The position numbers and the translations under genes were made by a program. The notes beneath the pieces are model-generated. The model was not told the origin of the DNA, searched no databases, and saw only the letters and a list, made by a program, of their open reading frames with translations. From Fomes fomentarius (lineage: Eukaryota; Basidiomycota; Agaricomycetes; Polyporales; Polyporaceae), in the NCBI GenBank assembly GCA_022606135.1, contig JABYQN010000003.1, positions 2,976,001 to 3,040,000 of the forward strand: a stretch of DNA of 64,000 nucleotides, written 5' to 3'. Below, piece after piece: positions 1 through 64,000 of this stretch; position 1 is the stretch's first letter, and the number at the start of each line of letters is the position of its first letter.

Positions 1-1590
1 CGCACATGTCAATGCGCTCTCGTTCGCACGTAGGATCAAACTTTCGTACATCACAGTAGACATTCAGTCGCTACAGGGATACGAAATCACCACGGCAGTT
101 CCACCAGCGGCGGTATTTCCTGCACCTGAGCAGTGAGTCAGCTCGGTCTTGGAGTACTCCGCAATCCTTACAGTGTGTGGGCTCGTTTGGGAAGAAACGG
201 CGCCGGTACAATCTCCCGGAGCATGGTGCGTCCGCCCTGCAGAATTTTGCAATGGCCTATTTGGAGTCACCATACGCCTCCAGAGCGGGGCTAGTCGTGT
301 GAAGTCTTGGCGGATCGAACACCAATAGTAGTCACAGAACGTTCTGACTGCTGTAGGTCGGAGAGATGGTACACTCTGGTTCCAAGAGTGAGTTTTTGTA
401 CGCTTACCCACTCGTCACTCTAGGTTTCGCCCGGCGGACGCGGAGGTTGTACTTCTGCGGGAGGACGGCCATCATATGCATAGCAAATCCCGAGCTGACG
501 TTATGAACGAGGCCGCAGTCCCTCGTTTGCAGTTCTTGGCGGAGCGCTGTGTACGGCACACGTCAGTCGCGGGATTTGCCAATGGGGTCGTCGACAGTCC
601 GACCTCTCGTCGGAACGCCCACCTGCCGGCTCAGGCTTAACGTCCGAATGCATCGTAAGTCTATTTACCACAGACTGGAGGACAACCAACCACCAGTGAA
701 CTTGCACACAACCTGTTCATTGTCAATTCCCCCGTGTTATGAACTAACTCTGCTTGGTACATGGAGCCGAACTTACTACCTTAGTCAGCTGACGCTATAG
801 CAGCCGAACTGCAATTCCTGGGACGTCGCTACACTCGAGGAATTCGGGTAGAAAATCCCAGTCGACGCATCAGTGAGGGTGTGACATCGGCTGGAGGCCG
901 TTGAAATGGAGGATGTGCGTCCTTCACACCACCCTATTTCACTACGTACTGCGCGCCCACAAAAGGATGCTTACCCCGGTGGTATGAACTGCTTGCACTC
1001 CATTTGCCGGACGTGGTCGGGGATCCTGAGCAACGTTCGCGTGCACCTTGGCGTTAATCTGCCAGTTGCACAGGTCATGCTCCTTGCTGCTATTCCGGTG
1101 CGTGGGTCTCCGTTCATGCCCTTGTGCTAGCTAGTCAATGGGAAAGCAAAGTCGCTGATTACCGCCTGCAGGGTATGTACGTCAGTCTCCGTGGAGGCGG
1201 CTAGTGCGTGACGCTCGTGAGCAGTTTTGGCGGAGAACGTCCTAGCGTAAGGTAGGTTCTCGCTATCGTAGAAGGCTAGACATCCTCGAGGAAAGGTTAA
1301 CGTTATAGTCAATCTCATGTCAGGCACAGCTCTGAATGGAGAGACCATATGACCGTGCTACGAAGCATTCTACGCAGAGGAGCCTTTGATGACACTCCCC
1401 TGTGCAGAGCGCGCTTCAGCAAGTTCCCAATTCAAAGACCTCCCCGCACGCGGCGGTAGCGGGACGCCAGAGCAAGCTGTAACGTATACGCGGTCGGACA
1501 CTCCCACATTGGAGTGATACAATTGACTCAACTGCGTACAGCTTCCCCGGATCGCATCAGTCACCGACTCGCCGACATGTCCAGAGGGCA
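1..1590. other. no gene recognised
   Basis: I see no protein family, splice pattern or RNA gene in this stretch. All open frames are short (at most about 118 codons), lie in conflicting frames and resemble nothing I know. It may hold the upstream intergenic region of the copper radical oxidase and old, degraded sequence. Confidence 0.5.
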
Positions 1591-1597
1591 TATATAA
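1591..1597 (+). promoter_or_regulatory. TATA box of the copper radical oxidase gene
   Basis: TATATAA lies 56 nt upstream of the start codon at 1653. That spacing suits a core promoter with a short 5' UTR. The assignment rests on motif and position only. Confidence 0.5.
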
Positions 1598-1652
1598 TGG
1601 AGTAACCCTGTCTCGCTTCAGTCGTGGCAGCAGCTCAGCTGAATCTCCAACC

Positions 1653-3452
1653 ATGAAGAGCTTCGCCGTACTCGCCTCACTCGTCTCTCTTGCGGTCGCG
1701 GTTCCTGCCCCTCAGGCCCCTACCCCGGCGCCGGGCTGGACGTTCGACCTCAAGAACCAGACGTCGGGAGTCGTGGCGATCGAGTCCATCGTCGTCTCCC
1801 CGACTCTCGCCCTCTTCTTCGACCGCGCCTCGGACGACCCGCTGCAGATCAACGGCCACTCTGCATGGGGCGCCATCTGGAACCTCGAGACGAACGAGGT
1901 CACTGCGCTGGACCTCGTCACGAACTCGTGGTGTGCGGGTGGTGCGCTTCTGAGCAATGGCACCATGGTACGTATCCATATGCATTTCGTGCATGATACA
2001 TCGTACTGACGTTTTAATGCAGGCCAGCATCGGTGGAGACCCCACAGGCTATGATGGCAACCCGTCCATCGAGCCCGGAAATCAGGCCATCCGTCTTTTC
2101 GGCCCATGCGCTTCTCCAACTGGGGAGAACTGCACCGTCCTCGAGGACCCCAACTTGCACCTTCTGGCCGAGCGTTGGTACCCGTCGTCCATCCGCATCT
2201 TCGATGGAAGTCTGCTCATTGCCGGTGGCTCACATGTCGGCTCCCTCTTCTACGACATCGACCCTGAGACGAGCTTCGAGTTCTTCCCGCGCAAGGAGGA
2301 CCATGTCCGTCCTTCGCCCTTCTTGAACCGGACTCTGCCTACGAACATGTTCCCCAGGTATGATTCATCATTTCTTGGTTGATGATGTCGCTTACGATGT
2401 TACCGCACAGGCTTTTCGCACTACCAGACGGCAAGGTCTTCATGGTCGCGAACAACCAGTCGATCATCTACGACGTCGAGACCGATACTGAGACTCCGCT
2501 TCCTGAAATCCCCAACGGCGTCCGCGTTACGAACCCTCTCGATGGCTCTGCAATCCTCCTGCCCCTCTCGCCTCCCGACTACATCCCCGAAGTCCTCGTC
2601 TGCGGCGGTTCTGATATCGACGACCGCATCCAGCCAGAGGACCTGCATGTCGACTACCCCGCGTCCTCACAATGCTCCCGGATCAAGCTCACCGACGAGG
2701 GCATTGCCAAGGGCTGGGAGATCGAGCACATGCTCGAGGGCCGCACGATGCACGAGCTCGTCCACCTCCCGAACGGCCAGATCGTCATCGCGAACGGCGC
2801 ACAGACCGGGTTCGCCGGCTTCCACAACCTGCCAGACGACCTCGGCGAGTCGAACGCAGACAAGCCCGCCCTCATCCCATCGATCTACTTCCCCGACGCG
2901 CCTTTGGGCCAGCGCATCAGCAACGCGAACATGCCGAACGGGAGCATCGCGCGCATGTACCACTCCACGATCACGCTCACACCACAGGGCAACTTCCTCA
3001 TCGCGGGCTCGAACCCGAACAACAGCACGCGCACTGGGCCGGATCAGGTCAAGTTCCCCGCAGAGCACCGCGTCCAAACCCTCGACCCGCCTTACATGAC
3101 CCAGGAGCGCCCCAAGATCCTTAGCGTGCCCGAGAAGGTTGGATTCGGGCAGAACGTCACTGTGCCGATCGAGCTTCCGAGGAAGCTGTACAAGAACCTC
3201 AAGGACGCAAAGGTGCAGGTGTCCCTCATCGACCTTGGGTTCTCCACCCATGGATACCATATGGGCGCCCGCTTGGTGTTTATGGACGCGACTATCGCGA
3301 AGGACGGCAAGTCGCTCACGTTCGTCACCCCGCCCAGCGGCCGTGTCTACCCTCCTGGTCCTGCGTCCATCTTCTTGACGATCGACGACGTCAGCAGCGA
3401 GGGCGCATGGGTGATGGTTGGCAGCGGCAACGCTCCGCCGACCCTTGAGTGA
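1653..3452 (+). CDS. secreted copper radical oxidase, glyoxal oxidase type
   Basis: Three exons (1653-1967, 2023-2357, 2411-3452) give 563 residues. The two introns (55 and 53 nt) have GT-AG ends. Residues 1-17 form a signal peptide (hydrophobic core ending AVA). The body reads as Kelch-type repeats followed by a C-terminal Ig-like DUF1929 region. The ligands of the glyoxal oxidase radical copper site can be matched: Cys94 (in SWCAGGALL) and Tyr158 (in RWYPSSIRI) for the cross-linked Cys-Tyr cofactor, Tyr400-His401 (in RMYHSTITL) and His497 (in [10 protein letters not shown]). From family knowledge, such enzymes oxidise small aldehydes or alcohols outside the cell and release hydrogen peroxide, which can feed lignin peroxidases. 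No WSC domains are present. Substrate is not predictable from sequence alone. The family call is firm; the gene looks intact. Confidence 0.93.
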
Positions 3453-4036
3453 GGGAAATTAGGCAGGCCATCGGACTATGGAAAGACGTCTGTATCACGA
3501 CGTGAGGACCCCCTTGTATTCTACTCAACTTGTCATGTGTAATGAGCCGTAATGACTTCCTTCGAACGATCACCATCCATGCGATGTGTAGGGCAGGTTT
3601 TTCAGAGCTAGTACTGCATACTCGTCAGTTTCCGATCCCGCATTCACGATTCTTGTGAACATCGAGAGGCAGGATGCGAATATACATACTTTGAACAATT
3701 TGTGAACGCATGCATCAGCGCAGACGCGCATCGTCCGAATAAACGTTCGTCAGCTGGGCTCCCTGCGCACCGTAAAGCGAGTACTTCTTCTAATTTCACG
3801 GTGTTGCAGGAGAATCGCTAAGCTGGAGTCACGATGCGTCCTTGGAGGCTCATGGGGAATGTTCGTGGTTGTTTCTCACTCACGTCACCATTGGATCTGC
3901 AGTTTGGTGGGCTGCAGGATTCACTCTTGACTGGTTCAGCAGACAAGATAGATAATGTAAATATTCAGCTCAGAATACACTGAGAACCGAGATCGAGTTC
4001 ACCGTCGACGCTTTACACAGCGTACGCGTAGCATAG
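3453..4036. other. intergenic, no gene seen
   Basis: This 584-nt gap separates two same-strand genes. It must hold the 3' UTR of the oxidase and the promoter of the PaiB-like gene. I recognise no further element. Confidence 0.5.
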
Positions 4037-4963
4037 ATGTCAGAAGCGCCCAGGGCCTCCGACGGAGCGCGCTCAGATGTCCAGCTGAGTCAACAGAGTT
4101 GGGGACTCCGAGTCAACCTGGTCGACGACCAACCAATTCTGCAATCCAGCAAGGAAAAGCTGGTCCTCATCAACATCATGTACCTCCGCGCAGCACACGC
4201 CGAGCACCACATCCCAACCCTGCACGCCTTCATCCGCGCGAACCCACTCGGAATCCTCACTACCGCGATCGACTCGGCCGGGCATCCATTCCTTCAATCC
4301 AGCCATATCCCATGGGTTCTTGACGTCCCTGATGGCCCAAGCGAGACCGATCTTGGAAAGCTGCGCGGACATATGGCACGCGCGAACCCACAAGTGAAGG
4401 CGATGATTGCAGAACTCACCTCATCGGCCGCTGCCTCGAGCTCCACGTCAGGCGCAGACTCGGAGTCCCACAAACAGACGCGCACGTTGTCCCGAGACGT
4501 CCTCGTCCTCTTCAACGGGCCTGTGCACCACTACGTGACGCCGAAGTTCTACACCGAGACGAAGCCGTCGACGGGGAAGGTCGTCCCAACGTGGGACTAC
4601 GCCGCGGTACAGGTGTACGGGCGTGCGACGGTGTACTTCGACACGAAAGACCCAGAGACGGATGCGTTCTTGTCGCAGTCGCTGCGTGACCTGTCGCAGC
4701 TCGCGGAGAGGGAGATCATGGGGTACGAAGTGCCGTGGAAGGTGGAGGACGCGCCTGAGAGCTATACCGAGCTGCTGAAGAAGGCAATAGTCGGCGTGGA
4801 GATTGAAATCACGGAGATGGGTGGGAAGTGGAAGATGAGCCAAGAGCTGAGCAGTGGGGACAGGCAGGGCACTGTAGAAGGATTTGAGAGGATGGATAGC
4901 GATGTCGGGAGATACATGGCGGAGACAATACGGGAACGAGCTGAACTAGCTGGGAAGAAGTAG
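4037..4963 (+). CDS. PaiB-like FMN-binding protein (FMN_bind_2 family)
   Basis: Single-exon frame of up to 308 residues. It matches the bacterial PaiB / FMN_bind_2 family along its length: MYLRAAHAEH at the usual N-terminus, HAFIRANPLGILTT, SSHIPWVLD, LRGHMARANPQ, LVLFNGPVHHYVTPKFY and VPTWDYAAVQVYGRATV. Family members have a split-barrel flavin-binding fold; PaiB acts as a regulator in Bacillus, and the role of fungal members is unknown. The family normally begins at the MYxP-like motif, which here is residue 48 (ATG at 4178). The true start may therefore be 4178, with the first 47 codons being 5' UTR or an extension. An insert of about 20 residues rich in Ser and Ala interrupts the domain after the ARANPQ motif. 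No introns are needed. Confidence 0.85.
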   Translation: MSEAPRASDGARSDVQLSQQSWGLRVNLVDDQPILQSSKEKLVLINIMYLRAAHAEHHIPTLHAFIRANPLGILTTAIDSAGHPFLQSSHIPWVLDVPDGPSETDLGKLRGHMARANPQVKAMIAELTSSAAASSSTSGADSESHKQTRTLSRDVLVLFNGPVHHYVTPKFYTETKPSTGKVVPTWDYAAVQVYGRATVYFDTKDPETDAFLSQSLRDLSQLAEREIMGYEVPWKVEDAPESYTELLKKAIVGVEIEITEMGGKWKMSQELSSGDRQGTVEGFERMDSDVGRYMAETIRERAELAGKK

Positions 4964-5469
4964 TGATGAAAAGCTGTTCAGACGTACTATTAGCATCTCC
5001 TAGAGTTCCTCCACTCTTCTCTGTGCCGAGTCTGCCGACTGGAATCCCTTCGTACCGAGGCTTATGATGATCCAGGGCAAGCAAGAGCGTAATTAGTCTG
5101 CATCTGTCATATGCAGAGCGCTGTAGACCAAAGATACGTTACAGATATAGCCAGAATTATGAGAGAGTATGTCCAGTGGACAGCGACGAGTGGTTGAGCA
5201 TGTGGAGGTTCGAGGGGAACATTGTTGAAGGAAGCGCTCGAGCCGTACTTGTCCTCGAACCTCTTCTGAGTCTTCTTCTTCAACTTGAAACTGTCTTTTC
5301 GCGTTTACAGACCTACTATCGCATCCGCGCAATAGTATTCCTCGGTATTCAGGCAGCTCCCAGCGGTACTAGCATACTAACAGCTTGAACGCGTACCCTC
5401 CTCACTGCAGGTACTGAATTCATTACTCTCACCTTTCGTCCACGACTGAAGTGTAAGATAGTTACTACC
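4964..5469. other. intergenic, no gene seen
   Basis: A 506-nt gap between the PaiB-like gene and the first HET gene. Apart from the expected UTR and promoter sequence I see nothing recognisable. Confidence 0.45.
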
Positions 5470-7617
5470 ATGTGTATTGGCGCACGAAATACTCCCAAAC
5501 GGAAGCGGGAAACTCCAGCGCCGTTGTCCAACGTCGATGATATCGAGCTTCATACACTTAGGACGGAGGCTCCGTCATCGTGTATTGAGCCCAAAGTCCG
5601 AGGGCTAGTCTGCGAAAGCTGTTGGCGGACAATCTTTCTCACAGACGCTTTCTGGGCCATGTGCAGTGCCGTCTGCATGCCACCGGATGCCAACTTAGGA
5701 CCTGGGTGCCAATACACTACTCCATGGAGCGAGGTCCAACGCTCCGCTGCAGCGTGTCCATGGTGCAAATACGTTTCAAGGAACATTGTGCTCTATCGCT
5801 CGCTCCAGCGAGGCCCGACCACGGAACCCTCTTCCACAGAGACATTCCGCGTCACCGTCCGCATCGAACGGCCAAGGCCCACACGCGCCCTAACACTTCG
5901 AACCGTCATCGAAGGGCACGGACGTCCTAGTGACCTCCTCATCCATGCCTCACACAACGACTCCGCCGCACAGCATATTTCCGAACGCGATATCATACAA
6001 CAAATGAATACGCCGTCGACCTACGACATGATCAAAGAATGCATCCGTGAATGCAACAGGCACCACACAGACTGTCCAAAACCTGTCCGCTCAAGGCTTC
6101 CGACACGTGTTATCGACTGTTCTAACCCTTCCCGCCTAAGCCTGTTCGTCCGGGGCAGCAACACCGAGCTCGCATACTACGCCGCGCTGAGCTACGTCTG
6201 GGGCGAACACCAGCCACATAAGACGACCACCGAGAACTACGCAGCGTACTGCTCCAACATAGACACGCGGTATATTCCCCAGACGATCCGCGACGCGATC
6301 GTCGTGACGCACGCGCTCGGTCTGCGCTACCTATGGGTCGACGCGTTCTGCATCATCCAGGACTCGGACGACGACAAAGCGGTCGAGATCGCGCAGATCC
6401 GGACAACATTCCAGCACGCCTTCGTCACCATTGTCGCCGCGAGCTCGCACAAAGCCAGCGAGGGCTTCTTGCACGACCGGCCCGCGTGCGGGCCCGCGCC
6501 CACCGTGCTCCCATTCCGCTGCCCGGACGAACAAGGGACTTTCGGGACGATGATGCTGCGCGAAGGCGATTGGGCACCCTCAAACGAGCCGGTGAACTAC
6601 CGCGCATGGTGCCTGGAGGAGCGCATCCTCTCCCCGCGAACGCTCCTGTACTGCAGCCACACACTGCAGTATCAGTGCCAGAGCGCACACAAGAACATCA
6701 ACGGCGCAACCAACTTTGTCCAGCCCCGGAACCCTGCCGACCGGCCGCCCAGACTGCCACCCTCCGTGTATGAGCCCGATAGCGAGTCGGACGATGATGA
6801 CGATGGACGCGCGCACATCCTCGGTAGCTGGAGTGTCATCCTCGGCGCATACACCGCAAGGGCGCTCACAAAGCCGCGAGACCGGCTGCTCGCGCTGTCG
6901 GGCATCGCGGAGCATTTCCAGCGGTTCTGGCCAGAGAGCAGGTACATCGGCGGATTGTGGGAGCACGAGCTACCACGGGGTCTATTATGGACATTGTCGG
7001 GGCACCCAGCGAAGTCGCCGCTTCGCCCTCGACCGAGCAAATACAGAGCGCCCTCGTGGTCATGGGCCTCTGTAGACGGAGGAATCGAGCACCATTCTGT
7101 CCACCGTCTGAAGGCCGTTTGTGAGGTCGTGCGATGCGATGCTGTGCTCGCTCGGCCAAACATCCTGTATGGGCAGGTGATTGGTGGACGCTTGGTGTTG
7201 GATGTCATCTTGAGAGAGGTCTCCTGGAGTCCTGCACCGTCAGATCTAGACTGGCATCTGGATCTCTTCGAGAACAACAACACAAGTGAAGGCCGGGCTG
7301 GAGACTTTCCTGCAGATCCGGACTCACCAGGACTCTGCGGAGGCTCATGCGGGATCGAGGCAGACCACGGTGTTCATCCGAGAACCCTGAGGCTGGTAGG
7401 ACGTGCGATTCCAGACGCAGCGGAGGCAGTTTCACAGACTAGAGGTGAAGGATATATGGCCATCCTTTGCGCGGGAGGACACCCGCCGCGTGCTCTCGGT
7501 ATGTTGCTTGTTCTTACCGAATGGGGTGAATTCGAAAGAATTGGCTTCGTTCGAGCTGACTACTGTGATATCAAAGAATGGTTGAGTGCTTCTCCGCAGA
7601 GAGTAGAGATAATTTAA
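5470..7617 (+). CDS. HET-domain protein (heterokaryon incompatibility type)
   Basis: Intronless frame of 715 residues. The N-terminal part has a cysteine-containing segment (VCESCW, then CSAVC and CPWCKY) that often precedes the domain in basidiomycete HET proteins. The HET domain starts near residue 235 with YYAALSYVWG. It continues through TIRDAIVVTHALGLRYLWVD, FCIIQDSDDD, AHAFVTIVAASS-like sequence and the RAWCLEERILSPRTLLY block, and ends with the YRAPSWSWASVDG motif. In ascomycetes such domains trigger programmed cell death after fusion of unlike mycelia; for basidiomycete copies this is inference. It is one of three HET genes in the window. The lack of introns in an intron-rich region is notable but common for this family. 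Confidence 0.92.
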   Translation: MCIGARNTPKRKRETPAPLSNVDDIELHTLRTEAPSSCIEPKVRGLVCESCWRTIFLTDAFWAMCSAVCMPPDANLGPGCQYTTPWSEVQRSAAACPWCKYVSRNIVLYRSLQRGPTTEPSSTETFRVTVRIERPRPTRALTLRTVIEGHGRPSDLLIHASHNDSAAQHISERDIIQQMNTPSTYDMIKECIRECNRHHTDCPKPVRSRLPTRVIDCSNPSRLSLFVRGSNTELAYYAALSYVWGEHQPHKTTTENYAAYCSNIDTRYIPQTIRDAIVVTHALGLRYLWVDAFCIIQDSDDDKAVEIAQIRTTFQHAFVTIVAASSHKASEGFLHDRPACGPAPTVLPFRCPDEQGTFGTMMLREGDWAPSNEPVNYRAWCLEERILSPRTLLYCSHTLQYQCQSAHKNINGATNFVQPRNPADRPPRLPPSVYEPDSESDDDDDGRAHILGSWSVILGAYTARALTKPRDRLLALSGIAEHFQRFWPESRYIGGLWEHELPRGLLWTLSGHPAKSPLRPRPSKYRAPSWSWASVDGGIEHHSVHRLKAVCEVVRCDAVLARPNILYGQVIGGRLVLDVILREVSWSPAPSDLDWHLDLFENNNTSEGRAGDFPADPDSPGLCGGSCGIEADHGVHPRTLRLVGRAIPDAAEAVSQTRGEGYMAILCAGGHPPRALGMLLVLTEWGEFERIGFVRADYCDIKEWLSASPQRVEII

Positions 7618-8271
7618 AGTTTTATCATGACTTCATGAAGGCGTGCGTGCCATTGTGTGAGGTGTATGTACCCATATTCAATTGGTGTCGGAACTTGGCA
7701 GTGGTTCGATTCGTGCTCAAGTTGAACTAGTTCACTTCTGAGCGTTTCAGATTGAACTGGCACTGCACCTTAGCTTTGCTACTTTGCTCAGGACCTCCGT
7801 CTACTAGTGCGAGAGAGCGATGACAAGTCTCTCATCTCTCGTGCAATATTTCTTCCCACATCCGCTGCAAGAATAGGAGAGATCGAGATTTGCTCGCCTG
7901 AACGAACCCCCATAGCCTCGTCACAGTCTGTAGAGTCAATCTTTTTCCTGACTCATCTTACCTGCATAATGGGACCCTGAACTTCTTCCAGTCTGCAGTA
8001 ATTTGAAAATTCGAACTCAGGGGCCTTCCTTATCGTTGTGTCGGTGTCGGTCTCACGCATTGCGCGCGTGTCCAAGGTAGATGGATTTTGAGAGGCTTTA
8101 TAGACCCTGAGCCGCACTGCCTATGCTTCTCGTGTACTATTCGCGCTCTACTATCTGGGGCGCAGCAGCGCTAGAATCATCAGCGGCCTGAAACAGCCTT
8201 TAGTACATCCGAGGATGTACAGTATAAGAGCCCGCATACACATGGGGCATATTCTCCGATACGACTTCAAG
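7618..8271. other. intergenic region with TATA-like box
   Basis: No gene seen in this 654-nt stretch. A TATAAG element at about 8223-8228 lies some 45 nt before the start codon of the next gene and is a plausible core promoter. Confidence 0.45.
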
Positions 8272-10023
8272 ATGTCGTCTGACGGTGATGCAAGCATAGT
8301 TGCGGACTATCTCAGTCTGTCAGTACATCGTTCAATCGCACTCCCTCTGTACCGTTCTGATCGCGAAAATTCATGAAGCGCTATCGAAAACTACTGTGTC
8401 TACTCTGCCTCTGGTCAGCATTTTCCGCATCAATTCATCTAGTCCTCCAAGATCTGACAGAGATGGTTTATAGCGTTGTTCATATACGACTACATTGTCA
8501 CATTCTCCGACGAAGTGAGACTGTTCTGGGGACGCAGATGGACCGGTGCTACCCTCCTGTTTTTTCTAAACCGATACGTCTCTCTTGGTTATTATGCTGT
8601 TGCCCTTATCTCGCTCCCCGCACCACACCTAGTTTGTTTATCCCCTGTTTATGATCAATTTTATCACCCGACTGAAACGTGACTTCAGAGGTTTGACTGG
8701 GTTTGCTCAAGTAGTGGGCACAGTGCTCACGATGCGTTGTAGCTGTATAGCGGTCGAAAATGCTACCGAGATCTTAGAGGTCTTTCCATATCTGGTGTGG
8801 GCAGGTACGCTTCCTCACTCTCTTGTTATAGGGTATGTATGACTGTGATGTATAGCATTCTCTGCGCTACGCGCGTTTGCCCTGAGCAGGCGGTATGTAC
8901 TCTCCACGCTGGTCTTTCTGTTATCCATTGTCCCAGTAGCCCTGAACCTGGTATGTCTCCCACCGTGATCTCTTGATTGCAGCCCATGGTTGACGTCTTT
9001 GCTAGACCGACTTCTATGGACTAACAACCACGACGGTCACCTCTGGCGTTTGTGAATCAGCGGACAGGATAACACCGAAGGAGATCAAAGGGTGAGAGTG
9101 TTGTATCTTCGAATTCAGGCCATTCTAAAGCGTGCTCCACTAGGTGTAAGTGTATCAGCGAATACCACCTCATTGCAATCAGGCTCTCACCGGATACGAA
9201 TTGATTCAGTCACCATCGCGTCGCGAGGATCCCTGATCCTAGCGGATCTAATCCTCATTGTTACCACATATGTCATGTTGTCAAGGAATACAACCTCTCT
9301 ATCCGTAGATTCCTTTGCTGGCGTGCTTGTACGTGATGGTATGTCACTCACTCACCTTGCTATCCCCTTATAAATGGCGTATTGCTGTTGACTAATAAAT
9401 TGTCTGCAGGAACGTTATACTTCATGTAAGGATATCCCCTGATGGGCGGGTGATCTTAGTCTCAGTCTTTAATTTCCTAGATGTCTCCTAATCATCAACA
9501 TCCTACACCTTACTTTCACAATTCTATCAGTGAGGCGACGCTGTCTATGCCGTTTTTCTTTGAAGCTCACTTGTGTCTCATGCCGAAGATCGCAGAAACG
9601 GCTGAATCGACAAGTTTCGCCATCATTTACAGTGAACCGTACGTAGTAGTGCTTAGTTACCTTCCGGCTACTGGAACATCCGCTGACAAAGCCAGTTGTG
9701 CACTACCCTTTTGCTTGTACAGCTTGACGGCGATTCTGATCTCGAGGTTCTTGCTCAATCTGCAGGCGGTCAACCACCAGGCACTGCACCTCGACTCACT
9801 TAGCGATCGGAGCATCTCGCAAAATCATACACTAGTGTTTGAGCATGTCGTTGGGTCACTTGGATCGTATGTAGTGGACCATAATATGGACATGGGAAAA
9901 TCCAGTACCACTAACTTGACAGTACCGGAAACGGACCCGATCGAGCTCGAGGGGAGACCCTCAAGTTCGCATGTCACTGAGGGAGCACTGGTCAGCGGGG
10001 ACACACAAGGAATATGTGTATGA
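8272..10023 (+). CDS. DUF6533-type multi-pass membrane protein, copy A
   Basis: Thirteen exons give 343 residues: 8272-8318, 8379-8413, 8474-8631, 8689-8690, 8743-8804, 8856-8950, 9006-9091, 9144-9145, 9210-9338, 9410-9425, 9481-9529, 9589-9638, 9723-10023. Every intron is GT-AG and 44-84 nt long. Exons 4 and 8 are 2 nt each and are required for frame. The DUF6533 signature is visible: FIYDYIVTFSDEVRLFW, TGATLLFFLNRYVSLGYY. It is followed by hydrophobic segments (AFSALRAFALSRR, LILADLILIVTTYVML, LLIINILHLTFTILS) and a Ser/Asp/Glu-rich cytosolic-looking tail. The family is an abundant basidiomycete group of membrane proteins without known function. Same-strand neighbour of copy B; the two share structure but are diverged. 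Confidence 0.85.
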
Positions 10024-10788
10024 CTACTGTAATAGCAGTTTGCTTACTCTTGTCGAGGTACAGCGTACATTTATGTAACATTCAGTGAAACAGTATTCGC
10101 CAGATGTCCCGCACTCTGTACCGTCTAGTTCAAGTTCGGGATTCGAATCACCTCAAAGAGTCGCAGGTTCATCCGCTGTAATCGGCACTGGCTGCGGACT
10201 GTGGCATGATCATCTGATTCATCCATATGTTCATCCACGATCCACCGAACACCCACTACGTTCAGATGTACGCTCGTGGCGGTGTGCCATCAAGTATTAT
10301 ACTGGCGCGGCTATGCCAGGGATCACAATGATCATAGAACAGGTATTGTAGAGTCCTTTTCCCAGAACGCTGCAGTGCTGTTCCGCCAATAACTGTACTA
10401 AGTCACTCTTCTCATTTGATAGATCTCATCACAAACTGAGTTCAATTCTGCGCAAACCTTGATCTTCTTCGTTGAGCATATGACTGACTATGAGGCGCCA
10501 CATCATCTCTACACAGTCAAGGTTAGGAGCCAAGGTCCCCTTAGCAGGCTCTAGGCCGAACGTCAGCCGACTCCACCATGACATTTGGGGTGATGATGTT
10601 GTCTATGCTCTCTGGGCTTTGAGGAGGATCAACGAGGCTCGACGTCGGGACCTCGCATGCACAGGACCCACCGAAGTATCAATGCTAAAGTCTCGAGTTA
10701 TAATGCGACGCTGAGACAGTTGACTCCAACTTCCTTCTTTGAGACCTCGACCCACCCCCTCGTTATAAGCTCTGTCACCATCGATAGC
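10024..10788. other. intergenic, no gene seen
   Basis: This 765-nt gap lies between two same-strand paralogues. Short open frames here lack family resemblance. It holds the promoter of copy B. Confidence 0.45.
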
Positions 10789-12561
10789 ATGTCATCTCAG
10801 AGCCCCTATAGTGAGATAATATCGGAGTATGACAGCCTGTGAGTGCGTCCCCTCCTCACTGGCGATGCGCATCTCATGCTAGTTCCACGACCCGGGAAGC
10901 CTCGTCAATAACTACTGTGCGGTGGCTGGGATCGGTAAGTCTCGCGCCTTCTTTGCGCTCTATTACATTCAAGCACCAACACATTTACATCCGGGATATG
11001 CACTGCCAGTGCTCTTTCTCTATGACTTCGTTGTCACACTCGTTGATGAAGTGACCTACTTTTGGGGAAGCAAACCAACGGGCGCCACTGTCGTGTTTTT
11101 TCCTAACAGATATACTGCCCTCTTGTACACGATATTCTACTTGGTCATGGGCTTTGCTCCGTGCACCGAGAACTCGGTACGCTGCCTCTTTTGCATATGC
11201 ATTGATCGTGCAGTTTCATTTGGTAGCGATATATATTGCTTCAATAACAGAAGTGAGTAGCAGTACCCTCTCTCAGTCGGGTTGTTGCTGACTCGTTTTT
11301 CTCTTATCAGCTGCGCTGTGCAAATCAAGGCTGCCATATGTGTTCAAATGACAATGTATCTACTATGGGCCGGTACATCCCTCTTTTGTCATTTACGCTA
11401 GCTGTCTCGACTGATCTCATCACTGGCAGTGTTCTCTGCACTTCGCGCGTACGCCCTGAGCAGGAAAGTGCTCATTTCTTGCTTAGTCTTCGTCCTTTCG
11501 ATAGTAGTCGTATGCACAAACCTAGTGAGCTCTCAGGCATTACTGCGTTTATACTACTGCCACTCACTAGGAGCACACTTAGGTCGACGTCTTTGGCTTC
11601 TACAGAATTACATGTATCCCGGAGCTTGCGGGGGTATGCACTTCCGAAGACACTATACCTCCGAAACTGGCTCACTGGTACGTGAAACATGATCATTTTC
11701 TCTATTACACACTTCACTGAAACCTATCTAGGTGTCAATACTGTTCACTCACCTGTTGAATTTTGCTAATGCGACTATCTTTTTGATAGTCACAATTGCG
11801 GCCCGAAGCTCTCTAATGGCGGCAGACATCGTCCTCATCTCAATAACATGGGCACTACTTGGTCGACGCACTTCCATGTCTTCGGAAAACACATTGACTC
11901 GCGTGATGCTACTTGATGGTGAGTTACTACTACCTATACGGTTGCCCTTCAACAGCGGAACGTGTCGGCTTACTAACCTGGGTTTGAAGGGGCGATATAC
12001 TTCGTGTAAGCTTTGTGTATGCGGATACATACCTTTTTATGGTACTGATAGCTGAATGCTTTAGATCCCTATTTGTATTGAATGCGCTTCACCTCTCGTT
12101 CACTCTTGTATCCGTAAGTGGCAAGCACCTATTTTCTCGGACTGAAGCTTATCACCAGCTTGCACTTCTCAGGAATGGCAACCAGCAACTCAGAATGAGA
12201 GTAAGATTGTGCTTTTCATCGAGCCGTGAGTCGAAGTTCGAGCTGAGAGAGCTGACAGGAGCTGAAGGGAACTGTTACTAGGCTGACCTCAATTCTTATA
12301 TGGCGATTCATGCTTGCGCTGCAATCAGTCAATAACAGCAACGTCAACCTCGACTCCCAGGGCGTTGTACACTCGGAGGGGATCTCTTCTCATGCAGACT
12401 CAATCATCTTCGAGCGTGTAGTTGGTTCTCTGAGCTCCCTTGCATCGCGTAGTACTCTCAGAACGAACGACACCGCCCATTTGGGAAGTATGGAGTTGCA
12501 CGACAATGACTCACCTATAGTCCTTGATGGTGTTGAATGTCTGGCATTGGAAACCAGGTAG
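10789..12561 (+). CDS. DUF6533-type multi-pass membrane protein, copy B
   Basis: Thirteen exons give 344 residues: 10789-10838, 10900-10934, 11010-11176, 11251-11252, 11311-11372, 11430-11524, 11583-11677, 11732-11733, 11790-11918, 11990-12005, 12065-12113, 12173-12225, 12282-12561. Exon lengths 35, 2, 62, 95, 2, 129, 16 and 49 equal those of copy A at the same places. The domain core reads FLYDFVVTLVDEVTYFW, TGATVVFFPNRY, then VFSALRAYALSRK, LMAADIVLISITWALL and FVLNALHLSFTLVS. The tail contains IIFERVVGSLSSL, a motif also seen in copies A and D. Function unknown. The intron before the first 2-nt exon is 74 nt, the longest of the pair, and contains alternative AG sites. The call as a family member is firm; the exact first microexon could be placed differently. 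Confidence 0.83.
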
Positions 12562-13315
12562 TAGGGACATGTTCATGAAGGATCACATATAATACTATGA
12601 ACAGCTGCGAGAATCTCTGACACATACAGGGACAGCGTCGACGTACATAGTATTATCACTGGGATGAAGAGCAAAATTTGCGCGCATGTGGGGCAGATGT
12701 GTCTTCGTAACTTTTGTCTAAGCTGTCATTGCCAAATGAACATGTTGCTCTCCAACCATGCTGCCCACATAAGGAGAGGTGAACGTGACACGCTCCAATT
12801 CAACTCCTCTGATCATCAGCATTAATTTCTCGAGCACCTCCTCCTGGACCAAAAATAGTATCAGTCCAAGTATGGTTCGCGAGAATCCCAATATGACAAT
12901 GAGCTGTGAACAACAGACATCTGTGAGCCTTTTGATGGGCCCGAATGCGCGGTCGTACTAGTGCGCTATAGCCGCCATCGGCCACGGACAGCAGTTGGTT
13001 CTGTTACGTCCGTTCAATCTTCGTGTAGCAGAGGTGCATCCGCTCTCAGGCGCAGTGCAGAAGAGTGCAGATCGCAGCATCGTAGTATAATCACTGCATC
13101 GGTCCCACACGGAGCACACATCAATCTGTGGAGAAGCGCGGCGTGGCTGAGAGGACACATGGAATTGATGGTTCGGGTTCCCACCGGACAGCCTTCATGC
13201 CTCAGTGCGTATGCAGTCGAGTCGTGAACTGATTATTCAATCTCTAGGTCTCGATGGACTCATGAGGGGTGAATTATCTGTTCAAAAACCACCAGCAACA
13301 GGACCGTATCCGAGG
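12562..13315. other. intergenic between convergent genes
   Basis: This 754-nt stretch lies between the 3' ends of copy B and the second HET gene. I see only a short inverted pair, ATACTATG near 12593 and CATAGTAT near 12645, of doubtful meaning. Confidence 0.4.
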
Positions 13316-15455
13316 TCAACCGTCTCGCCTCGTTTGAAACAAAACCCTACCCGTCGAGCGGTGCCAACGCTTGAATGAGATGTCCATAATGTAAGTAGAA
13401 GCAGGATTGAGCGAGTCGGGCACGAAGGAAAGGGTTATCTCGATCGCAACCGCCCACCGCGATGAGTCGATTGGCGTGAAGCTGCGCTGGTAGTCCGGCC
13501 AATGCATGATATGGTCTGTTGCACAGTCATGGTCCACGTCCGTGCTCGCGTCCGGATCCCTTCTACTCGCCTGCTCTGCGACGGAGACCATAGCCCAATG
13601 AGGCCCTAGTGCATCCGGGACGACATGACCGCCGGCCCGGCTACGCACATCGACGCCGGGATCTGAAGACATCCTGGCAGGGCCCCCCGCTATTGAGCAG
13701 CGGCCAAAATGCACCAGGATGTCATGCAGACCAAACCAGTGCGGATTGAACATAGTAAGCGTCGCAGCAGGCTGGCCATGCCATGGGAAACGCATGCTGG
13801 CGGGGAGCGAGAGCTTGAATTTTGCCTTCTGGAGGTTGTCGATTAGGCGCTGTGGGATTCGGAACGGTGTCGCTCTACCCCTGTTCATCAGTAGATGCGT
13901 GGTAGGTCGAGTTAGGGGGATGTGTGTGAGGTAAATGCTCCTCCACGTGAAACCGCTGAGTGTACCCGTGGTCGAGCGTACGATGTTCAAGTTGATTAAG
14001 CGCCATCGTAGTTGACCACTGTAGATGCAAGGGTGATAGAGCGGACGGGTAGGATCCACCGCACGGTCGCACGGTCCCAACAGAAGGCCGAGGGGCTGGT
14101 TGTCCCGCGACGAGAATAGGATAGCGATGGAGATGCCATTCACTTCAACGACAGGAATATGAGCATGAACCCCATAGGATGTGACGTTGAATGTGGGGAC
14201 ACCAGCCGCCTCCGAAGAGACTTCAGTGTCTTGGCCCGGGCGAATCATGTTATTGATCAACTGGACGTGTGGGCGGGCACCTGTCAGCCGCTGTACAAAT
14301 ACGGACGAGTGATCGGTTGCGATATAGGTTACTAACACTGAGAGACAAGTCACGATCTGGCAACTGTTGCACTGCGTGACGAGTGGAAACATGAGCTTGA
14401 CCTCCGTATGGGAGTGCCATCATCGCTGTTGTGGGAGATTCAACAAAGTCTAGCGGGGATGACTTCGGAGTCCAGAACTGGTCTTCTGTTGGCTGAAGAA
14501 TAATCAGCATTTCATTTGCGATGAACAAGAATTGTCGATGCTTTACCTGAAGATCCTCCAGTGTATGCGGGTCGAAATCGGTAGCCCGTGCCTCCGCAAA
14601 ATGGCTTGGGCTGGGGGCAAAGAGATACATCTCGTGATCGTCAAGACGATCCCAAGGGTCGATGGTGGCCGGACACACATCCAGCACATGCCCCCATGCA
14701 AAGAGAGTGGTGTCGATCGTACCCTTCATAATCTCCTCCTGGAGACGTCGGAAAGCCTGTCGGCCTTCGCCGTACAACGTTGGCATGTTGACCTCAAATA
14801 TCCCCATGAGACAGTACGCCTCATCCTCTGGGCGAGTTGTAACTCGGTTTGATGCCCATGACATGCGTCGAGCGATGCTGATGTCTCGGACTTCTTCTTC
14901 CAAGAGCAGCACGGCAACAGGGATCCAAGTGATATCAGCGAGGAGGGATGCGAGATCGGCCTTGGTACCCAAGATCTCCCAGTGAGACGAGACGAAGACG
15001 ACATGGTCAGGCGCGATGAGCTCCTGCAACGTCCAGCCACGAGTGAACCATCGGCTTTCCCTGAATGCCGAATCGATATCCTCCAGAACGCTGTCGGTAG
15101 GGACGTCTCGAAGGTATGCGAAACACACCTCTGCTAGAGCATAGTAGGTGTACATGGAATTGATCGCCTCCGATAACTCCGCACTACTGGTCTTGTCGAT
15201 GCAGCAAGTATCGTTCCAGATCCACTTGTACCCATGACGTTCTGCGAGCATGCAGGACTCTTTGACCTTGCTAGTGGAGCGATCACGAGGATTCTCGCCA
15301 GTCGCTTCGCACTCGAGGCGGTGGCGTTGGGTGTCTTGGAAACTCTGTTCCGTTGGATCCCAGACATGGGATAGGATGGCGTAAACCTGATTCCTAGCGG
15401 CTTCAACCGTCGGAAAGAACGTCAGCTCTGCGCGAGCCGTACTGAGCAACCACAT
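13316..15455 (-). CDS. HET-domain protein with DUF8212-like region
   Basis: Three exons (15455-14547, 14492-14402, 14337-13316) give 673 residues. The N-terminus MWLLSTARAELTFF followed by VYAILSHVWD is the usual start of basidiomycete HET-E-like proteins, which supports the start at 15455. Further HET motifs are GYKWIWNDTCCIDKTSSAEL, NSMYTYYALAEVCFAYL, SRWFTRGWTLQELIAP and RRMSWASNRVTTRPEDEAY. The last leads into CLMGIFEVNMPTLYGEG and ends with LFAWG, the block known as DUF8212. Introns 1 and 2 are 54 and 64 nt with GT-AG ends. The C-terminal 340 residues (TSYGVHAHIPVVEVNG onward) resemble the variable tails of this family; no NACHT or WD40 repeats are present. Likely a self/non-self or stress cell-death regulator by family inference. 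Confidence 0.88.
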
Positions 15456-16069
15456 GAGCGGATGGCTAAGCTGTCAGACATCGAAATCAGCTTTTGGTTG
15501 GGGAGGCTTTTAGTCTGACAGAGACAAACGTGGGTTTCCTGGGAGGATGTTGTGTGGTATTTAGGGAGGAGCGGGCACAAAGATGTGTGTACGAACCTTG
15601 AAGCGAGTAATGATGCCGCCAGCGGCGCACTGTCTTGCTCAGTGAACAAATCCTAGAGGATGGCCGCACTTCGGTCTGCAAAAGGAAGTAACGTATGTGG
15701 TGAATTCGTGATGAGACGAAGCAATACAATTCTGTGAGTTGCAGCAAGAGGAATCGATGCAATGTACACACTAAAGCCGCTGGAAGCGGAGTTTGAGCAT
15801 GTTCATAGCCCGCTCCCGCTCCGACTTTCAGACGCCGCTTGTGTTGATACCAAGCAAGCGCTGGGCAGGTGAACTTGAAGTTGCTCTGAACAAACGGGAG
15901 GACATCGAATCCCGATACTCATCATTGAGCATACAAAATATACAGCAGGGTAAGATCTATACATTCCGCCGCTGTTCACGCTACTCATACATAATCCAGC
16001 GCGCATGCCAATCTAATAGCCACTATAGCGGCAAAGGAACGAATATCCACGTCCGACGGCTCTACCCCA
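15456..16069. other. promoter side of HET gene and 3' flank of monooxygenase
   Basis: No gene seen in 614 nt. It includes the upstream region of the minus-strand HET gene and the downstream end of the monooxygenase gene. Confidence 0.4.
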
Positions 16070-18755
<2,686 letters not shown>

Positions 18756-20989
18756 GATGGGAGGAGGATGTGAACAGAGGTAGTGCGAAGGGACACTTCC
18801 TGAGCCAGGCTCTATAAGTATCTCGACGATGCCTCCAACGACCGCCTCATCACCCTTCGGTGGACAAGGTTTGGAACGATTGGCGAGCGGCGTCGCGTAT
18901 AACGCGGCATGTGCAGTAAGCTGGCTTCACGCAGCACACACACATAGGTAGCATCGTGAGAATCGGAAGACTGGGAATGCGCGAAGGCTGACTGAAAGTG
19001 AGCGGTCCAACAACGCATTAAGCTGATGGGTCTCATGGAATGGCGTTCCCCGCAGCGAGAGAGCGCGAGAAACAGCCAATTTGAGGTAGAGTTCGCGCTA
19101 TGGCGTAGGTATGGCAAGCGACGTGGCATTTGCGCGGTGCTGAGGAGGCGATCAAGCGCTAGTGAGAATAGAAGGAACGTTGTATCAGTATTGGGTTGCG
19201 CGTGTATACGCCTACTTACTCGAATCAATGAGTTGCCTTCTATGTGACCCCCCCCCACACAGCCGAAATGTGCCCTCGGTGCATGCGACCCTGGGTCGCA
19301 GGATTCAGTGTTCGCTTTTGAGATTATGTTGAAAAGAGACTAGATGTGCTCGTCGATACTCGCAATGCCGCCCAAGAAGAATGACAGCGTTCCGAGAACC
19401 ACGAAGTACGCATAGAGGCGTCTACATCTCCGCTATTGCCATCTGACAAGGAATCTGACAAGGCTGCTCCGAGTCGATTGAGAGGAATCCGGCCACAGGA
19501 GGAGAAAGCATCGCGATTTCTATTTTCAGCCGTTTGTAATCGGAGATACAATGGCTGGTTGCTTACCAGGCTAGTATGGGGAGCGCCTTGGGAGGAGCCT
19601 CCATGCCTACGCATCCCAACGGCGGGGATGGACATCGCGCGCGCATTAGCGCGGGTGATATTCGGTTTGCACAAATGCTCGAGCAGCCTCCGTTCGTCGT
19701 GCGTCGCCACTCCAACTCGACGCTTGTCAGGTCCGGGGACAGTGATCAGCGAGCAGACTCAGTATAGCGGATGCATCCGCGAGGGATCCCAAGCACTACG
19801 GATGCATCCACTGTAAGAGAGATGTATTACCGTTTATGTACTATACAATTGATATGCCACCTGCCACCACGCAAAGAGCGCGGATGCGTCCGTAGAGGTT
19901 GGGATCACTCGCGGATGCATCCGCTATACTGAGAACCTACGATTCAGTACGAGGTCAAGTGAGCACTGTGCCATGTGAGGCACATGTCAAGTAACCTACG
20001 TAGCGAAGACGTCTGAGTACATCGGAACAGATGCGCCTATCCCAAACGTAAACGAGGTTGCCGGTGTGGTGCAGAGAGAGATTGTAGAGCATATCCATGG
20101 AGGCAGAACTACGCGGAGGTCACGACTGGCGGCTTCCCGGTATCCGCCGGCCCCTAACACAAGCACTACGCAGCACAAATGTGTCAGTACACTCCTCGCT
20201 TCCGTAACCGGCGGAGAGCTTACTGTGCAAGTTAGAGATTCCAATCCACATAGGAGGTCACATCCAGCTACGCCATCGGCATGATAAGATGGCTCCAGAT
20301 GAGATTGAAAAGCCATACCTGCAAGCCGTCGACGACCGAAAGCCATCGTAAGCGGGTAGTGATCAGAGGTTCAGGAAGGGTACAGCAGCATTATTTCCTT
20401 GCGAAGGATGGCTATTCGGTGTGTAGCATGCATCGCATGCGATGAACGCGCGATTATGAATGGGGTATGTGTCTTACCTTCAATATCCACCCCATTTGCG
20501 CACTGTTCATGTCAGCTGTGCGTCTCTTGCAGGGCGTAACGCTCACCTTAAAGCCTTGTAAAGGGCATGCACAGAGGTACTTCGCCGTCTCCGTCGTGCA
20601 CAGGGACCGCCTATATGATTTTCCTATCATCGAGTGCGCGGCCATCGGACATAATGCGAACAGTGTCTACGCCACCCCGATCCGACACAGGTCATCGCAG
20701 TTTGCTGGATAATTCATGGATGAGTAACAAGACATCATCGCGAGGGTGCTTCCAGGCTAGACTCCCGGATGCAGGATGGGAAGCGCGAGTTGCGAACAGG
20801 TCCAAACTCAAAATTTGCTCCAGATACGGTCTACGAGGAGATAGAGCGGAGTGCATCAGCACGTTTCGATGACAGATGTCCTTGCTAGCCTCATGGTTGG
20901 ACGATCAAAGCCGTCGTCCAGTAGCCTAGGATACAAAAGATGTGAGATTGTCGAGTGCTAGAGCAAAGGCCGCTTAAATTTACATGTAT
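18756..20989. other. long gene-poor interval
   Basis: I find no gene in about 2.2 kb apart from the inverted repeat at 19758-19933. A run of nine C lies near 19249-19257. Open frames are short and unlike known families. It includes the upstream region of the monooxygenase. Confidence 0.45.
19758..19933. mobile_element. MITE-like inverted repeat
   Basis: The two ends are near-perfect inverted copies of about 35 nt: the left arm begins CTCAGTATAGCGGATGCATC and the right arm ends GATGCATCCGCTATACTGAG, with one mismatch over the arms. The total length is 176 nt. A second, weaker inner copy (CACTACGGATGCATCC and CGGATGCGTCCGTAG) nests inside. No coding capacity. I see no clear target-site duplication at the outer ends, so the MITE assignment is inference. 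Confidence 0.55.
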
Positions 20990-23640
20990 AATATGAGTTC
21001 TCAATAACTTGAAGTGACTGCGAACGCTACTCGAAACCGACGCAACGCCCATAAGATGTTGGCTCTCAAGTGCTCCCATGACGGAGTCATCTTAGCCAGC
21101 TATAGCACTGAAGCTCGTTAGCACTTTGGTGCATATACGGTTCTGCGATACTCGCCTGTGGTGCACGAAGCTAGCAAATCGAAGGGAGCGAGTAAGCAAC
21201 AATGCGTATCTTCCAGGCTTGAATCCAAGACGTAGGAAGTCCAACTGCTTGTACGCAAGTTCATCGAGTTGATGGTGGTGGTTCGCGTGAGTCCATGAAC
21301 GTATGCCAGCAGGTGTGGCACTAGGCGCCTGTGAATCGAACCAGTTCGAATGTATGAGGGGAGCCTACTACTAACTTGGGCGATAGCATTCAAGTTGGCA
21401 AATACCTCCAACTCTGGCAAAGCACTTAGGTGCGATGATCTTTATTCCGGCTCAACCCACAATGACAACCTTTCACGATACCTCCCCCTCAACATTTAGT
21501 GGTCACGGTGTGGGGCCGCGGCAGGACTAGCGTATAGTAATCAGACTACTGGGTCCCTGATTGAGTCCAAACTGTCACTGCGACGAGGTTCGTGATAGGT
21601 CCCTTCCTCAGGGTTAGAGTCAGATGTGATTGGAGTGCCTGTGCTTTGCTGAAAGACGAGAGTTGCGATACGACTGGGCGAGCATCCGCTGAAACTCCCG
21701 CTAAGTTGGAACTCCCCTTCCGAGCTCTTCCGATGTGCTTCCTGAAGATCGAGAAGGAAGCGAGAGACGAGGGTGGAAGTGAACCTACGGTGATGCCTGT
21801 CAGTTTGAGAACTCAATGGAAGGGGCTGAAGAGCAGGTGCTCACACTTCGGTGAACACGGTTGCGTAGCCGTAGCTCAAGCTTTGGAAGGCGACGTGGAC
21901 CTGTAGGTGAACCATGAGTGTATAAGTGCAGTTCCCTTCATGTATATCAGAATGCGCACCGAGAAGAGCGAGAGGGTAAGGTGCAGGCAGTGCAGAGCCA
22001 GTAGGACCCTTAGAGTGATGAGAGATCAGTTCGAATGATACCACAAGAGAAAAGCAGCCCTTATTACAAGAAGTACAATGTTCCTGATCGGATATTCTCA
22101 GTTTTATAATCCAATGGGCAGATGAGATAGTAGATAGTAAGCGCACCATTGCGTAAGAGGACTCCTGCCAGCGACATGCTGTTTCTATTAGACACTGTCT
22201 CCAGAATCTCTTTGCGCGAGATCGTGGTCCAAGTTATAATAATGAGGAGGACGTCTGCAGTCATAAAGCATGTCCTGCATGCAATCACGACTGGGCACAG
22301 GTATGAGAACCAATGTTTGAGTCCACACCTAAACGGGACTCACGTCTAGCGTATAGAGTCAGTAGTGATTCAATGAGAAAGAGCTGACGGGTGAACGTAC
22401 ATGCGAGACAGCGAGAAGGGCATACCAGGATCCTTCACCGTACACCCAAATATAGGGTCATAGTAGCCCGTGAAACCAAGGGGATACAGAGCCTATCATC
22501 ATCTCATCAGTTGTCTCTCACTGGTGAATGAGAGGGCGAGAAATAACTGACGATGTTCGCAATCGGGGTGGCAACCGACAGGACGAAGATTAGGGCAGAC
22601 AGCGGCCTGCTCCTACTGAGCGCAAACCCACGGAGGGCCGCAAACACTGCGCGTTCGTGAGTATAAACGGTATCGATGCATATTGGAGGCACAAGAAAGG
22701 AAACAGAAGTACTCACCCGCCCAGGGTATATACTGAAGGAGGGTAAAGGCGAGAAGTGTCTTGGCAGCAAAAGCGCATCTAGCCCCACGTAAATCCAGAG
22801 AAAAGCATTTGGAGATAAAAGTACCTCTGGAGTCTCGGAGGTGAGTCCCAACAAAAATAAGCTAGAGGACCGCACTCAATGCTCACCTGATCTGGCATTG
22901 GCATGAATCCGAACATATTTGCGGTTCTCAGTACCAGAGACCAGTACCTGTTTACTACGAAGAGCGTGGTTGCCCCGATCGACCTCGATCGTGCATTCCA
23001 AAATAGGTCAATCTCCCTGTCCAGGGTGATGAGATATTCGTATACAACGAAAGCTTTGAAGTAATGAGATGGAGTTAGCAATCATTAACAAGAGACGCAG
23101 ATCATCTACCTGCGGATGCGACTCGTCCATACGAGTTTGCTGCACTATGTAGTATCCGACAGGTTCAGCACATCGAAAACAGGACGAGGAGTCCAAATCT
23201 TACAGGCTGAGATACTCAATGGCAACGCCTGCAGAGTCTGTATAGTCTGTGAAAGTCATGGTTGACTTTGAGAGTTGTCCTGTTGAAGAAAGATGAGTTT
23301 GGGGCCTCGCTCTGGTTTTATCTGGGCTAGTTATACGTAGCGAGGAACAGAACACGCCAAGTCGAACAAGTCGGTGAACATCAGAACTGAAAATGTCATA
23401 GCCACACAGTCTAGAACCCTCACTTTCGAGTTCTTTGGAAGTTGGGCACCCACCCTATGTCATCCTAAACTATGACACTTCTTGACAACGGTACAGCCCA
23501 AGGTGTGCAATGGTTCGGCGAGTTAGTGAGCCGGAGAACCAATATCAATCAGCTGTACGCACTCCACTCCCCAACTCCTGATTGAGCAAGTCAGTATGCA
23601 GAGCATGTAGTTACGTTGTTAGCGAGCCCGGTTGAATGAT
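20990..23640. repeat. segmental duplication, copy 1 (contains DUF6533 copy C)
   Basis: This block and 26320-28900 share gene C/E and flanking non-coding sequence. Shared stretches 3' of the genes include GAACGCT...CGCAACGCCC, GAAGCTAGCAAATC, GCGAGTA and ATCGAACCAGT in the same order. A shared GAGCCGGAGAAC lies upstream. Boundaries are approximate. Confidence 0.6.
21541..23259 (-). CDS. DUF6533-type multi-pass membrane protein, copy C
   Basis: Thirteen exons give 343 residues: 23259-23204, 23144-23110, 23053-22887, 22826-22825, 22778-22717, 22646-22552, 22492-22401, 22345-22344, 22290-22147, 22083-22068, 22008-21960, 21900-21845, 21796-21541. The core reads FVVYEYLITLDREIDLFW, IGATTLFVVNRYWSLVL, QRCAFAAKTLLAFTLLQYIP, VFAALRGFALSRSRPLSALI. 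ACRTCFMTADVLLIIITW, YFLVLLALHCLHLTLSLFS and LVSRFLLDLQEAHRK follow. Microexon AG (22826-22825) and AC (22345-22344) keep the frame. Copy E, 5.3 kb away in the same orientation, is the closest relative. Function unknown; membrane location by hydrophobicity. Confidence 0.85.
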
Positions 23641-24119
23641 GTTGACTTACGACTTACAATGCATCAGTCAAACCATGCCAAACGTTGACCATGATGAATG
23701 TCAAGTCAGTGATTATCGCCATCAGCGTCAGTGGTAGCACATGCGAGTAACACCGGTGGCTGGACATGAACAGGGCTTCCAGTCCTCAGACCAATGACAT
23801 ATAGCTCCCGAACACTGCCTTCATGTCCAGTGAAGATAAGTATGGAATCGGGATTCGGGTGCAGTTGCTCCCTAATCGTCCCGGCACCTAGCAGTGACCC
23901 CCTAACCTCCATTGTTTTCCAGCAGGCAGATAGTGATATCCACTCAAGTGAAGGGTACTGTTACATCTGAGGAAGACTTTCTCGGAGATGACTGTTTTGA
24001 ATAAATAGCTGACCACTCGATGTCCTCCAATCTAACTAGACATGACCTCCGACAAAAGAGAAATGGCCGATCTATCCCCTCCGGCAATGAACTTAAATAC
24101 CCCGTTATTCCTCGTCCAT
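23260..24119. other. intergenic, no gene seen
   Basis: This 860-nt stretch lies between copies C and D. It holds the C promoter and the D 3' flank; nothing else is recognised. Confidence 0.45.
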
Positions 24120-25800
24120 CTACTTGTTTCTGGGCCGCTTCTCTTCCAAGGGGATGCCTTCCAGTAGCACGCTGTTCTCCACGATATCCACATGAGGTAC
24201 GTTCTCCGAGTCCCCGAAACTCATCGTCGTGGAAGCGAGAGATCCGACGACCTGCTCGAACACAAGCCCGCTCGAAGCTGACACCTCGTCAAGATGGACG
24301 TCAACCTCGAACAGGCTCAGGTCCCGAGACGTGCGCTCTGCTGCTTGAAGATCGAGGAGGAATCGTGATACGAGTATTGCCGTGACGCTAGAGAACCATC
24401 CTTAAGATTTCAGCCTGATGTCAGGGCTTAGCAAGTGCTTACGGATCTGTGAAATTGCTCACGTAGCTGGCGTTTTGCCAGGCCGGGTGATACTGAAGAA
24501 TGTGAGTCAGACACAGACACGCGGGCGAGCCACCTGGCAGAGGAAATGCATACTGAGAGCATTGTGAGAACGAGATGCAGAGTGTTCATCAGGAGCAAGA
24601 CACTAGCGGAACAACGTGAGGATCGAATCTCGGTACGTGGGTGCAGCAGCATACACAAAGTATATAGTACCTGCCAGCAAGTTGTTAGAGGCTGTAACTT
24701 CTCGGTTCATCTGGGAACCGCTCCTCACCGTCTTGCTGCAGGACACTCGTGAACGTCCTCCTCCGCGATACCCATTTGACCTTGTACCGTCGAGGGATTG
24801 TGGACCATGTAATCCAATTCAGCAGCGTGTCCGCAGTCATTAGACAGGTGCGGGACACGATCACATCTTAGGGCGTACAAATAGTCAGCATAATCGATGA
24901 GGAGATCAGTTTGCGAAGATGTACGACTGCATGGATATTAGTTCAAGCGAGGGACGAAGAGAGGATCAGCGACGCACATTTTCGAGACAAACGGTGAAGT
25001 ATTATCAACACCCCGGCAGCCCATCTCCTGAACGACGACTCCGGATAGCCCATTGCCAAACCGACTCTGTCCAAAATTATTATTCAAAATTTTCCTCTCC
25101 CCTTGCGAATGTAAAAATACCAGATTGATGCCAATGGGAACGATAGAGAGTAGGAACACAGGGATGCCAAGCGCCAGACTTCTTTTCAATGCGAATGCGC
25201 GCAATCCGGAAAAGACTATGCGTGGATGCTTCACTCCAGCAGCAAAAGATTGATATTGAGAGAGACGCACCTGCCCATGTAAGATATGCAAACATCTTCA
25301 GTCCGAAATCCACTCTCAACACAAAGGAACAGCTACGGTGCGTGATAAGCACGAAGGGGTCCGAGTCCCTGTGAACTTTGTCCTACCTCTATAATGGACG
25401 TCAAATTCTAGTCATGAGAGGACAGAATGACGATGAAAGAGGTGCTCACCCGATCCGACATGGTGATATAGTGGGCCGCGTCGACCACTGCATACACGAG
25501 ATAGAAGTATCGGTTCAAAAAGCAAAGAATCGACGCGCCGTTGACTTTGCGCTTCCAGAATAAGAAAAATTCTTGGTCGAAAGTGATACAATACTCGTAG
25601 AAGATGAGAGCTGGGAGGGCAGGAGGTAAGCTCAAGCCCAACAGCGGTGGGGACGGCCTTACCGGTGCAGGCAATGTCACAGTCTCTCAGGATTTTCCTG
25701 TCGTGGAATGAGGCCAGGTCCCAATTACGAAGTTAGAGACGTACACGCCTGCATACTCGGAGATAACGTCTCCAATGTCGGAGGCATCTGCTGTGGCCAT
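24120..25800 (-). CDS. DUF6533-type multi-pass membrane protein, copy D
   Basis: Thirteen exons give 340 residues: 25800-25745, 25697-25663, 25610-25450, 25388-25387, 25332-25271, 25215-25121, 25066-24978, 24926-24925, 24866-24729, 24670-24655, 24602-24554, 24492-24443, 24387-24120. The core reads IFYEYCITFDQEFFLFWKRK, NGASILCFLNRYFYLVY, VFSGLRAFALKRS, VSRTCLMTADTLLNWITW, LLLMNTLHLVLTMLS, ILVSRFLLDLQ and FEQVVGSLAS. The two 2-nt exons are AG and TC. It lies between copies C and E, but its sequence is more distant from them than they are from each other. Function unknown. It ends in a charged tail (EEKRPRNK). Confidence is high for the family and good for the splicing, since all pieces join in frame. 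Confidence 0.84.
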
Positions 25801-26319
25801 CGTCTATTGGAAGGCGGATGTCGGATACAGAAGGAGTTCGGTACAAGTGCTGAGCTGACCATGTTCTTATGATGAAACACCGAGCTTTCTGTGGACAAAC
25901 TAAACCCAATGGTCTAGTCGCGGGGATAAAAGGGTATCCTGGCGTAAGGTAAACTCTATATCTCGTCTACAGCATTTCAGGTGAAAAGAATCTTGTGTCG
26001 CGTCTTGAGGTAGAACCTGTATTTACTCTACAGATGATGATTACAGTCCGCGCTGTGTGTCTTGCCGTTCCCCGTAGTCAGCCGGGTATGGTATGAATGG
26101 AACGGGCCTGGAATAGAGACGTGGCTGGACCTGAAACACTTGAATACGTTCAGCACCCAAAAGGGGAATAGGGCGGGGCAACAAGAGTCATACCAGTAGC
26201 TTACTACAAGTCGGCCGAACTGAGTTCGATCGGCATATTACGACCATTAGAGCGAATACGAGGAGAGAGAGCGGGGCGTATCAGTGCATGTAGACCACAC
26301 ATGACAAATTTGTTAGCCT
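25801..26319. other. intergenic, no gene seen
   Basis: This 519-nt stretch holds the upstream region of copy D and then unremarkable sequence up to the duplicated block. Confidence 0.4.
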
Positions 26320-28900
26320 CACAACAGTGACTTCGAACGCTGGTAACCGGCACAACGCCCGTAAGAACAGGGCTCTAGAGTAGTAGAAATACTTTCACTT
26401 CCACTTCACGTTATTGTAGCAGGTTGCACACTGAGGTTCGTTAGCCCTTTGGTATATATCTGCCAGTGGAGGATACGGTTGCAATACTCACCGCCAGCAG
26501 TATTCAAACAAGGACAGAACGGTCCAGGAAGCTAGCAAATCTCATGTAGCGAGCGAGTAGGCAGTAGTCCCCTTCATAATGCACGCATCGACGACCTGGT
26601 TGTATGCAAGTTCGAGTGCGAGTTAGTGATTCTCGGCGAAACTTGAAGTTGAACAATTTGAGTCAACGTGGGGCCATGGCACATGGGCGTCTATGGGTCG
26701 GCTCAAATCGAACCAGTGGGGATCTGCGAGAGACTCAGACTCAGATGGACTTGAACTTGGAACATAAGTTGATCACAGTCCCGTATACGGTACAAGAACA
26801 ACTCCCTTGCCTAGCGTAAGTAACAGCCTGTCAGTGATGCAGTGATTCTCACGCTACTACACTGACAGGAAGCAGCTGCTGGGAGGCTATCCCCTGAGAT
26901 CCGAGTCGTCGCCGTGGTGAGGTTCGTGATACTGAGTCTCTTCCTCGGCGTTAAAAGTAGATGTGAGTGGTGACCTGATGTTCTGCCTAAATACGGGCGT
27001 TTCGATATGACCGGGTGAGGATTCGTTGAAGCTCCCGCTGCGCTGGAAGTCACCGTCAGCACACTTCCGATGAGCTTCCTGAAGATCGAGAAGGAAGCGG
27101 GAGACGAGTACGGCAGTGAAGCTGAATTATGGTCCCTATTAGTCATTAAAATCAAATGCACTGCAAGAGAAGTGCTTACACCTCGGTGAACACGGTCACG
27201 TAGCTGTAGCTCAGACTTTGGAGGGCGACGTGTATCTGCAAGTAAACCACAATCCATTTGGCGAAGTTCCGGTCATCTTGTTACATGGGTTAGCGGTAAA
27301 TTGCGCACCGAAGAGAGCGACAGGGTGAGGTGTAGGCCGTGCAGAAGCAGCAAAACCCTAATACAAGCATTTAACATGCGCTGCGGATACAGCAACAGAG
27401 TATAAGCTCATCTTACAAGAAGTACCATGTTCCTATTCAAGTTTTGACGTTCTCAGTACAATATTTGCGTCATTTATGAGGGGATGACGCACCATTGCGC
27501 AAGAGTATCCCTGCCAATGAGGTGGTATTCCCGCTACTAGTAGACACAAGCCTACGAATCTCCTTGCGCGAGACCGTGGTCCAAGTGATTATTATGAGAA
27601 GGACATCTGCGGCCATGAAGCATGTCCTACATGCAATCACGACTTCACATGAGAGTAATTGTCAGTAGCAGCCGTTGCATAACATATAAGAAACTCACGC
27701 CTGAAGGGTATGGGTGAGGAGTATGGAAGGAGGTAATGGGAGAACGTACTTGCGAGACAGCGAGAGGGGCATACCGGGGTCGATCACCGTACATCCAAAA
27801 AGAGAATCATAGTAACCTGTGAAGCCAAAGTGGTACAGAGCCTAGGATTACCGATATCAGAATTAGTCGCAGAGGCTCTTATGCCTTCATGATATAACTC
27901 ACGATGTTCACGGCGGGTGTGGCGATAGATAGGACGAAGATCAAGGCCGACAGTGGCCTGCTCCGGCTGAGCGCAAACCCCCGAAAGGCCGCGAATACTG
28001 CGGAACCTTGGTTAGTGATGTAAAGCATCGGCACGGGAAGTACTCACGAGCCCAAGGTATATACTGAAGGAGCGTAACAGCGAGGAGTGCTTTAGTAGCG
28101 AAAGCACATCTGTCCTAGTATGTCAGGACACATCCGGAGACAAGCGTACCAAATTATGAGTACCTCTAGAGCATAGGCAATCATTATCGAAGAGATCAAG
28201 CCAGAAGGTAAGCACCGAACGCTCACCTGATTGGACATCGGCATGAATCCGAACATGTTCAAGACCCTCAGAATCAGAGTCCAATACCGAATCACTATGA
28301 AAAGTACGGTTGCGCCGGTCGAGCGAGAGCGCGGACTCCAAAAAAGGTCAATCTCCCTATCGAGGGTGATGAAATACTCATACATCACGAATGCTTCATA
28401 TTTGGGTGAATAGTCAGCAAAACTAAGAGCACATAGTAAATACCTGTGGATGCAACCCGTATGTATGAGTTTGCTGCACTAGTATTCAACCAGTTCAGCC
28501 CAACGGGAAGACGAATAGCCGGGGATGTCTTACAGGCTCAGATATTCGTTGCCAAGGCCTGCAGAATCGAGATAGTTCGGGGAAGCCATGGAGAGTGTGC
28601 GTATGTGAGGAATTGAGCGAAGCTGAGTTCTGAGACTCAAGGCTGTAGAGTTTACTCTGCCCGATATATGTACCACGAGAAAAGCCGAGTACACTGCCCG
28701 TTCAAAGTCTTGTTAGACAAGAATTGACGGCTTCATCGCCAATGTCACCGTTGGAACTCCGATGCTTGGTGACACGGGGTATCCACACTGCTACATATTC
28801 GGGAATCCTGAGAGCCGGAGAACTAGCGAGGATGTGGTACGGACTTCGCTGCTTCACCCCCTGGTGAAGCAGGTCTTGCATGTGGTTGTATCGATGACTG
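26320..28900. repeat. segmental duplication, copy 2 (contains DUF6533 copy E)
   Basis: Counterpart of 20990-23640, same orientation, about 5.3 kb period. Similarity covers the gene, about 550 nt of its 3' flank and patches upstream. Divergence in the non-coding parts is heavy, so the event is not recent. Confidence 0.6.
26887..28589 (-). CDS. DUF6533-type multi-pass membrane protein, copy E
   Basis: Thirteen exons give 338 residues: 28589-28534, 28478-28444, 28393-28227, 28165-28164, 28109-28048, 27997-27903, 27841-27750, 27700-27699, 27642-27493, 27432-27417, 27357-27309, 27235-27180, 27121-26887. The core reads FVMYEYFITLDREIDLFW, TGATVLFIVIRYWTLIL, QRCAFATKALLAVTLLQYIP, LFAAFRGFALSRSRPLSALI, ACRTCFMAADVLLIIITW and LVSRFLLDLQEAHRK. 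Microexons are AG (28165-28164) and GC (27700-27699). Exon 9 is 6 nt longer than in copy C; the last exon is 21 nt shorter. An alternative AG (CTAG) 4 nt upstream of the chosen exon-5 acceptor could start exon 5 with Asp and remove the need for the first microexon in this copy only. The homologous copies do not offer that option. Confidence 0.84.
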
Positions 28901-29245
28901 ATCTGTGGCAGCAGCGTTCCATGCAACAGTCAAAAGAAGTATGTGTTGTAACGTGTCCAAGTCGCCATCCGATTCCTCAAAAGAATGACATCTTCAGCGA
29001 GTAGGTTCGATGCAAGCCCCCCACACACACACGGTAAGCGTAAAATGTGGATACGCACTGTCACAGAAAACGCGAATGAAAGAATCAAAGATTAAGCGTC
29101 GGAGATGGTAGCAGGGTCTTGCAATCCTGGACCGGGCTGGACCTTCGGCCCGAGATTGCCGGAGAGGAAGTGTACATGCAAGCGCTCGCGATCAAGCTTC
29201 CGACTCTGCAACATTCCCCATCGTACTCGCGCGATCGAAATTCGA
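28590..29245. other. divergent intergenic region
   Basis: This 656-nt stretch lies between copy E (-) and the zinc-finger gene (+). A CCCCCCACACACACAC tract near 29018-29033 is the only notable feature. Confidence 0.45.
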
Positions 29246-30704
29246 ATGGCGTCCTTCAAACGCGCACGTTCTCCTGCTGTCCACCAATTCTCACCTCCAT
29301 CGTCCACGTCGTCGTCTCCGACGCTCAAGGCAGCGCGGACGAGCGCAACACCCCCGCCACAGCCCTCGACGTCCACTGCTGCAGCGAGCCACATCCTCTG
29401 CACCCTTCCCCCGACCTGCAATCATCGACCAACATCCGTTGCTGTGCACGAGCTTCAGGCGCACTACGCGAGGCACCATGCGCATGTGTGCGAGCTGGGT
29501 GGATGCGGGTGTGTGTTCCCGGACGCGCGATTTTTGGAATTGGTGAGTGGCTCACTGCATTTCGCTCCATCACTTGGCGCGCATGGCGCGGTCTCCAACT
29601 ATTCGTGAAGGATGTCATGAACATCTTTTGCGCATTGTCGCACAATAGATGGCACCCTCTTGAGCCCACCTGAACACATGAGGCTACTACTCGGCCTGTA
29701 GGAGCTAGGCCTGCGTTGATCTCTGCTACTTGATGCGACATACTGACGTTCATCTGTACCTACCGCAGCACCAGACTGAATGCCATGATCCAATTGCAGC
29801 AGTACGCAAGGACCGTGGGGAGAGGATTGTACGTTTGCTCCCGTATCTTGCCGGTCTTGCTGAACAATTCACACCTTTGCTCTTCTTATCTTAGTTTGCA
29901 TGCTTCGTGGAGACATGCTCGCGTCATTTCGCGGCGCCCAAGGCGCGCAGACTACACTTGATTCAAGTACACGGGTACCCTAAGGAGTACTTCTTCGCCG
30001 TCACGAACAAGGGCGTCGGCGGCCTGCTGAAGAAATGGGGTGAGGGCGCAAGTCTTCTCCGCAAGCCATGGAAACCGCGCGAAAACGCAGCGCAGGACGG
30101 CGCAGAGGGGGCAGAGGATGAGTCTACAGACGACGCGACGTCGACGGACGCACAGACGGACCAGCAATATGCGGATGCTCCGGATGAGGACGACGATGAA
30201 GAAGATCAGGTCTTGCTCGGGAAGATCCAGATCGACCGCACCAGCACGCAGGCACCGGCACCGCCTACGGAGGGCTCCACAACTCCAGCCGCACCCTCCA
30301 TCGCACCGGAAAGCGACCGCAACGGCAAAGGGAAGATGCGCAGAAGCAAGCGGAATCCAAGGGCGACGAAAGACGTCGACCACCTTGCCGAGGAACTCGA
30401 CTCGCTCTCCCTCGTGCCGCCATCCATCCAGTTCGGGCGCGGAGCGAAACGTGGGGCCCGCGGACATGCGCGTGCGCCACGCGGGAGCGCGGGACGAGGA
30501 GAGCGTGCGGGTGACTCGGAATCAATGGACGTGGATCATGGTAGAGGGGGACCTCCCCTTCCCCCGCGTGGGGGTGCCCTGCGTGGAGTAATGCGGGGTC
30601 GAGGACGCGGACCTCGTGGCAGCCTAGGAGCATTGGGTGCAGGGATCGGGAGAGGCACGGGTCCTGGGCGAGGAGTCAGCAAGGAGAGCTTCAAACGTCC
30701 ATAA
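29246..30704 (+). CDS. ZNF511-like C2H2 zinc-finger protein with RGG-rich tail
   Basis: Exons 29246-29542, 29769-29828 and 29895-30704 give 388 residues. The splice joins produce an unbroken zinc-finger region: CTLPPTCNHRPTS, HELQAHYARHHAHVCELGGC, FPDARFLELHQTECHDP, then FACFVETCSRHFAAPKARRL and HLIQVHGYPKEYFF. This pattern, with a final YPKxYFF, is characteristic of the eukaryotic ZNF511 family, whose molecular role is poorly known. The middle is acidic and low in complexity. The last 100 residues are rich in Arg and Gly (RGARGHARAPRG, MRGRGRGPRG), suggesting RNA or nucleic-acid contact. The start at 29246 (MASFKRARSP) was chosen over an in-frame ATG at 29105 because it fits the family N-terminus better. 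Intron 1 (226 nt) is long for this locus, so a hidden small exon cannot be excluded. Confidence 0.82.
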
Positions 30705-30830
30705 CATGTATCGACGATCTATAGTCCGTAATTTTGGTACCTTCGCCCATACTACATGTAACTGAATTTGAAGGCATGTGATAGCATTGAGAGTTCGGGA
30801 GAAAATAATGAGTCTAACTCGACCTCACAG

Positions 30831-30918
30831 TGGCCAACGCCGGGGTCGAACCGACGACCTTGGCGTAATCCTCTTTCAGATATTAGCACCACGCTCTAAC
30901 CAACTGAGCTAGCCGGCC
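30831..30918 (-). tRNA. tRNA-Ile (AAU anticodon) with a 14-nt intron
   Basis: The minus strand folds as a cloverleaf: acceptor GGCCGGC pairs with GTTGGCC (two G-U pairs), the D arm contains AGCTCAGTTGGTTAGAGC, and the T arm is GTCGG-TTCGACC-CCGGC. The anticodon loop reads CTAATA followed by intron TCTGAAAGAGGATT (forward 30867-30880), placed one base after the anticodon as expected for nuclear tRNA introns. Removal restores CTAATAACGCC, as in eukaryotic tRNA-Ile(AAU). The discriminator base is A at 30831. A TTTT stretch about 26 nt downstream (forward 30802-30805) can end Pol III transcription. A and B boxes are intact. Confidence 0.93.
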
Positions 30919-31026
30919 ATGTGTCCATATTATCAACATACACTGATACCAGTTTTGCTCTAGCACACTAACCATCTTACTATACTCAGCCTTACTGAGT
31001 CCCTGTTCACCAACGACCATCTCAAA

Positions 31027-31908
31027 ATGTTCTTTATCGTACGTTTCTGTCACGGAAAACCTCACACAATGCACAACAATCTGGCTGACACCGTCAACGT
31101 AGAAAGAACTCTCTCACACGATCCACTTGCACCCGTCCTACTTCGGGCCGCGGATGCTCAACTTCTTGGAGTCGAAGCTGTACTCGGACGTCGAAGGTAC
31201 CTGCTCTGGCGAATTCGGCTACATCATCGCGGTCGTGTCGATACTGGATATTGGGAAGGGCATGGTCCTGCCAGGAAGCGGTCAGGCAGAATTCGTGACG
31301 CGCTACCGCGCGATTGTGTTCAAGCCGTTCAAGGGGCAGGTAATGGATGGGGTGGTGAGCAACGTCAACAAGGTGCGTCGCTTGTATTCGTTTTATGATC
31401 TCGGGACGCGTTGGGCGAACGTCGGCCGTGGTGTGGTGTGATGAGTAGATGGGGTTCTTTGCGGACGTCGGGCCTCTGCAAGTGTTCGTGTCGCATCAGG
31501 TGAGTGTAGCTCTCCAGTGCTTGCGGAGGTTATCCAATGGCCTTGGGTGGTAACATGGGTACTTGCGCCGTGTATTTTAGCTCGTCCATGCGGAATTAAA
31601 ATTCGACCCCAATTCCAACCCACCCTCATTTGCATCTGAAGATCAGGTTGGTGCATTCACGTTCTTCATTGCCTTCACCGCTTTGCGACGCCTCTTTCCG
31701 CAGACAATTGAGAAGAACACCCGTGTCCGCCTAAAAATCGTTGGTACGCGTGTCGACGCGACCGAAATTGTGCGCAGAGCTTCTCTTCTCCATTTCTATA
31801 TCAACAGCTAACATGACGCTGCTCTGCCTTCGCCTTTCGATGCATCGCTGCAACGCGTAGTTCGCTATTGGCACGATTAAGGAAGATCATCTAGGCGTCA
31901 TCGACTGA
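31027..31908 (+). CDS. RPB7: RNA polymerase II subunit Rpb7
   Basis: Six exons give 170 residues, the normal length: 31027-31038, 31103-31372, 31449-31499, 31581-31646, 31704-31769, 31861-31908. The first exon codes for only MFFI. Motifs match Rpb7 throughout: KELSHTIHLHPSYFGPRML, VEGTCSGEFGYIIAVVSILD, VLPGSGQAEFVTRYRAIVFK, PFKGQVMDGVV, MGFFADVGPLQVFVSHQ, KFDPNSNPPSF, TRVRLKIVGTRVDATEIFAI and GTIKEDHLGVID. Rpb7 pairs with Rpb4 to form the polymerase II stalk, which contacts nascent RNA and links transcription to mRNA fate. The N-terminal tip domain and C-terminal OB fold are complete. It is transcribed divergently from the tRNA gene about 110 nt away. Confidence 0.96.
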
Positions 31909-32546
31909 GTCTATCTAGGACGGCTATGCGGACTAACGCTTATTTCTGTGCTCCTCGCTTCGTAACTGCTGTGTATATGAAATCTGTATCATTATCTCCT
32001 TTGTCTCCATTCGGGCGCAATTCCTCACGTACAGCATTGTCCAATAGATCTGAACGTCTCCTTCTCTCGACAGATCGCAGGTGGATGTTGTGTCACGGCT
32101 GCCCTAAGCAGCGTACAGCGCGGACTAGACCTCGTCAACTTCTCAACTGTATCATAGGTATGTGCGTACGAGTGGCCATGGTACCTCGCAAGCTGTGTCC
32201 TCTTCGTCTGGTCATACCGACGAGACTTCTCCCCTAGTTGAACCTTACGCGCTGCTCTCTCACAGTAGGAATATGGGCATCCAAAAATAGGACAACTGCA
32301 ACCAGTTCTTGACGGAGGGGACGGATCCATGGAGCCCAATGACTCAGAGGTTAAACATGGTATCCTCATGCAGATCGTGAACTACCTTATGGTCCCTGTA
32401 TCGACGACCAGATCTGACAGTCAAACCATAGAGGGAGCTTGACAGAAACTCGCGGAAGCTCGGGCACATGAGGGGAAAGTAAGCGGATTCTACTGTGGTA
32501 GGCTGAAAATCGTCACACTACCACTATCTATTGAATTACACGTGTA
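31909..32546. other. intergenic between convergent genes, no gene seen
   Basis: This 638-nt region lies between the 3' ends of RPB7 and the SDR gene. The short frames here do not resemble proteins I know. Confidence 0.45.
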
Positions 32547-33428
32547 TCAGACAACAGAGCCCTGGGGTAATATCATCAGTAATTGCTCGTCCACGGAAAG
32601 ATCGACAATTAAGTGTACTCACCCCGGTCACCCTCAGCGTTTGGCCGTTAACCCAGCTCGCCTCTTGGCTAACCAGGAATGCCACGACGTTGCTGACTTC
32701 CTCCGCTGTGCCCAGCCTCTTCTGCGGGTGCATCCCAGCGATGAAGTTGATTTGCTGCTCGGTTTTGTCCTGACGGAACAGGTCCGTGTCGATAGGCCCA
32801 GGGGCAACCGTGTTGACAGTAATTCCCCTGGTTCCGAGGTCCTTCGCGAGGACGCGTGACAGCTGTTCGGTCGCGCCTTTGGTAGAGACGTAGAGGAGAT
32901 AGTTGGGTGCAACGAAGGATGCACCCACGAGGGCGGTCGAGAAGAAGATGATCCTGCTACCTACACGATCGCCGCACACGTCAATGTCTAGAATCCCGCA
33001 GGACGATGAACGAGAATGCACGTACCCTCCTTGAGATGAGGAGTCGCCTCTTGCACGAGGAAGAGCGCGCCCTTGACGTTCGTGTTGAAGTGCCGGTCGT
33101 AGCTCTCCTCCGTGACCTCCCGGAGGGTGCTGAACTGCATGATGCTCGCATTGAGGACGACAATGTCGATCCGTCCAAACTGACGAAGGGTCTCCTGGAC
33201 TAGGTTCTTGTTGTCCGCAATCGACGAGACATCGGCCCTGACGACGATGGCCTTGCCCGCGCCCTTCGCGTTAATCGCATCCGCGACTCCTTGGGCTGCA
33301 GATACGCCCAAGACGTAATTGATCACGACATTCGCGCCCTGGGATGCGAGTCGAGTCGCGATGGCCGCGCCGATGGAGCGCGACGAGCCAGTGACGATGG
33401 CAACTTTGCCGGAAAGAGGGAGAGACAT
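32547..33428 (-). CDS. short-chain dehydrogenase/reductase (classical SDR)
   Basis: Three exons (33428-33026, 32960-32623, 32561-32547) give 251 residues, the usual classical SDR length. The N-terminal cofactor motif reads VAIVTGSSRSIGAAIATRLA. The NAG-like motif is VLNASIM, and the catalytic triad region reads FFSTALVGASFVAPN followed by YVSTKGA (Tyr-X3-Lys). The PG motif GITVNTVAPGPIDTDLF and the terminal NGQTLRVTGG complete the fold. A short last exon (15 nt, GSVV and stop) is inferred because it restores the canonical GG ending; without it the frame would run on to a stop near 32537 with an atypical tail. The family uses NAD(P)H to interconvert alcohols and carbonyls. The residue after the second beta strand is not a clear Asp, so NADP preference is possible. 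Substrate cannot be told. Confidence 0.9.
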
Positions 33429-33979
33429 TGCGCTGGGAAGTAGGGCTTTGAAGGAGAACTGGAGTGCAGGATGTGTGGAGGTGCGGGGAAGAGCGTATGT
33501 TGGACCTGGATCTTATACGCTCGCAACCCGAGACCTACAACATCACACATAGAATGACATATCGCCGATCGGTTCCCCAGTCTCAACTCCGAGCTGACGA
33601 ACGCGCCGGATTTTTTGGTGGGTCTGAATCAAGTGCGTGTGTGCATGAGGCTATACATGTCTTGGGTCTCACGGGTCAAAGAGTATGTATGTTCTCGATA
33701 GACATTTGAGAGCGACTACTAGAGTTGTTGACGCGACGAGTGGAGCGACTAGTGGAGCAACGAGTGCGGGAGAAGGTGGTAGTAGAGGATGCGTTATGTA
33801 AGACCGACCCAGAAGATACTTAACAGGCGTTGGGCGTCTGATACTTGTATTAGGCTTGACTAGAATGATTAGATACGAATACTTACCTTCCTACTGCCAC
33901 CTTCAGAATCAGATTCCACGTACGCGCGCCACAGCATATAGCTTGCTCGCTGTGCTGCGCAGCGAGCACACCCTTTACC
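33429..33979. other. divergent promoter region, SDR and VPS10
   Basis: This 551-nt stretch lies between divergent genes. It includes a short imperfect repeat of CGACTAGTGGAGC / CGAGTGGAGC near 33737-33765. No gene. Confidence 0.4.
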
Positions 33980-36900
33980 ATGGCCCTCACCATGGCTCTC
34001 CACCACAGGACCATCTTGCTTCTTTGGACTCTCGCGAGCTGCCTATCCCTGGTTACTGGACAGCCCACACATGCATTCACACCGTTCGAAAACCTCCCAG
34101 CGAGACTATTCTTCTTCAATGACGCTTCTGTGCGTATATTGTCAATCAGGCCATGTATGACGCGTTTCATTAACCTCCGGCACTCTTAGACTGCCATCTA
34201 CCATGACGTTGTGAAGGGTGCGGTGTACGTGTCTCCGGACGAGGGCAAGACATGGAGTATTCCTTCGAGTATCCCGGAAGGGGAGGCGGCCATGGTCATT
34301 GAGCACCCATTCGACAGCAAGACGGTGAGTACAACGTCCATGTTACTTCCTGACTGCCTCGCAAGGGTAGGGATCACTATGGAGCGGGATGGGGGCACGC
34401 GTACACACTGCAACGTGCGTGCGCCTGCATAGCGCAGCGCGAGCGCACTGCCCCGCAGCGAATATCTGTATCTGCTCGACGTGGGGGGCGCAATGATAAC
34501 TCCCTCGGCATTTAAGGGAGCTGTCTACGCGCTCAATGAGGACTGGTCGCGCGAGTGCTTTGCACGCCTATGTTAACACTCGATCTGCTTGCTTTCATGC
34601 TTGGACGCGCCTTCGTCAAGAATGCGTTGACTTCATGAGGAAACTGTATCTGGTGCTGACGTGCTTCACTAGGCCTTCATACTTTCAAGAGGTACTACCC
34701 ATTGGCGGACTGACAACCGCGGCGAGACATGGCAGAAGTTCGACATGCCTGTACCTCCTGCACTCGTTGGGCGACCACTATCCTTCCACTCCGACCCCAA
34801 AAAATATGGTTACATTCTATACCAGGGTACCGCGTGTGACAAATCTGGAGGATGGGGCTCGAGATGCTCCGACGAAGTACGCTGCACTCGCTCATACCCT
34901 GCCCTGGTTGTTATGTCTAATCCCTCTTGTAGACGTACTACACTAAGGATGGCTTCAGCAGCGCGGCGAAATTGTTGTTGCTCGACACTTCTCGTTGTCA
35001 GTTCGCGCACAGTAGCGCGGATTTCAAGCACGAAGCTCACGAGGACCTCATCTACTGTGTCGCTTACGACTCGCCCTCAACATCCGGGAGACATTCACTC
35101 TCCTCAAGCCGCCTCTTCTCTACTACCGACTTCTTTGAGACGGAGAAGAAAATTGAAGATCTAGGCATCAGCAGTCGGAGCGCTCGTGGTGTCGTGGCGT
35201 TTGCCATCGTGTCCAAATTCGCAGTCGTGGCATTGAAGGATCTCTCCGAGGGCTCCAGGGGCGACATGTTGCTGTACGTTACTGTGGACACGAAGACGTG
35301 GGCGAAGGCTACCTTCCCACACTCCTCATCGGCGCGGCTCCGGGAGAACGCATACACCATTGTGGAGTCTACTACGCACTCCCTGGCCGTGGATGTCCTC
35401 ACACACGATCGGAGCGCAATTGGAACGCTCTTTGTCAGCAACTCTAATGGAACGTTCTTTGTGGAGAGTCTGAAGGACACGAACCGCAACGAGATGGGAT
35501 ATGTCGATTTCGAGACCGTCTATGGCGTCGAGGGTGTTGGCATCGCAAACATTGTCAATAATGCCAGAGACGTTGAGGGTCGACGCTCACCCAAGCAACT
35601 CCAAAGTAGAATCACCTTCGACGACGGTAAGGAACCCACCCCTCGATACTGTCCATGTTCGACTACTGAACTTGCGCTAGGTAGGACGTGGACCCGTCTG
35701 CGCCCACCGTCTGACGACAGCGATGGACAGCGTGTCCCTTGCAACCCCTCAGACGACTCCTGTTCCCTCCATTTGCATTCAGTCACGCTGCCGCACAATT
35801 TCGGTCGTGTCTTCTCTTCGCCTGCGCCAGGCCTGATCATGGGCGTTGGGTCTATTGGCGAATATCTCCGACCGTATGATGAATGCGACACTTTCTTGAG
35901 CACGGACGGCGGCATCTCGTGGAAGATGATCCGTAGAGATGCGCACAAGTACGAGTTCGGTGATTCAGGCAGCATACTCGTCGCAATCAATGATGAGGAG
36001 GGTGCTAACCAGGTTAGCTACTCCACTGACTTCGGCAGGAACTGGTATGTATCTCAAACTCACGGCTTCGTCTTGTATGCTGAGCGTTTGCTCTAGGAAG
36101 ACGTACGACTTGGGTATCCAGTTGCGAGCTCGGATCTTGACCACGGTTGGAGATTCCACTTCGCAGAAGTTCCTCCTCATCGGCCAGATTGCGAAGAAGG
36201 ATCAGAAGGGAACAGGCCGCTTCGGTGCAGTGTTCCTTGACTTCGCCACCCTTGACAGACCCCAGTGCGATGATAGTGATTTTGAGACATGGATAGCCCG
36301 TTCATCCACACACGAGTGTCTCATGGGCCACCAGGTACGTTCGAGTGCCAGTCTCCAGATATACAACTTTTGAGTTACTCTCCGTGTAGCAAACCTACAA
36401 ACGTCGCAAACCGGATGCCAACTGCTTTGTTGGCAACAAGTTCAGGGACCCTGAGCCGCGCTACGAGAACTGCAAGTGCACAAACGAAGACTTTGAATGT
36501 GACTACAACTTCATCAAAGAGGGAGACAAGTGCGTACCAGCTGGACCAGAACCTATTTTGGACGGCGTCTGCAAAGATCCGGATGATACGTATATGGGAT
36601 CGTCAGGGTTCCACAAGATACCTGGGAACACTTGCGAGGGCGGCCTCAACAAGGACAAGCAGGTTGAGAAGTCCTGCAAGAACGGTATGTCTACCCGAGG
36701 TCAGTTTGACGTTCGCGATCCTAACTCGTTGTGCTAGCACAACCACAGGAGGGTGCAATCATCCACCGTGTGGTAAGTGATGAACCTTTGAGACGGCCTC
36801 TCTAGCGATTGACCTTTATGCAGTCCGACTTCCCCAGCTCGATCGTTCAGTACGCGTACTTCCGCGAATCTACCGTCATCCTCGTTAGGCTTGCCGACAA

Positions 36901-39514
36901 CAGTATCTGGCAATCGTCAAGCGAGGGCTACACCTTTAACCGCCTTTACCCAGAAGAGACGTTCGTCGCATTCTACCACCATACCTTTACCCCTGATCGC
37001 GCCTACCTCATCACAAACACGAAGAAATTCTACTACACTACCGATTTCGGCAAGACATGGTACTCACTACAAGGCCCTACCGTGCCGAACACTTTCGGCC
37101 TTCCGGTTCTGCACTTCCATCCCATCACATCCGATTTCCTTCTCTGGACCGGAAACGAGGGCTGCAACGTGGGTATGGGCGAGAACTGCCATGTCGAGAC
37201 TCACTACTCGACGAAAAACGGTCGTGACTGGAACTCAGTCGACAAGTATGTGCGGAACTGCGCGTGGGCACGGGACGCCGAGCTCCAAGTCGACCCCAAC
37301 CAGATTATATGCGAGTCGTACGCTCGCAAGGAGGGCAACCAACGCTTCTTTGGGCTGGACAACCCTTTGGAGCTGATCAGCGGGACAGACTTTTATAGGA
37401 AGAAGACGAAGCTATTCGACCATGTCGTCGGCTTCGCGAAGTTCTCGGAGTTCTTGATCGTCGCGGAGGTAAGGCACAGACACAACTTCCTGGAGGCGAC
37501 TTCAGCTGATCACTTTGGATAGTACCAACGGGATAAGCAGTCGCTGGATGTCCAGGTGTCCCTCGATGGACGAAACTTCGCCCCTGGGGAGTTCCCTCCG
37601 ACCATGCGACCTGACCAGCATGTAAGTTCCGACATCATGCGGTAGAACGTTATAACTCATTTCATACAGGCCTACACCATCCTGGAGTCGAGCACGATGT
37701 CTGTATTCCTCCATGTCACGACGTCGGAGGCACCGGCACCGTACTGGGGTAACATTCTGAAGTCGAACTCGAACGGCACATACTTTGGTCTCTCAATGGA
37801 CAACGTGAACCGAAACGATGCTGGATACGTTGACTTCGAGAAGATGATTGGCCTTGACGGTATCGCACTCGTCAACGTCGTCAGCAATCCACAAGAAGCT
37901 CCCCTGACTAAGCGCAAGTTGCTCCAGACGCGCATCACTCATAACGATGGTCAGTACGACGCGTATATGCTGCATATACTGCCCTCCAGACGTTCATTTC
38001 TTCGTAGGTGGCAGCTGGCGTCGTTTGCCCCCTCCCGCAAAGGATTCACTTGGTATGCCTTACCCATGCGACTCGACGGTGAGTTATTCGTCTCTTCGTG
38101 TTGTTTAGCTCCAACATCGTCAGCAGAAATGTGCCCTCCATATACACGGATACACAGAACGCTATGATGTCCGCGCCACGTACAGTACCCCCTCTGTTCC
38201 CGGCCTACTGATGGCTGTCGGGAACGTGGGCGAGTCTCTTGACGACTACGACCAGAGCGACACCTTCCTCAGTAGGAACGCCGGCTTCACCTGGGAAGAG
38301 GTACACAAGGATGCGCATCTGTGGGAGTTCGGTGACTCCGGTTCCATCCTCGTCATGGCGAACGACGAGGGCCCGACAGACCACGTCATGTTCAGCACCG
38401 ACGAGGGGGCAAGCTGGCGCGAGTACAAGTTTACCGACGAGCCCATACGCGTCAAAGCCATTGTCACCGTCCCGAACGATACGAGCCGCAAATTCATTCT
38501 CCTGGGTTACTACCCTCGCGCGAAGAACGCGGCCGTGGCTGTTCATATCGATTTCTCCGCACTGACCAAGCAGGAATGCGAGTTCGACCTCGAAAATCCC
38601 GGTCATGGCGACTTCGAACTCTGGAGCCCAAGCGAAGAACGGCAGGAGCAGTGTTTGTTCGGACGACGGGTATGGTCTTCCTTTCTCTCTGCAGTTTCTT
38701 GCTCGGAAATTGACGTCTACGGTCTGCTGCAGACCCTCTATCACCGTCGCCGACGTGATCGCAACTGCATTGTGGGCCATGGGAAGAAAGTACAAGACAA
38801 GATTGTCGAGAACTGTCAGTGCACAGACGCAGATTTCGAGTGGTATGTCTCGTCTTCACTACCATATTCTTCTCTCTGAGTATTCCATGCACAGCGAATT
38901 CAACCACGTCCGCAACGACGCCGGAGAGTGTGTCATCATCCCTGGGCTCAAACCACGAGACCCCGATCCTGACGCGCAGTGCCGTGGCGGAGAGGAGTAC
39001 TGGTACGATCTGACTGCATATCGCAAGATCCCGTACTCGAGCTGCGTGGACGGCAAACGGCTCGACCGCGGCACACGCCATCAGTGCCCAGGCATCCAAG
39101 GACACGGCTTCTTCTTCTGGCTCATGATGCTCTTCATCCCGGCATCGTTCGCCGCTCTGGTAGGATACTGGTACCAACGTCGCGGTGGGTACCGCAGAGG
39201 GTGAGTGCAATGAGAAACATCACCATTCAGGGCATGCGCTGACATGAACCGTCTTTTCTTCTCTCAATAGCGCGATCCGGTTGCCTGGAGGTGACCCGGG
39301 TCTGCGAGGGTACTCGTCATACTCGTCCGACTCGGGTGTGCTCGCAACGCTGGCGAGTGTGCCGTGGTTCCTCGTCGGACTGGGGGGCATCGCATACGAG
39401 TGGGTCGCAGAGAAGGTCGACTCGGCTATTGTCAGCTTCCAGGGGCGGAGAGGGTACAGAAACCTACCCGTTGACGAGGACGCGCAGATCCTGCGGTTCG
39501 AGGACGAGGAGTAG
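33980..39514 (+). CDS. VPS10: Vps10 vacuolar sorting receptor (sortilin family)
   Basis: Sixteen exons give 1471 residues: 33980-34129, 34190-34324, 34673-34876, 34933-35626, 35681-36044, 36097-36334, 36390-36684, 36738-36772, 36824-37468, 37523-37621, 37670-37949, 38008-38078, 38124-38669, 38733-38842, 38895-39200, 39271-39514. A signal peptide (hydrophobic segment ending VTG, about residue 27) is followed by two Vps10 domains with BNR/Asp-box repeats such as [38 protein letters not shown] and [10 protein letters not shown]. Each domain ends in cysteine-rich 10CC modules ([27 protein letters not shown]). The membrane segment [19 protein letters not shown] lies near 1357-1379, then an acidic cytosolic tail ending ILRFEDEE. 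The protein cycles between Golgi and endosome and delivers hydrolases such as carboxypeptidase Y to the vacuole. Intron 2 (348 nt) is unusually long. The last 13 codons are duplicated at 52.9 kb. Confidence 0.95.
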
Positions 39515-39887
39515 ACGATGTCCGAGAAATAGATGCCAAGGAGAGGGGGATGTCGGACTGCTCTGTCGTATACACCTAGCACGTGTCACTGTTGTTTATT
39601 ACTAGTATCTTGTCTCGGTTGCCTCTAATTTGCTATCGATTACACTCTATATTGAACTGGATGTATATGCATAATGTATGGTTCCCTTGGGTCAGGGCAT
39701 GAGCGTGCGCCTCCACATCGCCGCTATTGGGGGGCGGTACGCGCGATACTCTCACTACAACTACCAAAACCTGATGCTGTCCAGAGGGAACCCGTTCGCC
39801 GTGAGGAAACAGACCGCGTTCGATGTGAGCGTCGAGAACTATTCACAGAGTCAATAGGAGCCAAGGTTAGTGCAAGCTCGCGTGCGC
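39478..39887. repeat. inverted duplication, left copy (VPS10 3' end + fucosyltransferase 3' end)
   Basis: This 410-nt block is an inverted copy of 52492-52886. It contains the last 12 codons or so of VPS10 with stop and 3' UTR, then the antisense 3' end of an O-fucosyltransferase-like gene. Similarity is high across both coding ends and clear but lower in the UTRs. Confidence 0.85.
39761..39838 (-). pseudogene. orphan last exon of an O-fucosyltransferase-like gene
   Basis: The minus strand has the same 78-nt terminal exon as the gene at 50687-52618: FSTLTSNAV, then NGFPLDSIRFW and stop, preceded by an AG acceptor. The rest of the gene is absent: beyond the last intron the sequence switches to an F-box gene fragment at about 39897. 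It is a duplicated gene end without a body. Confidence 0.75.
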
Positions 39888-39896
39888 GGCGAAAGA

Positions 39897-40405
39897 TCAT
39901 GAATAGCGCGGCTTCTTCCCTGCATGAAGGGAATAAAGAATGCCCGCAACCGTGTAAGTGCGAAGCGATATTCTATCGCGGAGTATGGATGCTGCGGCTT
40001 CGTGATAAAAGAAGGTGCATGTGTGCATGAGGGGCAGATGGAGGCGATCTCCCGAAGGATATCCCGGGACAGTGCAGGCTCAAGAACGTCTCGATGAGGG
40101 CTGAGACAGTGAAGAGCTGGAGTAGGGATGCACTGCGTAAAAGCTAATCCGTGTCAATACTAGTATGTCATATCGACTTCAGAGTGTAGTGCACGAATCA
40201 ACGATACAGACAAATGTTTCTAAGTTTTGGTACAGCTGCCAGTGATTCGGCGCGCGTGGCCTATAACGTCCAAGCAGCAGGAGAGTGCGGCTTTGGCTGA
40301 CTGGTAAACACTCGAGTTGACGATATGTAAAGCAAACCACGATCAGGCCTGTCAAGGGGAAGTCCGAAGAACTTAAGGCGCGGTGCACAGCCGCAAGGCT
40401 GGTGA
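39897..40405. repeat. direct duplication of F-box gene 5' region, left copy
   Basis: This stretch matches 44577-45090 in the same orientation and order. It carries the start codon area, the F-box-like segment and upstream sequence of the F-box-like gene at 43169-44792, but not its body. Shared blocks include CGAAGCGATATTCTAT, GAAGGATATCCC and TCAACGATACAGACAAATGT. Confidence 0.8.
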
Positions 40406-41349
40406 GCGCTTGAGCGTTCATAATGACCTTCTATTTCTTCCGGATCGTTTTCCACATGTCGTCGCATACACACTACCATCGCACATCACATAACCATCAC
40501 ATATCACGCTGGAAGAACATATGCTTCTTCACCACTTACGGCTTGACCGCCTGCACCAAGCTCCACCATTTGTGCTGGCCGTGTGCAGGTCGTCAAGGTG
40601 AGTTCTCAATTTCCGTCTCATAGATGCAGACCTGATTGCCATTCCTGAGCATTGTGCAAGCTCCATGGCGGCCACCAGCCTCTACGACGCTCTCCGTATA
40701 TTGGATAGGGCCATGGTGGTTCAGCGAGGTGAGTTTTCAAAATCCCTGTCTTTCAGTGGCCGAAACTGTCACGTTGCAAGCGCGTGGCAAAGGTCCTGCA
40801 TTTCAAGCGAGTTCAGTACGTGTCCAGAATGCTTCTTCTTGACTCCAGTTTGATTCGTTGTGTCGCTTCACATAGTTATAACTATGGCATTATTCCGCAC
40901 TGGAAATGGCCTGTGGCGTCCGTGCTTGCCTCACCAGTAGCTATCGGGGGAACGACAGTCGTGTAAGCACTCAAGTTATCCCGAGTCGGCGCCATATTAG
41001 TAGAGTTCATGGTGGCCAAATACCGTAGTACAGACACACGGTGAGGCTTCTCAAGCAGACGCCTCGCAGCAGTGGGCCCGTCTCATCAATTGTTCGACGT
41101 TCGACGTTCACAACGTTCAAACGTTCAACGTCAGCCCCTCTTCCTTCCCCCCCTCCCCGCCCCACCTTTGTTCAAGAAAAGGGCATATCGCACCCAGCCT
41201 GCACTGCACCACGACCCAAGGTACGTTCCTAAGCCGGGCCCGCCGCCCCAAGGGTCAAACTGTTCAATAATGTCTTAAGGTGGTCGAACTGACATCTCCA
41301 ATCCCCGTTCATCACTTATCTTGATCAGCAAAGACGCAGTGAAGCGTTC
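40406..41349. other. intergenic region upstream of third HET gene
   Basis: No gene recognised in 944 nt. Near 41086-41130 a cluster of GTTCGACGTTC-like direct repeats (five ACGTTC or TCGACG units) lies within 270 nt of the HET start and could be a binding site cluster. Confidence 0.4.
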
Positions 41350-42921
41350 ATGTCGCGTCCGCGTAGGAATATACCAGCTCTAATGAGCGTCTTCTCCGTG
41401 TCCCTCGATGCCATTCGCCAAGGCTCGGTCCTCGACCTCACTCCCCAGTTCCACGAGGAAAGATACCGCTTCATCGATGCCGATGCTTTCATCCAAAAAC
41501 ACACTCTAGACGTCTACGAAACCACGGTTCTACCTTCCCAATACACCGTCATCTCGTACGTCTGGTTCGGCCTGGTGGCTTCCCACGACGCGCTGGAGCG
41601 GGACGGAAGCTTCCGCGTCCACTGCGGCCATCATCACGACGGTACTCTGCGAGAAGATGGCGGTCCCATCAGCCTCAAGGTCCTCGAATACGCCTGCAAG
41701 TGGGCGTCCGATAGCTCTACGCCCTTCTTGTGGCTCGACCGCTTGTGCATCATGCAGAGCAGCCAGCACGACAAGGCATGGCAGATCGGGAGGATGTACG
41801 CCATCTACCAGCACTCGGAGCAGTGCATCGTCCTACCGGGCGGTCTCCAGCGTCTCGCGTCCGTCGACGACGAGACGAGCTGGGCGAGCCGCGCATGGAC
41901 GTATCAGGAGGCAATCGCTACGTGGGACTACGCTGTGGTCTTGACGAAGGATTGGTACAGGCCGAAGGAAGATTACTGGTTGGTAGAGGGCGAATGTCAT
42001 TGGGAGCATCTGTGCGACCTCTTCGTCGAAGGAGACGGTCTGCTCGACATCGGCGGATCTGCCAGGGAGCTTGATGGCACGGGGACGGTGGCGGCTCCGA
42101 AAAACGCAGAGACTGAGTTCCGGAACTGCTTGATCTTCGGCAGGAATGCGAAGGCGCTGCACACGATGCGTAGGATCATGGAGTACCTGACGTACAACCA
42201 ATCTGTGGAAGGAGGGGATAATCCGGAGGAGGAGCAAATCTCGGAACACGCTATCCGTCAACACCTCCTCCAGGGCGTCGCCATGCGCACGTCTTCCCGT
42301 CCCGTCGACATGGTCTTGAGCATCCTCGGGCTGTTCGGCGCAGAGGAATCCTTCCCCGTCGACGTCGGCAGTCTCTCGAGTCACCAACGATTTCGGGCGA
42401 CACTGGCCCTGGTTGAAGCAGTACTCCGACACAAGGAGGAGCACTTTGGGGGTGGGGAGACCACTAGCTCCCTGATAGACGTTCCGCTCTGGGAGTCGCT
42501 CACGATTGAGGGAGAATGGGATGAATGCAAGCCGCCCACGCTTGGCGATCTTGAAGAACTGTTTGACGGCAACGCCACGAAACGTGCCTTTGGGACGGGA
42601 GGTGCCACAATGACGCGGTCGCCACTGCAGGAGTGGCTCTTCGATGCCGATTGGTCGGAGGAGGAGCCTGATAATCGAGCGGAGGAGATTGCGGGGGGAT
42701 TACCAGAATCACTGCTGCTGCAAGTATACGAAGGCACTGGCCACGACCGAGTCGTTGTCCATGATGACGAAGGAGAGGTGACTGAGCTCTGTGATAGATT
42801 AGTAGTAGCGCAAACCCCAGTAAGACTGGAAGATATACCGCTCGGCGGGGTTTTTGGATGGAGCTTGAGGCTCGGGATACATCCTTATATGCGATTTTAC
42901 TTCTTCGGCATCACAAGTTAG
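41350..42921 (+). CDS. HET-domain protein, intronless
   Basis: Single-exon frame of 523 residues. HET motifs are YTVISYVWFGL, ISLKVLEYACKWASD, FLWLDRLCIMQSS, DKAWQIGRMYAIYQHSEQCI and SWASRAWTYQEAIA. The first ATG is used; a second at codon 12 (MSVFSVSLD) would also serve and looks like a usual start. The C-terminal half has acidic stretches and no recognised domain. The variant YVWFG in place of YVWG marks a distinct subfamily. The gene sits beside duplicated and rearranged segments, in keeping with the rapid turnover of HET genes. Role in non-self recognition is inference from the family. Confidence 0.88.
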   Translation: MSRPRRNIPALMSVFSVSLDAIRQGSVLDLTPQFHEERYRFIDADAFIQKHTLDVYETTVLPSQYTVISYVWFGLVASHDALERDGSFRVHCGHHHDGTLREDGGPISLKVLEYACKWASDSSTPFLWLDRLCIMQSSQHDKAWQIGRMYAIYQHSEQCIVLPGGLQRLASVDDETSWASRAWTYQEAIATWDYAVVLTKDWYRPKEDYWLVEGECHWEHLCDLFVEGDGLLDIGGSARELDGTGTVAAPKNAETEFRNCLIFGRNAKALHTMRRIMEYLTYNQSVEGGDNPEEEQISEHAIRQHLLQGVAMRTSSRPVDMVLSILGLFGAEESFPVDVGSLSSHQRFRATLALVEAVLRHKEEHFGGGETTSSLIDVPLWESLTIEGEWDECKPPTLGDLEELFDGNATKRAFGTGGATMTRSPLQEWLFDADWSEEEPDNRAEEIAGGLPESLLLQVYEGTGHDRVVVHDDEGEVTELCDRLVVAQTPVRLEDIPLGGVFGWSLRLGIHPYMRFYFFGITS

Positions 42922-43168
42922 TTGAATATGGCTGGAGTCCATACTGATCACTGCTTTGTATGATTACGGATTGACAGCGAAGAGGGAACTGGCTTGAAAT
43001 TTAACACATGATGATCATCAAAGGGACACAGGCTCGGAGCTCACTGAGATTGGACATATGCAGGTCCACTACTAATTCGATGATCAGTGTCAGTACCGCA
43101 TTCGAGGCCGTAGTCTACGGCAGATGCTCTCACATGATTATCATTCCTAATTTGCTTCATACACTCAC
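42922..43168. other. short intergenic region between convergent genes
   Basis: Two hundred and forty-seven nt between the stop codons of the HET gene and the F-box-like gene. Nothing else seen. Confidence 0.4.
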
Positions 43169-44792
43169 TCACCACAAGGTTCGTCTGAAACAGAACCATG
43201 GGTAGCGAGCTCCAAGAGTCAACATCCCACAATCCAAAGCATCATCCGTCCACGAACCCCCTTTCACAACAGCATGTGGGCGCAGGAAAGTTGCCTGCCG
43301 TTCCATAATTCGCCCGCCACTCCGCGCCTCGCCACTGCACCTAAAAAGCACGTCTTCCAATGTTGGGATGGATTCTACGAGATTCTGGACAATCTTCTCG
43401 ACATCGATGTTTGCCGCAGTGATTGTCAGCCACTCTGGTGACGCCTCTGGTGATGGCAGTGATCGGTATTCATCCAAATGGATGCCCATGCGTAGGCGAC
43501 GGAATGGTCCTGGGAGCATGGCAAGAGATGCAGCAAGCGAAGACTAAATTCATTGAAAACGTTCAGCGTGAGCGACTTGAACTCCGTTCAAACAGACAAA
43601 ATATCCCTTGCCCTGAACGAGGGTGCTCACCAGTGCGGAAACAATATCCTCGTGAGGGGTGTGATTGAAGATTGAGCAGGAGACGACCAGGCTTTCGAGA
43701 CGTGATGCACCCTGCGTTTGCAGGATCGCAGAGAGGCTGTGTGTCGGGTGATATAGAATCCCCTCGAGCCCCTCAATGTTCAGGTGTAACGGTCGTGCAT
43801 CGGCAAGGACTGCCGGGAGCAGGGGAAGGTGTATGTCATCCGTACATTTGTCTAGTATGATATGCGAGATGCGGCAATTGAGCGCGAGAGCATAGAGGTC
43901 GACAAGGCTTCCGTGGAATTGAACAAGCTCTCGCCAGCCGAACTCCTGGGACGCGGGACCGAGGTGGTCGATCTCACGTTGACTGCGTATGTTCGAAGCG
44001 CGAGATTCGTGCACGTCATCGTTTAGTACTGACTGCGTGTCAACCTCCAGATGTGCGAGATTTGGGAAGGCGCGAATGTACGGGGTGGGATCCAAGCGGC
44101 CACGATGACGGATAAGTAACGTACGCATCAGAGGGTACACCGCTGGAAAGCAGGGGGACGCGTGGTGCATTGCAGCATGGCGATGTTGATATGCAAGCTC
44201 TGTCAGAGTCGACGTCCACCTCCCAAAGAACTGCACCGGGTGCGAAGAGAGCCATGGTGCGCTGAAGTGCAGCTCCTCCTCGGGTCCAGTGGGGGGCGTG
44301 ATATGTCGATCTTGATAGACCTGAGCTTGGCTGATTGGAGAGAGAGGAGGAATTGGCATGATCGTGGACCTGCTTCCTCTATGAAGATTTGCTGGAGCGA
44401 CGGGAGGATTGCGATGGCGTCACCGAGGGCCAGCCACTCCCCGATTGTATACTCTCCGGAACTGATCTGGACAACCACAAGCCCGGTCATGAGAGCGAAG
44501 ACATCTGCTAGCGCCTTCGCGGTGTCTGGCGAAAGGGGAGAGTAGTGATGGAAGGCAAGATCAAGGTGGCGGACGCATGGATAGCGCGGCGTTTTTCCTG
44601 CACGAAGGAAATAAAGAAAGCTTGCAATGGTGGAAGCGCGAAGCGATATTCTATAGCGGAGTATGGATGCTGCAGCTTCGTGATAGAAGAAGGTGGATGT
44701 GCGCATGAGCGTTGTGCAGGTTTTTCGGGGCAGATGAAGGCGATCTCCCGAAGGATATCCCAGGGCAGTGCAGGCTCAAGGACGTCCGTCAT
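43169..44792 (-). pseudogene. F-box-like gene with leucine-rich body, frame offset at the 5' end
   Basis: The body reads as three exons (44706-44321, 44261-43631, 43543-43169) encoding 463 residues from an ATG at 44706. It contains FFYHEAAASILRYRISLR, PCVRHLDLAFHHYS, APWLSSHPVQFFGRWTSTL, AFPNLAHLEVDTQ and other leucine-rich elements usual in basidiomycete F-box proteins. Upstream, an ATG at 44792 begins MTDVLEPALPWDILREIAFI, a good F-box start, but it is 2 nt out of frame with the body and I see no intron that joins them. The same offset exists in the partial copy at 39897-40405. Either the protein starts at 44706 without the F-box, or the gene is broken. F-box proteins recruit substrates to SCF ubiquitin ligases. 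Intron 2 is 87 nt. Confidence 0.65.
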
Positions 44793-45090
44793 TGTTGTCG
44801 AGATAGTGAAGAGCTGGAGCAGGGATGCACTGCGTATAAGCTAATCCGAGTCAATATGTCATATCGACTTCAGAGTGTAGTGCACGAATCAACGATACAG
44901 ACAAATGTTTCCAAGCTTTGGTACAGCTGCCAGTGATTCGGCGCGCGTCGCCTATAACGTCCAAACAGCAGGAGAGTGCGGCTTTGGCCGACTGGTAAAC
45001 ACTCAAGTTGACGAGGAAACAATCCGGCGCGATCAAGGTCCGAGTCGAGAGGGGAGGAAGAAAAGGCGCGGCGCAAGGCTGGTGACTTTC
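44577..45090. repeat. direct duplication of F-box gene 5' region, right copy
   Basis: Counterpart of 39897-40405, 4.7 kb apart. This copy is attached to the full F-box-like gene and is therefore the probable source. Confidence 0.8.
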
Positions 45091-45147
45091 ACAAGTACTG
45101 GCTGGTGACTTGCATAAGTAGAGGCTGGTGACTTTGATAAGTAGTAC
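45077..45147. repeat. three tandem copies of a ~23-nt repeat
   Basis: GGCTGGTGACTT followed by a variable base pair and AAGTA recurs three times (near 45077, 45100 and 45123). It directly follows the end of the duplicated block. Confidence 0.7.
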
Positions 45148-46072
45148 TAACTAGTAGAGCAAACGAGGAATCAAGGCGCTGCCCATGTCATACTGTGAGC
45201 TCTTCGTCGTTGCCTTTAGAAGGGGATCCCACTGCAAAGATCGCATCCTTTGCGAGGTCAGGAAAGGGATGGGAAATAGAAAACAAAAATAAAAAGTTTC
45301 GCGCGGTGAGATAAACCCCTTAGACCTGCGAAAATAGGCCTCCAACGCCGTTCCAGGGCAGGTAAATCAGGCTTACCTATGTCTGTAAACCTAACCCACC
45401 GAACCTTGCGAAACTGAGCAAGCTCATCGTTTCTCCAAGGTTTCTGGGTGGAGGAAAGGATGCGTCCGTTCCAGTGGGACTGATGATCCGAATTCATTGG
45501 GCGCCTATATACGGTGGTTGGGCGTGGCAGACGGTTTACACTCATTCCACCGGCACCCTATCATCTATCTCGTCTGGCGGCGCAGCCCGCTGACCGCTTT
45601 GCCAAGTCGTCGTTCAGAATTCCTCCTCCTCATCCAGTACCCTCAGCCAAACACTACAAGGCCAACTATATTACATAAGTATCTTCCACCGGCATCATTT
45701 ATGAAACGCCGCTGCGCCCGCAGCAAAGAAAACGCTTGTGGTGGCCTGCGCACCCGCGCATCGCCCCGCATACCTGGGGGGCGCTCCGAGTCGGTGCGCT
45801 TACGACCGTGCTTCCCCGTGAGTGTTTTGTCTCCCATCGGAAACGCTATAGTTGGTCGTGCGCGCAGATGTCACCAATATCACTGTGCGCTCTGCCGCTT
45901 GGGACCGGGTGGCTGAGGCAAGGCTGTGGTCCAATACGAATTCTATCTCTGCGCCTGCGCCTCGTCGACGTCTGCGACACATCTTAGTTACCCGGCTCGT
46001 TTCTTAACCTAGACTATCCTCTTTCTTCGCGCGTCGCATCTTCCCTGCCTCTCCCCCCCGTTTCTCGCGAGA
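45148..46072. other. intergenic region, promoter of fucosyltransferase-like gene 1
   Basis: No gene recognised in 925 nt. Just before the start codon lies a pyrimidine-rich tract (CTCCCCCCCGTTTCTCGC, about 46052-46069), typical of fungal transcription start regions. Confidence 0.45.
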
Positions 46073-47916
46073 ATGTCGTCGTGGCTCTTGCCCCTCAAGT
46101 CAAACTACGCGTACACGCTCCTCGGAGCACAACAGCATCGGTCAATCACGAGGCGGACCCTCGCACTCTGCGCTGCAGGGCTCTTGACTGCTTCCCTCCT
46201 GGTATCAGTAGTGGTCTGGCGGCGTGACAGCACCGCCGAACCAGATCCTTATGAACCTCATCTCCTCCCTCCACTTTATGAGCCATATCATGAAGCAGAG
46301 CTAGGACTACCTCAGCACCACTGGAACCAGTCGGCGCCGGCAGAAGACGAGAAATTCTTCTACGTTGCCGGCCATTTGCATGGTGCGTTGCAGTTCGCTT
46401 CTATCGCTTACTTGAAACAAACGCTGAACGGATGCGTTGTCGTCTAATAGGGCTCGGGTGGAATAACATCCTACAAGAGCTGCTTTTCAATGCCTACCTG
46501 GCGTATCGCTCTGGAAGATCGTGCGCAGCCCATACGTGTACGGACCGTGACAGACGCTGAACGAATCTTTCCAGATTCGTCTTTTCAAATTATACGTGGG
46601 ACGAGAACGGCCTATACTCGTCCTTCAAAGACAAAGATAACAAGGTTCACAGAATACCTTCGCAGATACCGTTAACAGCACTCATACGAGGTAGGTCTTG
46701 TATCCGGAGATCCGCAGAAGTGCTCATCATCTCTGCTGGTAGGTCCCCTCGTCGGAGGTCAATGGCCTGCTGGGAGTAGTGCACCGCTTTCCGTGAGCTG
46801 GGACTACTTCAATCATACATGCCCCAGAAGATATAGGATAGACGACTCGAGCGTGAACGGGGATAAGCCTGCTCCTACGAACGCACAAACAGTAACGGAC
46901 CGATGGTCCAGCAAGCTAAAGACAATAGATGACCCCTGCGTAGAGTCGACACGGGAGATGGATTACGTCTACAGCCACCAATGGTGAGAAATAGGTGTCT
47001 GACCCGATACCGACCATCGTTCATGACCGTTTCTCTGCTTAGGATCTTTGGCGTACGGGGGTCGCTAGACGAGATTTGGCCCGAATTCTCTCGCTCTCCA
47101 ATAATAACCCACTTTTCCTTCTCTCCCCTCGTCGAGCTTGGCTTCGACAACAACCGCGACATCTTCCTCCCTGTCGCCGCGCGGCTCTCCCAGCCGCTCC
47201 TCACCGGTCAACCCTTATCGACCAACGCCGAGCGGTACACCATGATTCCCGGGCTCATGGTCATCCACGTCCGGCGCGGTGATTACTACCACCACTGCGA
47301 CTTCCTCGCAGACGGCCCCGAGGACTTCATCGTCACCAACACCCTCGTGGGTACGGACGAGTTCTCGCTGCCCAGTCCGCCCGGGATAATGGAGCAACTA
47401 TACACCCCAACGACGTGGCGCCGCGAGAAGCACCACAAGCTCACGCCGGAGGCGAAGGAGGTGTACAGGAGCCGGTGCTACCCGAGCATCGAGCAGATTG
47501 CCGCCAAGGTCGCGGACGTGCTCAACACACCCGCCGCGCGGGGCATCTCAATGCTGTATATCATGACGAACGGGCAGGAGGCGTTCCTGAAGGACCTGCG
47601 GGGCGCGCTGGCGGGGGTGAAGGACGACTGGGAGATGATCGCGACGAGCCGCGACCTCGCGTTGAACTGGGAGCAGAAGCACATCTCGCAGGCGGTCGAT
47701 GCGCTCGTCGCGCAGCGCGCACAGGTGCTCATTGGGAACGGGGTGAGTGCCACTTTCCCAGACTCGGGTACTGCCTAGTACTAGTCTATACAGTTGCTGA
47801 CCTAGGTCCCCCCTGTCCAACCTTTTTTTCTTTGACAGTTCTCGACGCTCACGTCGAACGCGGTCATGTTCCGTACCGCTAATGGATTTCCTGCGAACAG
47901 CACGAGATTTTGGTAG
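46073..47916 (+). CDS. O-fucosyltransferase-like protein, paralogue 1
   Basis: Six exons (46073-46382, 46451-46520, 46575-46690, 46743-46983, 47043-47742, 47839-47916) give 504 residues. A type II membrane anchor (LALCAAGLLTASLLVSVVVW, about residues 31-50) precedes a stem and a lumenal catalytic domain. Domain signs are FFYVAGHLHGGLGWNNILQE near the start, the GDP-fucose binding motif VIHVRRGDYYHHCDFLA, and MTNGQEAFLKDLR. The end motif is FSTLTSNAVMFRTANGFP. The GGLGWNN and HVRRGD motifs place it in the GT65/GT68-like O-fucosyltransferase superfamily. These use GDP-fucose in the secretory pathway, but donor and acceptor in fungi are unproven. Paralogue 2 has the same six-exon structure 4.6 kb downstream. 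Confidence 0.85.
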
Positions 47917-49312
47917 TCAGTTCGTTGCACATCGCTTCTTGAGGGTATGACCGGTGACCCTGTCAACTGTCTGTCTGTGCGCCACTGCCATCCGGGTAGG
48001 GGCAAACGTGTTGGTCGGAGTACACTACTAAGAGCGCAGTACTTGAGCGCGCGGCTATCTTGCGCGTCGATTTGGAGTAAAGTAATGTCGGTTTGGAGAA
48101 GGTACTACTCAAGACGAAGACTTGAGCATGATGCATGATTGACAGAGGTACAAAGTGTTAGCCCGAGATGTCCGGCGGCCGCGGCCCAAGCGGCGAAGCT
48201 CGGATGCTATGTGGGGCGCTTATACTATTACTTAGCGAGGACCACCACTGCATCCGCGGATGGACTTCTCCGTGCTTGGCAGCTCCAAGTCCTAACTTGC
48301 CCATTCGCGCTCGTCCTGACGTTGCGCATCTGCCTCGTCAAAGTCATTATGACAGCAAAGATGTACTCGGTACGTTTGATACTGCAGCTGCCAGTTGCGA
48401 ACAGCCTGAGGCCGTTAACGTTCGGGCGTCCTGCAGCGCTAGCATGCCAGTTGCCAGTTTGATGGAGGCCAGCTTGATGGAGTTCTTGACGGCTGACGTT
48501 CACGCAGTAACGATGATGAAGTTACGGCTTGCTATGCCACATCTTCAACGACAGGCTCTCACGCAGTTCTTTTTTCACCGCAGGAGGCACTGGCAGGGTT
48601 GATTTGTGTTACCCGGTTTCGGTCTCAGACTCCTACCACTGCGCAGCCGTGTTGGGTCCTCAAGAAGTCCAAATCAAGTCTTTTGGGCTAAAGCACACTC
48701 GCTGACCGGGATAGGATTGTCCCCCACACATTGTAACGGCTCTTACCAAGGTATTCAGAATAATGCGCTCTAAGTCGTCCATCCTATCACTGTTCGAACG
48801 TGCGCGATCAAAACACGACCTACTTCAGTGGCGTCTGCATCCTGGGCGGCGATGATGTCGTCTGGACCCTCAGGCTGTGATGATGGGGTGGATCGATGGA
48901 GCTTGGCACATGTATACAATACAGCCGCCAGAAGTATTACAGCGGTCACAGGCCGGAAATCACCCTGACATGCCTCTTTCGGGGTAGTAGTACAGCTTAC
49001 CAGCATTGTACGTATAGGTGAGTCGTCACCGTCGCGTCTACCCCAAACTTTCATTGACCCTTGATCATGTCTAAGGGCCTTGTTTGATTAGTACGAGTGT
49101 AAGAAGAACGGTTGTGTGCTTGAGTCAATACTAGTACTATCACACAAGGGGCGACAGACAGTGTATAGAAACAACTTTAGTCCGTGGGATACGGCCATCA
49201 AAACCATTCACATCTACGACAATGAATCCATCAAGTCATGAGATGTGGCTCGAATGCCTTGCCTTTAAAGGAGATCTCTAGGTCTAGCACACAGTTCTCC
49301 TCCCTAGGCTAG
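47917..49312. other. intergenic between convergent genes
   Basis: About 1.4 kb without a recognisable gene between the first fucosyltransferase-like gene and the HAD hydrolase. Short frames near 48139-48602 have no family resemblance. Confidence 0.45.
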
Positions 49313-50137
49313 TTATGCGCTCTCAACCTTCTTGAGCGCGTCCCAGAACTCATTCCAGTGGTACATAACGACAACGGCGCCACACTCCTCCTTGAGCACC
49401 TTGGCCATCCTCTCCTGCTCCTCTCCATCATCGTACGGACCGACATAGCCGATGAGCGGGATCTTCGCGTTCTTCGCCGCCGTCGCCCCACTCTTACTGT
49501 CCTCGATCGCAACGCACTCGGACGGATCAACGCCGATCTCCTTGCACGCATGGAGGTACACCGCCGGGTTGGGCTTGGACGTGGGCTCGGGCAGCGACGT
49601 GGCGGCGCTGAAGACACGGTCGTGCGGGAAGTGCTTGTCGATGCCGGCTTTGCGGAGCGACGCCTCGACGCGCGACAGCGCAGAGGACGACACGACGGCG
49701 AGGCGGTACTCCTTCTCTTTCTCGTTCTCCTTCTCCCTGTCGAGCTGCTCGAGCACCTCGACGACGCCCGCACAGGGCTTTGCCTTCTTCTCGAGCGTCT
49801 CGACGACCTTGCCGAGCTCGCGGGCGACGTACTCGTCGAGCTCGGCGTCGGAGAGCTGGAGGCGGTACTTATCCTGCAGGCCGAGCATCATGCCGCGGAA
49901 GTTCTGGCCGACGAAGTCCTTGAGAAGGCCTGGGCCGGTGTAGCGATCGGAGATGCCGTTCTTGTCGAGGATCTCGTTGGCGAGCTCTGCGCAGGCCTCG
50001 AAGGCGAGTGCTTCGGAGAGGACAAGCGTGTTGTCGCAGTCGAAGAGGAGCGCTCTGATCTGAATGCGTGACGGTCAGCAGTGCTCATGCGGTATAGTAT
50101 ATTAATTGATGAAGCTTAAGGGCGATACCTTGGTCAT
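49313..50137 (-). CDS. HAD-superfamily hydrolase
   Basis: Two exons (50137-50129 and 50059-49313) give 251 residues; the first codes only for MTK. HAD motifs are in order: motif I LLFDCDNTLV with the nucleophile Asp and the Asp two residues later, motif II VVSSSALSR, motif III Lys in TSKPNPAVYLHACKEIG, and motif IV VAIEDSKSGATAAKNAKIPL. The helical cap between motifs I and II is of the beta-phosphoglucomutase or sugar-phosphatase type. It probably hydrolyses a small phosphorylated metabolite in the cytosol; the substrate is not evident. A Glu/Lys-rich insert (REKENEKEKE) interrupts the strand before motif II. The gene is antiparallel to, and between, the two fucosyltransferase-like genes. Confidence 0.9.
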
Positions 50138-50686
50138 GTTGGTGTTCGTGTGAGGGGTTATTGGAGGTTTTGTAGGGGTTGGGGAGTACTTGCGGCGAAG
50201 TTAAGGGGAGGCGTAGCTACCAGTGCGCTTGCAACGCCTATGACGCAATGTGCGGTGATCTTGACTTACACGACTTTCATTGATTAAGCTCGGCCGGACA
50301 ACTTACCACCCAATACGAGCTATAAAAAACGTTGTCATTGATATTATTCAAGGATGCTCCAAATTGAGTTGACGACCGCTCATGTTGGGTATCCAAGTAT
50401 GTATGTTGTTGTTCTATTTTTAGTACACCAATAAATCCGGGTACTTCCCACGAGAATGATGGCGGTTGGAGGAGTGGGAAGCTCGAGGCTGGGCCTGACG
50501 TTTGTAATTTGAGCGTTTGCTGTCGGTCCCCCATGTGTTTAGAGCTTCGACGCGTTTGCGGAGCCCTCGCAACTTTGCCAGGTAGGTCTTGACAGCCTGC
50601 GTAGCGTTCTCTGACATGTTAGAGACTCATGTCATGCCCTTTTGCAGTACCTCACGCTCTCCAGCGTCCTCTCGGTGACTCGGACA
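50138..50686. other. divergent promoter region
   Basis: This 549-nt region lies between the HAD gene (-) and fucosyltransferase-like gene 2 (+). A 65-codon minus-strand frame (50617-50420) is too short and unlike known proteins to call. Confidence 0.4.
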
Positions 50687-52618
50687 ATGTCTACCCTTCC
50701 ACCTCCCACTATCACATCAAAATACACGTCTCTATACCCCCGACGACGTAGATTCTCAAGACAACGCTTATTTTACAGCGTCACAGGCTGTGTTCTAATG
50801 ATTGGCTTCGTCACATGGACGTTGTACTATCAAGGAACAGCAGGCGAATCTGGATCCGTGCACGAACGAGATCCCGATCCAGCACCGGTGCCTGTTAACC
50901 AATCTGCAGAGGAGATGACCACTAAACAGCCACATCCTTCGACCCCTCATATCTTGCCGCCACTGTACTCGTCGTATCATGAGGCTGAATTGCGACTACC
51001 CCAGCATCATTGGAACAACACCACGCCCGCTGAGGACGAGAAGTTCTTCTACGTCGCGGGCCACCTCCATGGTTTGTTTCCTTCGCTCGCTCGAAGATGC
51101 CCGATACTGATGTGTCCTTGGTTAGGTATAGGCTGGAATAACGTACTGCAGGAGCTTCTGTTCAACGCATTCCTAGCCCACCGCTCGAACCGATCGTGAG
51201 CACACATCCTTCGCCGCATCTCCATGGTCGTGCCAGACCAGAGGAAATGCAGCCTTTGACTCTTTCTATCATCAGATTTGTCATGTATAACTATAGCTGG
51301 AACGAAGACGACACGTATTCGCCATACAATGGCCACCTGATCCCGTCCAAAATCCCACTGAGCGCAATAATCCGAGGCATGTACACGTCCCTCCAGTTCC
51401 TCCAGCAGCTGTCCAGTCCCACTCACCGACTTGCCCCTCTCAGGTCCCCTCGTGGGCGGTGAATGGCCCGCCGGAGATAAGTCGCCGCTCTCCGTCAAGG
51501 TCGAATACTTCAACCACATCTGCCCAAGGAAAGTCGGGCTGCACTTCGAAGACATCAACGGGGACCAAGGCCGCCCCACCAAGGCACACGAAGTCACAGA
51601 ACGATGGACAAAGAGGCTGAAGAGTCTCGACGATCCCTGTGTAGAATCCGTGTATGAGATGATGTATGTCTACAACCACCAATGGTACGTTTCATCCCGC
51701 CGTCTCACTCACGATAGCTTTCACCTTCGCTAACGAGCCGTCCGTCCGTCCTACTCAGGATCTTCGGCGTTCGCGGCTCCCTCGACGAACTCTGGCCCGA
51801 ATTCTCGCGCTCGCCCATCCTCTCCTCCTTCGCCTACTCCCCCCTCGTCGAGCTCGGCTTCGACACGAACCGCGACCTCTTCCTCCCCTCCTCCCTCACG
51901 CCTTCCCCACCCTACCTCTCCTCCCTCCCGCCCCCGCCCGCGCTGACCAACGCCGAGCGGTACGCCCCCATCCCCGGCCTCATGGTCCTCCACGTCCGGC
52001 GCGGCGACTACTCATACCACTGCGACTTCCTCGCCGCCGCGCCCGAGGACTTCATCGTCACCAACACGCTCCCCGGCCTCCCCGACGTCTTCTCCCTCCC
52101 CGACGCAGGCATCATGGACCAGTTCCGCATCCCCACCGACTGGCGGCGCGACCGCCAGAACGTGCTCACGCCCGAGGCCGCCGCCATCTTCCGCCGGCGG
52201 TGCTACCCGACCGTGGACGAGATGGCGCGCAAGGTGCGGGAGGTGCTGGACACGCCGGCGGCGCGCGGCGTGAGCAGGCTGTATGTCATGACGAACGCGA
52301 AGGCCGAGTTCGTGGACGAGTTCCGCGCGAGGCTGGTGGAGGTCAAGGAGGACTGGGAGGTGATTGCGAGCAGCCGCGATTTGGCGCTGAATTGGGAGCA
52401 GAAGTACATCTCGCAGGCGATCGACGCGATCGCCGCGCAGAGGGCGCAGGTGTTCATCGGGAACGGGGTGAGTGTCTCCTCCTCGGCCATGGCGCACGCG
52501 AGCTTGCACTGACCTTGGCTCCTGTTGACTCTGTGAACAGTTCTCGACGCTCACGTCGAACGCGGTCTTGTTCCGCATGGCGAACGGGTTCCCTATGGAC
52601 AGCATCAGGTTTTGGTAG
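50687..52618 (+). CDS. O-fucosyltransferase-like protein, paralogue 2
   Basis: Six exons (50687-51071, 51126-51195, 51276-51376, 51444-51684, 51759-52467, 52541-52618) give 527 residues. The start at 50687 (MSTLPPPTIT) was chosen by comparison with paralogue 1; an in-frame ATG at 50642 also exists. Anchor segment FYSVTGCVLMIGFVTWTLYY is followed by the same lumenal domain: FFYVAGHLHGGIGWNNVLQE, SLDELWPEFSRSPI, VLHVRRGDYSYHCDFLA, MTNAKAEFVDEFRARL, RDLALNWEQKYISQAIDAI and FSTLTSNAV. Exon lengths 70, 241 and 78 are identical to paralogue 1. Intron 3 begins with GC (GCATGT) instead of GT; paralogue 1 has GTAGGT at that site. Its 3' end is duplicated in inverse orientation at 39.8 kb. Confidence 0.85.
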
Positions 52619-52886
52619 TTGTAGTAAGCGTGTTGCGCGTGCGTAGCGGCGATGTGGAGGCGCACGCGAATTATACATTATGCATATACATTCGGTTCAA
52701 TATAGAGTGTAATCAATAGCAAATTAGAGGCAACGGAGACAGGATACTAGTAATAAACAACAGTTGCTACGTGCTTGCTAGGTGGGTGCTAGGATGCGAC
52801 AGAGCAGTCCGACATCCTCCCCTCCCCCTACCTATTTCTCGGACATCGTCTACTCCTCGTCCTCGAACCGCAGGATCTGCGCGTCC
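52492..52886. repeat. inverted duplication, right copy
   Basis: Covers the last intron and exon of fucosyltransferase-like gene 2, its 3' flank, and then the antisense last 12-13 codons of VPS10 (52847-52886), where similarity stops abruptly. The remaining VPS10 gene is not found beyond; repeat-rich sequence begins instead. Confidence 0.85.
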
Positions 52887-52950
52887 TTAATATGAAGGTC
52901 CCCTTTGGACAAAAATAATGGGGAATCATGCATTCACGACGAATCATGCA

Positions 52951-53060
52951 TGATCACGAGGGATCACGAGGGATCACGAGTGGTCACACATGATCCCGGG
53001 TGATCCCGAGTGTTCCTGAGTGATCCCGAGTGAACACGAGTGAACACGAGTGATCATGCA
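52951..53060. repeat. 10-bp tandem array 1
   Basis: Eleven consecutive 10-nt units of the form TGATCACGAG / TGATCCCGAG / TGAACACGAG keep exact 10-nt register. Both ends are bordered by ATCATGCATGATCA-like palindromes. Confidence 0.85.
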
Positions 53061-53110
53061 TGGCCTCCCTGTTCAATACAGGGATGTCACCACTATGGTT
53101 CATCTTGAAT

Positions 53111-53360
53111 CATGATGATTCACGATGATTCACGATGAACCATGATGAAACATGATGATTCACGATGGGTACTTTGTCTCGATTGTCATACAGTTACAAA
53201 ATGATTCATCATGGTTCAGAATGAATCAGAATGGAACTGTATCGACCATCGCTGCATACAAGCCAGGGAAACCATCTCAAAATCATGGCACCCCTTCTGG
53301 TTCACTATGATTCACGATGAATCCTCGTGAATCATCGTGAATCATTGTGAATCAGAAGGA
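53111..53360. repeat. 10-bp arrays 2 and 3 in opposite orientation
   Basis: Six units like CACGATGATT occupy 53111-53170; further degenerate units lie at 53200-53236. The reverse-complement form (CGTGAATCAT) recurs at about 53310-53358. The arrangement looks like the subterminal repeats of a DNA transposon end. Confidence 0.75.
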
Positions 53361-54077
53361 GTCTTATGTAACCTGTATGCGATGCTGCTCACTCGTTCGA
53401 CACTGTCGCAGGTCTTTCCTTGCCCTCACTGCCTCGCTTTGCCTCGCAATCCAAACCTAGTATTCATAAATGTCTCTGCCTGTACCTTCTTCGACTCTGC
53501 GACTCTATCCTCGCACCACCTGTGTGGTACAACACTGTACATGTGCTGCATTTCTTTTACAAACTGGCCCCAACAATTACCATCCTGTTAGTTCAGCATC
53601 GTTGCTAGTGTTCCTGTACAATACTAAGACATGCATCACATAGATTCCTTCTTATCCCCATGCTCAGTGTGTAATGTGTAACCACCAGTGGTATCAGCAC
53701 ACAGCCAATGTGGGGTTGCTCGAGCCCGACCAACAGCAGCTCGCAACCACATACCTTGCAGGATCGTCGTCGTTCCCTCAAGGTGAATGTGGTGGTTTCC
53801 ATCCAGTTCGTTCAGTTTCCTTTGCCCAACCCAGTGGCAATCTTTCATGAACATTCTCCCATTAGGTCAACTTCACAGACTGCCAGAACCCTGGAGCGAT
53901 GTGTGTATGTGGTCAGGTTCGGGCTTATCATACGAATGGGTGCGAGTCAATCTTCGTCACCTCTTTAATACTCTTTACTCAATTCTAGTGATCTGGTACT
54001 TTTTCAACAGTATTCCAGCATCGTCTAGGGGTGGTCCAACTCCTGACTATATACCATCATCCATCATCGTCTCAGCA
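53361..54077. other. 5' flank of HECT-like gene
   Basis: No separate gene called. A long frame runs into the next gene from 53787, but its first 97 codons look non-coding and lie upstream of the chosen start. Confidence 0.4.
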
Positions 54078-57000
54078 ATGTCATCCCCAGGGGTTCCCTC
54101 CTCTGCTATGCAATCATCGTCTATGCCTCCAATCTCTACATCGTCTATGTCTTCTCTCCCCTCATCGTCGTCTATGCCTTCCCTCCCCTCATCGTCACCT
54201 ATGTCTTCCCTCCCTTCGTCGTCGTCTATGCCCTCTCTCCCTTTTTCGTCTATGTCCTCTCTCCCTTCATCATCTATGTCCCCCCATCACCCTATGATCT
54301 CTCCCTTCCAGCCAGCAAGTCAAGCCAATCCTTTCATCCCTCCTTCTGGTTTCTCTTTCAATGCTCGTCCAATGAATCCTATGAGCATCCCTCTCAACGA
54401 AATCCCCCCAATCAGTGTTCTCGCTGGTTCTCTTGCTCGTGGGCAGAATGTCGCACAACTTCGTACTGCCAGTGCCCAGCGAAATCTTCCACAGCATGCC
54501 AGAGCAAACTTGATCAAGGTCATTCGTGGCTCAGCAAAGATTACTTCGCCAGCGACAGTCGTGCCCACACGAGCTGACATTGCGATCATCCCTATCCCAG
54601 TCAGTGTTCACCTCAGCCCTTGTACCTTCAATACTAATGCACCTGGCAGGATGGAAAGGCGATTCGGGACAACGGATATGGCATCTTTCGCCCTTTACAC
54701 CTCCATTTCTACAACAACGACCTACCTACTTTTCTACAGTTGCTTTGCGACCGCTCGCTCGTTATCGAGGTGCAGATTGCCCGCTCCTATCGTGAGGAGA
54801 TCTGGCTGGAACTTCACACCATGATTTCTGCGCATCTCGCAGTGCATGGTCTCATTCTGCCTTCTGATCCCTCGCGCTCATCTGGAACTGGCGACAATGC
54901 ACCATTCACTCCTTCTTCTTATCATGATCTTGACTGGGCACTCATGGAGAAAAAGCGCACAACCAATGGCTTCTACATTGAATGGGCTGATATCCATGGT
55001 AGCTCTGTTACTCTGGAGCGGCTTTTGGCAGGTACTAAAGATGGCATACCCCATCCCGACGACAAACCAGATAGGCGAGTGGCTCTTATTGCCATATGTG
55101 AGTGAGACTGCAGTTATCGCTATGATATCCATTGGCTTACGATCACAATATTGGGATATATAGACCCTCGGTTTTCGCCGATCAAGCTTCCTCTCACTCG
55201 GGACCTTGTCCAGGGAGACCCATGTCCTTGTCATGATATGCCTCACTGCTGTGCTGGCTTTCGGCTGCTTCTGCAGTACATCAAGTATTGAGGCCGCAAC
55301 AAGGGGGTACCTGATTCATTCGAGTGCGATCACAACTACTGTCCCTCGTGCGATCTCTGTAGTCGGCACCCAATCCAGTCTCGGACACCACCACGCGCAT
55401 CTACTTCTACTCGCATACATCCTCGCTCTCCAGGAAGCCCACCATCCATCAAGTATGCTCGTACTACCTCATCGACTCGACCTCGTCGTCCTTCAGTATC
55501 CCTACCTCCTATGCAGATTCCAGCTCCATCATCATCTCTCACACCAGCTTTCAACACCATGGCTCTCAGCTCTATCTCATCTAACACCCCTGTAGAAGAT
55601 GATGGTGCAGAGCTATACTTTCCAAACATTCGCGAGATTCTTGACGAGGACCATGCTCGCCAGCACCCAGTCATCCCAAATACAATTCGCTCATCGCAAT
55701 CGGGCTCGAATCGTCCCATCGCCCCCTCGCAGTCGCAGTCGCAGTCGGTGCCCAACTCGTCGTCATCGTACTCGAGCTTGACTCATCCGAGTCCCATCGC
55801 CCCCTCGCAGTCGCAGTCACAGTCGGTGCCCAACTCGTCGTCGTACCTACAGTTGGGCTCTGCTCATCCAGTTGCACTGCTTCCAGAGCCATCTGAGCCA
55901 CTACTTCTTGAACATGGGGAGTGGGTAGAGGCATTGAGCGATGCTCGGTTTGAAGTGCGAAATATGACTATCGCCATTGAGCTCCATGGTGAATCACCAC
56001 AGGTGTTGGGTCGTGCACTGCTGTCGTATCTGCAGTACATTGCTGAACATCCTTTGGGACACTATGAATGGGTTAAGCCTGCTGGGGTGGCCGAATTTAC
56101 ACCCTTTGTGGTCAGCGATTTGACTGCATCGTTCATTCCTTCTTTCAAAGTGTGAGTCTGCCACTATGGTTTGCAGCCCAAGATGGCTGACCTGGTCTGT
56201 AGGGGACAAGCTGTTGGTGATGGTGTCGGTCGTGCAGTGCTTATCGAGGCTGTCCGAACGATGACTAGCGATGCAGCATTCTGGCGAGAGTGTAGAGGGT
56301 ACATGCAACCAGTCTTTCTGGATGACAGCACAAGCAATTCCAGTCGCAAAACCACTTGGATGGCCTATGGTACCCTGTGTGGGCTGTACCTCGCTCGGCT
56401 CGCTACTGGTCCCTTGCCAGTCTCACCCTTTCTCATTATGACTGCTTTACTCTCACTCTTTGGGCCTGACTCTGACCAAAATTTCGACTATCTTGGCAAC
56501 ATCCATCCATCTGTCTATGGGACCGACCCTCGTTATGTTGCCAATATTGTTCTGCCAATGACTGAGCTCGGTAACTTGACTGCCTACGACCCCGATCTCG
56601 CCCGAGAACTACAGCCATGGATAGAGTTGCAGTGGAACGATCCAGTCCCCTCTGACTTCTCGCATCCTGTTCGACAGTTCATCATTGGGGTTCTCGACAA
56701 GAATGTATGATCTTCTCGCATGTTTACAAACATCGTCTATGTGTCTCACTTGACGACTTCACTCTTAGATCATCGAGGTCACAAGCTCTCGCCAGAGTGC
56801 CACTTCCCCAAGTGCACACAATGCATGGCTGTTCCAGGCATTCTTCAAAATGGTCTTTGGGCACTCAGGAAGTGTCCTTGGGTTAGGCAAATTCGTTGCT
56901 TTTCGCCAAGGGCTCAATGTTGCAGTTCCTACAGTTGGCAATGTCAGTGATCTTGGCATTCTTCAAAAAGGACCAGAGATCTCTCTGGTGAAGGTATGGC

Positions 57001-57766
57001 CTTGACATGTACATTGAAATAGGCTCTAACATCTATCAGTCAATGGCAGAGGTTATCGATCGCACAGACATTCCTCGATTTGTGCTGGCGATGTACAACC
57101 GACAAATTGTCGATGCGAAGGCATTTTTCAACAAACATATCAGCTTTCCAAACCTCACTAACACACCTTCAACCAAGGGCAAGAACCGGGCTGACCAGCC
57201 TGACCCTGCTGTTGTACAAGCAAAGCTTCGTCGCTTTCGTGAAGAAGTCTTCGTACGACGATTGAAGCGATATCTAACCGAAGGTCGTGGTCACCCACTC
57301 TTTCCCAATCTTCACGAGACATGCATGCTTTCCTCTGAGGAAGTTATGGCAGAGGTGTGTGTATGATGCTCATGATTGCAACTGTGTGCTGACATTTTGA
57401 TTTCAGAGGCATTCGAGCACCCTTCGAGCGACTGCCTTACTTCGGGCCTTGACCGACTCAGACTTGATTCCAGCCCAGGCTGGGTGGCATATCAATGTAA
57501 GCTACTTCTTGGTTCATTCATTTCGGACATCAGAATACTGATTCATATTATGACAGTTTGCTTTCCAGCACGACAATGTCCCTGCCAACGAAAACTGGCT
57601 ATTCATTCACACTTGCACAGCTAATGTCGATGTTCGGTTTACGACTGAACTTGTCAAGCTGATTACTACAGAGGACATTCCGAAGTCATCCAGTATCGCG
57701 ACTGGTTTTGATGCTTCCCTGCATGCCCAACTGTGGCTCGCTCTGAGAAGCTTCAACCGAATCTGA
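54078..57766 (+). pseudogene. large protein with HECT-like C-terminal region, one in-frame stop
   Basis: Eight exons (54078-54599, 54650-55097, 55164-56151, 56203-56704, 56769-56993, 57040-57354, 57407-57496, 57557-57766) join in frame into 1100 codons, interrupted by one TGA at 55289-55291. The N-terminus is a Met/Ser/Leu/Pro repeat tract. The middle has a Cys/His cluster (CPCHDMPHCC, then CDHNYCPSCDLC) broken by the stop, and a Ser/Gln tract. The last 450 residues start GQAVGDGVGRAVLIEA, pass LARLATGPLPVSPFLIMTAL and end ENWLFIHTCTANVDVRFTT before GF. The HTC with following segments resembles the catalytic-cysteine lobe of HECT ubiquitin ligases; this similarity is my reading and needs a profile search. 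A 42-nt GT-AG intron (about 55252-55293) could formally skip the stop but would delete coding-like sequence. Codon use is less GC-rich than in the housekeeping genes, suggesting mobile origin. Confidence 0.55.
54119..54290 (+). repeat. coding minisatellite (SSMPSLPSS repeats)
   Basis: About seven units of a 24-30-nt repeat built from TCGTCTATG and CCTCCCTCCC-like blocks encode alternating SSM, SLP and SSS. They form the N-terminal tract of the HECT-like protein. A second coding duplication, two ~66-nt units with PIAPSQSQSQSVPNSSS, lies at 55720-55850. Confidence 0.75.
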
Positions 57767-58071
57767 ATTGGTGGGAGTGGTGGGGATTAGGCGATCATTA
57801 CGACAGTGTGACTTCTTCTCGAAGTAGTGTGACCGAGGCTTGGTTCATATAAGGTTTATGGAGTTGTGGTTCGATCATTTGTAGCTTTCTGTGGTAGTAT
57901 ACATACCATATCGTGCTGCAACAGACTGCTAGGTTTCTCTTGTAGGTCGACCGACTGCTCGGATATACCCTGTCACTTGTGACATCATATCGCCGAGCAA
58001 GTTTCACTCTGCGATCTCAGGTCACCAATTATGCTCGTCGTACTTTCGTTTTGCATCGAGTCTATGCTGCT
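57767..58071. other. short gap between co-directional accessory genes
   Basis: Three hundred and five nt between the HECT-like gene and the next gene on the same strand. No other element seen. Confidence 0.4.
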
Positions 58072-59471
58072 ATGGCCTCAGTTTCACGAGCCTGCTCCCC
58101 TTCAAATGGTAAGCTGAGACCTTAGCCATCCCTGGATTCGTGAGCATTGAATGGGGTTCTGGCAATCAGATTCCCCTTCGTCGCCAACGAGTGCTCACTC
58201 TAAGTCCCCCGAAGCAGAGGTAGCTTTGGAGGACATGGATGATGCTGCTCTTCTGGACAACTTGCGAGTGCTTACTCAAACTGGCGACGAAGGCCGATGG
58301 GAGGAGATGAGGAGCTTGGTTGGCTTAAATGCTGGGGGAGTCGAGGTCACAGACCCAGCAGCTCGTGAGGATGGATTTGGCGAGTCTGATTTCACCAACC
58401 GATCAAGCGTGAGTTCCAATATCATATGTTCAATGGGCTGTGGTGAATGTTCATTGGGTGTATCAGACACCTCTTTTCGGGCCTTCACCACTGGCTGTGA
58501 CATCGCTTCAGTTGTCGTTGCCAGGTACTCCGAACATCTCTGAAGGTCCTCTGAACCACCCTTCAGGCCCTCCGAACATTTCGACCAATCTTCAAGGCAC
58601 TCCAAACAATCGCATTGGTCGAACTAACTCTCTTGGCTTGGTACATGATTATGATCAGAGTCATTGCGAGGTATGTCGCCGACACATATGTGAACTTCTA
58701 GTTCATTTTCTCATCCATGCGACTGTGTAGGTGCCGATTCATCTTGAAGGTGGTCACATTTCCTTTCGTTCGTCGGCTCCAAACCTGGCCGAAGTAATAC
58801 CACAGCCTCCACATCACACTGCGATGGTCACACCAGGTTATGTCAACTTAGTATGATTTGATTTGTTCAGCAGTAGACGAGATACCATCCACTCATGGGC
58901 AATCCAGGACACATCTACTATCTTGGAAGCTCTCTACCCTGATCAGCGAGCAGCATATCATGCTATTAACAAGGCCGACTACAACTCAGGTTACAAGCAG
59001 TTCCTTCTCGTACGAAAGTGGCGAGAGGTTCTCACTCTGCTCGAGCTGGTTCCTGAAGACACCCAGGGAACCCTCGTTCAAGGGGTACTCATCACTCCAA
59101 AGGCAGTCAAGCAATGGCTGTCTCCCACTCCAAGCTATGGGACATTCAGTAACTGGCGAACAAACTATGCTCGTGTCCGAGGTGCACACCAAGCTCTCGC
59201 AATTAGTGCAGGTCTAGGGCTCCCTCGCACCACCGAAGAGAACCAGCTTTGGGAGATCGTGAGTCGCTGGGATTGCGAGGCTCTGCTCCCTCCTCGCAGC
59301 CAGATCGCTCCTGGATCACTCGACTCAGTGGCTGCAGGGACGACTGCAAAAGCAGTCAGCGATATGACTGCTACCCTGCAGAAGAAGTATCCAGCTGTAA
59401 GCAGCTATTTCCTCAGTGATTGGTTTGAGAGACTCATTTGATACCCTTAGCACTTCACTCGAGGTGGTTGA
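58072..59471 (+). CDS. unrecognised protein with Pro/Ser-rich N-terminus
   Basis: Six exons (58072-58108, 58170-58408, 58467-58670, 58731-58850, 58908-59396, 59451-59471) give 369 residues without interruption. I do not recognise the family. Residues 1-30 are Ser/Pro-rich (MASVSRACSPS, SPSSPTSAHSKSPE). There follow an acidic helix (ALEDMDDAALLDNLRVL) and a low-complexity region rich in Pro, Asn and Gly with a recurring GTPN/GPPN motif. A compact C-terminal domain of about 150 residues (ILEALYPDQRAAYHAINKAD, KQFLLVRKWREVLTLLELVP, VLITPKAVKQWLSP, FSNWRTNYARVRGAHQALAI) ends it. The last domain has basic and aromatic residues that would suit nucleic-acid binding, but that is a guess. The final 7-codon exon is inferred; without that splice the frame ends at 59441. 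Confidence 0.6.
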
Positions 59472-59564
59472 TTTTGTCACAACACCCATAGTATTGTACC
59501 TATAGATGTAACAACTGTGTACTACATGCAAATCCATCTCACTTCCTGGTGCTAATGCTACATC

Positions 59565-60060
59565 ATCGTCCTTGCCCCGTCGTCTGCACCGCCCTCGCAC
59601 CCCCACCCACGGCATCGTCCGTCGTTCGCCTGCCACTCGCCGTCCGTCGTGGACATCATGGCCGACGACTGCTGTGGATGTCGTGGCCGTCGTCTGCTGC
59701 AGTCGTCTGCCCGCCGTTCGCTGCCATCCTCGTCGTCGCCCTGTCGTCGTCTGGGTCCTCGTCGCCCTGCTGTCGTCGTCGTCGTCGTCTGGGTTGTGGT
59801 TGCCCTGCCATCGTCATCGTCGTCCGGGTTGTGGTCGCCCTGCCGTCGTCGTCGTCGTCCGCGTTGTCCTCGCACTGTCATCTGCGTTGTCGTTGCCGTG
59901 GCCTGGTCGTCCGCGCCTCGTCGTGGTGGTCGTCCTCCGTCGCATCGTCTGCGTGGTCCTGGTCGCGTCGCGCTGTCCTCGTCCTCGCCCCACCGTCCAC
60001 GTCGTGGTCCTCGTCGCCGTCGTGCTCGCACCGCCGTCCTCGCGCGGTTGTCCACGACGT
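59565..60060. repeat. CGTCGTC-rich array, left arm
   Basis: Runs of GTCGTC with recurring phrases such as TCGTCGCCCTGCTGTCGTCG and GTCGTCGTCTGGGT. The right arm at 60515-61075 carries the same phrases reverse-complemented (GACGAGGACAGCAGGGCGAC). Confidence 0.75.
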
Positions 60061-60206
60061 AGTTGGTCTGGGTGGTCGTTGCCGTTGGTCGCGTGGGTGA
60101 TGATTGAGGCGCAGAAGAATGGCTTGACGCCAGTGTGACCCAATATTCAATCTCTGATTAAATATTTTCCCACGCCACAGTGGCGCGTTCAAGTTCGTTC
60201 GCCGAA

Positions 60207-60278
60207 TCGGAGATTGAATACTTTCTCACGCCACATGGGCGCTTGCGCATGTGGTGTGAGAAAATATTCAATCTCCGA
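60207..60278. repeat. long hairpin, MITE-like
   Basis: Arms of about 30 nt, CGGAGATTGAATACTTTCTC continuing ACGCCACATG on the left and CATGTGGTGTGAGAAAATAT continuing TCAATCTCCG on the right, are separated by an 11-nt loop. A third related copy, AATATTCAATCTCTGATTAA continuing to CACGCCAC, lies just upstream at 60142-60178. Confidence 0.75.
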
Positions 60279-60514
60279 TTTGTTCTTTGCCAGTGCATGC
60301 TCTCTCCCTCTCTCTTCCCTACACCACCACCACCGCAGGGTGCTGGGCGCAGCGCAGCCGCCCGGGTGCAACCAAGGCCGGCAGTGCGGCCATCGGGCTG
60401 AGGCGGGCCCATTTGGCAAATCCAATGGGCACCCCGCTCGATGGCGCACTGCTTAGGCTACGCTTGCCCCGGGCAGGTCTCGCAGCTGCACATAAGCCCA
60501 GTGCCCCTGGTGCA

Positions 60515-61075
60515 TGGTGGCAGGCGCAGCGCCGCGCGACGCGGCGGACGCGAGGGCGACGGCGCGCGACGGACGACGGACAGCAGGCAGCAGACAGCGG
60601 ACAACGGGCACAACGGACGTCCGCAGTGGGCGGCGGGCAGACGGCAGGCGGACGACGGACGGCGGTGCGAGCATGACGACGGGGACGACCAGGACGACCG
60701 GGCGACAACGACCCGGACGACAAGGACGGCAGGGTGACGACGACGCGGATGACGACCGGGCGACAACGACGACGACAGGGCGATGAGCACCCGGACCACG
60801 ACCAGGCGATGACGCGACGGAGGACCACCACCACACCGAGGCGCGGAGGACGTGGACGCGGACGACCGCGCGAGGACGGCGGTGCGAGGACGACAGCAAC
60901 GACGAGGACAGCAGGGCGACGAGGACAGCAGGGCGACAAGGACCCGGACGACGACGATGAGGACAGCAGGGCGACGATGTCCACGGTGGACAACGGGCGG
61001 GTGACACGGCGACCGCAGGGGACGGCAAGCGCAGCGCCCACGACGGACGGCGGGCGGACGGTGGGGACGATGTCC
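60515..61075. repeat. GACGACG-rich array, right arm
   Basis: Mirror partner of 59565-60060. Together they form an imperfect inverted repeat that encloses the hairpin region and about 450 nt of unrelated sequence. Confidence 0.75.
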
Positions 61076-61493
61076 ACAGCGGCCAGTGGGCGGACAAAGG
61101 ACATGGCGACCGCAGTGGACGATGGGCACGATGCAACATATGTCGGCGAAGTGGGTTACAAGGATGTGGATGACCCATGCACGATGGTGGGCTATCGAGG
61201 GAAGGGCGCGGAGGGAGTGTAGTTGTAAATCAATAACAAACTGTAGCTCTTCGATAGCCTTGTACCATGTAGGACAACAAATGATAATTTGGTTCTATTG
61301 AGTGAAAAACGAGGTTCCAATTGTGCAATTGAATATTGTTATGTGTATACTTTGTGGCCCTTTACCTTGCCGCTCGCCACCTTTGCCTGCTTCACCATCC
61401 CTACCCTTAGTGCTTGTGTACTCGGCCCTCCTGTAAGTCCACCCATGGTCGGCAAGCTGTGTTGTTGGACTCTACTCATACAATACAGCTATA

Positions 61494-63209
61494 ATGCCGA
61501 AGCTTGCAAACTTGCGAGCAACCATCCGAAGTCGTCGGGAGGCTTACACTCGCATCTGCGAGCTACTGGCTCTCCACCCTCCTTTGCTGCATCTCCTTTC
61601 GAATGCCGGCCTGCCAGGGATCTCTCGAACTACATTTGAAACCCTCCTTGCCAGGCTCGTGGAGGACGAACACCTTGAGATTCTCGCTGGGCGATCGCCA
61701 AAAGTCTTCTTCGATGACTTAATCGGATACATCGTTGCAAACATAGCCGAGGGGCCTCTCGCAGCAGCAGCCAAGAAGTATCGGGTGGATAAGAAGGCAA
61801 ACAAGTGGGTACATCGGTTTGTCGCTCATGAGCTGGGTTTGGCGGGAGCGGATGGTTGTCGGTGAACCGATAGTCTCAAGACCATCTTCGTCGATAAACT
61901 CGATACCCCCTATCCCCCGAAGTCTGCCCACATCAGCGAGGATCCAGATGTCGCTGCTAAGTGGTACGACCACATCTACAAGAAGAAACAGGCTGATAGC
62001 TGGAAGAAGAGGTGGCCGATTCACGAGCTGGATCCCACTAAGCTCCAGCAAATGATCCCTGCTGATGAAAGTTGCAAGATCGTCGATGCCAACACAGGCG
62101 AGCTGCTCACTGTCGTCTGGCGCGATGTCATCGCTGCTCGGGATGGGGGGATAGGGAGGAAGTAGTGTCTGGAGACGACACTGTAGGCTTCATCGATTGG
62201 GCGATCGAGGCTGTTAAGGATGGTCTCAGGGGCCGCCGGTCTGTTAGGGTGTGTGAGCATTGTTTTGGTCTGTTATAACATACCACTCATAAGACTATAT
62301 GCAGCTCGAGGATCCAGGAACTCTTGTGCAGACTGGCTACACTGCAGGCTCGCGCTCGAAGCCTTCCTTCGACTGGGTGCGCAATCTGCTTCGGAAGCGA
62401 GAACTTACCCCCAAATTCCTCGCCACTGCCGACCACCGCACCAGCTGTCTTTTTGCCATCTTTTGGAACATCTGTCGCAACCATCTGCCAGCCGAGGTAA
62501 TCGAACCTTGGGTTGCATACAACGCAGAGCACATGCTTCCCCGAATGGATGGGGGTCTTCGCTCAGACCGCGATACTGGTGATGTGACCATTGAGCTTGG
62601 TGACGATTCTGTGACCTTTCGCAACATGGAGCTCGCACCAGCCTGCGGGTTGCTGGGCCAGAACTACTCCAGGTAAGAAGCCTTTCCTCTAGAAAGTTTG
62701 TCAGCTAACAGCTCTTAAACAGAGGGGTCCATAGTGAGAAACAACCCCATCCTTTTGCTGTGCAGTGGCTGCTGAGCCGAAATGCCGACGACACAGCTGG
62801 CACCCATTTCTATCTTGCTGACTATGGTATCAAGATTGTCCATGCCCCAAACACGATCATAGCCTGGCAGCCGAGTCATTGTCATGGCACCAGCCTTGGT
62901 GATTGGCACCCTGATGATGCGGAACCTGATTTCGAGCAGCTCGGCATCGCTTTCGTGACCCCTCCGCACCTTGCCCAGGTTTTCGGACGATACAGCCAGC
63001 ACTTTAAGCGCCTCTGCACCTCTGCGAGGTTTAGCAATGTCTACACTGCCCAAGATGAGGCTGCGCGGCTTGCAGGGGAGGAGTTTATTGCCGATACAAT
63101 TTCTGCACTGCAAGCCACAGGAGGGTTGGAGGACTCTGAAGAAGAATATGACTCGAGCAAGGGGATGGAAGATGAAGAATCCGACAACGAGGAGTCGGAT
63201 GGTGAATAG
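61494..63209 (+). pseudogene. 2-oxoglutarate-dioxygenase-like gene, probably broken
   Basis: Coding segments 61494-62248, 62305-62672 and 62723-63209 belong together, but the first has a TGA at 61863-61865 and a shift of frame at a six-G run (62145-62150). The N-terminal part (MPKLANLRATIRSRREAYTR) is helical and basic. The C-terminal half runs PWVAYNAEHMLPRMDGGLRS, DVTIELGDDSVTFRNMELAP and WLLSRNADDTAGTHFYLADY, then TIIAWQPSHCHGTSL. An HSE followed some 45 residues later by a His in CHGTSL, within alternating strands, suggests a double-stranded beta-helix Fe(II)/2OG oxygenase, possibly of the TET/JBP-like group that expands in basidiomycete transposons. This is a tentative reading. The tail is acidic (DSEEEYDSSKGMEDEESDNE). 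Two unusual introns (72 nt from 61810, 47 nt from 62110) could formally avoid both defects, so expression data would decide. Confidence 0.5.
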
Positions 63210-63587
63210 GTGGATTGTAAAGTGATAATTAGGTGGATATTATAGAATGATACAAGCAGGTGCTGCATTGCAGAACCCCCCTTTCCTTCTTCATCCCATG
63301 TTCAAACTCTGTATGATACTTTCTCACAATTATTTATATGGGAGTGCATCGGTGAAGGCCTTAGGTAGGGTGTGTGCGCATGAGTTAGACAGATTGGCAC
63401 TTCCTGCAGTTCTCTTTCATAGCGCTGCAATCTCCCTTTCTCTCTTATTCCTGGTGCGAAGTGTTGCGACTCCCAAATCTCACCCTGTTGCTTGGCCAGT
63501 GTTCTTCCACACTGCCCACACAAGTTCTCTTCGACTCGTCGCCGACTCGCAGATCTGATTTCTGCCCATGCTTTGCCTTACAATATA
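63210..63587. other. gap between convergent accessory genes
   Basis: Three hundred and seventy-eight nt with no recognised feature, between the 2OG-like gene and the edge gene. Confidence 0.35.
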
Positions 63588-63992
63588 TTACATATAACCA
63601 TTCCGCTGCATAATATCACCACAAAACCGGAATGCTGTAATCCAGATCAGGCGACGAACCTCCATATTTCGCGACGCCATTCTCTCAGCTCCTAGTGTCC
63701 GGTACAACCGCACTGAGAGTTCCTGCACCTCCCATGGCTTCAAAAAATCCTCAGGAGGATCACATGGAACATGAGGTGCTCTTTGTGGGCGGTTAGACAA
63801 AGGAGGAGCAACAAAAGGATTAACCTCGTCCCACTCATTGGGCTCGCGCTCAAGTAAATGGTTCATAATGCGAGGGTCGTCGGCAGCAGCCCAGTCGATG
63901 CCATATTCTGCAATGTCACCAATGTCTGCACCAGTCTCCAGCAGTGCATCAGCACCGCGCGCGCCATCGGTAGCAAGACTGAGCAGATACAT
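63588..63992 (-). CDS. C-terminal part of a possible integrase-core-domain protein (partial)
   Basis: The minus-strand frame enters from the right window edge and ends at 63588, so the N-terminus lies outside. The visible 134 residues include DIAEYGIDWAAADDP, HVPCDPPEDFLKPWEVQEL and a helical end (RNMEVRRLIWITAFRFCGDIM). This pattern, GIDW followed by a variable spacer and then a CDPP-type motif, resembles the C-terminal tails of fungal integrase-core proteins encoded by transposons. The catalytic part is not visible, so the call is weak. Confidence 0.35.
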   Translation of the reverse strand: MYLLSLATDGARGADALLETGADIGDIAEYGIDWAAADDPRIMNHLLEREPNEWDEVNPFVAPPLSNRPQRAPHVPCDPPEDFLKPWEVQELSVRLYRTLGAERMASRNMEVRRLIWITAFRFCGDIMQRNGYM

Positions 63993-64000
63993 ATTGTAGG

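Follow-up and report, generated by a model that had tools for sequence, protein, structure and literature searches.

A large DUF6533 gene family in Fomes fomentarius seems to hold two coding exons of 2 nt

The large DUF6533 family of the wood-rotting fungus Fomes fomentarius, whose genes are predicted to code for membrane proteins, seems to hold two coding exons of only 2 nt, and it is highly probable that in genes of the main type both are real and constitutive, each lying between two ordinary short introns. We analyzed a window of 64,000 nt (contig JABYQN010000003.1, positions 2,976,001 to 3,040,000), the whole stretch of DNA under study, together with a family sample of 84 DUF6533 genes from the same genome that includes the five window genes. 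The evidence consists of the position of the exons, their splice signals, the reading frame, conservation across the family and paralogues with a single intron; the 2-nt exons are presumably present in the mRNA.

All five window genes matched PF20151 (DUF6533) above the Pfam curated cut-off. A sequence-only reading of the window had proposed ten 2-nt exons, two per gene, and all ten dinucleotides were found at their positions, preceded by AG and followed by GT (Table 1). When gene E served as the seed of a spliced alignment, eight of them lay in the best path; site 1 of genes A and E is insecure because of rival models. The flanking introns of 46 to 74 nt were borne out in the window genes, as were the lengths given for the other exons (35, 62, 95, 16 and 49 nt), except that the 62-nt exon of gene E becomes 67 nt in its rival model. 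At site 1 of gene A, the program chose another intron pair in both alignment runs (see below), the 2-nt model relying on two weak donors, GTTTGT and GTTTGA; in the GT-only run, other genes have a 2-nt exon in this column. At site 1 of gene E, the rival is a single 112-nt intron that ends at 28115 (acceptor ctag|GACAG) and is in frame.

Table 1 Positions of the 2-nt exons and candidate exons in the five window genes
Gene	Site	Strand	Position	Unit	2-nt exon	Flanking exons and introns	Status
A	1	+	8689..8690		AG		candidate, less certain
A	2	+	9144..9145		GT	introns 52 + 64 nt	best path
B	1	+	11251..11252	11010..11372	AA	exon 167, intron 74, AA, intron 58, exon 62	best path
B	2	+	11732..11733		GT	introns 54 + 56 nt	best path
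C	1	-	25387..25388		AG	introns 61 + 54 nt	best path
C	2	-	24925..24926		TC	introns 51 + 58 nt	best path
D	1	-	22825..22826	22717..23053	AG	exon 167, intron 60, AG, intron 46, exon 62	best path
D	2	-	22344..22345	22147..22492	AC	exon 92, intron 55, AC, intron 53, exon 144	best path
E	1	-	28164..28165		AG		candidate with in-frame rival
E	2	-	27699..27700		GC	introns 49 + 56 nt	best path

The 84 genes, a non-random subset of 150 scored PF20151 places, were subjected to splice-aware alignment in two runs, one with GT donors only and the other with GC donors allowed. At site 1, a 2-nt exon was called in 42 genes (GT-only) or 49 genes (GC allowed); the corresponding numbers for site 2 were 53 and 51, and both runs made the call in 39 genes at site 1 and 49 genes at site 2. 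In total, 69 of the 84 genes had at least one 2-nt exon in either run, and 15 had no such call in either. The GT-only run gave 43 site-1 calls in its 42 genes, since L043+ had two. Outside the site windows, 2-nt exons were scarce, with five in the GT-only run (two of them adjoining the sites) and one when GC was allowed. In the GT-only set, the exon preceding site 1 measured 161, 164 or 167 nt in 36 of the 43 calls, the exon after it was 62 nt long in 37, and the introns flanking 2-nt exons ranged from 46 to 105 nt. The median of these flanking introns was 56 to 58 nt, compared to 60 nt for introns family-wide. Each 2-nt exon has AG before it, GT (or GC) after it and normal-sized introns on both sides. 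Among the 49 site-1 cases with GC allowed, 41 had GT and 8 had GC as the donor 3' of the 2-nt exon; among the 51 site-2 cases, 50 had GT and 1 had GC. The sequence-only reading had counted its ten exons as independent cases; because the genes are paralogues, these are inherited instead, and a tree restricted to genes whose state is clear (at site 1, 59 of 84; at site 2, 57 of 84) needs one change per site.

A different reading of these loci, which we consider unlikely, is one intron of ca. 105 to 140 nt per site, the frame being kept by a shifted donor or acceptor and AG-NN-GT being a chance motif. A spacing scan led us to reject the chance motif: in sets preselected for a 2-nt exon, the strict pattern YAG-N2-GTRNG occurred in 24 of 43 cases at site 1 (expected, 0.1; other spacings, 0 to 5) and in 31 of 53 at site 2 (expected, 0.3; other spacings, 0 to 5). 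As regards shifted splice sites, the aligner still finds a path when exons shorter than 4 nt are forbidden, and at site 1 of gene E there is an in-frame acceptor that is used by the public model P0007 as a single intron. However, the forced paths of the five window genes disagree with one another and introduce insertions or odd donors, while the 2-nt path stays constant in its column, its phase and the lengths of the flanking exons; moreover, the intervals are about twice the family median intron of 60 nt.

Scores from this alignment tilt toward 2-nt exons because the profile was made from models that contain them, and the seeded run favors them since the gene E seed was typed with its 2-nt exons included. 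A fairer test was therefore one with neutral junctions, in which, for 63 genes, the junction columns were neutralized, gaps there were made cheap and exons of <4 nt were forbidden. The score dropped in 54 of the 63 genes and tied in 9, the ties counting in favor of a single intron; both 2-nt exons were kept in only 21 of the 32 genes having both. On this basis, shifted splice sites were rejected as a general answer and retained for site 1 of gene E. The rate of indels at the junctions proved unusable as a control: public proteins were broken in 50 of 71 cases at site 1 and 48 of 67 at site 2, while of the loop controls, c120 was broken in 36 of 72 and c200 in 60 of 67. Among 75 database proteins, eight (seven of them non-Fomes) were length-intact at both sites, a property that does not reveal exon structure.

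Paralogues with fewer introns still encode the two nucleotides, in six genes at site 1 and in a single gene at site 2; the six also argue against the single long intron. They (L021, L024, L025, L026, L028 and L029) belong to one clade and have a single intron of 48 to 73 nt at site 1, after which the next exon is 64 nt long, that is, 2+62 nt; in L029, this exon is fused to the following one. At site 2, L071 has a single 59-nt intron and an upstream exon of 91 nt (89+2). L022, with a single 53-nt intron and a next exon of 70 nt, was left out of the count. No intron-free relative was confirmed among the 84 genes, and several candidates for intron absence or loss were discarded. L017 and the second gene of L015, apparently intron-free at site 1, become 2-nt models with GC donors; L012 and L051 were dropped, their state at site 1 being unsettled even with GC donors. 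L028 had looked like an intron loss at site 1, and its raw sequence shows one 48-nt intron followed by the 64-nt exon. In both runs, the alignment program had also missed 2-nt exons, visible by hand reading, in L034 (site 1: exon 164, intron 74, AG, intron 75) and L044 (site 2: exon 89, intron 49, AA, intron 67), which are ordinary 2-nt cases rather than losses. In L031, a candidate loss at site 2, AC may form a 2-nt exon, and the gene was left unclassified.

The public models examined were frequently wrong around the 2-nt sites. Five were retested, and two of them, P0001 and P0069, could not be rebuilt exactly without an exon of <4 nt. P0001 (gene D) was rebuilt in all 311 residues with the AC exon of site 2, versus 309 of 311 if exons of <4 nt were forbidden, although it omits the AG of site 1 plus 46 nt of the following exon. 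Under the same restriction, P0069 gave 302 of 305 residues (site 1). For P0024, allowing tiny exons did not improve the fit (343 of 359 residues, versus 344 without them), and the M at its site 2 is not derivable from the sole 2-nt candidate there. The existence of two homologous 2-nt exons that keep the frame, as first proposed from the window, is thus backed by the family alignment, the single-intron paralogues and two public models. The 2-nt exons explain errors in several public models of the family and show where to look.

With regard to mechanism, recursive splicing, twin introns and ordered removal had all been put forward, and the last probably suffices. The most likely course is that two ordinary introns of 50 to 60 nt are removed one after the other, since the simultaneous use of both splice sites, only 2 nt apart, is hardly possible. 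Each intron would be recognized separately by intron definition; once the first is out, the two nucleotides would be part of one long exon, leaving the second intron as an ordinary substrate. The consensus was matched less often by downstream donors than by upstream ones, in only weak agreement with upstream-first removal. Stwintrons (spliceosomal twin introns) or recursive splicing through a zero-length exon in place of true 2-nt exons are extremely improbable. The two introns do adjoin in series, and where the exon is AG, a second AG used as acceptor would leave an exon of 0 nt; a bare AG|GT appears in 24 of the 43 site-1 calls because the 2-nt exon is AG. Yet a 0-nt exon would break the frame, and the strict junction without spacing (YAG directly followed by GTRNG) was found in 0 of 43 cases at site 1 and 0 of 53 at site 2. 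Judged on donor and acceptor, both introns are uninterrupted, with complete ends. Both ideas therefore fit badly, each intron having its own GT (or GC)...AG.

Somewhat less improbable, though still doubtful, is that the 2-nt exons are used yet spliced inefficiently, with skipping a major outcome and, through frameshift and decay, a means of lowering or regulating family expression. Skipping would amount to removing one intron of ca. 105 to 140 nt and would shift the frame. In line with this, the downstream donors at site 2 matched GTRNG in 55% of 38 introns versus 76% of 350 others, and P0069 joins the exons flanking site 2 directly, although this model may be a mere prediction error. According to the accessible text of PMC4674806, 33% of transcripts skipped a potato exon reduced to 1 nt (a result cited there), whereas a natural 1-nt exon was spliced accurately.

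Ultra-short exons are known from other systems, which we could compare through partial texts. Exons of 2 to 5 bp in Arabidopsis, Drosophila and human are cited in PMC12940212, and the excerpts of that paper describe a 1-nt exon in CYP621A P450 genes of the ascomycete genus Fusarium, at one site in 20 orthologues and with 18 RNA-seq reads. The two cases share a fungal host, out-of-phase flanking exons, an AG-N-GT type of motif, an interval roughly double the usual intron length (139 nt in CYP621A), relatives with fewer introns as length markers and public models that are wrong at the site (PMC12940212). In contrast, the DUF6533 exons are 2 nt long and lie at two sites per gene in dozens of paralogues within a single basidiomycete genome, and their case is made from DNA with single-intron relatives, while CYP621A has an intron-free relative and RNA-seq (PMC12940212). 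The available portions of the plant studies report a 1-nt exon in Arabidopsis APC11 (PMC4674806) and in plant APC11/VPS55 (PMC8831610), similarly below codon size, required for the frame and overlooked by annotation; stepwise removal by intron definition was proposed for APC11 (PMC4674806), as here for DUF6533. These plant exons concern one or a few genes with intron-free relatives and are experimentally proven, whereas ours are deduced from genomic data (PMC4674806, PMC8831610). Fungal stwintrons, as outlined in the partial sources, are likewise two introns removed successively, but one interrupts a splice element of the other, while in DUF6533 each has its own ends and 2 coding nt lie between them. 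The P450 genes of another white-rot basidiomycete, Phanerochaete chrysosporium, also have small exons among introns of 45 to 55 bp, the shortest exon reported in the accessible part of PMC1184071 being 6 bp rather than 2 nt.

Phrase searches of the literature for a 2-nt exon gave no match. Given that shorter (1-nt) exons are already known, the noteworthy point is the number of 2-nt exons, and the DUF6533 case adds a new, numerous example to a kind already known. Should RNA confirm it, this case would extend the few reported 1-nt exons to a natural collection of ca. 100 2-nt exons within a single genome, for which single-intron paralogues would serve as controls. Such a collection would permit parallel measurement of removal order, skipping and the limits on sequence. 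A bolder claim, that this is among the largest sets of 2-nt exons in any genome and that their inclusion or skipping acts as a frame switch silencing or selecting members of a large GPCR-like receptor family, is very unlikely to hold.

Judging from predicted structure, the genes encode what looks like an enlarged set of seven-transmembrane receptor-like proteins, and the predicted sequences of these proteins will be wrong for as long as the gene models are. P0001, P0002, P0013 and P0024 scored 45 to 58 bits with PF20151 (cut-off, 24.1). The predicted GPCR-like fold has seven long helices, with one cysteine where helix 3 begins and a second in the hairpin that follows helix 4. A PDB sequence search for homology to solved receptors gave no match at E values up to 1; the best Foldseek match had an E value of 4.1e-4, a fold that by itself shows no function. 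Site 1 provides two-thirds of the codon directly before the invariant cysteine with which predicted helix 3 begins, and site 2 lies near the beginning of predicted helix 5.

The genome (40.9 Mb in 24 contigs, with the window at positions 2976001 to 3040000 of contig C3) was searched with PF20151 (DUF6533), which scored at no fewer than 150 places, the five paralogues of the window (genes A to E) among them. Many of these matches share one stretch of contig C3, at about 2.5 to 3.4 Mb, that includes the window. We used a purpose-written spliced aligner, setting a protein profile against DNA with introns of 42 to 250 nt and exons of any length, however short, iterated over 70 loci and five window pieces. 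Models scoring >380 numbered 85, and removal of one duplicate left 84 genes; as background, opposite-strand matches scored up to about 200, and one partial match reached 245.

With GT donors only, a candidate 2-nt exon was called at site 1 in 42 of the 84 genes (43 calls) and at the second homologous position, site 2, in 53; both sites carried one in 32 genes and either site in 63. Most of the site 1 exons read AG or GG, and most of those at site 2 read AT, TT, or CT. The exon preceding site 1 measured 161, 164, or 167 nt in 36 of the 43 calls, the exon after it 62 nt in 37, and the flanking introns had a median of 56 to 58 nt on either side (genes scoring ≥850). Since several remaining genes read AG/AG/GC at site 1, a second run admitted GC donors at a raised intron cost. 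It gave 2-nt exons in 49/84 (site 1) and 51/84 (site 2) genes, both sites in 33 and either in 67, plus one 2-nt exon outside the sites. A GC donor directly followed the 2-nt exon in 8 of the 49 site 1 calls; such an AG/GC arrangement is seemingly present in, e.g., L009 (+ strand), L037, L038, and L049. For site 1, 39 genes were called in both runs and 52 in at least one of them; for site 2, the figures were 49 and 55. Overall, 69/84 genes had at least one 2-nt exon. Reading by hand added further ones in L034 (site 1) and L044 (site 2).

When exons of <4 nt were forbidden, the full-profile score dropped in all 63 genes. In a neutral version, with junction columns set to zero, gaps cheap there, and exons of <4 nt forbidden anywhere, it dropped in 54 and tied in 9; among the 32 genes with both exons, neutral scoring retained two in 21, one in 10, and none in 1. 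The strict pattern YAG-N2-GTRNG occurred in 24/43 site 1 calls (0.1 in shuffles) and 31/53 site 2 calls (0.3 in shuffles), and other spacings within 0 to 12 only 0 to 5 times, a scan that measures signal quality rather than discovery because the set had been chosen for a 2-nt exon. Together, the sequence comparisons give good support to putative 2-nt exons at two sites of DUF6533 genes. Ultra-short exons are already known; what is unusual is their number in one family and the presence of two per gene.

The sequence-only reading had proposed ten such exons in genes A to E. All ten dinucleotides lie where it placed them, and eight are in the best alignment path, while site 1 has rivals in gene E (one intron with an in-frame alternative acceptor) and gene A (another intron pair). 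The public model of gene E, P0007, uses the rival acceptor. Ten Fomes-labelled proteins were found, nine of which mapped back to fetched genes, and five were retested with exons of <4 nt forbidden. P0001 (gene D) was rebuilt at 311/311 residues with the 2-nt exon at site 2 and 309/311 without; its site 1 leaves out both the 2-nt exon and 46 nt of the exon that follows. P0069 (L052) was rebuilt at 305/305 with AG at site 1 and 302 without, and joins the flanks directly at site 2. P0044 was rebuilt exactly either way, the AG version scoring higher. P0024 reached 343/359 with tiny exons and 344/359 without, thus favouring neither version, and its M at site 2 is not derivable from the sole 2-nt candidate there. 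Around the sites, the models P0057, P0064, and P0071 are broken; P0064 does not closely match any of the fetched genes, and P0048 matched none of them.

Features with coordinates in the window
Feature	Positions	Public model	Observation
Gene D	21700-23260	P0001	Deviates from the family model exactly around both sites
Candidate 2-nt exon AC, gene D, site 2	22344-22345	P0001	
Gene E	27067-28589	P0007	Deviates from the family model exactly around both sites

Six paralogues (L021, L024, L025, L026, L028, and L029) have at site 1 a single intron of 48 to 73 nt, a length insufficient for two, followed by an exon of 64 nt, that is, 2 + 62 (in L029 continuous with the exon after it). Similarly, site 2 of L071 has a single intron of 59 nt, preceded by an exon of 91 nt (89 + 2). 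The 2 nt are thus kept within an exon, so that in genes without one of the introns they are plain coding sequence. An unrooted protein tree from a quick search, with the trait columns excluded, groups the six with three genes of unclear state in a single clade (nine genes; SH-aLRT, 94), and one change per site is enough. On this unrooted tree, the absent intron may be either one that was lost or one not yet gained.

The introns flanking the 2-nt exons appear ordinary, with GTRNG donors at fractions of 0.79 to 0.82 upstream and 0.55 to 0.74 downstream versus 0.76 in 350 other introns. These statistics fit a scheme in which both introns would be removed in order under intron definition, perhaps the upstream one first, an order that we infer. 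For a 1-nt exon, PMC4674806 proposes stepwise removal by intron definition; it also cites an example from potato where the second intron is removed first.

A frameshift at site 1 would destroy helices 3 to 7 of the encoded protein, and one at site 2, helices 5 to 7. A sequence search of the PDB gave no match. The predicted model of P0002, a homologue from Polyporus arcularius, shows seven long helices, the fourth followed by a hairpin, and its structural matches include bacteriorhodopsin, the yeast receptor Ste2, and many class A receptors; DUF6533 proteins are predicted to be GPCR-like seven-transmembrane proteins. Across 28 aligned homologues, C86, R111, and C154 are invariant: C86 lies where helix 3 begins, R111 is 25 residues past it, and C154 is part of the hairpin.
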